Positions 1 to 64,000 of a stretch of DNA of 64,000 nt are shown here, piece after piece (the stretch's first letter is position 1; each line of letters opens with the position of its first letter). Location of the stretch: assembly GCA_003647275.1 (NCBI GenBank), contig QMMN01000001.1, forward strand, positions 62,001 to 126,000, written 5' to 3'. A model generated the notes under the pieces. The model was not told where the DNA came from and searched no databases. It was given only the letters and a program-made list of their open reading frames with translations. The position numbers and the translations under genes are program-made. The DNA comes from Deltaproteobacteria bacterium (GTDB lineage: Bacteria > Desulfobacterota > Desulfobacteria > Desulfobacterales > C00003060).

Positions 1-2399
1 AGTACGGGTACGGGCGCTATCCCAATGTGATCACCAGCATTGAATACGAGCGCATCCTTTCAGCTGGCGGGCCCTTCAAGGGCCATATCCAGCGACCCTC
101 TGACGCCAAAGAGCCCAAGAGGATCGCCTGGATTCAGTGCGTGGGCTCGCGCGATGCCTCTATTGGTTGTGAGTATTGTTCCTATGTGTGCTGCATGTAT
201 GCGACCAAACAGGCCATGATCTCAAGGGAGCACGACCAGGAGATTGAGCCGACGATTTTCTACATTGACATGCGTGCACCGGGCAAGGGCTTTGAGCGCT
301 ATTATAATCGGGCCAGGACGACAGGCGGGGTTCGATACGTGAGGTCCATGATATCACGGGTGCTGGAGCACCCGCAGACGCACGACCTGGATCTTACCTA
401 TGTGGATGAGTCGGGTGAGATTCAAACCGAAACCTTTGACATGGTCATTCTGTCAGTAGGACTCCGGCCCGACCCCGCCTTCCTGAAGCTGGCCCAGAGA
501 CTCGGCATCAAACTAAATCGATTCGGGTTTTGTGAGAGTCAGCCCCTTGATACAATCTCGACCTCCATCCCCGGCATATTCACCTGTGGTGTCATTCAGA
601 GCCCGAAAGGCATTCCGGGCTCGGTCCTTCAGGGTAGCAGTGCTGCTGGTGCGGCTACCAGCTTCCTTGCCGAGGCACAAGGCACCCTGGTCAGGGAAAA
701 AATCTACCCCAAAGAGCGTGACATCACCCAGGAAGAGCCCCGCATTGGGGTATTCCTTTGTGACTGCGGGATCAATATTGCCGGTACCATTGATGTGGGC
801 AAGGTGACCGAATATACAAAAACTCTGCCCCATGTGGTCTTTGCCCGTGAATACCTTTTCACGTGCTCGACGGATTCGCAGGAGGAGATGAAGGCCATGA
901 TTGAAAAGCACCGGCTCAATCGGGTGGTGGTCGCCTCCTGCAGCCCTCGTACCCACGAGCCCCTTTTTCAGGACACCATCCGTGAGGCCGGGTTAAACAA
1001 GTATCTTTTTGAGATGGCCAATGTGCGGGACCAGAGCTCCTGGGTCCACACCTTTGAACCCGAGAGAGCTACGGCCAAGGCCAAGGACCTTGTTCGCATG
1101 GCTGTGGCGCGGGCGGCAAAACTTGGGCCTCTTTATGAGTTTCCGTTCGACGTCGTACAGAAGGGTCTGGTGATTGGAGGCGGCTTGGCCGGTTTGACGG
1201 CGGCCTTTACGCTGGCCGAGCAGGGTTTTGAGACTTACCTGGTCGAGCAATCCGACCAACTCGGCGGCAATGCCAGAGCCCTTTACTACACGGAAGACGG
1301 GGCGCGGCCCGCAGAATATGTCAAAGAGCTCATCAACAAGGTGAAGGCACATCCGCTGATTACGGTTTACACCCAGGCCGAGGTCAAGGATTACGCCGGG
1401 CATCTGGGCGAATTTAAGAGCACGATTTCAGTAAACGGCAGGACCGAAGAGATTTCGTATGGGGCTGTGATCGTGGCTACAGGAGGTACAGAGTATCAGC
1501 CCACGGAATATTTGCATGGTGAAAACGAGCATGTCATCACGCAAAAGGAGCTGGAAAGACGCATCGCCCTTGAGCCCGAAAGCTTGAAAGAGGTCAGGAA
1601 CCTGGTCATGATCCAGTGCGTGGGCTGCATGGATGAGGAACATCCATACTGCAGCCGGGTGTGCTGCACCGCGGCCGTGAAGAACAGCCTGAAGCTCAAG
1701 GAGCTGAATCCAGGCATCAATATTTACGTGCTGTACCGGGATATGCGAACCTTTGCGTTTAAAGAGCTTTCTTACAAGAAGGCCCGGGAGCGCGGCGTAC
1801 GGTTTTTGCGATACTTTCTGAGGCAAAAGCCTGAAGTGGCTGAGATAGACGGTGGGCTTCAGGTGAAGGTGTTTGATCAGAACCTGAGATCTGAAGTCAT
1901 GCTTGAACCTGACCTTTTGGTTTTAAGCGCAGCCATCAGACCCAACCCGGGGAGCAAACAGGTGGCTGACGTGTTTAAGCTTCCCCTGGACCAGGACGGC
2001 TTTTTTGCCGAGGCTCATTTGAAGTTAAGGCCTGTTGATTTTGCCAATGCCGGTATATTCTTGTGCGGGCTTGCTCACATGCCCAAGTTTACCGATGAGG
2101 CCATTGCCCAGGCCAAAGCGGCTGCATCAAGGGCCTGCACGGTGCTTTCTCAGAAGCAGATGTATGTGGGTGGTGCTGTGGCCCAGGTGGACAGTACCAA
2201 GTGCGCCATATGCTTAACCTGTGTACGAACCTGTCCCTATAATGTACCCCGGATTGACGAAGAGGAAGGCGTTATTTCGATTGATCCGGCCGCCTGCCAG
2301 GGATGCGGCAACTGCGCCACTGCCTGCCCGCGCGGAGCCATTGAGGTGGGACACAGCACGGACGACCAGTTCGTTGCCAAGATCTGTGCGTTGTATTAG
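1..2399 (+). CDS. hdrA: Tandem HdrA-like flavo-iron-sulfur protein (5' end outside window)
   Basis: HdrA is the FAD-binding, electron-bifurcating core of heterodisulfide-reductase complexes. The reading frame is open from base 3, which reads YGYGRYPNVITS, a typical HdrA interior, so the gene starts upstream and the GTG at 27 is not a real start. The visible part is a fusion. Bases 3-700 are the second half of one HdrA unit, with IQCVGSRD and a CSYVCC cysteine cluster. At 741 a new unit starts with the HdrA N-terminal motif FLCDCGINIAG, has its FAD-binding GGGLAGLTA near 1174 and a second IQCVGC...CSRVCC near 1612. The C-terminus carries two [4Fe-4S] ferredoxin motifs, CAICLTCVRTCP near 2200 and CQGCGNCATACP near 2297. 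It is followed by mvhD and metVF, which points to a cytoplasmic bifurcating complex. The HdrA call is firm; the physiological partner is inferred. Confidence 0.93.
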   Translation, partial: YGYGRYPNVITSIEYERILSAGGPFKGHIQRPSDAKEPKRIAWIQCVGSRDASIGCEYCSYVCCMYATKQAMISREHDQEIEPTIFYIDMRAPGKGFERYYNRARTTGGVRYVRSMISRVLEHPQTHDLDLTYVDESGEIQTETFDMVILSVGLRPDPAFLKLAQRLGIKLNRFGFCESQPLDTISTSIPGIFTCGVIQSPKGIPGSVLQGSSAAGAATSFLAEAQGTLVREKIYPKERDITQEEPRIGVFLCDCGINIAGTIDVGKVTEYTKTLPHVVFAREYLFTCSTDSQEEMKAMIEKHRLNRVVVASCSPRTHEPLFQDTIREAGLNKYLFEMANVRDQSSWVHTFEPERATAKAKDLVRMAVARAAKLGPLYEFPFDVVQKGLVIGGGLAGLTAAFTLAEQGFETYLVEQSDQLGGNARALYYTEDGARPAEYVKELINKVKAHPLITVYTQAEVKDYAGHLGEFKSTISVNGRTEEISYGAVIVATGGTEYQPTEYLHGENEHVITQKELERRIALEPESLKEVRNLVMIQCVGCMDEEHPYCSRVCCTAAVKNSLKLKELNPGINIYVLYRDMRTFAFKELSYKKARERGVRFLRYFLRQKPEVAEIDGGLQVKVFDQNLRSEVMLEPDLLVLSAAIRPNPGSKQVADVFKLPLDQDGFFAEAHLKLRPVDFANAGIFLCGLAHMPKFTDEAIAQAKAAASRACTVLSQKQMYVGGAVAQVDSTKCAICLTCVRTCPYNVPRIDEEEGVISIDPAACQGCGNCATACPRGAIEVGHSTDDQFVAKICALY

Positions 2400-2496
2400 C
2401 CCCGTCAATTGACAAACTTTGTGGGTCAATGACACGGGCACAGTGTTGGTTCGCAATGATCTCAATGATGATGAAACTTGGCAAAAATTGACGGGG
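2400..2496 (+). repeat. Long-range inverted repeat between hdrA and mvhD
   Basis: The 11-base arm CCCCGTCAATT at 2400-2410, directly after the hdrA stop, is exactly complementary to AATTGACGGGG at 2486-2496, just before mvhD. The 75-base interior has no ORF. No T-run follows, so it is not an obvious terminator. It could be an mRNA processing or stability structure, or the ends of a small repeat. Confidence 0.55.
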
Positions 2497-2515
2497 TTAG
2501 GACACAAGAACTGCC

Positions 2516-2992
2516 ATGGAACAAGATGCATCGCAAATAAAAGAACAAGAAAGCACCGGGGAGACATTTGAACCCAAGATTGAGGCCTTTGTCTGTACCT
2601 ACTGCACGTATACGGCTGCGGACATGGCAGGTTCCCAGCGGCTCCAATACCCCCCCACGGTGCGCATTGTAAAATATCTGTGTACTGGCAAGGTCGAAAT
2701 TGTTCACATCCTCAAAGCCTTTGAAGCTGGTGCTGACGCCGTTTTTGTAGGGGGGTGAGAAATGGGGGACTGTCATTTCCTGGAAGGAAATCTAAGAGCC
2801 AAGGAGCGAGTTGAATATACAAAGAAACTCTTGAACGAAATTGGCCTCGGAGAGGGGCGCCTGGAGATGTTTCATATCGGGGCCTCAGACGCCCCGTTGT
2901 TTGCTGAGGCGGTCGAGATCATGACAAACCGGGCGAAAGAACTGGGGCCAAACCCGTTAAAATGCGGGGCTGAAAAGGCTGAAGCAGCATAA
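2516..2992 (+). CDS. mvhD: MvhD-type iron-sulfur subunit, predicted selenoprotein (UGA = Sec at codon 81)
   Basis: MvhD passes electrons between a hydrogenase or other donor and HdrA. An 80-codon frame ends in TGA at 2756-2758 and continues in the same frame to 2992. Reading TGA as selenocysteine gives one 158-residue protein, the family's usual size. The UGA falls on the cysteine of the conserved G-C-x-x-G-D-C-H motif (here GG-U-EMGDCH). Upstream are CTYC and the LCTGKV cysteine, also family features. Downstream of the UGA the RNA can fold as AUUUCC-UGGAA-GGAAAU (2775-2791): apical loop of 5, with a G in the second position, starting 22 bases after the UGA, as expected of a bacterial SECIS. 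An overlapping alternative hairpin is GAAAUG/CAUUUC (2759-2764 with 2774-2779). Sec in this position is known from methanogen VhuD. A simple nonsense mutation is unlikely because both halves are intact. Confidence 0.88.
2759..2791 (+). promoter_or_regulatory. Putative bacterial SECIS element for the mvhD UGA codon
   Basis: Immediately 3' of UGA 2756-2758. The favoured hairpin is 2775-2780 paired with 2786-2791 (6 bp, loop UGGAA). A competing hairpin pairs 2759-2764 with 2774-2779 (6 bp, 9-base loop). Both lie inside the coding sequence. The spacing and the G in the apical loop fit bacterial SECIS rules. No covariation check is possible here. Confidence 0.6.
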
Positions 2993-3224
2993 TGTTGTCA
3001 TTGGTCATTTGTGATCGGTCATTTGTCATTCGTCAGTAGTCATTTGTTACTAGCGTTGGGAACCGATGCCCTCCGGGACGTCGGCCGGATTCCCGATACC
3101 GGCCAAAGCATACCATTTGGGTTAAGGCGCGCTAGACCGGGCATCAGGTATCTGGAATCAGGCAGGTCATGGCAAACCAATGACTAATGACCAGTGACCA
3201 ATGACCAAACTGGGGGTAGCATAG
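2993..3224. repeat. Inverted arrays of TCATTGGTCATT-like units between mvhD and metV
   Basis: 2999-3052 carries several near-repeats of GGTCATTTGTCATT. 3174-3208 carries the opposite-strand version, with AATGACTAATGACC and ACCAATGACCAAA. The two arrays can pair over a loop that contains a GC-rich stretch. No gene is visible. This is a low-complexity intergenic repeat within an otherwise co-directional gene group. Confidence 0.6.
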
Positions 3225-3902
3225 ATGATTGTAGCCAAGAGAAAACCTTTTAATGAAATCAAAGAACTTATTTCCGGCTCAAAGAAGATCCTGATCCTTG
3301 GATGCGGCACCTGTGTTGCTGTCTGCCTGGCCGGAGGTGAGAAGGAGGTGGCCATCCTCGCCTCGCAGTTGAAGATGGCCCTTGGCCTTGTGAACGAGGA
3401 TGTCGAGATTGATGAACTCACGATTGAGCGGCAATGTGACCGCGAATTCATAGAGGAAATCAGCACCAAAGTGAATGTGGATGATTATGACCTCATCTTA
3501 TCCACGGCCTGCGGTGCCGGGGTTCAACTGTTGAGCGATGTATTTGACCACAAGGTGGTGGTGCCTGCCCTGAACACGACCTTTATCGGCGTGGCCGAGG
3601 GCCCTGGTATGTGGACCGAGCGATGCCGTTCCTGCAGTGACTGTGTGCTGGCTGACACAGGGGGCATCTGCCCGGTGACTATCTGCGCAAAGGGACTGGT
3701 CAACGGCCCCTGCGGAGGGACAAGACACGGCAAGTGTGAAATAGACCCTGAAAAGGACTGTGCTTGGACGCTCATTTACAACCGGTTGAAAAAGCTTGGC
3801 AGGCTGAATAGGATGGAGCAGGCCCTTCCCCCTAAGAGATACAGCGTACAGCAATACCCGGCTAAGATCGTCCATGAGGCCTACAGGAGGAGATACGAAT
3901 AA
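3225..3902 (+). CDS. metV: MetV, MTHFR-associated iron-sulfur/zinc protein
   Basis: MetV (methylenetetrahydrofolate reductase C-terminal domain family) is the obligate partner of the short MetF of acetogens and sulfate reducers, and links the flavin reductase to an iron-sulfur electron donor. The 225-residue product has LGCGTCVAVC near residue 26 and STACGAGVQ near residue 92. It ends with the cysteine-rich CRSCSDC...GICPVTIC...NGPCGGTRHGKC region typical of the family. The stop is one base from the metF start and the shared GGAGG lies inside the metV end, so the two are coupled. With the preceding HdrA and MvhD this matches the MetVF-Hdr-Mvh arrangement described from Moorella. The family is secure; the complex is inferred. 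Confidence 0.93.
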   Translation: MIVAKRKPFNEIKELISGSKKILILGCGTCVAVCLAGGEKEVAILASQLKMALGLVNEDVEIDELTIERQCDREFIEEISTKVNVDDYDLILSTACGAGVQLLSDVFDHKVVVPALNTTFIGVAEGPGMWTERCRSCSDCVLADTGGICPVTICAKGLVNGPCGGTRHGKCEIDPEKDCAWTLIYNRLKKLGRLNRMEQALPPKRYSVQQYPAKIVHEAYRRRYE

Positions 3903-3903
3903 T

Positions 3904-4776
3904 ATGGCAAGATCCTTTGAAGAGGCACTGACGTCAGGCAAGTTTTTGATAGCCACAAGCCTTGATACCCCCAAGGGAATGGACCTTGAAGACTTGGCTC
4001 GGCTGATCAAAGAACTAAAAGATGTGGTAGATGCGCTTGGGGTGTCTGACAACCCTCATGCCATGATGTGCATGAGCCCATGGGCGGTATGTCGGCTGGC
4101 CCTTGAACAGGGTGTTGAACCCATCATGCATGTGGCCTGCCGCGACAGGAATCGGCTTGCCCTCCAGTCCGATCTTCTGGCAGCGGCCTCCATAGGCATC
4201 AAGAACATCCTGTGCGTGAGCGGCGACCATGTTAAATTTGGCGATCATATAGACGCCAAGCCTGTGCATGATATCGACTCAGTACACCTCCTGACAGTAG
4301 CCAAGGCACTTGCAGAGGGAAAGGATATGGCAGGAAATCCCCTGAAAGGTTCCCCGGCCCTTTTCCTTGGGGCAACAGCCAATCCTGAGGCCGATCCCTT
4401 AGAGCCTCAGTTGATAAAAGTAGACAAGAAGATAAAGGCAGGCGCCTCATTCCTTGTGACCCATCCGGTCTTTAACATAGAGAACCTGAAAAGATTCATG
4501 AATCACGTAAAGCAAAGCAAGGTCAAGGTGATAGCCGGGATTCGGCTGCTTGTGCCTGAAGAGGCGTCCAAATATAAAGACGGAAGCTATCCTGGGCTGC
4601 TTGTGCCTGATGATCTCATAGAAGAGATCAAAGGGGCCGACACAGGAAAATGCATGAAGCTCGCAGGCGATCTTATTAAAGAGATAAAGTCTGCCAACCT
4701 CTGTGACGGTATCCATATTACAGCACCAGGACATGAAGAGAAGATCCCTGATATCATGAAGGCAGGCGGGTTGTAG
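3904..4776 (+). CDS. metF: Methylenetetrahydrofolate reductase (short MetF)
   Basis: Reduces methylene-THF to methyl-THF (or the reverse in oxidative metabolism) in the methyl branch of the Wood-Ljungdahl pathway, and serves methionine synthesis. The 290-residue product is the short FAD-only TIM-barrel form. Visible features are the N-terminal ATSLDTPKG, VACRDRNR near residue 77 (the conserved RDxN), a flavin-region ILCVSGDH near 102, and LFLGATANP near 160. I chose ATG 3904, two bases after the metV stop and 13 bases after AGGAGG, over an in-frame ATG at 3874 that lies inside metV. It lacks the C-terminal regulatory domain of eukaryotic MTHFR. Electrons probably come through MetV and the Hdr/MvhD proteins. 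Confidence 0.94.
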   Translation: MARSFEEALTSGKFLIATSLDTPKGMDLEDLARLIKELKDVVDALGVSDNPHAMMCMSPWAVCRLALEQGVEPIMHVACRDRNRLALQSDLLAAASIGIKNILCVSGDHVKFGDHIDAKPVHDIDSVHLLTVAKALAEGKDMAGNPLKGSPALFLGATANPEADPLEPQLIKVDKKIKAGASFLVTHPVFNIENLKRFMNHVKQSKVKVIAGIRLLVPEEASKYKDGSYPGLLVPDDLIEEIKGADTGKCMKLAGDLIKEIKSANLCDGIHITAPGHEEKIPDIMKAGGL

Positions 4777-4797
4777 CCTCACAAGAAAACAATTCAC

Positions 4798-4902
4798 GGA
4801 CAAGGAACATCGCTTCTCTTTGGCATCTAATGCCTTTGACAGGTGCGGCGTTATGGTCTGTGGAAATGGCTGGATGCCTACGTTCAGCAATATTCCTTGT
4901 CC
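4798..4902 (+). repeat. Structured intergenic repeat, copy 1 (three nested stems)
   Basis: The outer arms GGACAAGGAA (4798-4807) and TTCCTTGTCC (4893-4902) pair fully, followed by a C·A mismatch and two more pairs. Inside are GGCATC (4822-4827) with GATGCC (4873-4878) and ACAG (4839-4842) with CTGT (4858-4861). The core GGAAATGGCTGGA is shared with a second copy at 56861-56982, whose stems have different bases but pair at the same places. It sits between metF and the QmoA-like gene. Confidence 0.75.
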
Positions 4903-4988
4903 TGCATGGTGAGCTATTACGAATTCCCATTTTGAAGGGGCGAAACCGCACGATACAAAATCATGGAGCGATCTTATCGGAGGGTTTA

Positions 4989-6278
4989 TTGAATCAACGT
5001 TCTAAGGGGAATTCACCAGATCAAGCGCCCAAAAAGGTTCTGGTCATTGGTGGCGGCATTGCTGGCCTGACCGCAGCCTGGGAGCTGGCACGGCTGGATC
5101 TTGATGTGAAACTCATAGAAAAGAGTAGCTTTCTTGGCGGCCATGCCATTCAGTTTTGCTGCAAGGCCGCTGACGAATGTCAGAAGTGCGGTGCCTGCTT
5201 GGTGGAGAAAAGGCTTCTGGAGGTGATTGAGGAACCCAGGATTAAGGTGTATCTCAAGTCAGAAATAGAAAAGATGAACCGAAATAGCCGCTTTTCTTAC
5301 ACGCTTTCCCAACGATCCCTTTATATAGATTCACAAAGGTGTACCAATTGCGGACTCTGTTTTGAAAAATGCCCGGCAGACGGCGCCGTTATTCGGGGGT
5401 ATTCCAAAAATAATGTGCCCCTTTATGCAATTGATGAAACGCATTGCCCGCACTTTAAAGATGGAAGTTGCAGGCTCTGTGAGGACCTGTGCCCTGAAAA
5501 GGCCATTAACTTGGACCCAGAGCCTGACCGGGTTTCCGGTGAGGCAGACGCTATTGTGGTGGCGAGCGGCTTTCAGACCTTTGATCCTGTGAATAGGCCT
5601 CGGTACGGTTATGGCATTAATAAGAATCTGATCACGGCCCTGGACCTTGAGCGCATGCTGAGGGAAAAGGGCGAGGTCTTGCGTCCTTCTGACGATAAGG
5701 TCCCCGAGAAGATCGCCTTTATCCAGTGCGTGGGAAGCCGCGACCACAAGTTACAGCACGGTTTCTGCTCTCAGGTGTGTTGTGGCTACGCCATGCGCAT
5801 GGCCGAGGCCATACACTACCGTCACCCTGGGGCTGAGGTTACCATTTTTTATATGGACATCCAAAATTGTGGCAAGAATTTCTCCAAGTTTTACGAAAGG
5901 TGCAAAGACCACATACGCTTTGTGCGCTTTATGCCCGGCGACATCTTTCAGGGAGAACAGGACCAACTGATCCTTTGCTATGGAGACGAAAAAGATGGGC
6001 ATTCGGTTAGGGAGCCTTTTGATCTTGTGGTGCTCTCTGTGGGGATCATGCCGGGCCCAAGCAATGCCAGTTTGGCCGACATGCTAAAGCTTGATCTTGA
6101 CGAACACGGGTTCTTTGCCTTTGCCGATCCTCTGGATAGCACCTCTACGAGCCAGCAGGGTGTCTTTTTGGCAGGCACAGCCCAGGGCCCCAAGGATATC
6201 GCCGATACCATGGCTCAGGCAGGCCAAGCAGCCCAACGGGTAGCTCATTATTTAGGGGTGATGCCATGCCCGAAGTAA
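4989..6278 (+). CDS. QmoA-like HdrA family flavoprotein with internal ferredoxin domain
   Basis: A second HdrA-family protein, most like QmoA. It has FAD-binding GGGIAGLTAAWEL near residue 21, a cysteine cluster CCKAADECQKCGAC, an inserted ferredoxin-like pair (CTNCGLCFEKCP and CRLCEDLCP), then IQCVGSRD and the CSQVCC cluster. QmoA with QmoB moves electrons between the quinone pool and APS reductase. Here the neighbours are MetVF and MvhD, so a C1 or bifurcating role is equally possible. The frame is open back to ATG 4830, but that ATG lies inside a structured repeat. I chose TTG 4989, preceded by GGAGGG four bases upstream, which gives 429 residues starting just before the Rossmann motif. 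The start is uncertain. It overlaps the next gene by 13 bases. Confidence 0.85.
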   Translation: MNQRSKGNSPDQAPKKVLVIGGGIAGLTAAWELARLDLDVKLIEKSSFLGGHAIQFCCKAADECQKCGACLVEKRLLEVIEEPRIKVYLKSEIEKMNRNSRFSYTLSQRSLYIDSQRCTNCGLCFEKCPADGAVIRGYSKNNVPLYAIDETHCPHFKDGSCRLCEDLCPEKAINLDPEPDRVSGEADAIVVASGFQTFDPVNRPRYGYGINKNLITALDLERMLREKGEVLRPSDDKVPEKIAFIQCVGSRDHKLQHGFCSQVCCGYAMRMAEAIHYRHPGAEVTIFYMDIQNCGKNFSKFYERCKDHIRFVRFMPGDIFQGEQDQLILCYGDEKDGHSVREPFDLVVLSVGIMPGPSNASLADMLKLDLDEHGFFAFADPLDSTSTSQQGVFLAGTAQGPKDIADTMAQAGQAAQRVAHYLGVMPCPK

Positions 6279-7975
6279 GGAATGTATCCTCTCAAACAGC
6301 GCTCATGGAAGAGATCCATATGGATACCACTGTCCTTGTTGTTGGGGGTGGGTGGCATGGCATGAAAGTCGCTTATGAACTGGCGTGTATTGGCTATCAG
6401 GTTGTTTTGATAGAGAATGGCACCAGCATTGGGGGAAAGGCCCCAAGCGATCACTTGGTTTCTACCAGCGAACAGGAACTGTCCGTTCTTCTGAAAAAAG
6501 TCAAGGATCATGAGGCGATTGAGGTGCTGGCCTCCACCAGGCTTGTCGCTTTGAGCGGCGTTCCGGGTGATTTTCGTGTTAGGTTGGAACAGGATGGCCA
6601 GGCGCTGGAAAAAGCAGCTGGCGCTGTTGTTGTGGCCCTGGAAGCTGAAAGGGTGCCTATGTTAGAGGCATACAGGCTGAATCCTGGTGAGAATGCATTG
6701 AGCCAATCCCAGCTTGAGCGCATGCTCGATTCTCCAGAGGAAAAAGACCGGTTTTGCGGCGAGGATTCAAAGGATGTGCTCTTCCTGGTCGGACTGCAGC
6801 AGGAAGGCAACCCCCTGGTCATGGAACGAGCCTTGCGAAGTGCTATTGAGCTCCAGGATACTGGAGGATGCCAGGCAACGATTCTGGTCGGAAATGTAAA
6901 ACTTGCACACGATGGTCTTGAGACCCTTTACAAGCAAAGTCGAGAAAGAGGGGTCCTCTATTTCAAACTCAGGGAATCCCCCCTCATCACACAGAATGGC
7001 TTGAACTTTCAAATTAAGTTCTTTGATGGGGTCTTGCATAGTGATGTGGAACTGACCCCTGATGTGCTGGTGGTTGAAGAGGCCATCCGCCCGCATCCAC
7101 AGGCGCCTGATTTAGCACGGGTTTTGCGAATTGACACGGACCCTGAAGGTTTTTTTCAGCCCGACAATGTTCACTATCTTCCGGTTCGCTCCAACCGGGA
7201 GGGGATCTATGTGATTGGATCTGCTCGGCAGTCTTCCAATCTGAGACATGGGTGGAGCGATGTCCAAAATGCTGTACTGGCGGTCCGTCAGCTTTTGGGG
7301 GAAGGCAAGAGTCTGGTGCCCAGGGAAAAGGCAAAGATTCACCGTGGTAAATGCACCATATGCCTGACCTGTTTCAGGGTTTGCCCTCACGGTGCCATCT
7401 ATTGGGACAACCGAGCGGTGATATCACCGGTGGCCTGCCAAGGGTGTGGTATTTGTGCCAGTGAGTGCCCTATGGATGCCATCCAGCTTGTGGATTATAG
7501 GGACGACCAGATCGAAGCGCAGATTTTCGAATTGGGCAACATCAACAGCAATACGCCGCAGATTATCGCTTTCTGCTGTCAGAACTCAGCCTATGAGGCG
7601 GGCCAGATGGCACGCTTGTTCGGTAGCTCCCTGCCCGAGGGGCTTCAGATGATCAAAGTTCCTTGTGCCGGAAAGGTTGATGTGGATTACATCCTTAAGG
7701 CTTTTCAGGCTGGTGCGGATGGGGTGCTGGTCTTGGCCTGCCATAAGGATAATTGCAAGTCTCAGCAAGGAAATACCTTTGCCGAGTGGCGCGTGGAAGA
7801 TGCCACCAGGATGCTCGCAGAGGTTGGTCTTGAAACAGAACGTCTCCGTTTTATTACCCTTGCCTCCAATATGCCTGTGGAGTTTGTTCGGATCACCAGA
7901 GAAATCGAAGACAAACTCAGGGAAATGGGCCCCAGCCCCATGAAGAAACAGGCTCTTGCCAAAACAGCCTCTTAA
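6266..7975 (+). CDS. QmoB-like HdrA-MvhD fusion flavo-iron-sulfur protein
   Basis: A 569-residue fusion with the QmoB layout. The N-terminal HdrA-like Rossmann domain has VLVVGGGWHGMKVAYEL near residue 23. Two [4Fe-4S] ferredoxin motifs follow (CTICLTCFRVCP and CQGCGICASECP, about residues 363-408). A C-terminal MvhD domain starts near 430 (AFCCQNSAY, VPCAGKVDVDYIL). The MvhD motif here is LACHKDNCKS, with cysteine rather than selenocysteine. The HdrA cysteine cluster IQCVGSRD is absent, so this subunit probably lacks that cluster. It overlaps the QmoA-like gene by 13 bases and is almost certainly co-translated with it. No membrane QmoC follows. Role: soluble electron transfer partner; the acceptor is unknown. 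Confidence 0.85.
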   Translation: MPEVRNVSSQTALMEEIHMDTTVLVVGGGWHGMKVAYELACIGYQVVLIENGTSIGGKAPSDHLVSTSEQELSVLLKKVKDHEAIEVLASTRLVALSGVPGDFRVRLEQDGQALEKAAGAVVVALEAERVPMLEAYRLNPGENALSQSQLERMLDSPEEKDRFCGEDSKDVLFLVGLQQEGNPLVMERALRSAIELQDTGGCQATILVGNVKLAHDGLETLYKQSRERGVLYFKLRESPLITQNGLNFQIKFFDGVLHSDVELTPDVLVVEEAIRPHPQAPDLARVLRIDTDPEGFFQPDNVHYLPVRSNREGIYVIGSARQSSNLRHGWSDVQNAVLAVRQLLGEGKSLVPREKAKIHRGKCTICLTCFRVCPHGAIYWDNRAVISPVACQGCGICASECPMDAIQLVDYRDDQIEAQIFELGNINSNTPQIIAFCCQNSAYEAGQMARLFGSSLPEGLQMIKVPCAGKVDVDYILKAFQAGADGVLVLACHKDNCKSQQGNTFAEWRVEDATRMLAEVGLETERLRFITLASNMPVEFVRITREIEDKLREMGPSPMKKQALAKTAS

Positions 7976-8035
7976 GAAGATCTTCTCCTTGGGGTTTTCA
8001 TCGTCTGCAGGAATACCGCATTCGTCAAATGCGGC

Positions 8036-8470
8036 CTATGTGACCTCGGTTTTATGAAGCTCGGGATTCAGTTCAATGAGGCGGGAGGCAATCTGCTCGC
8101 ATCGATACGCCTGGCACGCTTGTTCGATTTTTCTCAATTCATCAACAAAAGAAGGTGGGACATATCCTTCAGCAAGGGCGATCTTCTGCAGCACTTCCAT
8201 GATTTGCTTAAACCTCACATCCTGCGGGCAGGCAACCGTGCAGGTGTTACAAAGGGCACAGTACCAGATGGCCGTGTTTCCCAGAAGTTCATCCTTGTAA
8301 CCAAGGTTGATCATACGGACAAATTTTCTTGGATCAAAGGCTGTAACATGTTGGTGGACTGGGCATGCTGAGGAACAAACGCCACAGGTATCACAGTTGG
8401 TGGGGAGCCTTCCCTCTAAGTACTTGGCAACTTTGTGTTTAAATGCCTTATCGAGTGCTGGTTCTGCCAC
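8036..8470 (-). CDS. HdrC-like protein with two [4Fe-4S] clusters
   Basis: A 144-residue HdrC family protein. HdrC wires HdrA to the HdrB catalytic subunit or to other acceptors. It carries two classical four-cysteine motifs, CDTCGVCSSACP near residue 26 and CALCNTCTVACP near residue 71, and has no membrane segment. The start is GTG 8470, preceded on the minus strand by AGGAGG. It is convergent with the QmoB-like gene, so it is not in that operon, yet it is probably a partner of the same system. No HdrB is in the window. Confidence 0.87.
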   Translation of the reverse strand: MAEPALDKAFKHKVAKYLEGRLPTNCDTCGVCSSACPVHQHVTAFDPRKFVRMINLGYKDELLGNTAIWYCALCNTCTVACPQDVRFKQIMEVLQKIALAEGYVPPSFVDELRKIEQACQAYRCEQIASRLIELNPELHKTEVT

Positions 8471-8705
8471 AAGAATATCCTCCTGAGAGAGATTTGAAGT
8501 TAAAGCAGTCCCTTTATATAAGGGTCAAAAAATGGTGTCAACCCTGAAACGAATTAAATGGTGTACTCTCGGTTACGCCCGCTTGGTAAGGGGTTGCGTT
8601 TTGGGGCGCGCATTACCCGCTCCTGGTGCCTATTGCAGACATGAAAACGATATAGAGACGCGAAAAACGACCTCAACCGGCGGGAAATTCCCTGTTCAGT
8701 GTTTT

Positions 8706-9548
8706 TTATGAAGGCCCGTTGAGCTTTTTGGGAATCAACATCTTGATGTCGACAAAGAGCGCTTGAAAGGCCTCTGTGAATTTCCCTCCCTTGTCAAGGA
8801 CCGAAGCCACGGTTGGTTCCAAGGAAAGAAAATCTGGCGTATAGGGGAGAAAATAAGTAGGCGGCATTTTAAGCCCAAAGCGTTTCATAAAGGTCTTTAC
8901 CTTATGCTGATCTTCTTGTCCTCGCACCTTATTTATGACCAGTTTTTGCTGCGGGATGGCCAGTTGCTCGGCTAAGGTCATCGATTTTTGGGCAACCTGA
9001 AGCGCCGCTGAAGTCGGTTCAGCGACAACCAGAAGGAGTGAGAAGTCCTTAAGAAGGCCGCGACCAAAATGCTCAGGTCCAGCCTGAGTATCCACCAGGA
9101 TAATCTCTCCTGGTTTTAGTACAACAAATCGTATGACCGCTTTCAATAGGCTGTTTTCTGGGCACAAACACCCGCTAGCCGCGCGGTCAACCGATCCCAT
9201 AGCAAGCAAAGACAGATTGGGGTTTAGCTGAACCCCGAAACGCTGGACCACATCACTTACGTCTGGGTTCAAGCGCAGCAGCCCCCCCCAGCCTGAACCG
9301 GGTTTGGCCCCTGTCTTTTCCTCGATATAGGCCTTATTGTAACTCAATGGAACGATTTTTTCAGCCTCTTCGAGCGGTACCCCAAGGCTCAGAGCGAGGT
9401 TCATCTGCGGGTCTTCATCAGCGACCAGCACCTGATACCCATGACGCGTGAGAAGCTCAGCCAGCAAGGCGACCAAGGTGGTTTTCCCAACACCCCCCTT
9501 GCCAGCAACGGCAAGGCGAAATCCTCTTTCAGCCGTTTTGTCCGTCAT
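8706..9548 (-). CDS. cooC: CooC-type maturation ATPase (MinD/ParA family)
   Basis: CooC is an ATPase that helps insert nickel into carbon monoxide dehydrogenase. The 280-residue protein has the deviant Walker A motif AGKGGVGKTT (residues 15-24), a VADEDPQMNL Walker A' region, the CooC-specific CxC dimer motif SGCLCPE near residue 129, and VDTQAGPEHFGRG as switch II. The CxC motif separates it from general ParA/MinD proteins. No CODH gene is in the window, but the setting beside MetVF and Hdr genes supports a CODH/acetyl-CoA synthase role. It is transcribed opposite to the neighbouring Hdr genes and in the same direction as the HdrC-like gene 236 bases downstream. Confidence 0.88.
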   Translation of the reverse strand: MTDKTAERGFRLAVAGKGGVGKTTLVALLAELLTRHGYQVLVADEDPQMNLALSLGVPLEEAEKIVPLSYNKAYIEEKTGAKPGSGWGGLLRLNPDVSDVVQRFGVQLNPNLSLLAMGSVDRAASGCLCPENSLLKAVIRFVVLKPGEIILVDTQAGPEHFGRGLLKDFSLLLVVAEPTSAALQVAQKSMTLAEQLAIPQQKLVINKVRGQEDQHKVKTFMKRFGLKMPPTYFLPYTPDFLSLEPTVASVLDKGGKFTEAFQALFVDIKMLIPKKLNGPS

Positions 9549-9600
9549 CTGTGTACTAGGTCCTGATCGCTACAGCACGACCTTGAAACAGGTGTGGTAT

Positions 9601-9677
9601 TGAACTGCAAAAGCGAGCGCATTCCCTTCAGTTTGCCCCGTAGAATCGTTACTTTGGAATCAATATGATGGTACAAT
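9601..9677 (+). repeat. Dispersed repeat 'GCAAAAGCGAGCGC ... GAATCGTTACTTTGG' copy 1
   Basis: This 77-base segment recurs at 45302-45378 with near identity, especially across the last 44 bases. Shorter reverse copies occur at about 24296-24340 and 61640-61680. It lies upstream of the cNMP/TIM-barrel gene, in the 509-base gap after cooC. Confidence 0.75.
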
Positions 9678-9822
9678 CTGGTTTATGCAACAGCCCCGTT
9701 CGTTATAATATTTGCCCCTTATTGTAATAAAATGCAAGGCGAAAATGATGCAAAGGCCGCATTTCAAAGCCGTCACATCACAGAATATCCTTGAACTGCA
9801 ATATGTTGCAAGGAGTTTTCAC

Positions 9823-9851
9823 TTGACACACAAACCTATCCTTCCTATAGT
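9823..9851 (+). promoter_or_regulatory. Sigma70-type promoter upstream of the cNMP/TIM-barrel gene
   Basis: TTGACA at 9823-9828, 17-base spacer, TATAGT at 9846-9851. This is a near-consensus pair pointing towards the gene at 10058, leaving a leader of about 200 bases. That leader includes a CCCCG...CGGGG hairpin at 9966-9984. Confidence 0.5.
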
Positions 9852-10057
9852 TTCTCTAGTTTATCCTCCAAAAAGCAAGTTTTGATAGTAGATTTAATCC
9901 TGGTGAAAGAGAAAGACTTGGGCCTGGTATTGTTAAGGCTGGGCACTAAATGAGTTTCCAAGCTCCCCGTAGCAAGCTGCGGGGTTAGCGATTGCTGTGC
10001 ATTTTCAATTCATCATGGCGGCATTGGAGAAGGTCTTCCCCTCCCATTGGGTTACCC

Positions 10058-12655
10058 ATGGACTATATACAGAAAATAGTGGCCGAAGATGTAGATAGGG
10101 TAACCATCAAGAGGATCCTAGATGAAAGTTTAAGTGAGGATGATTTCTATTGTCAAAAAAGTCGCCACCTACTAAGCAGCATGGGCCTTGAGACAGATGC
10201 GGTTTTGATGTTGCTTGCCCACCACAAATCCAGTGTCAAATATGGCTATAATCTCTCCTCAACAAGCCTCTCCCATCTATTAGAACTTTCCAAAATACAA
10301 GAGAAAGAGGCTCCGCTCAAAAGGCTTATTGAATCGCCGTTTTTCCTTGTGAAGGCCTGTTGGTTATACGAACATGCCCCATATTTTTTCTTTTATGACA
10401 AAGGCAAGTCAGAAGACCGTGATTCTCTGATCATACAATTTGCCAAGCAATATGAAACCCATTTCCTAAAGAATAGGGTAGCCATTGATACATGGAGAAA
10501 AATAGAAAATCCTAGGCGTATCAGGGCTACAACCTTTTGGGAAAGGAAGATATTTGATCCCGTCCTGTTAATAGAAAAAGTAAAGGGCGACCATATTGAA
10601 GGCCTTGAACTCAGTATTGATTTTCACCCGTTCAATTACACCAAATTGCTTCCAGAAGAGCTGACCCATGAAAAACGAGAACAGATAAAAGAGGCATGCC
10701 TGATGAGCGGTATCAAAATTGATATCCACTCACCAATTGTTGGCCCTTATACGCCCTCGCCAGACCCAACCAAGGGAAAGCAGCGATTTTTTGATCCCAC
10801 ACAATGTCTTGAAGTCCAGCATGAGACCATTGAACTGGCAAAGGATATTGAGGCAGGGGCTGTGGTTATCCACCTGATTGATACCTCTAACCTAAAAACA
10901 TTGGCGGACTTGATTGAAAAGGCGGGGGGGAGCAATGTAAGGATAACCATTGAGAATTACTGCCAGACCAAAGAGCGACAAACCTCTGATCTATTTATCG
11001 CCTGTGCACATGAAATCCTCAATTTCCTTCCCAGAGAGATAAAAGAGAAGAATTTTGGGATAACCGTGGACTTAGGTCACCTGAACATAGAGGGAGAAGA
11101 TCCCCTCGTGGGTGCCGAGAGAATCGGGAATTGGTGTCTGGACAATGGTGTGTATTTTCGCGTTCATGCAACCGACAACTATGGAAACTTGCTTTTTAGT
11201 CCACCCGCCTACAGTGCTGACGTACACGGTAACGTCTCGGGCCGAGGGATAAATAATGCATTAATTATCAAGCTGTTACGTAGTATGGGGCATCAATTTA
11301 ATGTTATTGCCGAGCAAATCCATCCTCTTACACCAGAGGATATTGCCACAATACATGGGGCGCAGTCCTGTCCCCTTGATAAGTCCTATGAGGCCTTTGT
11401 TAGAAGGGGAAAAGAGAGATTATCTGTTACAGAATTAGGCGCGCTCATCGAACCTGAGGTTATCAAAGAAAAGGCTTACCAGTTTTTGGTGGGCATGAAA
11501 GGTGTGCCTGCTCTTAGAGAATACCTTGTCTACAGGAAAATCCAGGATAAAAAACACTTATCCGTTGTCGAGGCCAAAAGGATATCCCAAGATTTTATGA
11601 AGATGCCTCAGAAACTAAAGGCTGATTTAACAACATACATTGATGATCTATTGTTACCGATTCAGAGCGAAACCGGCTCAATACAGAAGAGTGAGCTTGA
11701 TCTGATCTGCCAAAATATTAGCGGAGCCCTATTCGGGACCCTCAACAATGAACATCTGAATCAGATTTTTTCTGAAAACAGAACTTACCAGAAGGGAGAT
11801 ATTATCTGTGAGCAAGACAGGCCAGGTCAAGAGATGTATTTTATAAAGGAAGGTGAGGTAACCGTCTACATTGACAGATCTTCTGTGGCATCATTGGGCC
11901 CCGGGGAAATATTTGGCGAAATCAGCCTTTTTTATAATGTTAACAGATCGGCTACCATCAAAGCCGCCAAAGAAAGAACAAAGGTTGGGGTGTTAACTCG
12001 TAACGGCCTGGAAAACCTGTTTAAAAGCGGCCAGTCTTACGCTTATGATTTGACTTACAGGCTCTATAATATCCTACCCGAAAGGTTGAGAAATCTGAAT
12101 GATAAGTACAAGGCTGCTATCCGTGCTCTCCATCTCATTTTTGATGGTGATGAGAAGAAGATACCAAGCCTTGACCATATACAAATGGAGACCAACCGGG
12201 AAAAATCGGATTTCTTCCCCACGCTGTTTCAAAATGAAGCAAGAAGAATCTATCAGGAAGTAAAGGTTTTCGATGCAGAGCAGGTCATTTTTGCGGAAGG
12301 AGATAAGGGGGATGGTGCTTATTTTATTATGGAGGGGAAGGTAAAAGTGGTTGCTTTGTCATCGAATTTCAAGGAAATCCTCCTTGGAGAATTGGGTGAG
12401 GGCGAGATCTTTGGTGAAATGGCCTTGATAGATGAAAAGCCAAGATCCGCAAGTGTCGTGACGATTACCCCCTGCAAGATGGCCTTTATTAGTAAGAACA
12501 CATTTAATGCGTTCATAGAAACCAGGTCTGAATTGGCTTTCCGTTTGATGGGTTTTATCTGTTTATCCCTTTTCAGGCGCATCCTTCGATTAGACAGCCT
12601 CTATTCGGATATCAAAAAAAGGATAGAGGGATCCAAAGGATTCCTGAACATGTAA
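10058..12655 (+). CDS. Unknown protein: TIM-barrel (AP-endonuclease/sugar isomerase-like) fused to two cyclic-nucleotide-binding domains
   Basis: An 865-residue fusion. Residues 1-175 match nothing I recognise. Residues 178-458 look like a xylose-isomerase-type TIM barrel, with metal-ligand candidates in IDIHSP, ITIENY, VDLGHLN, RVHATDN and VIAEQ. Residues 565-678 and 718-835 are two cyclic-nucleotide-binding domains with phosphate-cassette motifs FGEISLFYNVNRSATI and FGEMALIDEKPRSAS. Both retain the Glu and Arg used to hold cAMP or cGMP. I chose ATG 10058; an in-frame TTG at 9992 is less likely. There is no signal peptide, no transmembrane segment and no DNA-binding helix-turn-helix, so this is not a CRP-type regulator. 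A nucleotide-gated metalloenzyme is an inference. It is monocistronic, with a good promoter at 9823-9851. Confidence 0.8.
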   Translation: MDYIQKIVAEDVDRVTIKRILDESLSEDDFYCQKSRHLLSSMGLETDAVLMLLAHHKSSVKYGYNLSSTSLSHLLELSKIQEKEAPLKRLIESPFFLVKACWLYEHAPYFFFYDKGKSEDRDSLIIQFAKQYETHFLKNRVAIDTWRKIENPRRIRATTFWERKIFDPVLLIEKVKGDHIEGLELSIDFHPFNYTKLLPEELTHEKREQIKEACLMSGIKIDIHSPIVGPYTPSPDPTKGKQRFFDPTQCLEVQHETIELAKDIEAGAVVIHLIDTSNLKTLADLIEKAGGSNVRITIENYCQTKERQTSDLFIACAHEILNFLPREIKEKNFGITVDLGHLNIEGEDPLVGAERIGNWCLDNGVYFRVHATDNYGNLLFSPPAYSADVHGNVSGRGINNALIIKLLRSMGHQFNVIAEQIHPLTPEDIATIHGAQSCPLDKSYEAFVRRGKERLSVTELGALIEPEVIKEKAYQFLVGMKGVPALREYLVYRKIQDKKHLSVVEAKRISQDFMKMPQKLKADLTTYIDDLLLPIQSETGSIQKSELDLICQNISGALFGTLNNEHLNQIFSENRTYQKGDIICEQDRPGQEMYFIKEGEVTVYIDRSSVASLGPGEIFGEISLFYNVNRSATIKAAKERTKVGVLTRNGLENLFKSGQSYAYDLTYRLYNILPERLRNLNDKYKAAIRALHLIFDGDEKKIPSLDHIQMETNREKSDFFPTLFQNEARRIYQEVKVFDAEQVIFAEGDKGDGAYFIMEGKVKVVALSSNFKEILLGELGEGEIFGEMALIDEKPRSASVVTITPCKMAFISKNTFNAFIETRSELAFRLMGFICLSLFRRILRLDSLYSDIKKRIEGSKGFLNM

Positions 12656-12726
12656 TTTTAGTAAAAAAATAAGACTTCGGGGGGCTGTGAATGTGGATTC
12701 AAGGTAAAAAAATTGAGGTGGGGCCT

Positions 12727-13008
12727 TTAGCCTACCTTGGCGAGTTCCTTTATCCCTTTTCCCGCCTCCTCCCAACGGAGACACCAAGCTCTATACTTGC
12801 ATTCTAGTTGATCGCAATAATCCCCTGCTTTGCCAAAACAATCAAAGTTACCTTCTCTCAACTGTTTCTTGTGGATGATTGGAGAGATGATCTCTCTAAA
12901 GCAGGAATTGCATAAGGATGATGTAAAATCCTCGGGTTTCCAGGAAACCGAGGATTCTTTATCCCACTCTTTTCCGCACTTGAGGCACTTTACACGCAAC
13001 TTTTTCAT
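12727..13008 (-). CDS. Small cysteine-rich (zinc-ribbon-like) protein of unknown function
   Basis: The 93-residue product begins MKKLRVKCLKCGKEW, with a first CxxC. CNSC follows near residue 49 and a C-terminal CxxxxxxxC...C...C block starts near residue 66 (CFGKAGDYCDQLECKYRAWC). The two CxxC pairs suggest one bound zinc. I chose ATG 13008 because GGGGTG precedes it; the frame is open to a TTG at 13071. No function can be assigned. Confidence 0.6.
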   Translation of the reverse strand: MKKLRVKCLKCGKEWDKESSVSWKPEDFTSSLCNSCFREIISPIIHKKQLREGNFDCFGKAGDYCDQLECKYRAWCLRWEEAGKGIKELAKVG

Positions 13009-13071
13009 ACCATGCACCCCATGATGCTCCAGCTCTTTCTGTTCAGTAAGATATCCGTCAGGTTCTTTCAA

Positions 13072-13660
13072 ACTATGAACGGGGCCTATTACAAAACTTC
13101 CTGAAAAAAATCAAGCATTTTTTCCCACTTATCAAAATAATGGCCACAGTCCGAGGCGCCATGGCCGAAAGCGGACCTCTGGTGAAAAGGGAATATAGAG
13201 CCTTTCCATAGTTATTGTCGCATTCAATATGCCATATTTTCTGCACGAGACAGCTTCCAACTTCCCAGCGCCTTGCTTTCATCAAATCAAGTCATTGATT
13301 CAACATCCAAATCTTGCTATAAAAGGCCATGAAAGCAAATTATGCAAGTTTAGTGGGGACTCCCTATGCCAGTACCGATTCAGGCAATGGCCTGTTCACC
13401 CACCAAACATTGATCACAGCCCTTTTCGGCAAAAGGGATAGTTCACATGAGCACCCTTTATTGGACAAAGCCTTTGGAAATCACAGCAGAATTTTACCAT
13501 GACACATCGTCGAGGCGCTCATCCATAAAGATATAATGGTTTGTAAGCACGAGATGCAGGGAATGTCAAGCATATATTGTGGTCTTATGGTAAAAAACGC
13601 AATATATAGTAGCATAAAAGCCAAAAAGAAGGAATGTCGGAAAAAGGAAAGGTGAGCCGC
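13072..13660. other. Gap without a confident gene; possible small ORF 13329-13502
   Basis: No gene is convincing. A 57-codon plus-strand ORF starts at ATG 13329 (MKANYASLVGTPYAS...) and ends at TGA 13500-13502. The same frame stays open after that TGA to about 13655. No ribosome binding site or recognisable domain is seen. It may be a decayed gene. Confidence 0.3.
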
Positions 13661-13728
13661 CCGCCCTTCAGGACGGGAGTTCTGCCTTGCGGCAGTGCTT
13701 CACATGGCGGGGAGCAAACCGGTTAGGA
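13657..13728 (+). repeat. REP-like double-hairpin repeat, copy upstream of lysE-family gene
   Basis: CCCGCCCTTCAGGACGGG forms one hairpin and TGCCTTGCGGCA a second, followed by GCTTCACATGGCGGGGAGCA and a half-conserved ACCGGTTAGG end. Related copies are at 24242-24330 (minus), 28045-28098 (minus), 28229-28312, 36698-36766, 59396-59452 and 62759-62828. Confidence 0.7.
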
Positions 13729-13737
13729 TCTCATGCT

Positions 13738-14385
13738 ATGGTTTTGCTATTTGGTATCTTTGGAACTTCCTTTGTGATTGCCCTCTCTGGTGCCTTGATG
13801 CCCGGCCCGGTTTTGACGGTCACCATAAGCGAGAGTTCCAGGCGGGGATTTTGGGCCGGGCCCTTGATCATCGTGGGCCACGGCATACTCGAGCTCGCCC
13901 TGGTTATTCTCTTGCTCCTCGGACTCGGGCCCTACCTCAGCCAGGATATCGTCTTTGGTGTCGTTGGCCTGTTGGGTGCCTTGATTTTGATGTGGATGGC
14001 CCTCAGCATGTTTCGCTCCATTCCTTCCTTAAAGTTTAACCTGGCGTCAGATGCGGATACAAGGGGCAATCCTGTTTGGGCAGGCATCCTCATGAGTCTT
14101 GCCAATCCTTACTGGATCATCTGGTGGGCCACCATCGGCCTGGGCTATATTGTTTATGCAATGAAGTTCGGTGCGGTGGGGGTGATCGCCTTTTTTGCGG
14201 GACACATTTCAGCCGATTTTGCCTGGTACTCTGCTGTGTCCCTTGCCATTTCAAAGGGCCGAAGTTTCATAAGTGACAGGCTGTATAAGGGAATTATCGC
14301 AGTCTGCGCCTCTGCACTGGTGGTATTTGGTGGTTGGTTCGGATTTATGAGTATTCAGAAATTTGTTTCCGCCCTGGTTGTCTGA
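13738..14385 (+). CDS. LysE/RhtB family transporter
   Basis: A 215-residue inner-membrane exporter with about six hydrophobic segments. The family signature GALMPGPVLTVTISES near residue 17 and the conserved NPYWIIWW near residue 122 place it in LysE/RhtB, which export amino acids and related small molecules. The substrate is unknown. I chose ATG 13738; the open frame extends upstream into a REP-like repeat at 13657-13728 and is not coding there. No neighbour suggests a substrate. Confidence 0.87.
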   Translation: MVLLFGIFGTSFVIALSGALMPGPVLTVTISESSRRGFWAGPLIIVGHGILELALVILLLLGLGPYLSQDIVFGVVGLLGALILMWMALSMFRSIPSLKFNLASDADTRGNPVWAGILMSLANPYWIIWWATIGLGYIVYAMKFGAVGVIAFFAGHISADFAWYSAVSLAISKGRSFISDRLYKGIIAVCASALVVFGGWFGFMSIQKFVSALVV

Positions 14386-14526
14386 GACTTGTTTAGCCAT
14401 TTGCTGATAAGCACGGGAGTTACCATCTTGTCCGTGTCTACCTAACACGGGAAGCCCCAAGCGTGTTGATTCCAAATTTTGCAGGTGTCATTGATCATCC
14501 ATTAGGCTTCCAGGGGTCTATGATGA

Positions 14527-15246
14527 TCATCCCGTATGTTGGCAAGTTTTAGCCCGTAACTGAGACTTGCGAAATTCGGGTTGATTCCCCTGGGCAAATC
14601 GTGATGCCAATGCCCCGCGGCCAGTCAAAAAGAATTCTACCCACTCAAACCCGAATTTCATCATCTCCACGTCATCCATCTTCATTTTCTCTACACGTTC
14701 TTCAGAAACATCAAATCTAGAGCGAAATGAGCTTTTCAGAACAAAACGCCTGAATTGGTCCACATTAAAACAGGCCATAAAAGCCATTCTCAGCTTTTTG
14801 CTAGCGGCCTCTCCATGACCCCACGGATTTGTCCTGAATATTGTGTCTATGTTCACCCACAGGTCATTCATCTCATTGTACGGCTTGATTTCCTGATTGG
14901 CGATCCACTCTTCCACGGTCCATTCCTTTTCTTCTTGATGCCCCAAACAATAGGGGGCATGCTTGAGAAAATAGTGATCTTCACGCCTACCTTGTTGAGG
15001 GACTCTGGCCACAGCCCTTTCCAGGGGATACGTTCGACACGATGACGGTCTGTCTTCGTATATGCTGCACCCATCTGGCAGAAGAAAAGGGCAAGGTTTT
15101 TGGGGATGCTCTGCCATCCGAAGCATCACGCTGGGGAAAAAGGGATTGTCCCTCACGGCAGAAAAAGTGTATTTGTCCAGAAACTCATCTGAACGGATTC
15201 CGAGCCGCTTTTTCATCCCAAACCCCTCTCTTTTCTTGCCATACAT
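14527..15246 (-). CDS. YkgJ-like zinc/iron-chelating domain protein, N-terminus short
   Basis: A 239-residue protein with the central part of the YkgJ (Fe-S cluster-containing/zinc-chelating) family: GIRSDEFLDKY, then CPFLLPDGCSIYEDRPSSCR near residue 52. The family normally begins with a CxxCGxCC segment, absent here from the translated start. In another frame just upstream the bases 15247-15265 read as a Cys-rich CCPCFGC, so a frameshift, natural or from assembly, may have removed it. An internal ATG at 15216 is an alternative start. It is 49 bases downstream of the YprB-like gene on the same strand. The function of the family is not established. Confidence 0.72.
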   Translation of the reverse strand: MYGKKREGFGMKKRLGIRSDEFLDKYTFSAVRDNPFFPSVMLRMAEHPQKPCPFLLPDGCSIYEDRPSSCRTYPLERAVARVPQQGRREDHYFLKHAPYCLGHQEEKEWTVEEWIANQEIKPYNEMNDLWVNIDTIFRTNPWGHGEAASKKLRMAFMACFNVDQFRRFVLKSSFRSRFDVSEERVEKMKMDDVEMMKFGFEWVEFFLTGRGALASRFAQGNQPEFRKSQLRAKTCQHTG

Positions 15247-15294
15247 CCAAAACAGGGACAGCAGACCTGTGGCTCATTTTTAGGCCGGCCGGTT

Positions 15295-16212
15295 TTAGCC
15301 GTCATGAGTGTACAATAGCCGTCTTTTCATTTCCTCATAGCCTATTTCCATCAAGGGCTTGAGGTGAACAATATCGGCTGTGTTATACTGAATCAGGCGT
15401 TCCAAAGCGCTTTGGTCTCCCCACAGGTAGGCCCTCCAGAGCTTTACCGCGTCATAGCCGTTCATGCCGTCAATCTCAGAGGCCCGCGAAAGGAAGAACG
15501 TTTTTTCAATAGCCTTGAGGCCCCCCAGATAACCAAGCTTTCTCAGGAAAAAACGTAGGTCGATATGAACTGGCGGAAGTACAATGTGGGGAAAGTGGCG
15601 CCCGATCACAGGCAGGTCAAAGAGGCTCCCATTAAAGGTAATGAGCAATTCATAAGATGCTATGGCTATTTCAAATTCGTTTAGGTTCAAACCATTCACA
15701 AAGGTCTGAACACGGTGGCCGTCATACAGACCAATGACGGTTATTTCATCTATCCCATGGCATCCGCCGCTGGTCTCAATGTCTAAATAGACGGCCCGAT
15801 CCTTGAACGGATCAAAGAGCCGCCACAAATCGGCCGAAGAGAGTCTATCCCGGAAGAAGAGGATGTTGCCCCGGTTTTCGAGTGAATCCTCCAGATTCTG
15901 CCGCACAAAGGCATGCCGGACTGGCGCAAAGGGGGCTTGTTTACAGTGGAGGTATTGTCCCCAAGTGAGGATGCCCTGCTGCCAAAGGTGCCGTTCGGTT
16001 TTTGGCCTGATGCCAGGGATATGGATAAAGGTATGCTCAAGCAAGGAGGATGTTTTATAGGTTTCGCGTCTACCTTTTATCAAGTTTCCTATCAGCTCCC
16101 TGAGGTCGTTTGCCATCTCCTCTATGAGCAGATCCGTGTCTTGTTCTTGAAGCCAACCCAGTGCTCTAATGAGTCCCCAGCCCCTTTGCATGCTCAGCCA
16201 CTGCTGCCTCAC
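15295..16212 (-). CDS. YprB-like RNase H-fold 3'-5' exonuclease
   Basis: A 305-residue protein with the YprB/RNase_H_2 exonuclease core: YLDIETSGG near residue 141 (the DxE metal ligands), ITFNGSLFDLPVIG near 191, and a late YNTADIVHLKPL with the conserved Asp. Expected activity is trimming of DNA or RNA 3' ends; the real substrate of this family is not clear. Before the domain lies an HhH-like FIHIPGIRPKTERHL segment. The start is GTG 16212, which overlaps the stop of the upstream LsrF-like gene as GTGA, indicating coupled translation. Confidence 0.82.
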   Translation of the reverse strand: MRQQWLSMQRGWGLIRALGWLQEQDTDLLIEEMANDLRELIGNLIKGRRETYKTSSLLEHTFIHIPGIRPKTERHLWQQGILTWGQYLHCKQAPFAPVRHAFVRQNLEDSLENRGNILFFRDRLSSADLWRLFDPFKDRAVYLDIETSGGCHGIDEITVIGLYDGHRVQTFVNGLNLNEFEIAIASYELLITFNGSLFDLPVIGRHFPHIVLPPVHIDLRFFLRKLGYLGGLKAIEKTFFLSRASEIDGMNGYDAVKLWRAYLWGDQSALERLIQYNTADIVHLKPLMEIGYEEMKRRLLYTHDG

Positions 16213-17099
16213 GCATTCTGCAGGCTTTTGAACAAATCGAATGCCTGTTTCGGGGTGGCCCCATCGTGAATGACGGCATTTAGGGCCCTCATCATGGCCA
16301 CCGGGTGGGGGTTTTGCCAGACATTTCTCCCTAAGTTAACCCCTATGGCACCTTTCTGCATGCCATCGTATACAAACTCAAAGACCTCCAGCTCGGTTTC
16401 GCATTTTGGCCCACCCGCCATGACGACCGGGACCGGACATCCATTGGTGACCTTTTCAAAATCTTCGGTGCAGTAATAGGTCTTTACGATCTTTGCACCC
16501 AGTTCAGCAGCGATACGGCAGGATAAGGCCAGGTAGCGCGCGGTTCTTTTCTCCAGCTCTTTGCCAACGGCTGTGACCGCCATAACAGGAATGCCATAAT
16601 CCTCACACTCATTGACAAGCACGGCCAGGGATTCCAGGGTTTGCCTCTCGTAATCACTTCCCACAAAAATGGAAAGACCCACGGCCGCTACATTGAGCCG
16701 GATTATTTCTTCTATGGAGGTAGTGATGATCTCGTTGGACAGGTCTTCACCGATCACGCTGGTGCCTCCTGAAACCCTCAAAATGATCGGGGTATTGACA
16801 TCCGGATCCACACAGGTGCGCAGAACACCTCTTGTTACAAACAGACCGTCAGCATAAGGAAGGAGGTCCCTGATCGTTTCACCAGGCCTCTCGAGACACC
16901 TTGTGGGGCCCTGGAAATAACCATGATCTATGGGAAGAAACTGGCAGTGTCCATCCGGCTTGATCAGTCGGGACAAGCGATTTCTCATTCCCCACTCAAG
17001 ATTGTCGGCCCCTTTAATCGATTTTTCCTTCATGCCTTTATGTTCCGATGGCATCTCGGATACGTTCCTTGCCTCCAGGATTCCTTCTGCATCTGCCAT
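16209..17099 (-). CDS. LsrF-like class I aldolase (DhnA family)
   Basis: A 296-residue class I aldolase of the DhnA/LsrF family, a Schiff-base TIM barrel. Strong LsrF-like features are WGMRNRLSRLIKPDGH, PIDHGYFQGPTRCLER, LFVTRGVLRTCV, AKIVKTYYC (with the Schiff-base Lys) and GVNLGRNVWQNPHPVAMM. LsrF cleaves a phosphorylated product of autoinducer-2. No other lsr gene is here, so the true substrate could be a different sugar or ketose phosphate. The first gene of a coupled minus-strand group with the YprB-like and YkgJ-like genes. A zinc alcohol dehydrogenase lies 388 bases upstream on the same strand. Confidence 0.85.
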   Translation of the reverse strand: MADAEGILEARNVSEMPSEHKGMKEKSIKGADNLEWGMRNRLSRLIKPDGHCQFLPIDHGYFQGPTRCLERPGETIRDLLPYADGLFVTRGVLRTCVDPDVNTPIILRVSGGTSVIGEDLSNEIITTSIEEIIRLNVAAVGLSIFVGSDYERQTLESLAVLVNECEDYGIPVMAVTAVGKELEKRTARYLALSCRIAAELGAKIVKTYYCTEDFEKVTNGCPVPVVMAGGPKCETELEVFEFVYDGMQKGAIGVNLGRNVWQNPHPVAMMRALNAVIHDGATPKQAFDLFKSLQNA

Positions 17100-17487
17100 A
17101 ACGTTCTCCTCCTCCCTGTTTGGATTGTGGATTCCGACTCGTAGGGCTTACGCCCCAGAGGGATTGCGGAATTAAAACCCAAAATCATATGTTGTGAATT
17201 GTTATTCGCCGCCAATCATCACTCGTCAATCCTCTTAGGGCAACTCATAGAGCCTGTCAATGAGGAATTGGCTTTACCCCTCAAAGGTTACATAAATCTT
17301 CAGATAATAATTTCCGACTTCTCAGACAGATTGATGCTATAAGCTATCTGGTTTTCATAGAAAATGCCTTTTTAGGTCAAATCCCTGCCCGCCATTGTCA
17401 CGCATGCTGGCATATAAGGCGTATGCTGTTGGTGGCGATGGCAGGTGGGCGCAATCTACGGTCTAAAATCCGCAATACTTTGGGTGG
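17100..17487. other. 388-base gap with no supported feature
   Basis: Between the LsrF-like gene and the alcohol dehydrogenase. Short ORFs here are shadows. There is a weak imperfect inverted repeat around GCCAT (17391) and ATGGC (17439). Nothing else is supportable. Confidence 0.5.
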
Positions 17488-18516
17488 CTATTTCTGTGGT
17501 TCAATAATAACCTTAATCGAATCCTGAGCCTCTGCGACCAGTTGAAAACCCTTACTCGTTTCTGCCAGGCCCAAGCGATGGGTGATCATGTTGCCGACAG
17601 AAACACGGCGAGCGCGAATGAGTTCCAGAGCCGTCACATGGTCTGCCGGGCTTCCGGCATAAGAGGTCGTAAGGGTTATGTCGTTGCGAAAGAAAAGATC
17701 GTTGATCGATACGGGGATGGTAACACCTGTATCCGTGGGGGCAAAAAAGAGTACGGAGCCTCCTCGTTCCACCAACTCCAATGCCTGCAAATTAGCGGAC
17801 CTTGCGCCAGTACATACCAGCACCTTGTCTGCAAGCCAGCCGTTATTGACTCGGCGCAACGCCGATAAAATATCTTCCTCTGCATGGATCGTAGCGTCGG
17901 CTCCGAACTTCCGGGCTGCCTGCAGGCGAGCCTCACTGATATCCGTGGCGATCACCCGGCCTGCGCCCATGGCACGGGCAAGCTGTATATGAAGCAGTCC
18001 CGCAATCCCACTTCCGATCACCATAACCGTCTCCCCCGGCCGAAGTCCTGCGATCCTTTGTGCGCGCAACACGCACGCGAGAGGTTCTGCAAAACTCGCC
18101 TCCTCAAAGGAGACGCTTTCTGGAATCGGATATACCCCGCGGTCTACATTGATCGCTGGCAATCTCACGAATTCGGCAAAGCCACCCGGATCAAAATTGG
18201 TGCAGCGCAGGGTATCACAGACCGTATGATGGCCAGCGAGGCAAAAACGGCAGGTGTTGCATGGAACATGGTGGGATGCCACGATACGATCCCCTTTCTT
18301 GTAGCGATCAACCCCCTCCCCCACTTCAACAACTTCTCCCGCAACCTCATGACCGAGTACCAGAGGGGCCTTGTTGATCCGATACCACTCCATGACATCG
18401 CTGCCGCAAATACCGCTGGCCTCTACACGAAGCAGCAGTTCACCCGGGCCTATCTCGGGGATGGGCACCTCCTCTACTCGAATGTCCTTGTTGTTGTAAT
18501 ACATGGCCACGCGCAT
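17488..18516 (-). CDS. Zinc-dependent medium-chain alcohol/polyol dehydrogenase
   Basis: A 342-residue medium-chain dehydrogenase. It has the catalytic-zinc region SGICGSDVMEWY and GHEVAGEVVEVG, four structural-zinc cysteines in CNTCRFCLAGHHTVC near residue 86, and a Rossmann NAD motif VIGSGIAGLLHI near residue 167. The closest general type is sorbitol/threonine dehydrogenase. The substrate cannot be read from sequence. Start ATG 18516 gives MRVAMYYNNKD, normal for the family. It stands alone, facing the exported AmmeMemoRadiSam genes end to head on the same strand. Confidence 0.88.
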   Translation of the reverse strand: MRVAMYYNNKDIRVEEVPIPEIGPGELLLRVEASGICGSDVMEWYRINKAPLVLGHEVAGEVVEVGEGVDRYKKGDRIVASHHVPCNTCRFCLAGHHTVCDTLRCTNFDPGGFAEFVRLPAINVDRGVYPIPESVSFEEASFAEPLACVLRAQRIAGLRPGETVMVIGSGIAGLLHIQLARAMGAGRVIATDISEARLQAARKFGADATIHAEEDILSALRRVNNGWLADKVLVCTGARSANLQALELVERGGSVLFFAPTDTGVTIPVSINDLFFRNDITLTTSYAGSPADHVTALELIRARRVSVGNMITHRLGLAETSKGFQLVAEAQDSIKVIIEPQK

Positions 18517-18644
18517 GTTTCAGATCCTCTGGTTAACCTGTGAAATAGGGCCTCTAACAGAAAGCATTTATCTTATGGAACCCCTCCATGTCAAGCCAGC
18601 ATGTCACATTAACGTATTGAAACAAAAGACAATATTAATCCGTC

Positions 18645-20105
18645 TCATTTGAGATCGTTTTCGCCGAACACCTCGGCCTCGTATACCTCAACCTTGGTCT
18701 GCGGGTCCTGCCACGCGTTTGGGGACATCCCCCCCTTGAGACACAAGTGCTCAAGGAACTGTTCTGTGTCCGGAAGTTGCTCCCACACTTGGGGTAGGAA
18801 AGTTGAGCGGTGGATACCGCGAGATAAAATCACCCCGTGGACATTCGGTTTAAGCTTGCGTTTGAGATCCTCCCCGTCCTTGAAATTAAGGGCTTCTGGT
18901 ACAGAAAGGACGCTGATTTCGATGTCTATGTCCTTGAGTTCGTCTGCGTTCAAGGGTGGAAACCTGGGGTCATGAAATGCGGCGCTTTGGGCGTTTTTTT
19001 CCACACATTCCAAAAGGGGACATATGGGCTCAATTGTGCCGATGCAGCCGCGCAATTGGCCGTGTTTGTGAAGTGTAACAAAGCATCCCTTTGACTCATT
19101 TAAGGCAGGGGAAACCTGAGCTGGCCTGTCCACCTTGGTCCCCTTCACAAGCCTTGCCTCAATGGCCGAGCGAGCAAGTTTTAAAAGGGCCTTTCTATCC
19201 TGGTTAGAAAGTGTCTTTTTCATTGTCCCTGTCACCTCCCTTCTATCCACAAAGGCAATACTTGCATAACCGACAACCCGGTTCCTGCCGCCCGCGGTGT
19301 CGCCCGAGTTCCTATAGTCCACCAATGTACCTTGCCAGCCCTTGATCTTAGCGATATGCATTAATGTAAGGACGGCTTGCTTGCCACAGGCCTCGCATAT
19401 GGGCATGTCAGAAAATTTGCACTCAGAGATGGCCCTGGTGCAGATTCGATCCAGGGCAACGGCTGTCTCATAGGAATAATAATGAGAAAGATCCGAACTT
19501 GCCACAACAAGGGTATCATCGTCGATATATGGGACAAGGGTCTTGGCAAGGGCTTTGGGATCTGAGCTGTTCATCAGGATCGGGACAATCTCAAATTCCT
19601 TGAGTATTCCCTGAAGAAAGGGGAGTTGAACCTCAAGGGCCCATTCTTTAAGATGGGCTTCAGGAACAGATTCAAAGCCGCGCGACCTGCGCAGAGTGGA
19701 AGCAAATCTTGCCAGGTGAACGTCCCCCAGAGGCGTCCAGTATGCCAGAACTTCAGGGATGGAAGGGGCCCTGAGGGGGACTCGATGACTCGGGCCAAGG
19801 AGGATAACGGTTCTCGTGGATGGGTCGATCTGCCTATATCCGGCCGCAGCCACAACACCCGAATAGATATAACCGGCATGAGGGGAGACAAGTCCTCGGA
19901 CCTTCCCTGGAACCTTCACACCACGGGCATCTTTGAAAAAGGTACGAACCATTTGACGAAGCTCATCAGGCGCATCAGGGTAAAACATACCGGCAACCGC
20001 TGCAGGCCGCACCTTGTGGTACTTGTCATCTGCAGCGAACAAGTGAGCCCTGACACAAGTCAATATCAAGATAACTGAGAGAACGATCGCGTGTAATTTT
20101 TTCAT
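18645..20105 (-). CDS. Exported Memo-AMMECR1 fusion (AmmeMemoRadiSam proteins B+A)
   Basis: A 486-residue fusion with an N-terminal signal peptide (MKKLHAIVLSVILILTCVRAHLFA). Residues about 33-295 are a Memo domain: VSPHAGYIYSG, LGPSHRVP, EVQLPFLQ, SSDLSHYYSY and CGKQAVL, carrying the family's His/Cys/Asp metal-site residues. Residues about 300-480 are an AMMECR1 domain with the diagnostic LRGCIGTIE. The AmmeMemoRadiSam system is widespread but its reaction is not established. The signal peptide places this version outside the cytoplasm, which is unusual. It is 35 bases downstream of a Tat-exported radical SAM protein, so the three minus-strand genes 23441 to 18645 form one unit. Confidence 0.9.
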   Translation of the reverse strand: MKKLHAIVLSVILILTCVRAHLFAADDKYHKVRPAAVAGMFYPDAPDELRQMVRTFFKDARGVKVPGKVRGLVSPHAGYIYSGVVAAAGYRQIDPSTRTVILLGPSHRVPLRAPSIPEVLAYWTPLGDVHLARFASTLRRSRGFESVPEAHLKEWALEVQLPFLQGILKEFEIVPILMNSSDPKALAKTLVPYIDDDTLVVASSDLSHYYSYETAVALDRICTRAISECKFSDMPICEACGKQAVLTLMHIAKIKGWQGTLVDYRNSGDTAGGRNRVVGYASIAFVDRREVTGTMKKTLSNQDRKALLKLARSAIEARLVKGTKVDRPAQVSPALNESKGCFVTLHKHGQLRGCIGTIEPICPLLECVEKNAQSAAFHDPRFPPLNADELKDIDIEISVLSVPEALNFKDGEDLKRKLKPNVHGVILSRGIHRSTFLPQVWEQLPDTEQFLEHLCLKGGMSPNAWQDPQTKVEVYEAEVFGENDLK

Positions 20106-20140
20106 TTTATTTTCCTATTCCAACCAAGCCGGAATGGTTT

Positions 20141-21265
20141 TTATCCCTCCCACCTGCCGCTAATGGCAGTTCCACAAAACTTGCATTTTCCATCTTTTAC
20201 GTGGTTTGCCACCAGCGTGTATCCCCTTCTTTGAATGACAGTTTTTTTGCAGTTGGGACACACCATCTTATCCCCTAAACCCGGCACATTCCCAATATAA
20301 ACGTAATAGAGGCCCTCTTTTAAGGCCACCTCCTTGGCTTCTCGCAAGACCTCAACCGGTGTGGGGGGAAGGTGAACGAGCTTGTACCGGGGATAAAATC
20401 GGGAAAAGTGCAAGGGATAGTCAGGCCCGAGGTTGTCCAGGATCCACCCACACATCCTTTTGATCATTTCCATGTCGTCCGTGTAGGTGGGAATGACCAG
20501 GTTGATAATTTCCATCCAGATCCTCCGCCGGTGGAGGGTTTTGAAAGTTTCAAGTACAGGTTCAAGATGCCCGCCGTTCAGATCCCAATAGATCTTATCT
20601 GAAAAGCTCTTGAGGTTCACGCTGGCCGCATCGATTACATCACACAGCCGATTCAGGGCAGCCTGGCTGATGTATGCATTGCTAACCCAAATATTCTTTA
20701 TTCCAAGTGGTTTGGCCCTGGCAGAGATATCGACCATATATTCATAAAAGGTCGTGGCCTCGGAATAGGTATAGGCAATACTCTTGCAACCATACCCCGC
20801 AGCCATCAAGACCACCTCCTCCGGGGGGAGGTTATCATTGCGGGTCTTGTCCGGGCTTGTCTGGGAGATCTCCCAGTTCTGGCAATTGAGACAATGAAAA
20901 TTGCACCCAGCCACTGCCAGGGAAAAGGCCTTGCTTCCTGGATAGAAATGTTGAAGGGGTTTTTTCTCCACCGGATCCACATGCACAACGCATGGATTCG
21001 CGTAGGAAATGGTGTAAAGCTTTCCTTCTAGGTTCACCTTGGTCCGGCATCTTCCACGGTTGCCGGGAAGGACGATACATTCGTGGGGGCAAGTGCCGCA
21101 TTGCACCACGCCGTCGGTCAACTGCTTATAAAAATAGGCTTCCTTGACATGAGGGTCTGTTGCCGAAAACCCTTTTTCCGCCCATGCCAAACCCACAGGG
21201 AACAGCATCGCACCACATGCGGCACAAAAAGTGGTTCTGACGAAATCTCTCCGTGATATTCCCAT
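20141..21265 (-). CDS. AmmeMemoRadiSam radical SAM protein with twin-arginine signal
   Basis: A 374-residue radical SAM protein. The N-terminus has a Tat-type signal (SRRDFVRTTFCAACGAML). The SAM [4Fe-4S] motif is CNFHCLNC at residues 121-128. There are extra cysteines C56, C59, C63 and C73 before it and a C-terminal zinc-ribbon pair CPNC...CKFC. The family is the AmmeMemoRadiSam radical SAM enzyme, related to PflA-like activases. Tat export would carry a folded, cluster-loaded enzyme to the periplasm. SAM and reductant supply there is a puzzle, so the signal may instead act as a membrane anchor. Neighbours are the Memo-AMMECR1 fusion (35 bases) and the MFS/spermidine-synthase-like gene (64 bases). 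Confidence 0.9.
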   Translation of the reverse strand: MGISRRDFVRTTFCAACGAMLFPVGLAWAEKGFSATDPHVKEAYFYKQLTDGVVQCGTCPHECIVLPGNRGRCRTKVNLEGKLYTISYANPCVVHVDPVEKKPLQHFYPGSKAFSLAVAGCNFHCLNCQNWEISQTSPDKTRNDNLPPEEVVLMAAGYGCKSIAYTYSEATTFYEYMVDISARAKPLGIKNIWVSNAYISQAALNRLCDVIDAASVNLKSFSDKIYWDLNGGHLEPVLETFKTLHRRRIWMEIINLVIPTYTDDMEMIKRMCGWILDNLGPDYPLHFSRFYPRYKLVHLPPTPVEVLREAKEVALKEGLYYVYIGNVPGLGDKMVCPNCKKTVIQRRGYTLVANHVKDGKCKFCGTAISGRWEG

Positions 21266-21329
21266 ATAGAATCCGTTACGAGTTGGGACATAGGTCCCTC
21301 CGGGCCGGAAGCCAATTGGGGCGAAGTCC

Positions 21330-23441
21330 CTAAATTCGTTTCAAAACAATGAAGCTATTAAGGCCCAGGCTCAGCCCTTTGAGCACAGCCACCGAAATCA
21401 ATACCCCTATGATCCCCATCTTAGGGAGAAAGACAAGCCCTGTCAATATGGTACCACAGGCTGCACCAGCAAGATCCGACACATAAAGGCGGCCTGTAAT
21501 CTCTGCCCCGATCCCGCGGGCCACGCGTGAGATTGCCGAAAACTGGCAACCTGCCGAAAAGGCGACGAGAAACAACAGCCCCGGAATGATGGCATACTGC
21601 ATAATAAACAAAGAGGTATGTCCCTTCAGGTTGGCCCCGGCCAGCGCCGCAATACAGGCCAAGGCTGCGAAAAGGATAAGGCCTGCATCACAGGCCAATA
21701 TCTGCCAAGTGGCCGTCCTATTCAACCTTCCAGACACAAATGCTCCCAAGGCAGAACCTATCATGTAAAGGGTTATAAAGGCACAAATCCTTAGGTACAC
21801 GTAGCCATATATTACTTGAAACAGGAGGAGAAGCGACAGCTCAAACGCCATGCCAGCATATCCTGAGGTTGCAATCGTAAAACGCAGACGGTCCTTGCGG
21901 CACGATAGCACTGCAAATCCAAGGATAGCGATAACGATCACATAGAGGACCGTCTTCGGGCTCCCAGATTTCTTCAGCCACAAATCCATCAGATGGCCGA
22001 AGGCCAAGGGGGAAAGATCCCTGTTTGACGGGGCCTCTTTTTCAGAGAGGAGGCGTCTGAGTATGTCCATGCGAAACGGATCTGCCATGGTAAGCAGGTC
22101 GTAATCGACCAAACGCTTGGTAATGATTTCCCGCTCGGCCAGCACATCAGCGATATTGCACTTTAAAGGAGCGTCTGAGGCCAGGTAATAATGGGTCGTC
22201 CCGGGAAAGACCAGAATGTGTTTGAAGACGCTTTTCAGGGCAGCATAGACCGAACGATTCAATGCGAGGCCCGTCTCTTCAAGGTAATTCTCAGCGCCTG
22301 TCAATGTAAAGGAAAGAACCCCGTCCTCTGTGAGGATCGCTTTTGCTTCATCAAAAAACTCCTGGGTATAAAAGCGGTTGAGTTGGGCATTTTCAGGGTC
22401 TGGAAGGTCTATAATGACGGCGTCGTATTTCATGGACGTTTTTTTTACAAAGAGGCGACCGTCTCCAACATGCACGTGTACAAAAGAACGGGCAAGACTC
22501 CTGTGAATGAGTTTGTCTAGGTTTAGAATAGCCGGGTCAAGCTCCACATAGTCTATGCGTTCTGGATCGTGTCTGGAGATCTCCTCGAGGGTGCCAAAGA
22601 CACCTCCGGCAACCAAAAGCACTTTAGCCCCCTCCTTGACCTGACAAAGCGGCAGGTGGGCAACAGCCTCCATGTCGAGATCGCCGGTTGAAAATAGCGG
22701 AATGGCGTCCTGCAGGACATTGAGCTGTCTGCCAGTCTTCGAAATGGTAAGCTGAGCAAATGGGGTATTCTTGTTTAGGATGATCTCCTGACCAGGGAAA
22801 TGCCAGGAGAGTGAAGCTACATCAAAAGGCCTAGCTGCTAGTATACCGAGCCCCAAAAGGCAGACAACAGGCAGCATCCTATAAGAAAGCATCATAGAGG
22901 CGGCAAAGAGATTCAGGATTCCAAGAACCACGAAGCTGTCCCAGTGGGAAAGCAGGTAAACCAGAACAAGACTAAAGAGCAGGCCACCCCCGATATCACC
23001 CAGAGTGTCGACAACATAGACTTGGCGTGTGGTATCTTTTCCATCCAACATGGAACCCGCCAGGGGTATCATGGCGCCACCCACAAGGCAGTATGGAATC
23101 AGAATAATAGCACTGCCGCCAATGGCTGAAGTCAGGCCCAACATCTCGCCCCGGACCCAAAGGAGCGGTAGGGCTCGTATGGCGGCAATCTGGGCAAATG
23201 GCAGGACCGCTATGAGAAGATGGCCGAGAAAAAGGGCCTTTTCAGGCCTCTCCTTTTTGGCCAGCAGCACTCCAAGGGCGCTCCCAAGGCCCGTAAAGAG
23301 AAGCCAGATGCCAAATACAACCCCTATGACCAGTTCATTCCCGCCAAAGGTGGACATGGCTTCACGGATCATGACAAGCTGGACCGATACAGAAGAAATA
23401 CCCAGGGCCAAGAGGCAAACCCAAAACTTTTTCTTCTTCAT
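21330..23441 (-). CDS. Membrane protein with spermidine-synthase-like methyltransferase-fold domain
   Basis: A 703-residue fusion. An N-terminal block of about seven hydrophobic segments (residues 7-215) is followed by a spermidine-synthase-like domain (about 240-420), with VAGGVFGTLEE, YVELDPAIL, HVGDGRLFV and AVIIDLPDPENAQLNRFY. A second membrane block spans about 495-700. The DGR and D-P-D region match aminopropyltransferases, but many such MFS-fused proteins are not proven polyamine synthases. It heads the exported AmmeMemoRadiSam group, so a role in making or moving the substrate or a small-molecule product is possible. The start region follows a half MITE-like repeat (23481-23607). Confidence 0.85.
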   Translation of the reverse strand: MKKKKFWVCLLALGISSVSVQLVMIREAMSTFGGNELVIGVVFGIWLLFTGLGSALGVLLAKKERPEKALFLGHLLIAVLPFAQIAAIRALPLLWVRGEMLGLTSAIGGSAIILIPYCLVGGAMIPLAGSMLDGKDTTRQVYVVDTLGDIGGGLLFSLVLVYLLSHWDSFVVLGILNLFAASMMLSYRMLPVVCLLGLGILAARPFDVASLSWHFPGQEIILNKNTPFAQLTISKTGRQLNVLQDAIPLFSTGDLDMEAVAHLPLCQVKEGAKVLLVAGGVFGTLEEISRHDPERIDYVELDPAILNLDKLIHRSLARSFVHVHVGDGRLFVKKTSMKYDAVIIDLPDPENAQLNRFYTQEFFDEAKAILTEDGVLSFTLTGAENYLEETGLALNRSVYAALKSVFKHILVFPGTTHYYLASDAPLKCNIADVLAEREIITKRLVDYDLLTMADPFRMDILRRLLSEKEAPSNRDLSPLAFGHLMDLWLKKSGSPKTVLYVIVIAILGFAVLSCRKDRLRFTIATSGYAGMAFELSLLLLFQVIYGYVYLRICAFITLYMIGSALGAFVSGRLNRTATWQILACDAGLILFAALACIAALAGANLKGHTSLFIMQYAIIPGLLFLVAFSAGCQFSAISRVARGIGAEITGRLYVSDLAGAACGTILTGLVFLPKMGIIGVLISVAVLKGLSLGLNSFIVLKRI

Positions 23442-23480
23442 ATCGTTCTTAAGAAAATGTTTTTGGAGTTAGTCATTCGC

Positions 23481-23607
23481 GGGCTGTTGACCAAACAGCT
23501 GTCTACTCACCCTTTAAGAGGCCGTCAGGGGAGATCTTTTTTTGAGATCAGGTCACTGATATGACCTGACAGGCCACACAACGGCACCATATTCGGCGTA
23601 CGGTCCT
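23481..23607. mobile_element. Half copy of the MITE-like element (copy C)
   Basis: Bases 23481-23607 match the left half of the elements at 43917-44216 and 58971-59258: the GCTGTTG-CCAAACAGCT end, the left terminal inverted repeat GCCGTCAGGGGAGATC from 23521, the TCAGGTCACTGATATGACCTGA palindrome, and GGCACCATATTCGGCGTACGGTCC. The right half is missing. The junction is about 4 bases from the 3' stop of the minus-strand gene at 23611. Confidence 0.75.
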
Positions 23608-23610
23608 GGC

Positions 23611-24147
23611 CTACGTTGCAAGCCTGGCGCAAAATTCCTCCAGGGCCTTTCCGAGCTTCCGGCGTATAAAGACCTGCTTATCCGCACGGGTCAGTTTGTC
23701 ATAGGCATTGTATTCTGGGTGAGATTCTGACAGGACCGGCGGCTTTTGTTTGGATTTAGCCTTGATCTTTGCGAAATCCTGCACCATTTCAAGGAGGGTA
23801 TAATTTTCGCCCGGGAAGCTGGTAAGCCATCCCAGCCTGCGCATCAATTCAAAGCGCACCTGGTCCGCTAGAAAAAGGTGGATATCCATCACCATCATCT
23901 GATTTTTGTCATCTAGATAATAAAACTTGACTGCTTTCCCCAAACCCAGAATGCCCATGATCAGCTCATAAAAGGCGACAGCTGTCTCCTCCCCGGGCTT
24001 GGCCAAGAAATAGAGGGACTTGTCCGAAAGATCAGCAACCTTGGTGTTTGCGCCGTATGATTCGTTAAAGCGTTTTCGCCAAGCCCCGAAGGCCTTCTGC
24101 TCAATCACCTTGGTCCGGTATGCTGTTAGGTCCAAGAGCTGGGCCAT
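23611..24147 (-). CDS. Conserved-looking hypothetical protein, 178 aa
   Basis: I do not recognise this soluble protein. It begins MAQLLDLTAYRTKVIEQKAFG, has a helical PGEETAVAFYELIMGILGLGK stretch, LADQVRFELMRRLGWL in the middle, and a basic C-terminus with IRRKLGKALEEFCARLA. There are no cysteine pairs, membrane segments or nucleotide motifs. ATG 24147 is preceded by AGGTGGAG. An upstream GTG at 24156 is less likely. The 3' end abuts a truncated MITE-like repeat, so its last residues could have been altered by that event. Codon use looks like that of its neighbours. Confidence 0.65.
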   Translation of the reverse strand: MAQLLDLTAYRTKVIEQKAFGAWRKRFNESYGANTKVADLSDKSLYFLAKPGEETAVAFYELIMGILGLGKAVKFYYLDDKNQMMVMDIHLFLADQVRFELMRRLGWLTSFPGENYTLLEMVQDFAKIKAKSKQKPPVLSESHPEYNAYDKLTRADKQVFIRRKLGKALEEFCARLAT

Positions 24148-24241
24148 AATCTCCACCTTGAAAATGAGTCTGCCTTGTTATTGTTGGATTCACCAAACCC
24201 GTTTCATGAAACCCGGCAGACACTTATCAACTGCTGTTAAC

Positions 24242-24340
24242 AAATTGATGCCTCCAATTGAAGCTCCCTGCAGCCCGCGAAGCACTGCCGTATGGCAGAA
24301 CCTGCAGGGAATGCGCTCGCTTTTCAGTTCAAACTATAAT
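24242..24340 (-). repeat. REP-like plus 'GCAAAAGCGAGCGC' composite repeat, minus orientation
   Basis: On the minus strand this reads TTGAACTGAAAAGCGAGCGC, CTGCAGG, then GTTCTGCCATACGGCAGTGC and TTCGCGGGCTGCAGGG. It combines the two repeat families seen elsewhere in the window and lies directly at the broken end of an HD-GYP fragment. Confidence 0.65.
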
Positions 24341-24564
24341 GTACTCAGTCTCTCCTTAAGAGAAAGAGCGCCTATGTCATGCAGTGCTCCAGCCAAAAAC
24401 AGTTCGTTTTGTTGTTCTATCGGGAGATCCAACTCTGCCCCTATGTTGAGAGCAATGTAAGCTACTTGCTTGTGATGATCGACGATCACCAAACTAACAA
24501 GGTCAATAGCGTTTGATAAGCACATGATCAAATCAAATTGTGAAATTTCTGGCACTTTTATCAT
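24334..24564 (-). pseudogene. Truncated HD-GYP (HDIG) phosphodiesterase fragment
   Basis: A 76-residue frame from ATG 24564 (AAGGAG ten bases upstream) reads MIKVPEISQFDL...DHHKQVAYIALNIGAEL...GALHDIGALSLKERL and stops two codons later. The H...HD core of an HD-GYP cyclic-di-GMP phosphodiesterase is present. The rest of the roughly 180-residue domain, including the GYP loop, is absent. The break coincides with the composite repeat at 24242-24340, so insertion or recombination at the repeat probably destroyed the gene. It is unlikely to be functional. Confidence 0.7.
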
Positions 24565-24590
24565 CTGCGCTAAGCTCCTTGCGGTGGTGA

Positions 24591-24737
24591 TCAACGGACG
24601 CCACCAGCTTTCTTGTGTAGCTGGCAGAAGGGTTTATGGTTACCCAATACCATGTCCAGAAGCTCGTAAAAGGCGTTAATCTCAATCAGATGCGTTGGAT
24701 CATAGGATGCGCAGCCCGTGCTGTACTGACAAACAGA
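24591..24737 (-). pseudogene. Degenerate coding trace upstream of the HD-GYP fragment
   Basis: On the minus strand one frame reads CASYDPTHLIEINAFYELL then DMVLGNHKPFCQLHKKAGG to a TGA at 24591-24593. Just upstream another frame reads GTTISVFIPNVAFDLF, which resembles the end of a histidine-kinase ATPase domain. No start codon or intact ORF exists. I read this as a frameshifted remnant of a sensory gene that once preceded the HD-GYP gene. Confidence 0.3.
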
Positions 24738-25155
24738 TCAAAAGCAACATTTGGTATGAAAACTGAAATGGTCGTACCTGGTTGGAGAAAAGAACAAACT
24801 TATCTTATTTAATTTTTAGCATATTCTTTTTAAACCTGTCAAAACATTTCACTGCAGTCACCTTGATCCTTGTATTCTGAACGAACTGTGGTCTAGCCTA
24901 AATCGCCGCAATGCAGATATCAATGGCCTTTTACTGTTTGAAGGCTGAATGCGCAAGTGCATGGAAAACAGCCTGCAAAGGCTTGTCCCATGGGCTGTGA
25001 TGGCAATCGGACATCGATCACACCTTTACAAATCGCTACTTAGGAGTTATGATGCTAAAAAGTTACGAAACAAAAGGGAAACCGGGAGCCTCCGTTCCTG
25101 AGGGAAGGGCGGCATACCGTGAGGTTAATTCACCCTTTGCCATAAGGAGTTATCC
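24738..25155. other. Gap before hsp20 with no confident feature
   Basis: Contains the tail of the degenerate coding trace and an AT-rich stretch (24796-24835). The only nearby reading frame, from ATG 25049/25052 with TAGGAG upstream, runs into hsp20 in another frame and is not convincing. No clear heat-shock promoter was found. Confidence 0.4.
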
Positions 25156-25602
25156 ATGGAGTACATCAAGATACGCTTTGGGAAGAATCTCGAACACATG
25201 CACAACAGGCTCCAAAAGACCATTGACGAGATGTTTCGGCGGATCAATCCCATGCTGATCCTGCCGGAGCAGACCTGGCGCCCCCAGATGGATATCTATG
25301 AAACATCCAAGGAGATTATCATCATTGGAGAAATCTCAGGCGTGGACAAGGAAGACCTGGAGGTGGAACTCGATCAGAATGCCGTTAAAATATCTGGCAG
25401 GCGACAACAGATTCCCCATGTTCCAGGCATGAGATATCATCTGGCGGAGATCGCCTATGGCAGCTTTGAAAGGATTTTGCTGCTGCCGGTGCCAATCAAC
25501 CCAGAGAAGGTCACGGCCTCTTACACCAACGGCTTTCTCAAGATCACGATGGCAAAAAAGCTACGGGATCAGGTCCATCGGATCCCTGTCGTTGATGAAT
25601 AA
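25156..25602 (+). CDS. Small heat shock protein, Hsp20/alpha-crystallin family
   Basis: A 148-residue holdase chaperone. The alpha-crystallin domain spans about residues 42-140, with MDIYETSKEIIIIGEISGV, LEVELDQNAVKISGRR, and a C-terminal TASYTNGFLKITMAKK, where the A-x-x-x-n-G-v-L family motif is recognisable. The start ATG 25156 has AAGGAG eight bases upstream. The lon gene follows after 23 bases, so the two are probably one stress operon for holding and degrading misfolded proteins. Confidence 0.92.
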   Translation: MEYIKIRFGKNLEHMHNRLQKTIDEMFRRINPMLILPEQTWRPQMDIYETSKEIIIIGEISGVDKEDLEVELDQNAVKISGRRQQIPHVPGMRYHLAEIAYGSFERILLLPVPINPEKVTASYTNGFLKITMAKKLRDQVHRIPVVDE

Positions 25603-25625
25603 TGAAATAATCAGGAGATATCATT

Positions 25626-27989
25626 ATGATAGCAGAACACGACAATCAAGCTTCGCCACAAGACGAAGAAACCGGCAAGATCCCGGAGGTCTTACCTATC
25701 TTGCCTGTTATAGATCTGACGCTTTTTCCCAGGATGGTTCTTCCCCTGGTCGTACAGGAAGATGCATCCCAGCAGTTGGTGGATGAAGCCATGGCCAAAA
25801 ACCGTCTAATCGGACTCTTGGTCTCTAAGAAAAAAGATCTGCAGACACCCCATAAACCAGAGGACCTTTACACAGTAGGTACTGGAGCCTTAATCTTGAA
25901 ATTGTCTAAACCTGACCCGAGGGGGACCCAACTCCTTGTTCAGGGCATTGGCCGATTCCGCATCTTGAACTACCTTCAGACAGACCCATACCTTCGTGCG
26001 GAGATAGAGCCCATAGCAGAGCAAAGTGTCAAGGACATCGAAGTAGAGGCCATGATGAGCAACCTGGTAAGCCTATTCATCAAGGTCCTGGAGCTTGCCC
26101 CGTATCTGCCCAGAGAATTGGGGGCGTTGGCCAAATCGCTTGATGAGGGCGGGATGTTGGCCGACCTCATCGCCTCCGGCTTGAACCTGAGTAAGGAGGA
26201 AAAGCAAAAGATCCTTGAAACCCAAGATGTAAAGGAACGCTTGAAAGAGGTCACCAAGTTGATCAATAGAGAACTTCAGGTCCTTGAGTTGGGGAAAAAG
26301 ATCCAATCCCAGGTCAAAGAGGACCTGGATAAGAGCCAGCGGGAGTTCTACCTGCGGCAGCAGCTGAAGGCGATTAAGGAAGAACTGGGCGAAAAGGATG
26401 AAGACAAAGTAGGGGTCGAAGAGTATCGGGCGAAGATCGCAGAGAAGAACCTTCCCGAGGAGGCCAGGAAGGAGGCCGAGCGGGAGCTGGAACGCCTGGC
26501 GCGTATGCACCCCTCTTCATCTGAATACACGGTGGCTTCCACTTACTTGGACTGGCTTACTTCGATCCCCTGGAACGAAAGCACGGAAGATATTCTGGAT
26601 ATCAAAAAAGCCCAGAAGGTCTTGGACGAGGACCATTACAACCTGGATAAAGTGAAAAAACGTATTATCGAATATCTGGCCGTGCGCAAGCTTAAACCAG
26701 ATTCCAAGGGCCCCATACTTTGCTTTGTAGGACCACCCGGCACAGGGAAAACCTCCCTGGGGCGTTCCATTGCCAGGGCCCTGGGAAGAAAGTTTGTCCG
26801 CCTTTCCCTAGGGGGTGTGCGGGATGAGGCTGAAATACGTGGGCACCGCCGAACCTATGTGGGAGCCTTGCCCGGACGCATCATTCAGGGCATCAGGCGG
26901 GCCGAGAGCAATAACCCTGTCTTCATGCTGGATGAGATCGATAAGGTGGGGACCGATTTTCGAGGTGACCCCTCTTCGGCTTTGCTGGAGGTCCTTGATC
27001 CTGAACAGAACTTCTCGTTTTCTGACCACTATCTGGATGTGCCCTTTGATCTTTCCAGGGTCATGTTCATTACCACCGCCAATATCCTGGATACCATCCC
27101 TCCAGCTCTTCGGGACCGTATGGAGGTCCTTGACCTTCCAGGCTATACCCAGGAGGAAAAGGTGAAGATCGCCCAGAGTTTCCTTATTCCCCGCCAGCTG
27201 GAGGCTCACGGTCTCACACGCCAGCAGCTTACCATCACAACGGGCGTGATCAAACGTATCATATCCGGCTATACCCGGGAGGCCGGGTTGAGAAATTTGG
27301 AACGTGAGTTGGCCACTATCTGTCGAGGTGTGGCTCGCGCGGTGGCAGAGGGGCGCCAGACGCCCACACATGTCAAGGCAAAGGATATTCAGAAGTACTT
27401 GGGCCCAGTCCGGTTTCGTTCCGAAATGAGCGAAAGGATATCCACCCCGGGTGTGGCGGCCGGGCTGGCCTGGACCCAAACAGGTGGGGACCTCATCTTT
27501 GTGGAAGCGACAATGATGAAGGGCAAACAATCCCTGACTCTGACCGGCCAACTCGGAGATGTCATGAAGGAGTCTGCCACCGCAGCCCTCAGCTACATCC
27601 GTTCCCATGCCAAGGCGCTTGGAATCCCAGAAGATTTTTTTCAAAATCATGACATTCATATCCATGTGCCAGCCGGGGCAATTCCCAAGGACGGCCCGTC
27701 TGCCGGGGTGACCATGCTGACCGCCCTAGCGTCGCTTCTTACCGGAAGGACCGTGGTCAATGGCCTGGCTATGACAGGCGAAATCACCTTGAGGGGCCAA
27801 GTCCTGCCTGTGGGAGGCATCAAAGAGAAGGTGCTTGCCGCGCACCGGTCTGGGATTAAGACGGTCATTCTCCCCAAGTGGAATCAAAAGGACCTTGAAG
27901 ATGTGCCCCCAAAAGTGCGAAAGGCTATTCGTTTCCATTTTGTGGAAAGCATGGACAAGGTGTTAGAAGTCGCCCTGTCCAAGCACTAG
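25626..27989 (+). CDS. lon: ATP-dependent protease Lon
   Basis: A 787-residue LonA protease. It has the N-terminal LAN domain (residues about 24-215, [19 protein letters not shown]), an AAA+ domain with Walker [12 protein letters not shown] near residue 364 and Walker B FMLDEIDK near 437, and a C-terminal peptidase with [11 protein letters not shown] carrying the catalytic Ser. The catalytic Lys lies in [10 protein letters not shown]. Length and order are normal for the family. It degrades damaged and regulatory proteins in the cytoplasm. It follows hsp20 by 23 bases with GGAGATATC upstream. Confidence 0.97.
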
Positions 27990-28044
27990 GGTTTGGCTGC
28001 CCTTCCTCAGCCTTTAACAGGGCAATGAGTGATCTCGATTGCCC

Positions 28045-28098
28045 GGTTGGACCGGCCTGCTTCTCGGACGCGAAGCGCTACCCCCCTTGTAGGCGGGG
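28045..28098 (-). repeat. REP-like repeat, minus orientation, after lon
   Basis: The reverse strand reads GCTCCCCGCCTACAAGGGGG, then AGCGCTTCGCGTCCGAGAAG and CAGGCCGGTCC, matching the family described at 36698-36766. Together with the copy at 28229 it occupies the 387-base gap between lon and the DRE-TIM gene. Confidence 0.65.
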
Positions 28099-28228
28099 AG
28101 CTTCACTTTGGGCTTGAAAAACCCGGCAATTATGGTAAGGATTGGCACACAATAGCACGAGGGTATTCAGATGCTGCTGGGTACCCTTTTTCTATAATCT
28201 TTAGCTTGCAAGCGGGATGGGCACAGGG

Positions 28229-28312
28229 AAGTCTCCCCGTGCTTTCGCACGGGGGTTCTGCCATACGGCAGGGCTTTGCGTCCGGGGAGCAGGCGGACCA
28301 GTCATGGTCGAA
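28229..28312 (+). repeat. REP-like double-hairpin repeat upstream of the DRE-TIM gene
   Basis: CCCCGTGCTTTCGCACGGGG forms the first hairpin and TGCCATACGGCA the second, then GCTTTGCGTCCGGGGAGCAG and GCGGACCAGTC. With the inverted copy at 28045-28098 it flanks about 130 bases that have no gene. Confidence 0.7.
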
Positions 28313-28376
28313 CTTGCAATATGGCCAATAAATACTTATAATTTCAATAAGTTTTAGAAATTCCGAGGCGTTATTT

Positions 28377-30209
28377 ATGGCACAATGGGATAAGAACAGG
28401 GGCGTCCTGGTTCATAAGCACACAAAGTTCTGGCAGCACCAGATACGCGACGTGGATGGGCCGAACTTGCAACGGGATGTCTTTCCGTATAAAGAGGTAA
28501 CACGTACAGACTTTGATTTTAAAATCGTCGTCCCCAGCCCAGCCAAGGCGTTCTTGATCACGGATTCTACTTTCAGAGATGGGCAGCAGGCTCGCCCTCC
28601 ATACACTGTAGAGCAGATTGTCCATATCTTTGAGCTTCTCCACCGCCTGGGCGGGCCTAATGGGGTCATCCGACAGAGCGAATTTTTTTTATACAGCAAT
28701 AAAGACAAGGCAGCGGTCGAGCGATGCCGTGAGTTGGGCCATGCCTATCCCGAGGTGACGGGTTGGATCCGGGCCAACAAGGAGGATCTGGCCATAGTTA
28801 AAGAGATGGGGCTCCGCGAGACCGGTATCTTAACCTCGGTCTCGGACTATCACATCTTTTACAAACTGAAGATGAAAAGGGTTCAGGCGGCAGATTTCTA
28901 TCTTGGCATTGTCAAGGAGGCCCTTTCAGCAGGTATTGTCCCGCGCTGCCATTTTGAAGATATCACCCGCTCAGATATTTACGGGTTTTGCGTACCCTTT
29001 GCCATTGAACTCATGAAATTGCGGGAAGAGAGCGGCATCGATATCAAGGTGCGGATGTGTGACACCCTGGGCTTTGGAGTCACTTACCCAGGTGCCGCGC
29101 TCCCAAGGAGCGTACCCAAACTGGTGCGTACCCTGATCGAAGAGGCAGGTGTGCCGGGCCATCTCTTGGAGTGGCACGGGCATAACGATTTTCACAAAGG
29201 CTTTATCAATGCCACGACCTCATGGCTCTACGGGTGTGGTGCCGTGAATGGAACGCTCCTGGGTTTTGGGGAAAGAACTGGCAACACACCCATCGAAGGG
29301 TTGATTATCGAACACATCAGCCTTACAGGTAAAACGAACGGGATCGATACCCGGGTCATCACTGAGATTGCCCACTATTTTGAAAGCGATCTGGATTATC
29401 ATATCCCGTCCAACTATCCCTTTGTGGGCGCAGACTTCAATGCGACCAGTGCAGGTGTACACGCTGACGGGTTGATCAAGAACGAAGAGATCTATAATAT
29501 CTTTGACACGGAAAAAATCCTGGGCCGGCCGATTGATATCATTGTGACCGACAAATCGGGAACAGCGGGCATTGCGCATTGGATTAACACACACCTCGAT
29601 CTGGCCGAAGGTGAACAAGTGGATAAGACGCATCCTGGTATCATCAAGATCCACAAGAGTATACAAAGGCAATACGAGCAGGGCAGGGTCACCTCCATCT
29701 CCAAGGAGGAAATGACGCGTCTCGCTCACAAGTATCTGCCGGATTACTTTGTCTCCACCTTTGACAAGCTGAAAGCTGGCGCCTATGACCTGGCCGCTCA
29801 TTTGGTAGAACGGTTGATTCAACTGCCTGAGATACGCTCCATGGATCCGGCCAAACAGGAACCTGTCCTGGAAACCTGTCTGGAAACGAACCCCCATATC
29901 CAGTTCATCTATATCACTGACAAACAGGGGCTCCGCACCACAAAGAACATTACCCAAATCGTTGACAAGGCCAAATACAAAGATGCGGTCATAGGCGAGG
30001 ATCTGTCTGATCGTTCTTGGTTCATCAATCCCATGAAAGACGGCAGGGTTCATGTGACTAATTTTTATCTCTCCAAGTACAGCGGGTATTTGTGTATTAC
30101 GGTATCTGGCCCTGTACGCAATGACCAGGATGAAATCGTTGGCGTCTTGGGCACTGACATGAGATTTGAAGACCTGGTAAAAATGGAAAAAAACGGGGAA
30201 TTATCTTGA
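28377..30209 (+). CDS. DRE-TIM synthase (Re-citrate/homocitrate synthase-like) fused to a Cache-like sensor domain
   Basis: A 610-residue fusion. The N-terminal catalytic part (about 58-340) is a DRE-TIM Claisen-condensing enzyme, with TDSTFRDGQQARPPYT at residues 62-77 and a metal-binding HGHNDFHKG near 264, followed by the LeuA-like stretch to about 460. The RDGQQARPPYT form recalls Re-citrate synthases of anaerobes, which join acetyl-CoA and oxaloacetate; homocitrate or citramalate synthase is an alternative. A transcarboxylase 5S subunit is less likely because that family has an RDAHQ motif. Residues about 475-605 resemble an extracytoplasmic Cache/PDC sensor (FIYITDKQGLRTTKN, SDRSWFINP, GVLGTDM), but there is no membrane segment, so it would sense a cytoplasmic ligand. 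It overlaps the biotin carrier gene region and is probably co-transcribed with it. Confidence 0.78.
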   Translation: MAQWDKNRGVLVHKHTKFWQHQIRDVDGPNLQRDVFPYKEVTRTDFDFKIVVPSPAKAFLITDSTFRDGQQARPPYTVEQIVHIFELLHRLGGPNGVIRQSEFFLYSNKDKAAVERCRELGHAYPEVTGWIRANKEDLAIVKEMGLRETGILTSVSDYHIFYKLKMKRVQAADFYLGIVKEALSAGIVPRCHFEDITRSDIYGFCVPFAIELMKLREESGIDIKVRMCDTLGFGVTYPGAALPRSVPKLVRTLIEEAGVPGHLLEWHGHNDFHKGFINATTSWLYGCGAVNGTLLGFGERTGNTPIEGLIIEHISLTGKTNGIDTRVITEIAHYFESDLDYHIPSNYPFVGADFNATSAGVHADGLIKNEEIYNIFDTEKILGRPIDIIVTDKSGTAGIAHWINTHLDLAEGEQVDKTHPGIIKIHKSIQRQYEQGRVTSISKEEMTRLAHKYLPDYFVSTFDKLKAGAYDLAAHLVERLIQLPEIRSMDPAKQEPVLETCLETNPHIQFIYITDKQGLRTTKNITQIVDKAKYKDAVIGEDLSDRSWFINPMKDGRVHVTNFYLSKYSGYLCITVSGPVRNDQDEIVGVLGTDMRFEDLVKMEKNGELS

Positions 30210-30211
30210 CC

Positions 30212-30667
30212 ATGAAGACCTTTGAACTTTCGGTTGGAAACAAAGCTTACAAGGTAGATATTGAAAAGTTTGACGGCAAGCGAGCCCTGGTAAGAGTGGA
30301 TGGCAAGCCTTACGAGGTCGATGTCAAAAAGACCGCCGGCACACCGTCAAGACGCTCTCCCGGATCGACGCCTCCTACAACGATTCGTGAAAAGGCGCCA
30401 CCTGCTGCCCCGGAGCCTCCCATCGCTCCTGTTCCATCGGCCCCATCAGGCGGGGAAGTGACTGCACCTATGCCCGGCCTGATCCTGGACATCATGGTAG
30501 CGGCCGGGGATCACGTGGCAGCCGGTACACCCGTGATTAAAATGGAGGCCATGAAAATGGAAAACATGATTCCCTCGCCTGTAAACGGAACGGTCAAGAC
30601 AATCGCGGTCAAGGTGGGGGACAATGTTGCAACCGACGAGACCCTGATGGTGATAGAAAAAGCATAG
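30212..30667 (+). CDS. Biotin carboxyl carrier protein of acyl-CoA carboxylase/transcarboxylase
   Basis: A 151-residue carrier. Residues about 1-45 form a small N-terminal module, then a Pro/Ala-rich linker (about 46-82), then a biotinyl domain (about 84-150) with the biotinylation motif EAMKMEN. It shuttles CO2 for the carboxyltransferase encoded 25 bases downstream. I chose ATG 30212, two bases after the upstream stop; a TTG at 30206 overlaps that stop. No biotin carboxylase is in the window, so it may work as a transcarboxylase or decarboxylase carrier. Confidence 0.9.
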   Translation: MKTFELSVGNKAYKVDIEKFDGKRALVRVDGKPYEVDVKKTAGTPSRRSPGSTPPTTIREKAPPAAPEPPIAPVPSAPSGGEVTAPMPGLILDIMVAAGDHVAAGTPVIKMEAMKMENMIPSPVNGTVKTIAVKVGDNVATDETLMVIEKA

Positions 30668-30691
30668 AGAGAATAAGGCTGGAGAAATCTC

Positions 30692-32242
30692 ATGGTAAAT
30701 GAAGACAAGATTCAAACCCTGATTGAAAAAAACGCTGAGGCTGAACTGGGTGGTGGCCAAGATCGGATCGATGTGCAGCACAAAAAAGGGAAATGGACTG
30801 CGCGGGAACGGATTTTTCAGCTGCTGGACCAAGACAGCTTTGAAGAAATCGACAAGTTTGTCCTCCATCAATCCACAGACTTTGGCATGGACAAAAAAAG
30901 GTTCCCAGGAGACGGTGTCGTCACAGGTTACGGCCGCATCAATGGCCGGCCGGTCTATGTGTTTGCTCAGGATTTTACTATATTAGGGGGGTCGTTGAGT
31001 TTGGCTGTGAGCGAAAAGATTTGCAAGGTGATGGACCTTGCCCGCAAAAATGGTACCCCACTCATCGGCTTGAATGATTCCGGGGGGGCCCGGATCCAGG
31101 AGGGGGTCTCCAGCCTGGCTGGATACGGCAACATCTTTATGCGAAATGTCCTGAGCAGCGGGGTGATCCCACAAATTTCGGCCATTATGGGACCCTGTGC
31201 AGGGGGCGCGGTCTATTCTCCGGCATTGACCGATTTCATCTTCATGGCAGAAAAGACCAGCTATATGTTTATCACAGGCCCCCAGGTTATTAAGGCTGTG
31301 AGCCACGAAGAAGTCACCCCTGAAAAGCTAGGGGGGGCACTGACTCACAACGTCACCAGCGGGGTCGCCCATTTTTCAGGAAAAGACGACCAGGAAGTCT
31401 TAGCCATGATCAGGGAGCTTTTGACCTTTCTACCCCAAAACTATCGCGAAAAACCCCCTTATGTTGAGCCCACGGATGATCCAAGCCGAACCGATATGGA
31501 GCTCCGGGAAGTTGTCCCTGAAAGTCCCAGGCAACCCTATGACATGCGCAGGATTATTGATTCGGTCGTGGACGACCACTATTTCTTTGAGGTCCAAGCC
31601 AAGTATGCACCCAATATCATCATCGGCTTTGCCCGCTTAAATGGTCATCCGGTGGGCGTGGTAGCCAATCAACCCTCTTTCTTGGCCGGTTGTTTGGATA
31701 TCAATGCCTCCCTCAAGGGTGCCCGTTTTGTTCGATTCTGTGACTGCTTTAATATCCCCCTCATCACTTTTTGCGATGTCCCTGGGTTTCTCCCGGGCAC
31801 AGCCCAGGAATACGGGGGTATCATCAAACACGGGGCAAAGCTCATCTACGCATACTGCGAGGCCGTGGTACCCAAGATTACCGTGATCACCCGTAAGGCT
31901 TATGGTGGCGCTTACATTGTGATGTCAAGTAAGCACCTTTGGGGCGACATTAATTATGCATATCCAACAGCGGAGATCGCGGTGATGGGACCAGAAGGGG
32001 CTGTGAACATTGTATTTAAAAAGGAGATTAAGGCTGCTGAGGACCCTGATAAAACAGAGGCCGAATTGGTCGAGGAGTATCGCAGGATCTTTGCGAGTCC
32101 CTATCGCGCTGCCGAAAGAGGGTACATTGACGAGATTATCTTCCCAGAACAGACACGACCCAAGTTGATCAGGGCCCTTGAGTCCCTGGGAAACAAGCAA
32201 GAGCGTATGCCTAGGAAAAAGCATGACAATTTGCCGTTGTAA
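30692..32242 (+). CDS. Acyl-CoA carboxyltransferase (propionyl-/methylmalonyl-CoA, MmdA/12S type)
   Basis: A 516-residue biotin-dependent carboxyltransferase. Motifs are [13 protein letters not shown] and [11 protein letters not shown] (the N-half crotonase-fold oxyanion region), [19 protein letters not shown] and [12 protein letters not shown] (the C-half). Length and order match propionyl-CoA carboxylase beta, methylmalonyl-CoA decarboxylase alpha and transcarboxylase 12S. The neighbouring biotin carrier and methylmalonyl-CoA mutase genes indicate methylmalonyl-CoA as substrate. Which of the three reactions runs cannot be told, because neither a biotin carboxylase nor a membrane decarboxylase beta subunit is nearby. 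Confidence 0.92.
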
Positions 32243-32400
32243 GCTGAAAGCTTAAGGCTCAAAGCTGAAAGGGCAGGAAGCTTCAATTGAACCCTAATAT
32301 CCAGTTTCCAGTTTCTATTTTCCAGCTTCACATTATTTGCTCAATTTCCAATCGCTGATCTTCCTTTTACCCTTGAGCTTTCAGCTGCGGACCAACTGCT
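32243..32400 (+). repeat. AGCTGAAAGCT-type intergenic repeat
   Basis: The 158-base spacer holds AGCTGAAAGCTTAAGGCTC, AAAGCTGAAAGG and, inverted at its end, GAGCTTTCAGCT, plus CCAGTTTCCAGTTTC. It has the potential for a long imperfect hairpin. No gene is present. Confidence 0.55.
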
Positions 32401-34077
32401 ATGTACGATTCCAAAAAGTTAAAGGAGATTGAACAATCTGAGGCTGCCTGGGCCGAAAAGACCCAAAAAGTCCTTGATAAACGCCCGGAACGCAAACAGC
32501 GCTTTCAAACTCTTTCGGGTATCCCGCTAGAGCGGGCCTATACTCCACTTTCTGCACCTGATTGCGACTACATGAGAGATTTAGGATTCCCCGGAAGTTA
32601 TCCATACACCCGGGGGGTGCAGCCCACCATGTATCGTGGGCGATTCTGGACCATGCGGCAATATGCCGGTTTTGCCAGCGCAGAGGCGTCCAACAAGCGG
32701 TACAAATACCTCCTGGAACAAGGGCAGACCGGGTTGAGTGTCGCCTTTGATCTCCCCACCCAGATTGGGTATGATTCGGACCACCCTATGGCCCGTGGTG
32801 AAGTGGGTAAGGTGGGCGTTGCGATTGATTCTCTGGGGGATTTGGAAGCCCTGTTTGACGGGATCCCCCTCGACCGGGTTAGCACGTCCATGACCATCAA
32901 CGCCCCGGCCGCCATCTTGCTGGCCATGTACGTACAAACAGCAGCCAAGCAGGGCGTTGGGGCTGAGAAATTGCAAGGCACCATCCAGAATGATATCCTG
33001 AAGGAGTATGCAGCCCGGGGGACTTATATATTCCCACCAGGGCCCTCAATGCGTATCATTACGGATACCTTCGCCTTCTGTTCTCAACACATCCCGAAAT
33101 GGAATACCATCAGTATCAGTGGATACCACATCCGGGAGGCAGGTTCGACAGCCGTTCAAGAGGTAGCCTTTACCCTGGCCAATGGGATCGCTTATGTGGA
33201 GGCCGCTCTCCAGGCTGGCCTCAAGGTGGATGATTTTGCACCGCGACTCTCCTTTTTCTTCAATGCCCACCTGGACTTTTTTGAAGAGGTTGCCAAGTTC
33301 AGGGCAGCTCGACGATTGTGGGCCAGAATCATGAAAGAGCGATTCGACGCCAAATTGCCCAAGTCCCTGATGCTCCGGTTTCATACCCAGACTGCCGGAT
33401 GTAGCCTCACGGCCCAGCAGCCCCAAAACAATATCGTCAGGGTCACCCTCCAGGCCCTTTCTGCTGTGCTTGGCGGCACCCAGTCTCTTCATACCAATTC
33501 CATGGATGAGGCCTTCTCACTTCCCTCTGAAGAAGCCGTGCAAATAGCCCTAAGAACCCAACAGGTTATCGCCTATGAATCAGGGGTAGCCAACACGGTT
33601 GATCCATTGGGCGGCTCGTTTTATCTTGAGCGGCTGACCAATGAGATTGAGGCCCGTGCACAGGCTTACATTGACCAGATTGACAAAAAGGGCGGTGCTG
33701 TGGCTGCTATCGAACAGGGGTACATTCAGAAGGAGATCCAGGAAAGTGCATACACACATCAGAAAGCAGTGGAGGCCGGGGAAGAGATTGTGGTCGGCTT
33801 AAATCGGTTTCGTGAGGAGGAGGCCCCTCCTAAAAACCTGCTGCGCGTGGATCCTGCTGTTAGGGAATCTCAGGTGACCAAGCTGAAGAAATTAAAGGCT
33901 GAGCGGGACAATATCGCAGTTGCCTCTGCCATGAAAGCGCTCAAGAAATGCGCACAAGGAAACGACAACCTGATGCCGTCCATTATGGAAGCTGTAAGCC
34001 GTTATGCCACGCTCGGAGAGATCTGCGATACGCTAAGGGAGGTTTTTGGAGAGTACAGGCCGGTGTCTACATTGTAA
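32401..34077 (+). CDS. Methylmalonyl-CoA mutase, large (catalytic) subunit
   Basis: A 558-residue catalytic subunit of B12-dependent methylmalonyl-CoA mutase, which interconverts (R)-methylmalonyl-CoA and succinyl-CoA. Motifs are [20 protein letters not shown] near residue 64, [17 protein letters not shown] near 112, [16 protein letters not shown] near 239, and [16 protein letters not shown] near 331. The B12-binding domain is on a separate gene at 34343, the split form common in anaerobes and archaea. With the carboxyltransferase upstream it completes propionate oxidation or formation. It is separated from that gene by a short repeat-like spacer. Confidence 0.95.
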
Positions 34078-34153
34078 AGTGAGCTAAAGTGCCTAAAGTG
34101 AGCTAAAGTGCCTAAAGTGAGCTAAAGTGCCTAAAGTGAGCTAAAGTGCCTAA
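34078..34153 (+). repeat. Four tandem copies of a 19-base unit
   Basis: AGTGAGCTAAAGTGCCTAA is repeated exactly four times, starting right after the mutase stop codon. There is no spacer or hairpin, so it is not a CRISPR array. The following bases to 34342 hold no ORF, apart from a segment (CAGCAGACAGCTATCAGC, ACGAAGAAAAATGACAAGTT) that resembles one at 61880-61920. Confidence 0.9.
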
Positions 34154-34342
34154 GGTTTGAAAAGGCATGGTTCATGGATTGGTCCCATTCCTGTCGGTGT
34201 TTAGCAATCAGCAGACAGCTATCAGCAAAACGAAGAAAAATGACAAGTTGTATAGAACGTTTCTTTGGAAATGGGGGCATTCCATGAAAGTTTTTGTTTT
34301 TACTGAAAGCTGATAGCCAACCGCCTTCATGATTATGACCAA

Positions 34343-34741
34343 ATGACAAAGAAAAAAATTCGAGTTTTGGCTGCAAAGCCCGGGTTGGACGGCCATGATC
34401 GAGGCATCAAAGTCATCTGCTATGCACTGAGGGATGCCGGCATGGAGGTGATATACACGGGGCTACGCCAGACCCCTGAACAGATTGTCCGAGCAGCAAT
34501 CCAGGAAGATGTAGATGTCATTGCCATGAGCGTACTCTCAGGTGCTCACGACTATCTTTTTCCAAGGGTCATGGAGCTTCTGGAGGAAGCTGGGGCAGCC
34601 GACATGCTTGTCATCGGTGGTGGTATCATCCCGGAAGAAGATATCCCTTACCTGAAGGAGATCGGCATTCGAGCCATATTCGGCCCTGGGACACCCACAA
34701 GTGATATTGTTCGATTCATACAAGAGAATGTTTCTGAATAG
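34343..34741 (+). CDS. Methylmalonyl-CoA mutase, cobalamin-binding (small) subunit
   Basis: A 132-residue B12-binding domain that pairs with the large mutase subunit upstream. The cobalamin signature is present as DGHDRGIKV (the D-x-H-x-x-G with the lower ligand His), [11 protein letters not shown], and [11 protein letters not shown]. This is the whole length expected for the split form. A lone repeat spacer of 265 bases with four tandem 19-base units separates it from the large subunit. Confidence 0.94.
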
Positions 34742-34827
34742 CATATTGCCGGCCCTAACAACCGGTTTCCTTCAGCACCTCTTCGCCTCCATCATAGTTG
34801 CACATCCAACAATACGAACGGGAACAA

Positions 34828-35583
34828 ATGGTCAAGACGCTTAAGTTTTTCAACGTCCAATTCGCAATTTGTGTCGCGATCTCCATTTTCCTGATAGGCT
34901 GTGCTGCACCAGAAAAAAGGCCTTCGCCCCTTCCCGGCCATCCCAAACCGTATAAGGTTGGCAAGCGCTGGTATCAACCCAGGAAGCATGCGCGCGGTTT
35001 TCAGGAACGCGGAATTGCCTCCTGGTATGGCAAGCCGTTTCATGGCCGGAAGACATCAAGCGGCGAGATCTATAACATGTATGCCAAAACAGCAGCCCAC
35101 AAGACCCTTCCACTGGGCACCTACGTCAGGGTTTACAACCTTCGTAACGGCAAAACAGTGGACGTACGAATAAACGACCGGGGCCCTTTTGTGCGGGGCC
35201 GAATCATTGACTTGTCCTATGCAGCTGCTCAACAGATAGGATTAGTAGGACCGGGTACAGCGCCCGTAAAGATCGTCGCATTGGGGTCAGTGAAAAAGAC
35301 CGTGGTTGGCGGAAAGGTTCAATCAACCCTGGTGCCCGGAAACTACTATGTTGGGGATTTCACGATCCAAGTGGGCGCTTTCAAGGACAAAGAAAACGCC
35401 ATCAGGCTCAGGAACAAGCTGGCACAGACCTACAAAAACGCCCACATCATGGTATACGAAAGCCCCAAAGGCATCTTTTATCGGGTGCGTGTTGCAAGAT
35501 GTAAGACACTAGATAAGGCTAGGGAGTATGAAAAGAGGCTGGAAGCAGATGGATACCCGGATGCAATTGTCGTGGCTCGTTAG
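34828..35583 (+). CDS. rlpA: RlpA-family septal-ring lipoprotein with SPOR domain
   Basis: A 251-residue lipoprotein. The signal peptide ends in the lipobox FLIGC near residue 25. Residues about 61-155 are the double-psi beta-barrel with ERGIASWYGKPFHGRKT and VRINDRGPFVRGRIIDLS, characteristic of RlpA lytic transglycosylases, which cleave peptide-stripped glycan strands. Residues about 178-250 are a SPOR domain with FTIQVGAFKDKENA, which targets division sites. I chose ATG 34828, which puts the hydrophobic segment at the N-terminus; an ATG at 34798 is also in frame. Confidence 0.9.
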   Translation: MVKTLKFFNVQFAICVAISIFLIGCAAPEKRPSPLPGHPKPYKVGKRWYQPRKHARGFQERGIASWYGKPFHGRKTSSGEIYNMYAKTAAHKTLPLGTYVRVYNLRNGKTVDVRINDRGPFVRGRIIDLSYAAAQQIGLVGPGTAPVKIVALGSVKKTVVGGKVQSTLVPGNYYVGDFTIQVGAFKDKENAIRLRNKLAQTYKNAHIMVYESPKGIFYRVRVARCKTLDKAREYEKRLEADGYPDAIVVAR

Positions 35584-35673
35584 TAGCGGTTCGGCAATTC
35601 ACCTTCCACGCAGGTATTGTCGCCTGTTTGGGGGTATATTTCGCGGAATTACACGGACTGAGAAGTAGCCCAA

Positions 35674-35958
35674 CTACGGGGAGTTGATCTTTTTTCTCAA
35701 TATACCAGAGGTCTTAAAAACCACAACCCTTCTGGCGCGTAACCTTAGGTCACGGCGTGTCTGGGGGTTGCGACCCCGCCGGGCTCCCTTTTCCTTAACC
35801 ACGAATTTTCCGAAACCACTAATGAGGAGGTCTTCGCCGCTTTCCAGGGTCCGCTTCATGATATCCAAAAGTTGTTCAACAACTTGGCGGGCATCGCTTT
35901 TTCTTAGACCCAGCTTCGTGTAAACTTCATTGATGATCTTATCTTTGGTCAGGGCCAT
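35674..35958 (-). CDS. Integration host factor/HU family DNA-bending protein
   Basis: A 94-residue IHF-alpha-like protein: MALTKDKIINEVYTKLGLRKS, LLISGFGKFVVKEKGARRGRNPQ with the DNA-minor-groove arm, and RVVVFKTSGILRKKIN at the end. It bends DNA as a nucleoid and regulatory factor. AGGAGTGTGACTG precedes the start on the minus strand. It is divergent from the GmhB gene. Whether it acts as IHF-alpha or as a homodimeric HU cannot be decided from sequence; RNPQT fits IHF-A. Confidence 0.9.
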   Translation of the reverse strand: MALTKDKIINEVYTKLGLRKSDARQVVEQLLDIMKRTLESGEDLLISGFGKFVVKEKGARRGRNPQTRRDLRLRARRVVVFKTSGILRKKINSP

Positions 35959-36081
35959 CAGTCACACTCCTTTCAAGCCGATAAGGTTGTGTTTCTCGAA
36001 CATCAACTTGATCAGATTATCGGCTTTTATGCCTCAAATCTAAAGCGGTGTCAAGTATTTATTCATGAGAGGTGCGGAAAT

Positions 36082-36633
36082 TTGAAGATTGTTTTTATAG
36101 ACAGAGACGGTGTGATAAACAGGGATCGCCCTGATTATGTGAAGAGCTGGTCTGAGTTCGAATTCTTGCCTGGGAGCCTTGACGCCCTCAAGCGTTTAAC
36201 CCTCAATGGATACTCGGTCATTGTGATCACAAATCAATCTGTCATTAATCGAAAATTCGTCACCGAGGCAGGGGTCCAGGAAATCCATGAGAAGATGACA
36301 AGTGCCGTGGTTGACCACGGCGGCAGCATAGAGGCTATCTATTATTGTCCTCATGTCCCTAAAGATGGCTGCAATTGTCGCAAACCAGAGCCTGGGCTGA
36401 TCTACCGAGCACAAGCCGATTACGGGTTGGACCTATCCAAGACCTGCATGATCGGAGATAGCTTAAAGGATATCCAGTGTGCGCGACGGGCAGGCTGCGG
36501 AAGCGTCATACTGGTAAGAACCGGCCACGGGAAAGAGACCGAGCGCCTCTGCCAAGATGCTGGCACACAGGCAGACTATGTGGCAGACGACCTCATGGCT
36601 GCCGTGAAATGGCTCCTTGGGAACCCCATATAA
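36082..36633 (+). CDS. gmhB: D,D-heptose 1,7-bisphosphate phosphatase (HAD family, GmhB)
   Basis: A 183-residue HAD phosphatase of the GmhB/histidinol-phosphatase group, which removes the 7-phosphate of heptose bisphosphate in ADP-heptose (lipopolysaccharide core) synthesis. Motifs are IDRDGVINRDRPDYV (nucleophile Asp near residue 7), ITNQSVINR, a zinc-loop CPHVPKDGCNCRKP, and MIGDSLKDIQCARRAG. The start is TTG 36082, with GAGAGG about ten bases upstream. The frame extends to an ATG at 35989, which overlaps the divergent promoter region. Confidence 0.87.
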   Translation: MKIVFIDRDGVINRDRPDYVKSWSEFEFLPGSLDALKRLTLNGYSVIVITNQSVINRKFVTEAGVQEIHEKMTSAVVDHGGSIEAIYYCPHVPKDGCNCRKPEPGLIYRAQADYGLDLSKTCMIGDSLKDIQCARRAGCGSVILVRTGHGKETERLCQDAGTQADYVADDLMAAVKWLLGNPI

Positions 36634-36697
36634 AACCGATGCAAGCCTTCGGTGTTCAGCCTTCCCACCGGCGAGCGGTCACTCCGCCGAATGAAGC

Positions 36698-36766
36698 CTC
36701 TCCCGCCCTGAAGAACGGGGGTTCTGCCTGACGGCAGCGCTTCGCGTCCGAGGAGCGAGCCAGTCA
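36698..36766 (+). repeat. REP-like double-hairpin repeat after gmhB
   Basis: CCCGCCCTGAAGAACGGGGG and TTCTGCCTGACGGCA form two adjacent hairpins, followed by GCGCTTCGCGTCCGAGGAGC and GAGCCAGTC. It is the best representative of the family and lies between the convergent gmhB and Memo genes. Confidence 0.7.
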
Positions 36767-36810
36767 AAAAACGCTTTAGACAAGGCGAGGAATTTGGATA
36801 ACAGCCTGTT

Positions 36811-38052
36811 TTACTGGCAAAAAATCATGCTTGCAAAGGTCACACAACCCCATCCTTGCTCATCCCGCCACTGGGCATACTTCAAGAGCTTGCCTTCCCT
36901 GGCCTCTATGATGCTGAGCAAGGTATAGATGGCCGAAAGCCCACAGATGTGCCGTCGGTTGGCATCCCTGGCAACACTTTGCCAAAAACCTTCCCGGTCA
37001 AGGGCCTCAACAAACTTTAAAGTTTCGAGGTCAGCACCCCGTATGTCGGCCAGATCTCCCAGTGAGACACGACTTCCATCGCCAAAGGGGGGGCCAATGT
37101 GAGAAAGATCAACACTTGCCATCAGGCATACCTTCCGACCTAAAGCCGTGATGGTCTCCTTGATGCCGTTGATCAAATCACCCACCCTGGCATCTTGAAT
37201 GGGAGAGACCCCTTGTGCGATAAAGGTGTCAAAACTTCCGCAAAGTACGGGCACAATCTTCACATCCTCTTTGTCCGCATATAAGTACTTGAGCCATACT
37301 GTCTGAAGTTCGACGGAATGCTCACCCCGGTGATAAAACTCCCCTTCAAGGAGATCCTGGGCGCATTTTTCAATCAATGTCTGAATAAAATCTTTGTCCG
37401 TCTCCATCAATCCCAGGGGTGTTTCAAAGGGTTTGGGGGTGACTGAAAAAAGGGGGTCACCAGCCGTGTGATTGATGCCTAAAATGATGATGGTATCCAC
37501 ATCACCAAGGTTTTCCATACCCCTGTACCCCCATGCATAACACGGGCCGCCTCTCATATAGTCAATATGGGGGACCATGATCCCCTTGATGGTGCCAGAG
37601 GGAATTTCCAGCGACCTCTCCCCCGGCCCATCAGGGTGCCTGAAATAGGATGCAAGCTCCCCTTTGAAACGTTCGGGCTCAAGGTGCGGACCGTTTCCCA
37701 GATGCAGGAAGGGACGGGTTGCAGCCTGTTTAAACTCGGTTTTTATCTTATGCAGATACGCCTCAAGTCGCTCCCCTTCCAAAAAAAGGTTTTTGCCCAG
37801 ATCTTCGATGATCTTTTGTACGTCATCAGAAAAGAGCATGTCTCCGAATTGGCGCATATAGGCGGCCTGGATGTCCCGAATAGTGTTTTTCCCATTCAGC
37901 ATGGATATGATGAAAAAAATGGGTTTGGGCACAACAACCGTATTTTCAACAAGGCCGCTTGCGTCCTTCAAGCAGATCATCTGTTTGCCTGAGTACGTGA
38001 CAGGAAACGCCGTGACAGGTCGCATCTTGGGATATTTCATATTCAAGTTCAA
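36811..38052 (-). CDS. Memo-family protein with PqqD/RRE-like N-terminal domain
   Basis: A 413-residue cytoplasmic protein with no signal peptide. Residues about 10-105 resemble a PqqD-like winged-helix recognition domain: ICLKDASGLVENTVVV, then FFIISMLNGKNTIRDIQAAY and IIEDLGKNLFLEGERL. PqqD-like domains bind leader peptides in radical SAM peptide-modifying systems. Residues about 150-410 are a Memo domain with IMVPHIDYMRGG, LGINHTAGDP, HSVELQTVWL, SVDLSHIGP and CGLSAIYTLL, keeping the family metal-site residues. It follows a radical SAM gene after 144 bases on the same strand. AMMECR1 is missing from this locus. A role in modifying a protein or peptide is inferred only from the N-terminal domain. 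Confidence 0.85.
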   Translation of the reverse strand: MNLNMKYPKMRPVTAFPVTYSGKQMICLKDASGLVENTVVVPKPIFFIISMLNGKNTIRDIQAAYMRQFGDMLFSDDVQKIIEDLGKNLFLEGERLEAYLHKIKTEFKQAATRPFLHLGNGPHLEPERFKGELASYFRHPDGPGERSLEIPSGTIKGIMVPHIDYMRGGPCYAWGYRGMENLGDVDTIIILGINHTAGDPLFSVTPKPFETPLGLMETDKDFIQTLIEKCAQDLLEGEFYHRGEHSVELQTVWLKYLYADKEDVKIVPVLCGSFDTFIAQGVSPIQDARVGDLINGIKETITALGRKVCLMASVDLSHIGPPFGDGSRVSLGDLADIRGADLETLKFVEALDREGFWQSVARDANRRHICGLSAIYTLLSIIEAREGKLLKYAQWRDEQGWGCVTFASMIFCQ

Positions 38053-38196
38053 GGGAGCCCCCTAAGACTCATTCAGGACTAAAACACAAACCCTCAAAAA
38101 CACCCCTCGCCTCTTGCCTCTTGCCTCAAGCGTTTTTTCTGCTGTATCATCACAAAAAAACATAAATTTTTCGCTTTTTTATTTTCCAAGAACATA

Positions 38197-39312
38197 TCAA
38201 TAGCCCTCACCCAACAAATGTACGTTGCCTATGTGCACCTGGCGGATGCCGGCATGCTTTGCAGCCGCCTGGCAACGAAGGGCGTGTTCTCGGGATGTGG
38301 TGGGAAGGTCTCGTAAATAGAAACTGGGATAAAAAGCCAGAAGCCTGTATGGAATCTCAGGATTCAGGCTGCTAATGAATCGGGCTATGGCACCCACCTC
38401 TTCTTCGTCTACATAGCCGGGAACCAACAGGGTGCTGGCAATCAAAAAAGGGGGATCAGGCCGCTTGCTTATGTATTTGCTCAGTTGCTTGAAGTTATCC
38501 AGGGTCTTTTGATTCGTAACACCACACAGGGCCTTGTGAAGCCCCTCATCCCAGGCCTTGAGATCGAATTTAACGCACCCACCAGATCTTAAAGAAACCT
38601 CTGCCATCATGCCCAGATAAGGCTCTTGTATAGCCCCATTTGTCTCCCAGCAAACCCTGAGAATGCGATCCGGGTTTCTTTTCATGGCAAGCTTAGACGC
38701 CTTTAGCGCGTGTAGGAGCTGAGGGCCGGGATCTCCCCCAAAATAACAGATGCAGCTTGTCCGCTCATCCACGGCTGATGCAAGATCCCTTGCGTGGCAC
38801 TTGCCAGAAGAAAAGGTCGCTTCTTTGAAATGGTAATTCTGGCAGTAAAGACAGTTAAAAGAACACGCATGGTAGAAGACCGCCAGATTTTTGTATCCGT
38901 ATTCAGGACTTTTCAAATAGGCATAACGGGGATACCCACGGCCCGTGCCCGCCGGGCAAACAAAATCAGCCACACAATTGGTTGGAATGGGATCATGGTA
39001 ATAAGAAAGCCTTCCTTCATGGGGCCGCCCTCCCCTCAACCGGCCGTGTCTGACATGCCGAAGTCCACAAAAACCTGTTCGGCCTTCTGCCATCTGGCAT
39101 CTGTTCACACAAACAGGACAAGGGATGCCTCCTGGATCATGGGGAGGTTCCACCGGAAGGCCATAAGCCCTGCGGCTCCTGGCATGAACGTTGGCGATCT
39201 CCGGCCAGACTTTCGAAAAATGGCCACGGATGCAATCTGCGCAGAATCCAATGACATCTGAGATCGTTCCAGCAGATTTTTCACAATATCGGCAAGTTCC
39301 CATAGAGCCCAA
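38197..39312 (-). CDS. AmmeMemoRadiSam-type radical SAM protein
   Basis: A 371-residue radical SAM protein with [4Fe-4S] motif CSFNCLYC at residues 150-157. Three cysteine-rich blocks precede it: CRYC (residues 7-10) with CADC at 24-27, CPVC with CQMAEGRTGFCG at 65-82, and CVADFVCP at 113-120. These suggest extra clusters or zinc sites. It belongs to the PflA-like family associated with Memo proteins. There is no signal peptide, unlike its relative at 20141. It is 12 bases downstream of hypA and upstream of the Memo gene. Substrate unknown. Confidence 0.88.
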   Translation of the reverse strand: MGSMGTCRYCEKSAGTISDVIGFCADCIRGHFSKVWPEIANVHARSRRAYGLPVEPPHDPGGIPCPVCVNRCQMAEGRTGFCGLRHVRHGRLRGGRPHEGRLSYYHDPIPTNCVADFVCPAGTGRGYPRYAYLKSPEYGYKNLAVFYHACSFNCLYCQNYHFKEATFSSGKCHARDLASAVDERTSCICYFGGDPGPQLLHALKASKLAMKRNPDRILRVCWETNGAIQEPYLGMMAEVSLRSGGCVKFDLKAWDEGLHKALCGVTNQKTLDNFKQLSKYISKRPDPPFLIASTLLVPGYVDEEEVGAIARFISSLNPEIPYRLLAFYPSFYLRDLPTTSREHALRCQAAAKHAGIRQVHIGNVHLLGEGY

Positions 39313-39324
39313 GCGCCATTTCTT

Positions 39325-39666
39325 TTATTCTCCCTCAATATCGACGATCTCAAGCTCCTTTCCTGACACAAGCGCTACCAGCACCCCTCCGCATTGAGGG
39401 CAAAGGAAGAAGTGGCTGTCTATTTCCAAATCCATCTTGCAGTCACCGCAGTGCGCCATCACGGGCACGACCTCCACAGATAGCTGCGCCCCTTCGGCCA
39501 ACGTGCCTTTTGCAATCACCTCAAAGGAAAAGCTAAGGGCCTCAGGCACCACCGTGGAAAGCCTTCCTATGCGAAGGCGCACCTGAGTGACCCTGGAAAG
39601 ACCGTGCTTCTTGCATTCGTCTTTGACGATCTTGAGAAGACTTTCAGCAACGGCAAGTTCATGCAT
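39325..39666 (-). CDS. hypA: Hydrogenase nickel-insertion protein HypA
   Basis: A 113-residue metallochaperone for [NiFe]-hydrogenase. It begins [11 protein letters not shown], with the N-terminal Met-His nickel ligands, and has a zinc finger CGDC...CPQCGG near residues 73-92. Its start overlaps the ppiD stop as TAATG, and the radical SAM gene follows after 12 bases. The other hyp genes are not in the window. Its position in a Memo/radical SAM operon rather than a hydrogenase operon is unusual. Confidence 0.93.
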   Translation of the reverse strand: MHELAVAESLLKIVKDECKKHGLSRVTQVRLRIGRLSTVVPEALSFSFEVIAKGTLAEGAQLSVEVVPVMAHCGDCKMDLEIDSHFFLCPQCGGVLVALVSGKELEIVDIEGE

Positions 39667-41561
39667 TAATCCAGAAAGCCCTCCTCCACAGTGATCTCAC
39701 TGTTTTTCCGTAGCCGGGCCAACAGTTCCTTGATAACCTCCTGACGTTTTTGGAGCAAAAGCCTAGAGGTGATCTCTGATTTCTTATCCTCAAATTCTTT
39801 TGGATCCGCATCTTGTCTTGCCTTGAACCGGATCACATAATATCCTTGCTTCCCCTTGATAACAGCATCCGGAACGGGTTTTAACGAACTTAACAAAAAG
39901 GCCGTCTCCAGGATGTCAGGTTCAAAACCGATTTCAGGGATCACCCCAAACCGTTTGAAAAAACCGGTACTTTTTACCTTCAATGCTCGGCTTGCAGCGG
40001 CTTTTTGAATCTCGGCGCCCCCTTTTAAGACATTCAAAAATGCCTCAGCATCCTTCTTTGCCAGCTCGTTTTGTCTGGCCCAAATCAGATCTTGCCTGAC
40101 CCTTTGTTCCACGGTCTTCAGCTCTGGAATTCGGGCTGGTTCCTTGCCGACCTGCTGAAGGATATAGTAGCCGTCTGACAGTTCCAGGGGCTCACTGACC
40201 TCCTCCTCTCCAAGATCAAAGGCTGTTTTGGCAAATTTTTCCGTCTCCTTAATTCCTTTTATAGGACCGGTGCGGGGAAAGAACGCGGTTTCATGCACCT
40301 TAAGTTGATGGGCACTGGCCCCATCAGAGATATTGCCAGCCCCATAACAGGTCTCATAGACCTGTTCAGCTCGATCAAAGGCAAGGGCTCTAGCTGCGTC
40401 TTTAACCAATTTACGGCGAATCTGGTCTGCGACTTCGGCCAGAACCGGCTTTTTGGCTTCCTGGACCGCCTCCACCTTGATGATATGCCAGCCAAAGGGG
40501 GTCCTCACAGGCTCACTGATCTCACCTGGCTTCATGGCAAAGGCAGCATCTGAAAATGGCTTCACCATTCGATCTTTCGTGAAAAATCCTAGATCGCCAC
40601 CCTTGTTTTTTGTGCCCGGATCATCAGAATATTTTCGGGCCAGCGTCGCAAAATCTGCCCCGTCCCTTGCCTCCTCTAAGACCTTCCAGGCTTTGCTCCG
40701 CGCCTCCTCGATTTGTTCCTGTTTGGCATCGAGTGGTACCTTGAACAGGATATGGCGGGCCTGCACCTTTTTGGGTATGGCATAATTTTGCTTGTTGAGC
40801 TCAAAATATTCGCTGATCTCTTGCTCTGAGACGTTGGCCCGGGCCTCAAATCCCTTAAAATCAACCAAGAGATATTGGACCTTGACCATTGGGGGTATCT
40901 CGTAAGTCTTTTTGTGCCTTGCAAAATAGTCTTGGATCTCGTCCGAGGTCACCTTGACATTCTGGTAAGTCAAAGGCGTAAACACGACATAGTCAAGGTT
41001 CACCTTCTCTTCGAGCCACTTAAAGGTCTCCAGGGCCTCGGCATCGGACACCTTAATACCCCCGAGGATAAAGCTTTGGAGCTTATCAATGAGTAGCTCA
41101 TCTTTCTTGTTTTCCTCATACGCTTCGGGTGTCATCCGGTTACGCATCAAGACTCGCTGATATAGGTCCGGATCAAAGCGACCATTCCTTTGAAAGGCCG
41201 GGACCTGCCAAATGGCCGCGGCAAGTTCCTCCTTGGTGACACGCAGGTTAAGCCGGTTCGCCTCCTGGAGAAGAAGGCGGCGATTGATGAGTTGGTCCAA
41301 TGCCTGTTTCTTGAGATTCAGGCTTCGGATGAGTTTGTCATCTAAGGCATTGCCGAACTGTTTCCGGTACACCTCCAGCAATTGATCGTAAACATTGCGA
41401 TATTCCCCGAAAACAATGGTTGCGCCGTTGACAACCGCGACCCGGTTCCCTCTCTGGGCGCGATAACTCCCAACCCCCCAGAATATAAAAACCACCACAA
41501 TAGCGCCCAGAGCCAATTTGATCAGCCAGGACCGGGCGTGTTTTCTCATCAAATAAAGCAT
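39666..41561 (-). CDS. PpiD-like membrane-anchored periplasmic peptidyl-prolyl isomerase
   Basis: A 631-residue protein with an N-terminal membrane anchor ([20 protein letters not shown]), a SurA_N-type chaperone segment (residues about 40-200, [30 protein letters not shown]), and a parvulin PPIC domain (about 255-365, [36 protein letters not shown]). A second degenerate parvulin-like region follows. PpiD helps fold outer-membrane and periplasmic proteins leaving the Sec translocon. It is the first gene of the minus-strand group with hypA, the radical SAM gene and Memo. Confidence 0.9.
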
Positions 41562-41927
41562 AATGACCTCACATTATGATTTTGGATTTTGGATTGCGGA
41601 TGTCAAAACGCTCAACCCCCAATCTCTAACCCAGACAAGCCGGAACCAAATCTGGACTCGTTTCAAGGCGTGAGCCGCAAATTCGAATATCAAAACCCGC
41701 ACCAAATCCGAATATTCCTCCGCACGCAGATCCAAATGTTCTAAACTGCAGGGGCGGTTTTAACCGTGATATCATCCGCCTATGGCGGACCTTATCGCTT
41801 TTAAATTTTAAATTTTTGTCATTCGATATTATCTCGAATTTCGAATTTCGAATTTTTCAACATATGAAAAAACTTTTTGCCTGAAAGAACACAAATTTCC
41901 TGACTACAACCGGTTTTGAAACCGCTT
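41562..41927. other. 366-base AT-rich gap after aconitase
   Basis: No gene is visible. It includes an AT-rich stretch with tandem TCGAATTTCGAATTTCGAATTT at 41832-41853, and a segment at 41898-41935 whose reverse strand, AGAAGCGGTTTCAAAACCGG, recurs at 45386-45418. Confidence 0.5.
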
Positions 41928-43859
41928 CTAAGCACTTCCCCATCTAAGATACTCGAGAAGCCCGCCCGCCATGACCACATCTTTTTCTCTCTCATCCAAG
42001 TCGATGCGCACCTCAAACGCCTGGCCCCGGGTTGTGTTCACGACACCAAGGGGTCTGCCGTTTTTCATTGACCCGACCACATCATCCATGACAAGCTGGT
42101 CGCCAGGCTGTATTTGCGCAGGGTCCTCTTCCCTCATAAAAGTCATGGGAAGGATGCCAAAATTGATGAGATTGGCCCTGTGAATCCGGGCAAAAGACCG
42201 CGCAATCACCCCTTTGATTCCCAGGACCATAGGGGCCAAGGCCGCGTGCTCCCGGCTGGAACCCTGGCCGTAGTTCCTCCCAGCCACAACAAATCCACCA
42301 CCCCTCTCCCTGGCCCTTTTGGCAAAACCAGGATTCTGATGTGAGAACACATATTCGGAAATAGCCGGGATGTTGGACCGCAAAGACATGATGTGGGCGC
42401 CCGCCGGCATAATGTCGTCTGTGGTAATGTCATCCCCCAAGCAAATCAACACCTCACCCTTGAGGGTTTCAGGCATGGCATGGCCCCTTGGCAGGGGCTT
42501 GATGTTGGGGCCCCGCACGACTTCCACAGGCCCAGGATGATCCAAAGGCGGTATAAAGAGGTGGTCAATTACCGGGAAAACTTCGGGCATCTCAACCTTA
42601 GCCGGTTTACCAAACGACCTTGGGTCTGTGAGTTCACCCTTCAGGGCCGAGACCGCAGCCACCTGCGGGCTGCAGAGATAGAGCTCAGCACTCTGGGTTC
42701 CGCTTCGCCCTTGGAAATTTCGATTAAATGTCCTGAGGCTCACGCCATTCGTAGGCGGAGATTGCCCAATACCAATGCAGGGACCGCAGGCACATTCCAG
42801 GATGCGGGCGCCAGCCTTTATCATATCGTTCAGGGCCCCGCTTTCAGCCAGAGCGGCCAGTACCTGCCTGGAACCCGGTGCGATCACAAGGCTTGTTTTT
42901 GGATGTACGGATCTTCCTTTTAGAATCGCTGCCACCATAGCCAGGTCCATATAGGAGGAATTGGTGCAACTGCCGATGACCACCTGATCCAGTTTCAGCC
43001 CAGCAATCTCTCTTACAGCACAGACCCGGTCCGGCATATGAGGCTGAGCCACCATGGGTTCCAGCTCGCCAAGGTCTATGGTCAGAACCTCCGCATAGGA
43101 TGCATCAGGGTCTGCAGAAAGAGGCCTGAAGTCCTCTTCTCTTCCCTGGGATTTCAAAAAGCGACGGGTCACCTCGTCACTTGGAAAGATAGAGCTCGTA
43201 GCCCCGGTTTCTGCGCCCATGTTGGCAATCGTGGCCCGCTCGGGGACCGATAAAGGGGCCACACCAGGGCCGCCATATTCAAACACCTTGCCAACGCCGC
43301 CTTTTACCGAGACACGCTGGAGCAGTTTCAGGATAATGTCCTTGGCTGTGACCCAGGGAGAGAGTGCCCCCTCCAGCCTCACCAGGACCACCGCAGGACA
43401 GGTCAGGCGAAAGGGGTGCCCTGCCATGGCCATCGCAACGTCAAGGCCCCCAGCCCCGATAGCCAGCATCCCGAGGCCGCCTCCTGTGGATGTATGGCTG
43501 TCAGAGCCCAAAAGAGTGTCACCTGGAACCCCGAATCGCTCTAAGTGAATCTGGTGACAGATGCCATTGCCTGGCCCGGAAAAGGTCACGCCGTATTTGG
43601 CTGCAAAGGACTGCAGAAATCGATGGTCATCACTGTTTTGAAAGCCAGCCTGGAAGGTATTGTGGTCCACATAACTCACTGATCGCTTGGTGCGCACACG
43701 CGGCACTTCAAGGGCCTCAAACTGCAAACACGCCAGGGTGCCTGTGGCATCCTGGGTCAGGGTCTGGTCAATCAAAAGCTCTATGGGTTCACCGGGCTTT
43801 GGTGCCGGGCTTATCCCGTGTGCCTCCAGGATCTTCTCAAAAATGTTCTTGCCTGACAC
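41928..43859 (-). CDS. Aconitate hydratase
   Basis: A 643-residue aconitase that interconverts citrate and isocitrate through a [4Fe-4S] cluster. Motifs include IDQTLTQDATGT, LLGSDSHTSTGG, GSCTNSSYMDL with the first cluster Cys, ECACGPCIGIGQSPP with two more cluster cysteines, and the C-terminal AGRNYGQGSSREHAA swivelling domain. It is the shorter monomeric form common in deltaproteobacteria. The start is GTG 43859, with AAGGAGG four bases upstream; the open frame to 43895 is unlikely. It fits with the putative Re-citrate synthase at 28377 in an anaerobic citrate route. Its 3' end faces a 366-base gap without genes. Confidence 0.92.
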   Translation of the reverse strand: MSGKNIFEKILEAHGISPAPKPGEPIELLIDQTLTQDATGTLACLQFEALEVPRVRTKRSVSYVDHNTFQAGFQNSDDHRFLQSFAAKYGVTFSGPGNGICHQIHLERFGVPGDTLLGSDSHTSTGGGLGMLAIGAGGLDVAMAMAGHPFRLTCPAVVLVRLEGALSPWVTAKDIILKLLQRVSVKGGVGKVFEYGGPGVAPLSVPERATIANMGAETGATSSIFPSDEVTRRFLKSQGREEDFRPLSADPDASYAEVLTIDLGELEPMVAQPHMPDRVCAVREIAGLKLDQVVIGSCTNSSYMDLAMVAAILKGRSVHPKTSLVIAPGSRQVLAALAESGALNDMIKAGARILECACGPCIGIGQSPPTNGVSLRTFNRNFQGRSGTQSAELYLCSPQVAAVSALKGELTDPRSFGKPAKVEMPEVFPVIDHLFIPPLDHPGPVEVVRGPNIKPLPRGHAMPETLKGEVLICLGDDITTDDIMPAGAHIMSLRSNIPAISEYVFSHQNPGFAKRARERGGGFVVAGRNYGQGSSREHAALAPMVLGIKGVIARSFARIHRANLINFGILPMTFMREEDPAQIQPGDQLVMDDVVGSMKNGRPLGVVNTTRGQAFEVRIDLDEREKDVVMAGGLLEYLRWGSA

Positions 43860-43962
43860 AACGCCTCCTTGTCCACATATCCTAAATGAGAGCATCTAAT
43901 CGTTTACATCTAGACAGGCTGTTGCCCAAATACCAAATAGCTGAACGGCCTACTTTTGGAGA

Positions 43963-44181
43963 GCCGTCCGGGGAGATCTTTTTTTGAGTCAGGTCACTGA
44001 TATGACCTGACAGGCCCCACAACGGCACCATATTCGGCATACGGTCCGGACCCATTTACAAATCAGCTGGTAGCTTGTATGCCACATGGACGTGTGCCTG
44101 GTTCATGACGATCGATGCCATTTGCCACCAACAAGCAGGATGAGATTTGACCTGACTCAAAAAAAGATCTCCCCTGACGAC
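43963..44181. mobile_element. MITE-like element, copy A
   Basis: A 219-base core is bounded by inverted repeats of about 34 bases: left GCCGTCCGGGGAGATC followed by a T-run and GAGTCAGGTCA; right TGACCTGACTC, an A-run and GATCTCCCCTGACGAC. The interior has a TCAGGTCACTGATATGACCTGA palindrome and no ORF long enough for a transposase. Homology with copy B extends outside to 43917-44216. It lies between aconitase and the FKBP gene. Confidence 0.75.
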
Positions 44182-44340
44182 TTTTTTTTTCAAACAATAT
44201 GATGCGCTCATGAGTAACCCGGGACAAAAATCAGCCCATCGCCTATGGATGGGCCTTTTCCACTTAGCACCAAAGCATGCCTTCGTCAATGGCAGGGGCG
44301 CAATCAAAGAGATTAACAATTGACAAATATTATCAATTGC

Positions 44341-44707
44341 TATAAAAATTTTGAGCTAATTGGAACGGTTGTAAGCTCATCCTTTTGGGGCAGGGTCAAA
44401 GGAAAGTATAAGCGGCCAAAGCCCCTCGACAACTTGATGTAGGGGCATTCGAAACTACGAATTGACCCATAGGTAAAGTTATAAAAAGGGGAATTGTCCG
44501 GACGGCGAGAGGAAGAACCGATCAACCTTAAGGAGGTGACGACCGTATCATATACATTGTAGACAGCACATGACACATTAACGACATGACGCTCGAACGC
44601 TAAAGATTGTATCTGGAACTCCGCTATGCTTCACTCCTTATATAATCTTTATCGTTATCTGACATATTCCTTGGATTATAATAACGACAAACCGAAAGGA
44701 GGAAAGC
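44341..44707 (+). other. Structured region upstream of the FKBP gene, possibly a leader or small RNA
   Basis: TTGACA (44320-44325) and TATAAA (44341-44346), spaced 15 bases, could be a promoter. After it come TGAGCT/AGCTCA (44352-44357 with 44374-44379) and GGGTCAA/TTGACCC (44393-44399 with 44462-44468), the latter enclosing GCCCCT/AGGGGC (44421-44426 with 44441-44446). A strong AAGGAGGTGA at about 44529-44538 has no start codon after it. No known riboswitch is recognised. Confidence 0.4.
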
Positions 44708-45136
44708 ATGGCAGAGGCAAAACATGGTGATACCGTTAGAGTGCATTACACGGGCAAACTTGAGGATGGGACGGTGTTTGATTCTTCTGGTGACAGAGGC
44801 CCTATGGAGTTTACAATCGGCAAGGGTCAGATAATCCCGGGCTTTGAAGAGGCTGTAGTCGGGATGAGTCCGGGGGAATCCAAAACCGCCACGATCCCAG
44901 TGGATAAAGCGTATGGCCCACACCGTGAGGAAATGGTGGTAACGGTAGATCGAAAGGAATTTCCAGAGGACGTAAAACCAGAGATCAATCAGCAGTTACA
45001 ACTCCGCCTAACGGATGGTCGAACGATTGTCGTCATGGTGACCGATATCTCTGAATTGAGCGTGACGATAGATGCCAATCATCCTTTAGCTGGGAAAGAC
45101 CTGACATTTGAGATCCAGCTCACAGAGATCGTTTAA
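44708..45136 (+). CDS. FKBP-type peptidyl-prolyl isomerase (SlyD-like)
   Basis: A 142-residue protein with an FKBP domain interrupted by an IF (insert-in-flap) chaperone domain, as in SlyD. Features are VRVHYTGKLEDGTVFDSS, GKGQIIPGFEEAVVGM, PVDKAYGPHREEMVVTVDR, and the C-terminal ANHPLAGKDLTFEI. It lacks the His-rich tail of E. coli SlyD, so nickel delivery is not indicated. AAAGGAGG precedes the start by six bases. It acts as a cytoplasmic folding catalyst. A 5' region with hairpins (44341-44468) may form a regulatory leader. Confidence 0.92.
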   Translation: MAEAKHGDTVRVHYTGKLEDGTVFDSSGDRGPMEFTIGKGQIIPGFEEAVVGMSPGESKTATIPVDKAYGPHREEMVVTVDRKEFPEDVKPEINQQLQLRLTDGRTIVVMVTDISELSVTIDANHPLAGKDLTFEIQLTEIV

Positions 45137-45596
45137 CCGTTTTATTTATGGTCTTCCCCGGATAAGGCAAGCACGATTAAAGTAAGTGGGCCGTATGATG
45201 GCCGTGGGATCTGTCAGATAACACGGGCCTTGCGGCTCACGACATTTGCCCGAATTCGCCTGCGGCGCAGGCCTCACAAAGCCCCGGAACGCCGGGTGAC
45301 ATTGAACGGCAAAAGCGAGCGCACACCCCGCAGCTTGCCCCGTAGAATCGTTACTTTGGAATCAATATGATGATACAACCTAACTAGAAGCGGTTTTTCA
45401 AAACCAGTTGTAAGGAACTTGAGTTTAGTCGCTTATAACCAGAGACATTATGCAACGGGACTTACTGCAGGGAGCTTCAATGAAACGGATGTTGACAGGC
45501 TGTTGCCCAAACAGTCATGCACCTGGCATGAGGAAAACCGTCAAGGGGGCTGAAATTTTAATTCTCGTGATTTTGGCGACAGCTTGTTATTAATCG
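45137..45596. other. 460-base gap with dispersed repeats
   Basis: No gene is visible. It contains the 'GCAAAAGCGAGCGC' repeat at 45302-45378, a copy of AGAAGCGGTTTTTCAAAACC at 45386, CTGCAGGGAGCTTCAAT at 45464, and the GGCTGTTGCCCAAACAG motif at 45491 that also starts the MITE-like elements. Confidence 0.6.
45302..45378 (+). repeat. Dispersed repeat 'GCAAAAGCGAGCGC ... GAATCGTTACTTTGG' copy 2
   Basis: It matches 9601-9677 almost base for base in its second half (TTGCCCCGTAGAATCG, TTACTTTGGAATCAATATG). The first half differs mainly in CACACCCCGCAG versus CATTCCCTTCAG. Confidence 0.75.
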
Positions 45597-46064
45597 ATGA
45601 AAATGATTGCTATCCCCGGCTACGGCTCCCTTGAACTGGAAAATCTGGTCCTGGATCTCAATGGCACGCTAACCGAATCAGGTGACTTCATCCCCGGGGT
45701 CCTCGATGATCTGAAAAAGCTGAAGGCCCATGGATTTAAAATTTACATCCTTTCTGGGGACACACGGGGGACCCTCAAACAGGCCTTTCCGAAATTTTCA
45801 GGCGTGGAGCCTATTGTAACGAAAACAGCGTTGGACAAACGGGCCTTTGTTGAATCGATCGGGGCAGAGCGCACGGTTTGTGTGGGCAATGGCAATATTG
45901 ACGTTGAAATGTTCAAGGCAGCCAGGCTTTCCATATGCACCGTTCAGGCAGAAGGTGCCACGACCCAGGCCATACTGGAGGCCGACATTGTGGTCATCCA
46001 CATCAAGCATGCCTTCGAAATCCTCCTAGACCCCAAGAAACTCATTGCGACACTTCGATGCTAA
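45597..46064 (+). CDS. HAD-family phosphatase resembling soluble P-type ATPase domain
   Basis: A 155-residue HAD hydrolase. The catalytic motif DLNGTLTESGD near residue 19 resembles the DKTGT phosphorylation site of P-type ATPases. Later motifs are YILSGDTRGTL (motif II Ser/Thr) and CVGNGNIDVEMFKAA (motif IV acids near residue 97). No membrane segment is present. The physiological substrate is unknown. Its stop lies 60 bases before the lysine riboswitch, with which it shows no link. Confidence 0.82.
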   Translation: MKMIAIPGYGSLELENLVLDLNGTLTESGDFIPGVLDDLKKLKAHGFKIYILSGDTRGTLKQAFPKFSGVEPIVTKTALDKRAFVESIGAERTVCVGNGNIDVEMFKAARLSICTVQAEGATTQAILEADIVVIHIKHAFEILLDPKKLIATLRC

Positions 46065-46124
46065 AAAAACATATCGTCTTTTTCCCTTGACAACGCAGCC
46101 GTCGTCTTTTACGCTGATTTTGCA

Positions 46125-46297
46125 CGAGAGTTGAGGTGCGGTTCTCATCAGTAGCTGCAAGACAGGGAGACGGGCCCCGTATCTTGTGGTGAAAGGGGGA
46201 ACCGCCGAAGTCTGCTTTTGCCCGGTCACAAAAGCGGGCTGGGCCTGTGGATAAAATCCCCAGGACTGTCACGGCTTTTCCGTGGAGCGCTCTCTCG
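46125..46297 (+). promoter_or_regulatory. Lysine riboswitch (L box)
   Basis: The core reads GAGAGTTGAGGTGCGG, CATCAGTAGCTGCAAGA, GTGAAAGGGGGAACCGCC, GAAGTC, GCGGGCTGGG and GGACTGTCACGG, matching lysine-aptamer conserved segments in order. Stem P1 pairs CGAGAG (46125-46130) with CTCTCG (46292-46297). A terminator follows at 46307-46337. It should shut off the DapA-like gene when lysine is abundant. Confidence 0.92.
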
Positions 46298-46306
46298 GTA
46301 GGGATA

Positions 46307-46337
46307 CAGTTGGAGCGTGCTCCAGCTGTTTTTTTTT
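46307..46337 (+). terminator. Rho-independent terminator of the lysine riboswitch
   Basis: CAGTTGGAG / CTCCAGCTG pair over a CGTG loop (nine pairs, one G-U), followed by nine T residues. It lies between the aptamer and the ribosome binding site AAGGAGGTG of the DapA-like gene, giving transcriptional control. Confidence 0.9.
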
Positions 46338-46368
46338 GGGGGGAAACGCAAAACAAGGAGGTGTGACC

Positions 46369-47406
46369 ATGTTTAACGGGTGTTACACAGCACTGATGAC
46401 CCCATTCAAAAACGACTATGAGGTCGATTATGAGGGTCTGAATAAACTCGTCGAGTTTCAGATTGCAAGCGGTGTGAGTGGAATCCTGGCTGTGGGTACC
46501 ACCGGTGAGAGTCCCACATTGAGCTGGGGAGAACACAATGAAGTCATCCGGATGGTGGTGGAAAAGTGCAAGGTAAAGTGTCAGTCCATTGCAGGTACGG
46601 GCAGCAACAATACCCGTGAAACCATGGAAAGCACCGAACATGCAGTCCATGTCGGGGCTGATGCAGTCTTACTGGTAGATCCCTATTACAACGGACCCAG
46701 CTCCCTTGAAATCCGCAGGGAGTATGTGGCTCCTGTTGCTGATAAGTTTCCCCAGATGCAAATTATCCCATATGTCATCCCCGGGCGCACTGGCGCTCAG
46801 CTTTTGCCCGAAGACCTGGCCATACTCCATCATCAATTCGCCAATGTGAGCACGGTCAAGGAGGCTACAGGCAGCATCGAGAACATGAAACGCACGCGCG
46901 AGTGCTGTGGAGATGATTTCACGATCCTGTCCGGCGATGACGATAAGACCTTCACCATGATGACCGACCCTGCCATCAAGGCAAGCGGCGTCATCTCGGT
47001 GGCTTCCAACATAGCGCCCAAGGCGGTCCAGGACATGACCACGCTCGTGAACCAGGGCAACCAAGCTGATGCAGAAAAGCTTGTGAATGCCTTGAAGCCC
47101 CTTTTTGGCATTGTAACCGTAAAGACCCAGGAGGAGACTCCGTATGGAACCGTGGGTTGCCGGGCAAGAAATCCCTTAGGCGCAAAGACCCTCATGGCCG
47201 TCCTTGGCATGCCGGTCGGGCCGTGTCGTCAGCCTCTTGGCAAGATGACTAAAAAAGGAATTGAGGTGGTATTGGACGCAGGCCGTACAGTTTGGAAAAA
47301 CAACCCTGAGATTCTCAAACCTGTTGCCGATTTTTTTGACGTAGATATAGAAGCCAGGCTCTATGACGAATCGAGTTGGGCCGGGTTAACCTACGATGAA
47401 TATTAA
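46369..47406 (+). CDS. DapA-family aldolase (dihydrodipicolinate synthase-like)
   Basis: A 345-residue DapA-family class I aldolase. It has GTTGESPTLSWGEH near residue 44, the Schiff-base Lys in VSTVKEATGS near residue 161, and YVIPGRTGAQL in place of the usual YNVPSRTG. It is about 50 residues longer than typical DapA because of a C-terminal extension (FFDVDIEARLYDESSW). The lysine riboswitch directly upstream supports a true dihydrodipicolinate synthase role in lysine synthesis. The start is ATG 46369 with AAGGAGGTG upstream; the frame upstream of it is riboswitch sequence. No other lysine gene is adjacent. Confidence 0.87.
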   Translation: MFNGCYTALMTPFKNDYEVDYEGLNKLVEFQIASGVSGILAVGTTGESPTLSWGEHNEVIRMVVEKCKVKCQSIAGTGSNNTRETMESTEHAVHVGADAVLLVDPYYNGPSSLEIRREYVAPVADKFPQMQIIPYVIPGRTGAQLLPEDLAILHHQFANVSTVKEATGSIENMKRTRECCGDDFTILSGDDDKTFTMMTDPAIKASGVISVASNIAPKAVQDMTTLVNQGNQADAEKLVNALKPLFGIVTVKTQEETPYGTVGCRARNPLGAKTLMAVLGMPVGPCRQPLGKMTKKGIEVVLDAGRTVWKNNPEILKPVADFFDVDIEARLYDESSWAGLTYDEY

Positions 47407-47445
47407 GTCCGCACAGGGCACAGGGCAATGGCAAACGGTTTACCG

Positions 47446-47820
47446 CTATGCCCTGTGCCCCGACATCCTCCTCCTCAGCCATAGTGCATAGGCGCCCATA
47501 TTGAGACCTACCCAGGCGACAGCGCCCATTCTCAAGTAGGCCTCATCCACCTCCAAGTAAATGAGTTTTTGCAAGTTGTTCGTGAGAAAGGAGCCTCCAT
47601 AAGAAAGCTGCGGGTCGCAAAGGCCGTATAGGTAGTTTTCCAGGTAAGTAAGCGGGCAATACCATCCCCCAAGGTTCAGAACAAGGGTAAAGGCCAGTCC
47701 TGCCATGTGTATGAAGGAAGCCTTAAAATACTTCAAGGCCACGAGGAATCCAAAGAGGATGAAAACGATCCACAACAGGTGAAGCAATATCACAAAATCA
47801 TTCAGCAGTTTGAAGACCAT
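47446..47820 (-). CDS. DUF2784 family small membrane protein
   Basis: A 124-residue protein with three to four hydrophobic segments. It begins MVFKLLNDFVILLHLLWIVF and contains the DUF2784 pattern LNLGGWYCPLTYLENYL near residue 46 and GSFLTNNLQKLIYLE near 74. The function of the family is unknown. I chose ATG 47820; an upstream in-frame ATG at 47865 adds 15 residues. It converges with the DapA-like gene. Confidence 0.85.
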   Translation of the reverse strand: MVFKLLNDFVILLHLLWIVFILFGFLVALKYFKASFIHMAGLAFTLVLNLGGWYCPLTYLENYLYGLCDPQLSYGGSFLTNNLQKLIYLEVDEAYLRMGAVAWVGLNMGAYALWLRRRMSGHRA

Positions 47821-47914
47821 CACTTCGACTCTCCAAGCCCATGGCTCTAAGGCCTTGCCTGTCATTGTTATACCTTAGCATAGCCTGAAAATAGCTCTAA
47901 GCGTTTTTTGGGCT

Positions 47915-47929
47915 TGCAACTCAGTTGCA
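47915..47929. promoter_or_regulatory. Palindromic operator TGCAAC-N3-GTTGCA upstream of the Fur-family gene
   Basis: TGCAACTCAGTTGCA ends 20 bases before the regulator's start codon. The same perfect palindrome with a different centre (TGCAACCGAGTTGCA) stands upstream of znuA at 48551-48565. A shared site before regulator and transporter fits Zur autoregulation. Confidence 0.65.
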
Positions 47930-47949
47930 TACACATTATTATAAAAAAC

Positions 47950-48387
47950 ATGTGCGAACGTTGTAACTACGCGGAAATGCTCGAAGGTCATGGCGTGGAC
48001 CCGACCCCCCTTCGTCAGGCGGTTCTCAGGTCCATTGGGGAGGAGTCGAGACCCCTGGCGGCCGTCGAGATTATAGCAGCCGTCCGAGACCAGATGTCCA
48101 TCAATAAGGTCACCCTTTATCGCATCCTTGACCTTCTGGTGGACAGGGGCCTGGTCAAGCGCCTTTCGGCTGGAGATCGGGCCTTCAGGTATGGCATGGG
48201 CGAGACGCGCCATCACCCGGAACACCCGCATTTTGTGTGCAGTCAATGTGGGGTCATGGAATGCTTGGAACCAGACCTGCTCCCTGCAGGTATCAGAAAG
48301 TTTCAGATCAAAGGCAAGCGTATTATCAAACATGTAGATGTCCGGTTTGAGGGAATCTGCGAAAGCTGCCTCAAGGCCAGGATGTAA
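47950..48387 (+). CDS. Fur-family metalloregulator, probably Zur
   Basis: A 145-residue Fur-family repressor. It has a winged helix with PTPLRQAVLRSIG and INKVTLYRILDLLVDRGLV, the HHPEHPHFVCSQCG regulatory-metal region, and a second CESC pair for structural zinc. The next genes are znuA, znuC and znuB, so zinc control is the likely role. I chose ATG 47950, which begins MCERCNY; the frame is open to 47908 but that would cover the operator palindrome. It probably regulates itself and the znu genes through the shared palindromes. Confidence 0.87.
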   Translation: MCERCNYAEMLEGHGVDPTPLRQAVLRSIGEESRPLAAVEIIAAVRDQMSINKVTLYRILDLLVDRGLVKRLSAGDRAFRYGMGETRHHPEHPHFVCSQCGVMECLEPDLLPAGIRKFQIKGKRIIKHVDVRFEGICESCLKARM

Positions 48388-48411
48388 ATGATATAGGGCT
48401 GAGGTATGGCG

Positions 48412-48534
48412 ATGTGTATTTTTTGCGGTGGCCAGTGCGGCGGCATTGGTGAGGGGCTCTACCCGGTGATCATTGGCCTGCTTTTTAAGGCTTGGTATTG
48501 GCTAAAGAGGCGGTTGCAAAAACATCGGACGTAG
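48412..48534 (+). CDS. Small CxxC membrane-associated protein, 40 aa
   Basis: A short frame MCIFCGGQCGGIGEGLYPVI then IGLLFKAWYWLKRRLQKH, between zur and znuA. GAGG lies seven bases upstream of ATG 48412. It has a CxxC plus a further Cys at the N-terminus, a single hydrophobic stretch and a basic end. The stop is 16 bases before the znu operator. It could be a small zinc-related membrane peptide, or a chance frame. Confidence 0.5.
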   Translation: MCIFCGGQCGGIGEGLYPVIIGLLFKAWYWLKRRLQKHRT

Positions 48535-48550
48535 TTTTTTTGTCCAACGA

Positions 48551-48565
48551 TGCAACCGAGTTGCA
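48551..48565. promoter_or_regulatory. Palindromic operator TGCAAC-N3-GTTGCA upstream of znuA
   Basis: TGCAACCGAGTTGCA lies 25 bases before the znuA ATG at 48591. It has identical half-sites to 47915-47929. The proposed binding protein is the Fur-family regulator at 47950. Confidence 0.65.
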
Positions 48566-48590
48566 CAATCCCGGGAAAGCAGATAGAATA

Positions 48591-49508
48591 ATGAAAAGGA
48601 GAAAGATACAAGCGACCAGCCTATTTTATGCCGCATTCTTTGCGGCTCTGTTTCTTAGCAGTCCACCTGTTTATCCGGAATCGCTCAGGAATAGCAAGGC
48701 CAGGATCAAGAGCTTTGTCAGCATCCTCCCCCAGGCATATTTTGTTGAGCGCGTGGGGGGTGAGCAAGTCGATGTCTCGGTCCTGGTCGGCCCTGGACAC
48801 AGCCCGGCTACCTATGAGCCTACACCCAAGCAGATGGCCGAACTTGGGAAGGCAAGGCTTTACTTTCGCATCGGGGTACCATTTGAAAATGTCTGGATGG
48901 CGCGGATAAGCAGGGCAAATCCCAACATGAAGGTGATCGATACACGCCGTGGCATTAAGCTTCTTCCCATGAAGGGATATGATCACGACCAGACTGAACA
49001 ACGTCACCATGATTCAAAGGTTACAAAAGACCCCCATATCTGGTTAAGCTTAAGGTTGGTCAAAGTCCAGGCTCAAAACATCTGTCAGGCCCTGATCTCA
49101 GAGGACCCCGCCCACAGGGCCTATTACGAGACAAATTTAAGGACCTTCCTCCACGATCTCGATAAACTGGACGCAGAAATCACCGAAATTCTAAAAGGCC
49201 TCAAGGCTCGCAAATTTATGGTATTTCACCCGGCGTGGGGATACTTTGCCCATGATTACGGGCTTAAACAAATCCCCATTGAGGTCGAGGGGAAAGATCC
49301 GAGTGCCAGAGCACTGGCCGAGCTCATCAAATACGCAAAGGATGAAGGAATCAGGGTCATCTTTGTTCAGGCCCAATTCAGCGCCAAAAATGCCGAGGCT
49401 GTTGCGCGAGCCATCGGGGGACGAATTGTCCGGATCGACCCTTTGGCCAAGGATTATCTATATAACATCAGAAAGATCGCTGAAACCTTTAGAAGGGTCA
49501 TCCAATGA
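48591..49508 (+). CDS. znuA: Zinc ABC transporter substrate-binding protein
   Basis: A 305-residue periplasmic metal-binding protein of the ZnuA/cluster A-I family, starting with a signal peptide (FYAAFFAALFLSSPPVYP). Metal-binding histidines are expected in GPGHSPATYEP, DPHIWLSLRL, and FHPAWGYFAHDYG. A short His-rich loop (YDHDQTEQRHHDSK) near residue 135 is the mark of zinc rather than manganese proteins. I chose ATG 48591, as the upstream open frame would include the operator. Its stop overlaps znuC as ATGA. Confidence 0.9.
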   Translation: MKRRKIQATSLFYAAFFAALFLSSPPVYPESLRNSKARIKSFVSILPQAYFVERVGGEQVDVSVLVGPGHSPATYEPTPKQMAELGKARLYFRIGVPFENVWMARISRANPNMKVIDTRRGIKLLPMKGYDHDQTEQRHHDSKVTKDPHIWLSLRLVKVQAQNICQALISEDPAHRAYYETNLRTFLHDLDKLDAEITEILKGLKARKFMVFHPAWGYFAHDYGLKQIPIEVEGKDPSARALAELIKYAKDEGIRVIFVQAQFSAKNAEAVARAIGGRIVRIDPLAKDYLYNIRKIAETFRRVIQ

Positions 49509-50245
49509 GTCAAAAGAAGTCTGTTATTGAAATCGATCACGTTGATTTTGCCTATAATGGTGATCTCATTCTTGAGGATGTCACACTGACCGTTAAAGAA
49601 AGAGATTTCTTAGGTGTGGTAGGGCCGAATGGCAGCGGTAAAACCACACTTTTAAAAATCATTCTTGGCCTGATTCATCCCTTAAGGGGCAAGGTTCGGG
49701 TCTTTGGACAGGCGCCAGAGCGAGCACGCCATCTTATCGGCTATGTCCCCCAGCACACAGACCTTGACTCGAGTTTTCCCATAAGTGTCATGGACGTGGT
49801 TCTCATAGGGCGATTGGGAAAAGCGCCTCTTTTAGGACGGTATGGAAAAACCGATCGGCAAGCCGCTGAAGAGGCTATGCAGGAAGTTGAAATATACGAT
49901 TTGCGCAATCGGCGTTTTGGGACCCTGTCTGGTGGTCAGAAACAGCGGGTTCTCATGGCAAGGGCCTTGGTAGGAAAGCCGAACCTGCTCCTTCTTGATG
50001 AGCCCACCACAAGTGTGGATGGCAGGGTTGAACAAGACATCTATGAGCTCTTAAAAAAGCTTAACGAGCAGGTAACGATTATTCTTGTTTCCCACGACTT
50101 GGGTTTTATCTCAAGCTATGTAAAACATGTCGCCTGTGTCAACCAGCGTCTTGTGTGTAATCCAACCAATGAGATTACAGGCGATGTGATCGAGGCATGC
50201 TACAGCGGACCTGTCCATATGATAAAGCACCAATGCGAGTTGTGA
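49505..50245 (+). CDS. znuC: Zinc ABC transporter ATPase
   Basis: A 246-residue ABC ATPase with Walker A GPNGSGKTTL near residue 42, signature LSGGQKQRVLMARAL near 142, Walker B LLLLDEPTTSVD near 165 and the switch His in VSHDL. It powers metal import with the ZnuB permease. The start overlaps the znuA stop by four bases and the permease starts 18 bases after the stop. Confidence 0.93.
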   Translation: MSQKKSVIEIDHVDFAYNGDLILEDVTLTVKERDFLGVVGPNGSGKTTLLKIILGLIHPLRGKVRVFGQAPERARHLIGYVPQHTDLDSSFPISVMDVVLIGRLGKAPLLGRYGKTDRQAAEEAMQEVEIYDLRNRRFGTLSGGQKQRVLMARALVGKPNLLLLDEPTTSVDGRVEQDIYELLKKLNEQVTIILVSHDLGFISSYVKHVACVNQRLVCNPTNEITGDVIEACYSGPVHMIKHQCEL

Positions 50246-50263
50246 TCAAGGGAATATCGATCG

Positions 50264-51157
50264 ATGTTTGAGTTCATGGTGGCCCTCAAAAGTCAGGGCT
50301 TCATGCAAAATGCCGTGATCATCGGTCTTTTTGCCAGTGTTGCCTGTGGCATCATGGGAACCTATGTCGTTGTCAAACGTATTGTTTTTATCAGCGGGGG
50401 AATTTCACATACCGTGCTAGGTGGCATGGGCATCGCATATTACTACGGCTACCATCCCATATACGGTGCGGTGGTGTCGGCCCTTGTGGCAGCGATTGTA
50501 ATCGGTTTGGTCAGCCTGCGCTATCACCAATACGAAGATACCATCATAGGAGCGCTTTGGGCGATTGGGATGGCCGTGGGCATTCTCTTTATCTATAAAA
50601 CGCCTGGCTACAACATTGATCTCATGAGCTACCTCTTTGGGAACATCCTCATGGTGGACAAAGGAAGTGTCTATCTGGTGGCCTCTCTTGATGCGCTTAT
50701 CATTGCCTTGGTATTGCTTTTTTACAAACGCTTTTTGGCCGTATGCTTTGATGAAGAGTACAGTCAACTTCAGGGGATTGGAGTTGTAACCACGTACCTG
50801 CTACTCCTTTGCCTTATCGCCCTGACCATCGTGATCCTGATTCAGGTGGTTGGCATCATTTTGGTGATTGCCCTGCTGACACTTCCTGCAGCCACAGCGC
50901 GTTATTATGTCCGCAGCCTGGGTCAAATGATGATCCTCGCCTCGCTCCTCGGCGCCGTCTTTACCACATCAGGATTGATTGTATCCTACCAGCCAAACCT
51001 TCCTGCAGGTGCTACCATCATTGTCATAGCCGGGCTGGCATACCTTCTGGCGACTGTCTTTAAGGGGTTGGCTTCAAGGGTTCATGGCCACAGAGACAAA
51101 GGTACCCATGAAAAGATGGCGGGTCTTGAACAAGGGTGTAAAATAACGGAGTCTTAG
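50264..51157 (+). CDS. znuB: Zinc ABC transporter permease
   Basis: A 297-residue ABC-3 family permease with eight to nine hydrophobic segments. It starts MFEFMVALKSQGFMQNAVII and includes GGISHTVLGGMGIAYYYGY near residue 46, VVGIILVIALLTLPAATARY near 194, and the C-terminal GATIIVIAGLAYLL. It is the last gene of the znuACB unit. Confidence 0.93.
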   Translation: MFEFMVALKSQGFMQNAVIIGLFASVACGIMGTYVVVKRIVFISGGISHTVLGGMGIAYYYGYHPIYGAVVSALVAAIVIGLVSLRYHQYEDTIIGALWAIGMAVGILFIYKTPGYNIDLMSYLFGNILMVDKGSVYLVASLDALIIALVLLFYKRFLAVCFDEEYSQLQGIGVVTTYLLLLCLIALTIVILIQVVGIILVIALLTLPAATARYYVRSLGQMMILASLLGAVFTTSGLIVSYQPNLPAGATIIVIAGLAYLLATVFKGLASRVHGHRDKGTHEKMAGLEQGCKITES

Positions 51158-51267
51158 TGCATTCTCATCAGGGAGCATGGTGTGAGGTCCCAAAAACTCT
51201 CTTATTTTTTGCTTGACACCTCAGATAAAACGTGGCATTTGTTCTTTAAATCTTAGAAAAAGAAAGC

Positions 51268-51384
51268 ATGGAAATGAGTAAGCGCGCGGACATAGGTCTG
51301 TTTTTTAGCTATTATTACTATTATTGGTATTTTGGACAGGTCTGTCCCGGGCTTAAAAGGAGGATGGGGTTTAGGAATACGTAA
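51268..51384 (+). CDS. Leader peptide of the aromatic operon (Tyr/Phe/Trp-rich)
   Basis: A 38-codon frame from ATG 51268 (or ATG 51274) contains GLFFSYYYYYWYFG: two Phe, a run of five Tyr, Trp, Tyr and Phe codons between 51301 and 51333. It ends at TAA 51382-51384, 15 bases before a terminator hairpin. This is the layout of an attenuation leader that measures charged aromatic tRNAs. Tyr is dominant, so tyrosine is the likely main signal. Confidence 0.87.
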   Translation: MEMSKRADIGLFFSYYYYYWYFGQVCPGLKRRMGFRNT

Positions 51385-51407
51385 ACTATAAAGATTTTAA
51401 GCCGGGG
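51346..51407 (+). promoter_or_regulatory. Antiterminator pairing of the aromatic attenuator
   Basis: CCCGGGCTTAAAA (51346-51358) can pair with TTTTAAGCCGGGG (51395-51407) with one bulged G. That takes the left arm of terminator 1. When a ribosome stalls at the Tyr/Phe/Trp codons (51301-51333) this pairing stays free to form. The segment GGACAGGTCTGTCC at 51335-51348 forms a competing small hairpin. Confidence 0.7.
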
Positions 51408-51446
51408 GCAGCCCAGAAACCCTGCCCGCGGCTTTTTTTGTTTTTT
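51400..51446 (+). terminator. Terminator 1 of the aromatic leader
   Basis: AGCCGGGGGCAG (51400-51411) pairs with CTGCCCGCGGCT (51422-51433) with one mismatch. It is followed by a run of seven T, G, and six T. Confidence 0.9.
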
Positions 51447-51450
51447 AGGG

Positions 51451-51493
51451 AACAGGCCGCGGAGGCAAAGATCACCGCGGCCTGTTTTATTTT
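51451..51493 (+). terminator. Terminator 2 of the aromatic leader
   Basis: AACAGGCCGCGG (51451-51462) pairs perfectly with CCGCGGCCTGTT (51475-51486), followed by TTTTATTTT. It is only about 20 bases upstream of the aroF start, so its full formation would block the operon. A second terminator in an attenuator is unusual. Confidence 0.8.
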
Positions 51494-51514
51494 ATGAAAC
51501 CGAGGAGGTGTACC

Positions 51515-52534
51515 ATGATTATTGTCATGAAGAGCAAAGCCGACCCACAGGAGCTTGATAATGTGATCAAGTGGATAGAATCGGTTGGGTATAAGGCCCA
51601 TGTGTCAAAAGGTGTGGAAAGAACCATTATCGGTGCGATTGGTGACGAGCGCGGGAAGGTCATATTGAAGGCGGCAGAAAACATGCCGGGCGTCGAAAAG
51701 GTGATGCCGATTTTGCAGCCTTACAAGCTGGCAAGCCGGGAAGCCAAAGAAGGTAACACCGTGATCAAAGTGGGCGACGTGGAGATCGGCGGGCCTAAAT
51801 GCGTGGTTATTGCAGGGCCATGTGCTGTGGAAAGTGAAGAGCAGCTCATGGAAGCCGCAAATGTTGTAAAGAAGGCCGGAGCCTCTATGCTTAGAGGCGG
51901 GGCCTTTAAACCGAGGACCTCCCCTTACAGTTTCCAGGGCATGGGCGAAGAAGGTTTAAAGCTCTTGGCACGGACCAGGGAAAAGACAGGGCTGCCCATC
52001 GTCACTGAAGTCATGAGTGCCTCAGAGGTAGAACTGGTTGAAAGTTATGCGGATGTGCTTCAAGTGGGCGCTAGAAACGTCCAGAATTTTGTCCTATTGA
52101 AAGCCGTGGGTCTTGCAAAAAAGCCCGTTCTTTTAAAAAGAGGCATGATGACCACACTGGAAGAGCTACTCATGTCTGCAGAGTACATATTGGCTTCCGG
52201 CAATGATCAAGTCATACTCTGCGAGCGAGGAATTCGTACATTTGAAACCTCCATGCGCAACACCCTGGATATCAGCGCGGTGCCAGTGCTCAAGGATAAG
52301 ACGCACCTGCCGGTTATTGTGGACCCCAGCCACGCCATCGGCCAATGGAAATTCGTACTTCCCCTAGCCAAGGCCGCTGTCGCAGTCGGAGCCGACGGTT
52401 TACTTGTAGAGGTCCATCCAGACCCAGAGCATGCCCTTTGTGATGGCGCTCAATCCCTGAAGCCTGAAACGTTCTACAGGTTCATGGAAGAGATTGAAGC
52501 AATTGCAAAGATCGCCAGAAAGGAGTATGCATAA
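51515..52534 (+). CDS. aroF: DAHP synthase, type I-beta with N-terminal ferredoxin-like regulatory domain
   Basis: Makes 3-deoxy-D-arabino-heptulosonate 7-phosphate from phosphoenolpyruvate and erythrose 4-phosphate, the first step to chorismate. The 339-residue product has an N-terminal regulatory (FL) domain of about 70 residues ([17 protein letters not shown]) and then a catalytic barrel with [30 protein letters not shown] and [12 protein letters not shown]. The FL domain is known to bind Tyr or Phe in related enzymes. The start is ATG 51515 with GAGGAGGTG; it is the first gene after the aromatic leader. Confidence 0.95.
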
Positions 52535-52538
52535 GCAC

Positions 52539-53633
52539 ATGGAGCGCATTAAGGTGAATCTGGAGAAGTCTTGCAGGGAGGCCTATGAGATCTTTATTGG
52601 TGAAGATATCTTAGACCGTGTGGGGCTAGCCATCAAGGGCCAGAATCATGCAGATCGGTATGTGATCATTACAGACTCGAATGTCAATCCCCTTTATGGA
52701 GAAATGGTGAGGAAAAGGTTGAGGGAGAGCTTACTGCCGGTTGATATCATTGAAATACCTGCTGGTGAGGCCTCAAAATCGCTCGGCACCGTGTCTGATG
52801 TGGCAAGACAACTCGTCAGACTGAAGGCCAGCCGCAAATCGCTGCTGATTGCTTTGGGTGGCGGGGTCGTGGGTGATATAGCTGGCTTTATCGCATCCAT
52901 ATACATGAGGTCCATCCCGTATGTCCAGATTCCCACGACCCTTCTTGCTCAGGTGGACAGCAGCGTGGGTGGTAAGACCGGGGTGGATCTCCCAGAAGGC
53001 AAAAATCTTGTGGGAACATTCTATCAGCCAAGGGCTGTGTATATCGAGCTATCATTCTTAAAAACGCTTTCGGACAAGGACTTTGCAAACGGATTGGCTG
53101 AAATCATCAAGTACGGTATCATAAGCGATCAGAACCTATTCGAACTCCTGGAACACGAAAGCGATGGGATTAAAAAGCGCAATCCTTCTTTGATGGAAAG
53201 TTTGGTTGGGCGTTCGTGCAAGATAAAAGCAGAGATTGTAGAGATGGACGAAAAAGAACTCGGCCTGAGGCGCATTCTCAACTTTGGCCATACGCTGGGG
53301 CATGCACTGGAAGCTGAGTCGGACTACAGCCTTTCTCATGGAGAGGCTGTCTCCATTGGAATGGTGGGTGCTGCAATGATTTCGCATAAGCTAGATTACT
53401 TGGATCGTGCGTCTTGTACAAGAATCGTTGATTTGATTAAACGATATGATCTGCCCACCAAGATTCCAGCAGGTTTAGATACAACACGCGTCATGGGCTT
53501 TATGGCAGCTGACAAGAAGGCCATCAGCGGACAGCTACATTTTGTTCTGGCAAAAAGAATAGGCGTTCCTTTTGTGACACCTGAGGTTCCTTCGGGTGTT
53601 GTGGAAAAAGTGATTGAGGAACTACAGTCATGA
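52539..53633 (+). CDS. aroB: 3-dehydroquinate synthase
   Basis: A 364-residue NAD- and zinc-dependent enzyme that cyclises DAHP to 3-dehydroquinate. Motifs are EIPAGEASKSL, IALGGGVVGDIAGFIAS, IPTTLLAQVDSSVGGKTGVD, and LNFGHTLGHALE with metal-binding His. The start is uncertain: ATG 52539 (MERIKVN) or ATG 52527, which overlaps the aroF stop; AGGAG lies at 52521-52525. It is the second gene of the aromatic operon and its stop overlaps the next start as ATGA. Confidence 0.95.
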   Translation: MERIKVNLEKSCREAYEIFIGEDILDRVGLAIKGQNHADRYVIITDSNVNPLYGEMVRKRLRESLLPVDIIEIPAGEASKSLGTVSDVARQLVRLKASRKSLLIALGGGVVGDIAGFIASIYMRSIPYVQIPTTLLAQVDSSVGGKTGVDLPEGKNLVGTFYQPRAVYIELSFLKTLSDKDFANGLAEIIKYGIISDQNLFELLEHESDGIKKRNPSLMESLVGRSCKIKAEIVEMDEKELGLRRILNFGHTLGHALEAESDYSLSHGEAVSIGMVGAAMISHKLDYLDRASCTRIVDLIKRYDLPTKIPAGLDTTRVMGFMAADKKAISGQLHFVLAKRIGVPFVTPEVPSGVVEKVIEELQS

Positions 53634-54766
53634 GCAAAGATACCTTAAACAACCTAAGGCGAAAGATCGAAAATCTGGATGTGGCGCTTCTGAAACTTTT
53701 GAACGAACGAGCAGAGGTTTCTGTCCAAATCGGTAAACTCAAGGCCCAAGATGGTCTGAGCGTCTATGATCGTTGCCGGGAAGAGGCGATATACAGATAT
53801 TTGGCCCAACACAGCCAAGGGCCGTTGAAAATCTCAGACATTAACAAGATATTTGGTGAAATCATCTCGGTTTCGAGAAAGCTGCAGTCCTCCATAGCCT
53901 GCAATGAGTCTGAATCTCAGGTGAAATCGGGTTCTGTCAGCAACAAAAGCACGCCGAGCGGAAACACCTCGGTTTATGGTATTATGGGAAACCCTGTAGC
54001 GCATAGCATGAGTCCCCTTATGCACAATGCTGCATTCAGACTCCTTGGCATAGATGCCATCTATTTGCCTTTTGAGGTAAAGGATTTGCCGGGTGCTGTA
54101 GCCGGTATGAGGGCACTTCAGATACGAGGCGCAAGCGTGACTCATCCATTTAAGACAAGGGTCCTGGAATTAATAGATGAAATCGATATCACAGCCAAAA
54201 AGGTGGGAGCTGTCAATACCCTTGTTCTTGAGGGAGATTCGATTTATGGTACCAACACGGACTGGGCAGGAGCCGTCAGGTCCATTGAGGGGTTGCTTCC
54301 TATCAAGAATAACCATTTTGTGGTCGTGGGTGCGGGTGGTGCAGCAAGGGCTGTGGTTTATGGGATTACCCGCAAAGGGGGAAAAGTCACGGTTGTCAAC
54401 AGAACAAGGGACAAGGGACTTGCTCTGGCCGAAACCTTTGATGCGTCCTTTGCCCCCCTTGTCGACATTGTGAAGGTCAGCGGAGACTGTCTCATCAATA
54501 CGACCTCTGTGGGGATGTATCCCAAGGTGGAAGAGACGCCGGTACCCCAAGGTGTGTTGAGCCGTTACAAAGCTGTGGTGGATATTATATATAACCCATT
54601 TAAAACGAGGCTTTTGAAGGAAGCAGAGTCTGCAGGATGCATGGTGGCAAACGGCCTTGACATGTTTATTTTTCAGGGGGTTGAACAGTTTAAGATCTGG
54701 ACAGGAGAAGAACCCCCTGTCCAGCAAATGAAAGACCTGGTCGTTGAGGAGCTCGAAACAACATGA
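53630..54766 (+). CDS. aroE: Chorismate mutase-shikimate dehydrogenase fusion
   Basis: A 378-residue bifunctional fusion. Residues 1-85 are an AroQ-type chorismate mutase helix bundle (LRRKIENLDVALLKLLNERAEV). A Ser/Asn-rich linker follows (about 86-112). Residues 114-378 are shikimate dehydrogenase, with YGIMGNPVAHSMSPLMHN, GASVTHPFK (catalytic Lys; SVT replaces the usual NVT), NTDWAGAVRS, VVGAGGAARAVVY for NADPH, and NTTSVGMYP. It would carry out both the step before EPSP and the committed step to Phe and Tyr. Starts and stops overlap its neighbours by ATGA, so it is tightly coupled to aroB and aroA. Confidence 0.92.
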   Translation: MSKDTLNNLRRKIENLDVALLKLLNERAEVSVQIGKLKAQDGLSVYDRCREEAIYRYLAQHSQGPLKISDINKIFGEIISVSRKLQSSIACNESESQVKSGSVSNKSTPSGNTSVYGIMGNPVAHSMSPLMHNAAFRLLGIDAIYLPFEVKDLPGAVAGMRALQIRGASVTHPFKTRVLELIDEIDITAKKVGAVNTLVLEGDSIYGTNTDWAGAVRSIEGLLPIKNNHFVVVGAGGAARAVVYGITRKGGKVTVVNRTRDKGLALAETFDASFAPLVDIVKVSGDCLINTTSVGMYPKVEETPVPQGVLSRYKAVVDIIYNPFKTRLLKEAESAGCMVANGLDMFIFQGVEQFKIWTGEEPPVQQMKDLVVEELETT

Positions 54767-56025
54767 AGCGGGTTAAGCCTATAAGAGAAATCAATGCGGT
54801 AATCCGTGTCCCCGGTTCAAAGAGCTATACGCAAAGGGCCCTGATCACTTCTGCGCTTGCCAGTGGCAGATCCATCATAAAAGGAGCCTTAATCTCAGAG
54901 GATACTGAGCATTTGATCGAGGCCCTGCGCTTACTGGGCGCAACCATCGGTCAGGAACGCCATGATCTTATCGTGGAGGGGACCGGTGGTAAACTGGCGA
55001 CACCGCCTTCTGCGCTTTATCTGGGGAACAACGGAACCGGACTTCGGTTTCTCACCAGCACGGTCTCATTGGGACACGGCACCTTCATACTTGATGGCAA
55101 CAGCCGCATGCGGCAAAGGCCGATCCAACCTCTTGTTGATGCCCTAAACCAAATGGGAGTTAAGGCTCGCTGCATTGAAGAAAACGGGTGCCCCCCCGTG
55201 AAAGTCCGGGCAAAAGGGCTTCCGGGAGGCAAGACAGGCTTGACCAGGGGGCTCAGCAGTCAGTATGTCTCGTCGCTCCTTTTGGCCGCGCCGTATGCGG
55301 AAAAAGATACTGAAGTCGAGATTTGCACCCCCTTCCCATCTTGGCCGTATATCAGGCTAACCATAAATGTGATGGCACACTTTGGCGTGAAGGTATCAGT
55401 CTTCGAAGACAGACTTTTTTATATCAAGGCCCCTCAAGCCTATCAGCCAAGAGAATATGTGATAGAGGGCGATCTCTCAAGTGCCACTTATTTTATGGCT
55501 GCTGCGGCCATCCTTGGCCGGACCATAAGGATATCCAATATCAACCCCGGCTCTCTTCAGGGAGATTTACGTTTCTTAGAAATCCTGGAAACCATGGGAT
55601 GCAAGGTGTCCACATCTGGAGAAGGGATTCAGATAACCGGGCCATTGTCTAACCATGAGGATCTTTCTTTTGACTTGAACGATGTGCCGGACATGGTTCC
55701 TGCACTTGCAGTGCTCTCTGCCTTCAGGAAAGGAAAGACCATCCTGAAAAATATCTTACATCTGCGGGTAAAGGAATCGGACAGGGTCGCTGCCTTGAGC
55801 TGTGAACTCAAAAAGATCGGCGCAAAGGTTGAAGAAAAGGCAGACGAGATGATTGTTCAGGGGATGGCAACCCATGGAGCTGAAATAGAGTGCTACAGCG
55901 ACCACAGGATCGCTATGAGTTTCGCCATAGCCGGTTTAGCCTTAGAGGGTATTTCCATTAAAGATCCAGGTTGTGTCAAAAAATCATTTCCAGATTTTTG
56001 GGAAACGCTGGAATCTCTGGGTTAG
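54763..56025 (+). CDS. aroA: 3-phosphoshikimate 1-carboxyvinyltransferase (EPSP synthase)
   Basis: A 420-residue EPSP synthase. Motifs include VPGSKSYTQRALITSALA, LGNNGTGLRFLTS, DGNSRMRQRPIQPLVDAL, SSQYVSSLLLAAPYA, EGDLSSATYFMAAAAI, and a C-terminal ESDRVAALSCELKK and SDHRIAMSFAI. Compared with the E. coli loop LGNAGTAMRP, this has N for A, G for A and F for P, so its inhibitor behaviour may differ. Start overlap ATGA with the fusion gene. Confidence 0.94.
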   Translation: MKRVKPIREINAVIRVPGSKSYTQRALITSALASGRSIIKGALISEDTEHLIEALRLLGATIGQERHDLIVEGTGGKLATPPSALYLGNNGTGLRFLTSTVSLGHGTFILDGNSRMRQRPIQPLVDALNQMGVKARCIEENGCPPVKVRAKGLPGGKTGLTRGLSSQYVSSLLLAAPYAEKDTEVEICTPFPSWPYIRLTINVMAHFGVKVSVFEDRLFYIKAPQAYQPREYVIEGDLSSATYFMAAAAILGRTIRISNINPGSLQGDLRFLEILETMGCKVSTSGEGIQITGPLSNHEDLSFDLNDVPDMVPALAVLSAFRKGKTILKNILHLRVKESDRVAALSCELKKIGAKVEEKADEMIVQGMATHGAEIECYSDHRIAMSFAIAGLALEGISIKDPGCVKKSFPDFWETLESLG

Positions 56026-56080
56026 TCAATAACCACTCTGACTTTTTGTTCTCTCACAGAGCCCGCAGAGGCTCAGAGTC

Positions 56081-56117
56081 TTTGAGCAGATCTCCTGAGA
56101 GGGGAAATCTGCTCAAA
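56081..56117 (+). repeat. Perfect hairpin in the aroA-aroK spacer
   Basis: TTTGAGCAGAT (56081-56091) pairs exactly with ATCTGCTCAAA (56107-56117) over a 15-base loop, inside the 280-base aroA-aroK gap. There is no T-run after it. Flanking phrases of the type TTCTCTCACAGAGCCCGCAG (56050) and GCGTTCTCTGTGTGCTC (56258) look like dispersed low-complexity repeats. It may set relative expression of the two halves of the operon. Confidence 0.6.
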
Positions 56118-56305
56118 CTGCAACGCTACGCGGGGGTGTTCCGATTGTTTCTTGTACTAGACGTATTTGCACCATTTGAGGTGCCCCGACAGGGGCTGAT
56201 GATTGGGCCTGATTTTCCCCTCTCAAAAAATCAGGCCAAGCTCAAGAATCTTTTCTGCGTTCTCTGTGTGCTCAAGCGACTGCAGGGAGCGGGCGAGAGA
56301 ATCCT

Positions 56306-56860
56306 ATGATCGGGAACGAGGGCATGAACATTGTCCTGATTGGATACAGGGGTACTGGCAAGACGACCGTGGGGATGGCCCTTGCCAAAAGACTTGGGAA
56401 GGCCTTTTGTGACACGGATGACTACATCGAAAGAAAAGCCAAAAGGCCGATTAGCGATATGGTCTCAACAGAGGGTTGGGCCTTTTTTCGGGCAAAGGAA
56501 AAGGAGGCGATCCGCGAGGTATCGTCACGTAAGGATTGCGTGATTGCTGCAGGCGGGGGTGCCATCTTGGACGATGAAAACGTGGAGAATTTCAAGAAAA
56601 ATGGAATCGTCGTTTTACTCGAGGCCACCACTCAGACCATCCATGAACGAATGCAAGGCGATAAAAGGACCGACCAGCAGAGACCAAGCCTGACCGGAAA
56701 AGACCCATACGAGGAAATAGAAGAAGTTTTGGAATTTAGGAGGCCTTTTTATCAAAGGGCCATGGATTTTTCTGTAGATACGACATCTAAGAGCATTGAC
56801 CAAGTCCTTGATGAGATCGTCCGGAAACTTGAACGTAAGTCACAGGGGCACTTGTCGTAG
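56306..56860 (+). CDS. aroK: Shikimate kinase
   Basis: A 184-residue kinase that phosphorylates shikimate at the 3-hydroxyl. It has Walker A GYRGTGKTTVG near residue 13, DTDDYIERKAKRPISDM with the shikimate-binding Asp, the FFRAKEKEAIRE region, AAGGGAILDDENV and the lid R in RPSLTGKDPYEE. Start ATG 56306; an ATG at 56324 is an alternative. It follows a 280-base spacer with a hairpin after aroA, so it may have separate initiation. Confidence 0.93.
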   Translation: MIGNEGMNIVLIGYRGTGKTTVGMALAKRLGKAFCDTDDYIERKAKRPISDMVSTEGWAFFRAKEKEAIREVSSRKDCVIAAGGGAILDDENVENFKKNGIVVLLEATTQTIHERMQGDKRTDQQRPSLTGKDPYEEIEEVLEFRRPFYQRAMDFSVDTTSKSIDQVLDEIVRKLERKSQGHLS

Positions 56861-56982
56861 TTCAGCATTCGGGGTACGAAAAATTGCTTCTCTTCAGCCT
56901 CCAATGTCTTTACCAGGTATGCCGTTATCCTTGGTGGAAATGGCTGGAGGCCTATGTTCACCGATTTCTCGTACCCCCTGAA
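56861..56982 (+). repeat. Structured intergenic repeat, copy 2 (three nested stems)
   Basis: The outer arms GGGGTACGA (56871-56879) and TCGTACCCC (56969-56977) pair fully, then an A·C mismatch and AAAT/ATTT. Further out, TTCAG (56861-56865) pairs with CTGAA (56978-56982). Inside are GCCTCC (56897-56902) with GGAGGC (56946-56951) and ACCA (56912-56915) with TGGT (56932-56935). The core GGAAATGGCTGGA is shared with 4798-4902. It lies between aroK and aroC. Confidence 0.75.
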
Positions 56983-57011
56983 CAGTTACGCTCGAACAGT
57001 ATGGAGGTTAA

Positions 57012-58067
57012 ATGGCCGGTAATACATTTGGACAAGTATTTAAGGTGACTACCTGGGGTGAGTCCCACGGAAAGGCCCTCGGGGTGATTATCGACGGATG
57101 TCCCCCTCGCTTGCCCCTTGACCAGTCTGACATTCAGCAAGACCTTGACAGAAGAAGACCACAGGGGGGGGCACCTTCAAGTACACGAAGGCGGGAACCA
57201 GATCAAGTTGAGCTATTGTCTGGCACATTTGAAGGCATGACCACTGGAACCCCTATCTCGCTCCTTATTTATAACAAGGATGTGGAAAGCAAAACGTATG
57301 AGACAATCAAGGACATCTTTAGGCCGGGACATGGTGACCTGACTTATCAAAGGAAATACGGGATACGCGATTACAGAGGCGGAGGCAGGGCCTCTGGCAG
57401 GGAAACAGCAGCAAGAGTTGCAGCCGGCGCTGTTGCCAGGAAGGTGCTGGAACAAGCAAACATCCAGGTCAGGGCATATACCCTAGAGCTCGCCGGGGTC
57501 CGGGTGGAACGGGTGGATCTGGAGGCCATAAATAAGAACCCGTTTCTTGCGCCAGATCTGGACGCAGCAAGCCGCATGCAGGAAAGGATAAAGGAGATTA
57601 AAAAATCTGGAAATTCGGCCGGAGGAATCGTCGAGGTGCTGGCTCAGGGCTGTCCTGCTGGATTGGGGGAACCCGTATTTGACAAGCTCGATGCTGACCT
57701 GGCAAAGGCGGTGATGAGTATCGGGGCTGTGAAGGCCGTTGAAATCGGTGTCGGCCTAGCAGCGGCCCGGCTGCTCGGTTCTGAATGCAATGATGAGATC
57801 ACGCCCCAAGGATTCGTAACGAACCGCGCCGGGGGTATCCTGGCAGGTATTTCCAATGGCGATGACATCATCCTGAGGGCTGCTATAAAGCCCATTCCTT
57901 CCATTGAAATAGAACAGAATACAGTAGATATCAATATGAAGCCGACAACGATCTCGGTTAAAGGAAGACACGATGTATCAGCCATACCCAGGATTGTCCC
58001 GGTTTGCGAGGCCATGGTTTGTCTTGTTTTGGTAGATCACCTGTTACGCCAGAGGACACTGAAATGA
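57012..58067 (+). CDS. aroC: Chorismate synthase
   Basis: A 351-residue enzyme that uses reduced FMN to convert EPSP to chorismate. It has the three family signatures: GESHGKALGVIIDGCPP near residue 16, RGGGRASGRETAARVAAGA near 121, and ISVKGRHDVSAIPRIVPV near 315. TGGAGGTTAA precedes ATG 57012. A structured repeat fills the gap after aroK. Its stop overlaps tyrA as ATGA. Confidence 0.96.
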   Translation: MAGNTFGQVFKVTTWGESHGKALGVIIDGCPPRLPLDQSDIQQDLDRRRPQGGAPSSTRRREPDQVELLSGTFEGMTTGTPISLLIYNKDVESKTYETIKDIFRPGHGDLTYQRKYGIRDYRGGGRASGRETAARVAAGAVARKVLEQANIQVRAYTLELAGVRVERVDLEAINKNPFLAPDLDAASRMQERIKEIKKSGNSAGGIVEVLAQGCPAGLGEPVFDKLDADLAKAVMSIGAVKAVEIGVGLAAARLLGSECNDEITPQGFVTNRAGGILAGISNGDDIILRAAIKPIPSIEIEQNTVDINMKPTTISVKGRHDVSAIPRIVPVCEAMVCLVLVDHLLRQRTLK

Positions 58068-58924
58068 AAGACCTGACCATCGGGATCATAGGCGGAACAG
58101 GTGGAATGGGTAAATGGCTCAAGGGATTTTTTGAAGATTCGGGTTACCGAGTCCTGATTGCCGGCAGGTACACAACCTTGAACCCTGTTGAGCTAGCCAA
58201 AGAGAGTGATGTGGTCGTATTAAGTGTTCCTATCAATGCTGCACAAATGGTGATCAAAGAAGTTGGTCCCCACATAAGAAAAGATGGCCTGCTGTTAGAT
58301 GTAACCTCTCTGAAAGTGGGGATCATGGAAGCCATGCTGAAACATGCGCAATCGTCTGTGATCGGTACACACCCACTTTTTGGCCCGACTGCCAGGTCCA
58401 TAACGAACCGTACGGTCGTGATATGTCCTGGAAGGGGGGATAAGTGGCTTGCCTGGCTTACCAATCTGCTTAGGGAAAAAGGGGCTAAGATCAAAATCTC
58501 CACCCCCGAGGAACATGATCAGATGATGTCCATTGTCCAGGGGCTCACACATCTGAGTACAATAGCCCTGGCCCAGACGATCAAGGCCCTTAACGTGGAT
58601 TTGGATGATAGCCTGCAGCATGCGACCCCTGTCTATCGACTAAAGATGTATATGATTGGAAGGTTATTTGCCCAGAACTTGGGACTTTACACGGATCTTG
58701 AGATGCAAAACTCCCATACCAGCGAGGTAGCCAAGGCCTTTCTGGAATCTGTACAGATGGTTAGCAAAATCGTTCAGGAAAAGGATTCCTCCAGGTTCAG
58801 AGAACTTTTAAATGAGACTGCCGATTTTCTTGGAGATTTGAAACATACCATCCTTGATGAGGCAAGTAACGTGTTTGCAGAGTTTTTAGATACAGGATCC
58901 AACTCTTCTCGTTGCGAAGAATAA
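58064..58924 (+). CDS. tyrA: Prephenate dehydrogenase
   Basis: A 286-residue TyrA-family dehydrogenase that turns prephenate to 4-hydroxyphenylpyruvate on the way to tyrosine. It has IGIIGGTGGMGKWLKGFF (Rossmann NAD motif), VVVLSVPINAAQ, LLDVTSLKVGIMEAM, SSVIGTHPLFGPTA with the catalytic His, and a helical C-half with VQGLTHLSTIALAQ. There is no chorismate mutase or ACT domain here; the mutase activity is fused to aroE in the same operon. Start ATG 58064 overlaps the aroC stop; the frame is open to 58004 inside aroC. Confidence 0.92.
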   Translation: MKDLTIGIIGGTGGMGKWLKGFFEDSGYRVLIAGRYTTLNPVELAKESDVVVLSVPINAAQMVIKEVGPHIRKDGLLLDVTSLKVGIMEAMLKHAQSSVIGTHPLFGPTARSITNRTVVICPGRGDKWLAWLTNLLREKGAKIKISTPEEHDQMMSIVQGLTHLSTIALAQTIKALNVDLDDSLQHATPVYRLKMYMIGRLFAQNLGLYTDLEMQNSHTSEVAKAFLESVQMVSKIVQEKDSSRFRELLNETADFLGDLKHTILDEASNVFAEFLDTGSNSSRCEE

Positions 58925-59008
58925 TCGGTCTTGTTCAATACCTGCCCACTTCCGAAAGCACGGTCGCTAACAGTCTGTTGCCCAAACAGCTGAGGCTATT
59001 TTTTGAGG

Positions 59009-59226
59009 GCCGTCAGGGGGAGATCTTTTTTGAGATCAGGTCACTGATATGACCTGACAGGCCCCACAACGGCACCATATTTTGCGTACGGTCCTGACCC
59101 ATTTACAAATCGGCTGGTCGCTTGTATGCCACATGGACGTGTGCCTGGTTCATAAGATCAATGCCATTTGCCACCAACAAGCAGGATGAGATTTGACCTG
59201 ACTCAAAAAAGATCTCCCCTGACGGC
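59009..59226. mobile_element. MITE-like element, copy B
   Basis: A 218-base core, with left inverted repeat GCCGTCAGGGGGAGATC from 59009 and right GATCTCCCCTGACGGC ending 59226. The interior is nearly identical to copy A at 43963-44181. Flanking homology extends to 58971-59258. It lies in the gap between tyrA and tRNA-Met with no gene. Confidence 0.75.
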
Positions 59227-59395
59227 TTTTTTGCAAACAATATGATGCTCTCATGAGTAGAAGTTATTTCAAGGCCCTTTGACGACTCCATTTTTGCCAA
59301 AAGTTTTTAGTGAAGCGAGCTTAGAACTTTAAGGCCCCGCCCGCACTAAAGGACGGAACCCTCCGGTAAAGGAAAGAAACATTTTTAAATAGCTC

Positions 59396-59452
59396 CCCCT
59401 TGACCCCGCCCTAATGGTCGGGGATAGCGGGGAGCAGGCCGGTCAAAAATGG
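59396..59452 (+). repeat. REP-like repeat near tRNA-Met
   Basis: ACCCCGCCCTAATGGTCGGGG forms the hairpin, followed by ATAGCGGGGAGCAGGCCGGTC, a shortened member of the family. A second CCGCCC...GGACGG hairpin lies at 59336-59357. Confidence 0.6.
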
Positions 59453-59585
59453 CCGAACAGGCCAAGGAAAAGGGTGCGGTAAACAAACCCGCTGTCGGGC
59501 AAGCTTGACAAGGCATCAAGTTTTTAGTTCCTGTACTTCTTGGATTTTGAGGAAGGTGAATTTGTCGATAGGTTTTTGAAATAGC

Positions 59586-59662
59586 TGGTGGCGGTGCAGG
59601 GACTTGAACCCCGGACACTGCGGATATGAGCCGCATGCTCTAACCGACTGAGCTACACCGCC
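59586..59662 (-). tRNA. tRNA-Met (CAU), elongator type
   Basis: On the minus strand the sequence begins GGCGGTGTAGCTCAG and ends CACCGCCACCA. The acceptor stem is GGCGGTG/CACCGCC, the D-loop AGCTCAGTCGGTTAGAGC, the anticodon stem TGCGG/CCGCA with loop CTCATAT giving CAU, and the T-loop TTCAAGT. The CCA end is encoded. The A at 59589 is the discriminator base. The 1-72 G-C pair and body match elongator Met rather than initiator. A tRNA-Ile with modified CAU cannot be excluded. Confidence 0.92.
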
Positions 59663-59841
59663 ATATCAAACATCGTGTGATCTCAGTATTCAACCAATTC
59701 TCAAAGAAAGCGTTATAGATAACTTGTTGCTTTTCTAAATCTTGCTGACGGATCTTCTCAAACTTACTGACCCCTGGTTAGGCAACAACCTGTCCAAAAC
59801 TGACCACCAGTATTTGATTCTGTACGATGAGGGTTTGAATT

Positions 59842-61515
59842 TCAGGTTTTTGGAATCGCAAGGTCGTAACTTATAATCGTACTCTTCGCCTTAGCCACAA
59901 AAGAAGCTCCCTGCTCCATCACCACTGCGGCCACCAGTTCTTCCTGACCGTCATTGTCAAAGTCGCCAATGGCAAAGTCGCTGACATAGCCATGGATCTT
60001 TCTGGTCTTCCAATTTAAGCCCAGCCCCAGGCCGTTCCAAGACAAGGATACGATTTCACTACTGCTGAACTGCCGATATCGCTTGAACAACCTGCTTGTC
60101 CCGGCGTGGTTCTTGATGACAATAACCTCCTTTTTTCCGTCTCGGTCAAGGTCCTTTATGAAGATCCTTTGTGCAAGAAACAGGCGACCTTTTTCTGAGG
60201 GTTCGTTCTCTGATGCCATCTCAAGATAATTGACAGAGCCGCCATAATATTCGTCACTTTTCCATTCTCGGGCCCCTGACCTGGTCAAGATTTGAAGATA
60301 GTCATTCTCATCAAAGGCCAGGATCATCTCTTGGCCATCGTCGAGCACATCACCGATCGTAAAGGCAAAGACATTGACGCCTCGGGGAATATCCATTGTA
60401 TGAATACCCTCATAGTTCCCATTGCGCCAACCCAATTCGTAAATATCCCCCAGGAACGGATCGCTGAGCCCACGTTTTTGACCCAGGAGCACCGGACCCT
60501 GCATGGGAAGTTCTATCACCCGGTAGTACCAATTATTGCCCTTGCTTATGGTGACAAAATCACCTGCTTCCCACTCCAGGACAAAGGACTGGAGGACATC
60601 CCTCAGCGTATTCAGATTAGTGACGAAGATCTCAGCCTTCCCATTACCATTGATGTCCGCCACATCAACACCAATGAAGTTGTCATTCGGCTCTCCAGAA
60701 ATCTCTTTTACCTTAATGAATCGACGCTCGACATTCCTGTACACAAAGATCTGGTTTTGGCTGATAAAGACGACCTCCTGATGGCCGTCTCCATCAATGT
60801 CTCCGATGGACATACCCTTAATATGCTCCTCAAAGTTTCGACTCTTCCAAAAACTGCCAGCATCCCTCCGGCCTCCCACTGCAATAAAATTCGGGTTAAG
60901 GCTTGAGGTTTCCATCATGCCACCATACTCCTGAATACCCTCCCCAAGGAGTTTTTCAGGGTGTGCATATATGTCCGGAAAAGGGGCTCTAGAGGCGACC
61001 TGCCGAGGGGCCTCCTCTCGAATCGTGAGTACTCGACCGAAGACCTTTTCGTTGATGTCTGACGCAAAGACGTTTATCTTTGGAATCACATTGTCCATGC
61101 CGCGGCTTTGATTAAAGATGGTCACCACTGGCTTTGCGCCATGGACATCCATCATCTTGGCATCAATGCTAACGCTTTCACCAAAAACGGTCAGACTTCC
61201 GAACAGCACATAGTCTGCATGGAGGGCAGTACCGATTTCTCGGGCCACCTTTTCGTTCATGGGACCGGCTCCGGCTATTTTGCCAACGATGCGTTCAGTC
61301 ACTTCCCTTTCAATGACAACCACCTTGTTTTCCCAGGATAATCGGGTGGTCAGCATATCTACAATCCCTTCGCGCAAAAAGGAAAGGTCGCGATCAGCAT
61401 TCATCTTAAAGGGAATGATGGCCACCCTCGAGGGTTCACCTGCCCATGCGCCTCCCTGGAACACGGCAAGCAAAAAAATAATGAAAAATATGCGTATTAC
61501 CTTTCTTAATATCAT
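59842..61515 (-). CDS. Exported protein with FG-GAP/VCBS repeats and TolB/CsgG-like N-terminus
   Basis: A 557-residue protein with a signal peptide (FFIIFLLAVFQGGAWA). Residues about 28-175 form an alpha/beta segment (AIIPFKMNADRDLSFLREG, VVIEREVTERI, ADYVLFGSLTVFG) similar to the TolB/CsgG-type domain that starts with an AIxPF motif. Residues about 230-550 have FG-GAP/VCBS-type calcium-binding motifs DIDGDGHQE, DINGNGKAE, DLDRDGKKE and DFDNDGQEE. It is probably a periplasmic or outer-membrane-associated binding protein. The function is not known. It stands alone on the minus strand. Confidence 0.78.
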   Translation of the reverse strand: MILRKVIRIFFIIFLLAVFQGGAWAGEPSRVAIIPFKMNADRDLSFLREGIVDMLTTRLSWENKVVVIEREVTERIVGKIAGAGPMNEKVAREIGTALHADYVLFGSLTVFGESVSIDAKMMDVHGAKPVVTIFNQSRGMDNVIPKINVFASDINEKVFGRVLTIREEAPRQVASRAPFPDIYAHPEKLLGEGIQEYGGMMETSSLNPNFIAVGGRRDAGSFWKSRNFEEHIKGMSIGDIDGDGHQEVVFISQNQIFVYRNVERRFIKVKEISGEPNDNFIGVDVADINGNGKAEIFVTNLNTLRDVLQSFVLEWEAGDFVTISKGNNWYYRVIELPMQGPVLLGQKRGLSDPFLGDIYELGWRNGNYEGIHTMDIPRGVNVFAFTIGDVLDDGQEMILAFDENDYLQILTRSGAREWKSDEYYGGSVNYLEMASENEPSEKGRLFLAQRIFIKDLDRDGKKEVIVIKNHAGTSRLFKRYRQFSSSEIVSLSWNGLGLGLNWKTRKIHGYVSDFAIGDFDNDGQEELVAAVVMEQGASFVAKAKSTIISYDLAIPKT

Positions 61516-62005
61516 AGGTTTTCCTTTGTAGAGCCAAGCTTAAAGTTCGATTATAAACTAAGATCCAGATTAAATAACACCTCATATGTTATTAGTCAAC
61601 AGGTTGTTGCCCAAATTACGACAATTGAAACTCCCTGCAGCAACCTGCAGGGAATGCGCTCGCTTTTGCAGCTCAAGCTTCAGCCCTCTTTTGGTATTTG
61701 TCATGCCAAGTGCACGGCTGTTTGGACAATAGCCTGTGAACGTCTTTTCCTGCAGAACGTGTTGACAAGGCGAGAGCCTGCCTTTGAACCGCCAAGAAAA
61801 TATGTCGTCATGAAAAGGATGCCGTTGTCATAATTGTGTTGGCGGGAGCCCATGCATATGCTATGGCTCGATAAGCGTTCAGCAGGCAGCTATTAGCAAC
61901 CTAAAGAAAAACAACAAGTTATCTGCTACGGATTTCTTCGAGAATAACGAGACGCCTTATGTGAAGCTCCACGCTCACAGGGCGGGCGGGGTCCGGTACC
62001 AAGCC
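61516..62005. other. 490-base gap with dispersed repeats
   Basis: No gene is visible. It contains GGTTGTTGCCCAAATTACGAC (61603), ACTCCCTGCAGCAACCTGCAGGG (61631), a minus-strand 'AAGCGAGCGC' repeat (61655), and TAGCAACCTAAAGAAAAACAAC (61894), which resembles 34211-34242. The last segment may serve as leader of the following gene. Confidence 0.5.
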
Positions 62006-62728
62006 ATGATGAATAAGAATCAAATACAGGAAATGTTTCAGGCGATCGCTCCCCGGTATGACCTTTTGAACCGGATGCTCAGCCTCAGGCAGGACGTACA
62101 TTGGCGAAGGGCACTGGTTAAAGGGTTGAAAATCCCTAAGGGGGGAAAGGTGCTGGATGTGGGAACAGGGTCAGCCGATATCCCGTTGGAAATCGCACGT
62201 CAGAGAGGGTCAGATGTGTCCATATTTGGGGTTGATTTTGCCTGGAACATGCTATGTCTCGGCAAGGACAAGATTGCACGGGTCAGACGCCCTTCGCATA
62301 TTTTCCTGATCAAAGGCGAGGCCTTTTCCCTGCCGTTCAAACCTGCCTCATTCGATGCTGTGACGGTCGCCTTTGCCATCCGAAACCTGCCTGACAGGAA
62401 ACAAGCCTTGATCACACTGTTAGACCAACTTAAACCAGGTGGCCAGATTATGATCCTGGAGCTTTCCACACCTCGGCCAGCCCCCCTGAAATATATTTAT
62501 CTGTGGTATTTTGAAAGGCTTCTCCCGCTGATCGGACGGGTCATATCAAGGAATCAAAAGGCCTACTCTTACCTGCCTGACTCAGTATTACGTTTTCCCC
62601 CGCCCAGCACCTTTTCGGGGCTGATGAAGAACGCAGGGTTTGAAAGGATCACTTACCAGCCCCTGATTTTTGGGATTGCTATCCTTTTTTCCGGCTTCAG
62701 GCCTAGGGGTGCTGCAGGAACCCAATAA
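62006..62728 (+). CDS. menG: Demethylmenaquinone methyltransferase (MenG/UbiE)
   Basis: A 240-residue SAM-dependent methyltransferase of the UbiE/MenG family, the last step of menaquinone synthesis. It has FQAIAPRYDLLNRMLSLRQD near residue 11, the SAM motif VLDVGTGSADIPLEIAR, and NLPDRKQALITLLDQLKPGG near 130. Anaerobic sulfate reducers use menaquinone, so MenG is more likely than UbiE. I chose ATG 62006; the frame upstream extends to 61961. The gene is isolated among repeats. Confidence 0.9.
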   Translation: MMNKNQIQEMFQAIAPRYDLLNRMLSLRQDVHWRRALVKGLKIPKGGKVLDVGTGSADIPLEIARQRGSDVSIFGVDFAWNMLCLGKDKIARVRRPSHIFLIKGEAFSLPFKPASFDAVTVAFAIRNLPDRKQALITLLDQLKPGGQIMILELSTPRPAPLKYIYLWYFERLLPLIGRVISRNQKAYSYLPDSVLRFPPPSTFSGLMKNAGFERITYQPLIFGIAILFSGFRPRGAAGTQ

Positions 62729-62758
62729 GGGTCTGTTGCCCAAATCACGACAATTACC

Positions 62759-62828
62759 CCCCCCTGACTCCAGGCCGGGGGTTCTACCTGACGGCAGCGC
62801 TTCGCATGGCAGGAAGCGGACCAGTTAA
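62759..62828 (+). repeat. REP-like double-hairpin repeat after menG
   Basis: CCCCTGACTCCAGGCCGGGGG and TTCTACCTGACGGCAGC, then GCTTCGCATGGCAGGAAGC and GGACCAGTTAAG. It is preceded at 62731 by GTCTGTTGCCCAAATCACGAC, the same motif seen at 61603. Confidence 0.6.
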
Positions 62829-62898
62829 GTTTCAGCCCTTTTTGGTGTTTGACGGCTGACAGATGTCAGGCTGTTTGGATCCAACAGCCTGATAATAC

Positions 62899-64000
62899 CT
62901 AATAATAGAGGGCGTATTCCGGGATGCCGTACAGGTGTCGGATGTTGGAGGCGACCGTTTCAGGCAGATACCGTCCCCAGAGTTTGACCGGCAGGCGGCT
63001 CACATGGACCTCAGGGCTCAACCCCACGGCAAAAAGGTACTCAATCAACAACTCCACGTTCATGGGGATGTAACCTTTATAGAGCCTGTTATCCCTTTGT
63101 GCAATGATTCTTTCTTCATGGATACTGTTTCCCAATTCGGACTCTACCATGTCGGGGAAGGTGGAAAGGATCAGTTCCATGTTGATGGTCGGTTCGGCAC
63201 CATCCAAGAGGGGCTCCAAGCCCTTTTTCAACTCGGCCTCGGGGATACCGCGGCGGACATACTTCTGCCAACCCAGACAATCCATATACCTGCGACAGAC
63301 ATATTCTCTGTCCCATGAAACAGCAAGAATCAAGCTGACCGCTTGGTAATCTCCCTGGTGATTCTCCTTATCAATGATGCTGATCATGGGGTGATCCGCC
63401 AGGATATGCTCCAGGCGGGCCAGCCTTTCAGGATCTGCTACAATCTTAATGCCGCCAACGTCATGTATGGTCAGGGCGGTTCTGTCGAGCTGAATAGCAC
63501 CATCGCGAAATTTATGAGCAATAGCCTCTTCTGCAGCCATAAACTCCCGATCCATTTCTTCTTTAGAAGACAATAGTCTTTCCAGTGGGATGCCCATCTC
63601 CTCTGCCCGTTTCTGTGCCATCTCCCGCGCCGTATCCTGGACCATCCGGAAGATCCAGTTGGCAATGTAGCGGTTGACCTTTTCAGCAATCCTCCTGGGC
63701 CGTTTGATCCTATAGAGCCCTAACAGACGTTGCTTTTTGTCCAGGCACATGACGCCATTAATGGGGGTTTCTCGGTAATAGAAATCCGGGTTGCTCTTAT
63801 AAAGATGCACGAGTTCTTTTACCCGAGGGGTTGCATCGTTTGGGCTGCGACAGATCACATCACGGAGCTCACCTTTGTAGTAAACGGATTTCTGTTGAAT
63901 CGGCTCATTATAGGTCATTTCCAGCAAGAGCTTAGCGACCCTTTCCAGGGTCTCGCCCACCACAAACCCACCGCAGATCAGGATCTGCGTGATTCGCAGG
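62899..64000 (-). CDS. Protein of unknown function, RelA/SpoT-like features, 5' end outside window
   Basis: The frame is open to the window edge, reading LRITQILICGGFVGETLERV, so the start is beyond base 64000 and at least 367 residues are present. The middle has a possible (p)ppGpp-synthetase-like pattern: TIHDVGGIKIVADPERL near residue 176, HQGDYQAVSLILAVSWD near 216, and NMELILSTFPDMVESELGNS near 274. It lacks the HD hydrolase and TGS domains in the visible part. The similarity is only from motif spacing. Treat as a hypothetical. Confidence 0.5.
   Translation of the reverse strand, partial: LRITQILICGGFVVGETLERVAKLLLEMTYNEPIQQKSVYYKGELRDVICRSPNDATPRVKELVHLYKSNPDFYYRETPINGVMCLDKKQRLLGLYRIKRPRRIAEKVNRYIANWIFRMVQDTAREMAQKRAEEMGIPLERLLSSKEEMDREFMAAEEAIAHKFRDGAIQLDRTALTIHDVGGIKIVADPERLARLEHILADHPMISIIDKENHQGDYQAVSLILAVSWDREYVCRRYMDCLGWQKYVRRGIPEAELKKGLEPLLDGAEPTINMELILSTFPDMVESELGNSIHEERIIAQRDNRLYKGYIPMNVELLIEYLFAVGLSPEVHVSRLPVKLWGRYLPETVASNIRHLYGIPEYALYY

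Follow-up and report, generated by a model that had tools for sequence, protein, structure and literature searches.

Two copies of a structured repeat lie in gaps between metabolic genes of the window, the 64,000-nucleotide stretch of Desulfobacterota DNA analysed here, and they raise the question of whether such repeats control the genes beside them or arrived there as insertions. The original prediction described a folding element with different bases but preserved pairing in its two copies, flanked by metF-like, aroK and aroC genes. The copies, which are homologous to each other, and these neighbours are where it placed them, but the predicted extents were too short, as each element with its terminal inverted repeats (TIRs) reaches beyond the 109-position core (Table 1). 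Both copies fold better than every shuffled version, with z-scores of -4.4 and -5.2 on the plus strand and -7.1 and -4.2 on the minus strand. Mismatches of the predicted A.C kind are present in both outer stems, but at differing pairs (C.A at pairs 13 and 16 in copy 1, A.C at pair 11 in copy 2); pair 13 is the weakest inner position of that stem, unpaired in 33 of 75 cells across the family.

Table 1 Window coordinates of the two element copies, their parts and adjoining genes
Feature	Position	Strand	Location or sequence	Basis or remark
Complete MITE, copy 1 (135 bp)	4786..4920	+	metF-like / qmoA/hdrA-like gap	Ends from family TIR comparison; empty site in G007
Left TIR, copy 1, decayed	4786..4796	+	AAAACAATTCA	Family form GTAAYNGTTCA
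Right TIR, copy 1	4910..4920	+	TGAGCTATTAC	
Structured core, copy 1 (109 positions)	4796..4904	+		Covariance model R2, 101.8 bits
Outer stem 5' arm, copy 1	4797..4814	+		Structure counted on alignment, placed by covariance model
Outer stem 3' arm, copy 1	4886..4903	+		Structure counted on alignment, placed by covariance model
Conserved core motif, copy 1	4862..4874	+	GGAAATGGCTGGA	
Complete MITE, copy 2 (136 bp)	56854..56989	+	aroK/aroC gap	TIRs; compact empty junction in G005, G008, G020, G015
Left TIR, copy 2	56854..56864	+	GTCGTAGTTCA	Includes aroK stop codon
Right TIR, copy 2	56979..56989	+	TGAACAGTTAC	
Structured core, copy 2 (109 positions)	56870..56978	+		Covariance model R2, 104.6 bits
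Outer stem 5' arm, copy 2	56871..56888	+		Structure counted on alignment, placed by covariance model
Outer stem 3' arm, copy 2	56960..56977	+		Structure counted on alignment, placed by covariance model
aroK (shikimate kinase)	56306..56860	+	Last codons and stop at or in copy 2	ORF list; product by sequence recognition and original prediction
metF-like gene	3874..4776	+	Ends 9 bp upstream of copy 1	ORF list; product by sequence recognition and original prediction

The repeat is neither confined to the window nor unpaired in its other copies. A search of the window's own genome (G000, a draft assembly; the other genome labels denote congeners) with a 13-base core, followed by inspection of the flanks, returned about 15 true copies, and a covariance model built from 14 of these found 22 there, with 90% of stem cells paired across the aligned copies. 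The same model detects the element in 10 of 22 congeneric genomes, with 1 to more than 20 copies each (about 16 or more in four, 1–5 in the others). Within the order, 12 of 389 sampled genomes carry it (nine of the window's genus and three of one other family), and covariance searches of 395 genomes sampled across the phylum yielded none besides the window's own. Matches to the exact core pattern among GTDB genomes came only from related Desulfobacterales/Deltaproteobacteria metagenome-assembled genomes, and searches of plasmids and phages with the peptide of the element gave no match. The window also holds a lysine riboswitch (46123–46299, 102 bits with Rfam models) and, just upstream of aroK (56254–56313), a distinct dispersed repeat of 50–60 bp that has many copies in G005 and G020 and one more in the window's genome (C106).

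Features of a transposon account for this dispersal. The unit is short (about 136 bp), occurs in multiple copies and is bounded by the TIRs GTAAYNGTTCA and TGAACNGTTAC; it has no transposase gene and encodes short peptides only. Its target duplication is exactly 8 bp, with 58% identity between left and right 8-mers compared with 30% after shuffling (z = 11.3), and other duplication lengths are at or near chance (next best 6 bp, z = 3.6). The window copies have no intact duplication (0 of 8 and 2 of 8 matches): both insertions are old and their visible duplications are lost. Empty sites exist at both loci (Table 1). In congeners, the aroK–aroC junction is compact and free of the element, and at the metF-like locus G007 reads CCTCACAGGAATTTCC, compared with CCTCACAAGGAATTCCC when the two window flanks are joined. 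Relative to neighbour genes that are themselves co-oriented, the copies lie in either orientation (20 versus 13). Because it has TIRs, 8-bp duplications, empty sites, both orientations and copies inside genes, the repeat is a mobile element rather than a gene-linked regulator, and it is certainly a MITE, a non-autonomous DNA transposon. The same features speak against the metabolic regulatory RNA that the original prediction implied, whereas its claim of maintained folding is borne out by numerous, covarying copies.

The ends point to a transposase family. IS66 elements have GTAA ends and produce 8-bp duplications (PMC11946415, PMC3281130), and the element resembles IS66 MITEs and IS66 insertion sequences in its GTAA-starting ends and 8-bp duplications (PMC11946415). 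Congener G014 contains a complete IS66 with the ends GTAACCGTTCACGG and an 8-bp duplication, AATAATTG, and both IS66 traits, ends starting with GTAA and an 8-bp duplication, are found with end types A and B (type B is described below). As the duplications and ends match IS66-type transposition and a congener carries an IS66, the element is, by its ends and duplications, an IS66-type MITE. Unlike IS66 insertion sequences, it lacks transposase genes, has a conserved hairpin core and has ends similar to those of the G014 IS66 over only about 11–14 bp, which is shorter than the usual 20–30 bp. The IS66 transposase (PF03050) was absent from G000, G001 and G007, draft assemblies in which repeats get lost.

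From these sequence features we infer that an IS66 TnpC mobilizes the element. Such a transposase would act on the GTAAY..GTTCA ends and duplicate 8 bp of target. An insertion in the open frame of the minus strand would add 48 residues to a protein, which may be tolerable, and in operons the element could also sit directly after a stop codon; in copy 2, the element itself supplies the aroK stop codon (56858–56860). The repeat family, its ends and target duplications, the sites left empty in congeners, the covariation and the in-frame insertions that orthologues lack are all observed directly. On this basis, we put at roughly 85% the probability that the two window copies are old insertions of an approximately 136-bp MITE moved in trans by an IS66-type transposase, whose in-frame insertion adds 48 residues and can be tolerated.

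The interior of this MITE is a long imperfect hairpin. Its outer stem is variable but covarying, whereas the inner stem is conserved and the two strands of the internal loop strongly so. In an alignment of 74 copies plus two reverse-strand matches, both sides of a pair had changed in 190 cells, compared with 54.8 +/- 5.4 after shuffling and 16–40 in sliding-partner controls, which agrees with the prediction that different bases keep pairing. Compensated changes occur at 16 of the 18 outer-stem pairs. The copies being numerous and covarying, the data support pairing in the nucleic acid that is maintained or regenerated. In five copies (L178 1001–1142, L179, L180, L181 and L202), a 33-bp insert in the apical loop lengthens the core from 109 to 142 bp; its length is a multiple of three, and in AddA it reads in frame as TCPLVPRSGRRVG.

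Regeneration could be a by-product of inverted-repeat correction, in which template switching at quasi-palindromes restores the arms of a palindromic MITE. The pairing arms are indeed inverted repeats, and the compensated double changes (186, compared with 28.5 expected if the sides were independent) are mostly full Watson–Crick swaps. However, correction should erase the unpaired internal-loop strands, yet these are, with GGAAATGGC, the most conserved parts (entropy of 0.36–0.50 versus 0.84–0.86 in the outer stem). Single mismatches are also strand-biased: A.C exceeds G.U by 98 to 44 on the strand of the original prediction (65 to 32 after near-duplicate removal, p = 0.001), where an A.C corresponds to a G.U on the minus strand, and the mutation bias at unpaired positions runs opposite to this minus-strand wobble excess. 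Inverted-repeat correction could therefore produce part of the covariation signal, leaving the conserved unpaired strands unexplained, and we regard it as an unlikely source of the covariation as a whole.

The strand bias also bears on which molecule folds. Of the 44 copies in which DNA folding energy decides between the strands, 36 favour the minus strand. A structure formed in host transcripts was considered and rejected, as wobble types split by transcription direction favour the minus strand either way. Given this excess under both host transcription orientations and the opposite mutation bias, it is mainly on the minus strand, and independently of host mRNA, that the fold matters or is regenerated. 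The hairpin might persist because the element can spread, or remain harmless, only if its minus strand folds, be it as single-stranded DNA or as RNA of the element itself.

With its 8-bp duplication, the 136-bp element occupies 144 bp, or exactly 48 codons, and its consensus minus frame, read from the terminal GTA, is open (VTVQGVRETAERRPPAISTEDNGIPGKGIGGRREAVSLTPNGELL). As this length is a whole number of codons and this frame has no stop, in-frame insertion can be tolerated. At least 12 copies lie in-frame inside genes with recognizable products, 10 of them in the open minus frame and two in a plus frame, and in-gene copies mostly encode VTVQGVRETAERRPPAISTEDNGIP.KGIGGRREAVSLTPN. MurU of G000 has two inserts and MurU-AmgK of G015 has one, at the linker; RecD2 and an asparagine-synthase-type protein have one each, UvrA has one between its halves, AddA has one between its helicase and nuclease domains, a LysM protein has one at the same site in G000 and G015, and TPR membrane proteins have three. 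Apparent amino-terminal insertions in NfeD-like (L041) and RlpA-like (L054) open reading frames were left out, as they lie ahead of the conserved domains.

The G000 MurU contains exactly two additional segments, one of 41 and the other of about 48 residues, both of which are lacking in the orthologues of all ten other congeners examined; the 41-residue segment stems from a copy that lost 24 bp internally and stayed in frame. The G015 MurU-AmgK site differs from the G000 sites and is uninterrupted in several congeners, with a related remnant in G005. Compared with solved relatives, one MurU insert and the RecD2 insert fall in gaps between aligned segments. Frame tolerance inside genes is well supported, and the proteins that carry inserts probably still work. 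For annotation, this shared 48-residue insert in UvrA, RecD2, AddA and MurU should be read as a transposon footprint and not a domain.

Some genes or regions were hit more than once. The MurU/AmgK gene received at least three independent insertions across two genomes (L151, L031/L046 and L246). Three insertions within about 7 kb (G000:C13 7468–14612), each in-frame in a different TPR membrane-protein gene, form a local hot spot. Three of the hit genes, uvrA, recD2 and addA (L043, L145 and L178), function in DNA repair or recombination, possibly by chance.

The repeated use of one frame suggests another reading, that the encoded peptide is itself the selected product and the element a transposable protein segment with its own function. 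The 10-of-12 preference for the open frame and the exact loss of 24 bp from a MurU copy are in its favour. However, third codon positions do not vary more than first and second positions, in genes or elsewhere; copies are mostly intergenic, often with stops; and the host proteins share no common function. One insertion shared at the same site (L037 and L143) has a dS of 0.24 in the element and 1.15 in flanking codons, a difference in which constraint and concerted evolution are inseparable, as all copies are about 83% identical. We consider selection for the peptide improbable, and, given that no codon-phase signal was detected, the reading frame seems to permit insertion rather than to be a product of the element.

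Still less probable is that the repeat is a cis-regulatory RNA, a riboswitch-like leader or operon element controlling the adjacent metabolic genes. Strong covariation, highly conserved internal loops and the placement of both window copies between co-oriented metabolic genes would suit this role. Against it, the neighbouring genes are unrelated, both orientations occur and no position is fixed with respect to genes of related function; the copies are bounded by transposon ends and target duplications, congeners with the same operon have empty sites, many copies lie within coding regions, and the wobble bias is towards the same strand in either direction of host transcription. As predicted, no known riboswitch fits: Rfam families gave no match at gathering scores, only chance-level microRNA and snoRNA matches (E of 0.23 or worse). 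The regulatory reading is largely refuted. A REP/BIME-type palindrome moved as single-stranded DNA by a RAYT (IS200/Y1) transposase would share the strand preference of the hairpin but can be dismissed, as such palindromes measure 20–40 bp rather than 136 bp and Y1/HUH elements are not known to make the 8-bp target duplications or the terminal inverted repeats seen here.

The core of the IS66-type MITE also lies inside other MITEs, which have at least three further kinds of end. Type B units of 204–222 bp, in G007, G014 and G017, have ends GTAACTTCTCAAAAAGTCCGGGTA and perfect 8-bp duplications in nine of nine copies. In G002, G005, G007 and G014, each genome has about 40–140 ends of this type, most of which do not enclose the core. 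Ends GTAACTTCTCAAAAAGT, counted 43–138 times per genome in these four, often form closely spaced inverted pairs, about 80–290 bp apart, indicating a very abundant MITE family with varied interiors. Two copies in G019/G015 have ends GTAACGTTCAAAAG, and those in G001 and some in G015 have ends TCAAGTTTCGCACCC with an apparent, weak 9-bp duplication (62% identity, n = 7). Because the same core occurs between TCAAGTTTCGCACCC ends, it is not tied to IS66, and several kinds of end around one core imply that the core is more widely shared than any single set of ends. Tentatively, and with the odds somewhat against it, the 109-bp core may be an independently selected nucleic-acid hairpin cassette in several unrelated non-autonomous transposons. 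Different transposase systems (GTAA with 8 bp; TCAAGTTTCGCACCC with an apparent 9 bp) would then have recruited it on two or more occasions because one-strand folding would raise transposon fitness, for example by aiding transposition or by making insertions in transcribed genes harmless. The common core under differing ends makes the role of a hairpin as a selected MITE accessory testable.

Among known systems, ERIC/RU-1, YPAL/RU-2, Correia/NEMIS and the Coxiella QMITE are lesser parallels: they too are short, many-copy hairpin MITEs, and some of their open frames are fused to genes (PMC2229807, PMC5896051). TA termini are listed for several of them, their duplications differ and no sequence relation to the present element was found; in-frame insertion in the middle of conserved enzymes is frequent here.

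The closest parallel is with Rickettsia palindromic elements (RPEs), which are hairpin-forming sequences of 105–150 bp with inverted-repeat ends that occur between genes and in-frame within unrelated protein genes, where they encode a recurring open-frame peptide (PMC2229807, PMC10969869). The present element matches them in hairpin size range, inverted-repeat ends, in-frame insertion into unrelated protein genes and a recurring peptide. It differs in lineage and sequence, and no RPE model was among the NCBIfam matches of the host proteins with complete match lists. The target duplication, listed as unknown for RPEs, and a likely transposase type (IS66) are visible here. The element thus behaves like an RPE in an unrelated lineage, and it is not an RPE by sequence or lineage. 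Hairpin transposons that often enter working enzymes in-frame are best known from the obligate intracellular Rickettsia, where they are usually explained by genome decay and weak selection. Their occurrence in free-living Desulfobacterota of the sulfate-reducer type indicates that this behaviour is not peculiar to reduced genomes, and readable duplications with a likely transposase family make it possible to test here what moves the element.
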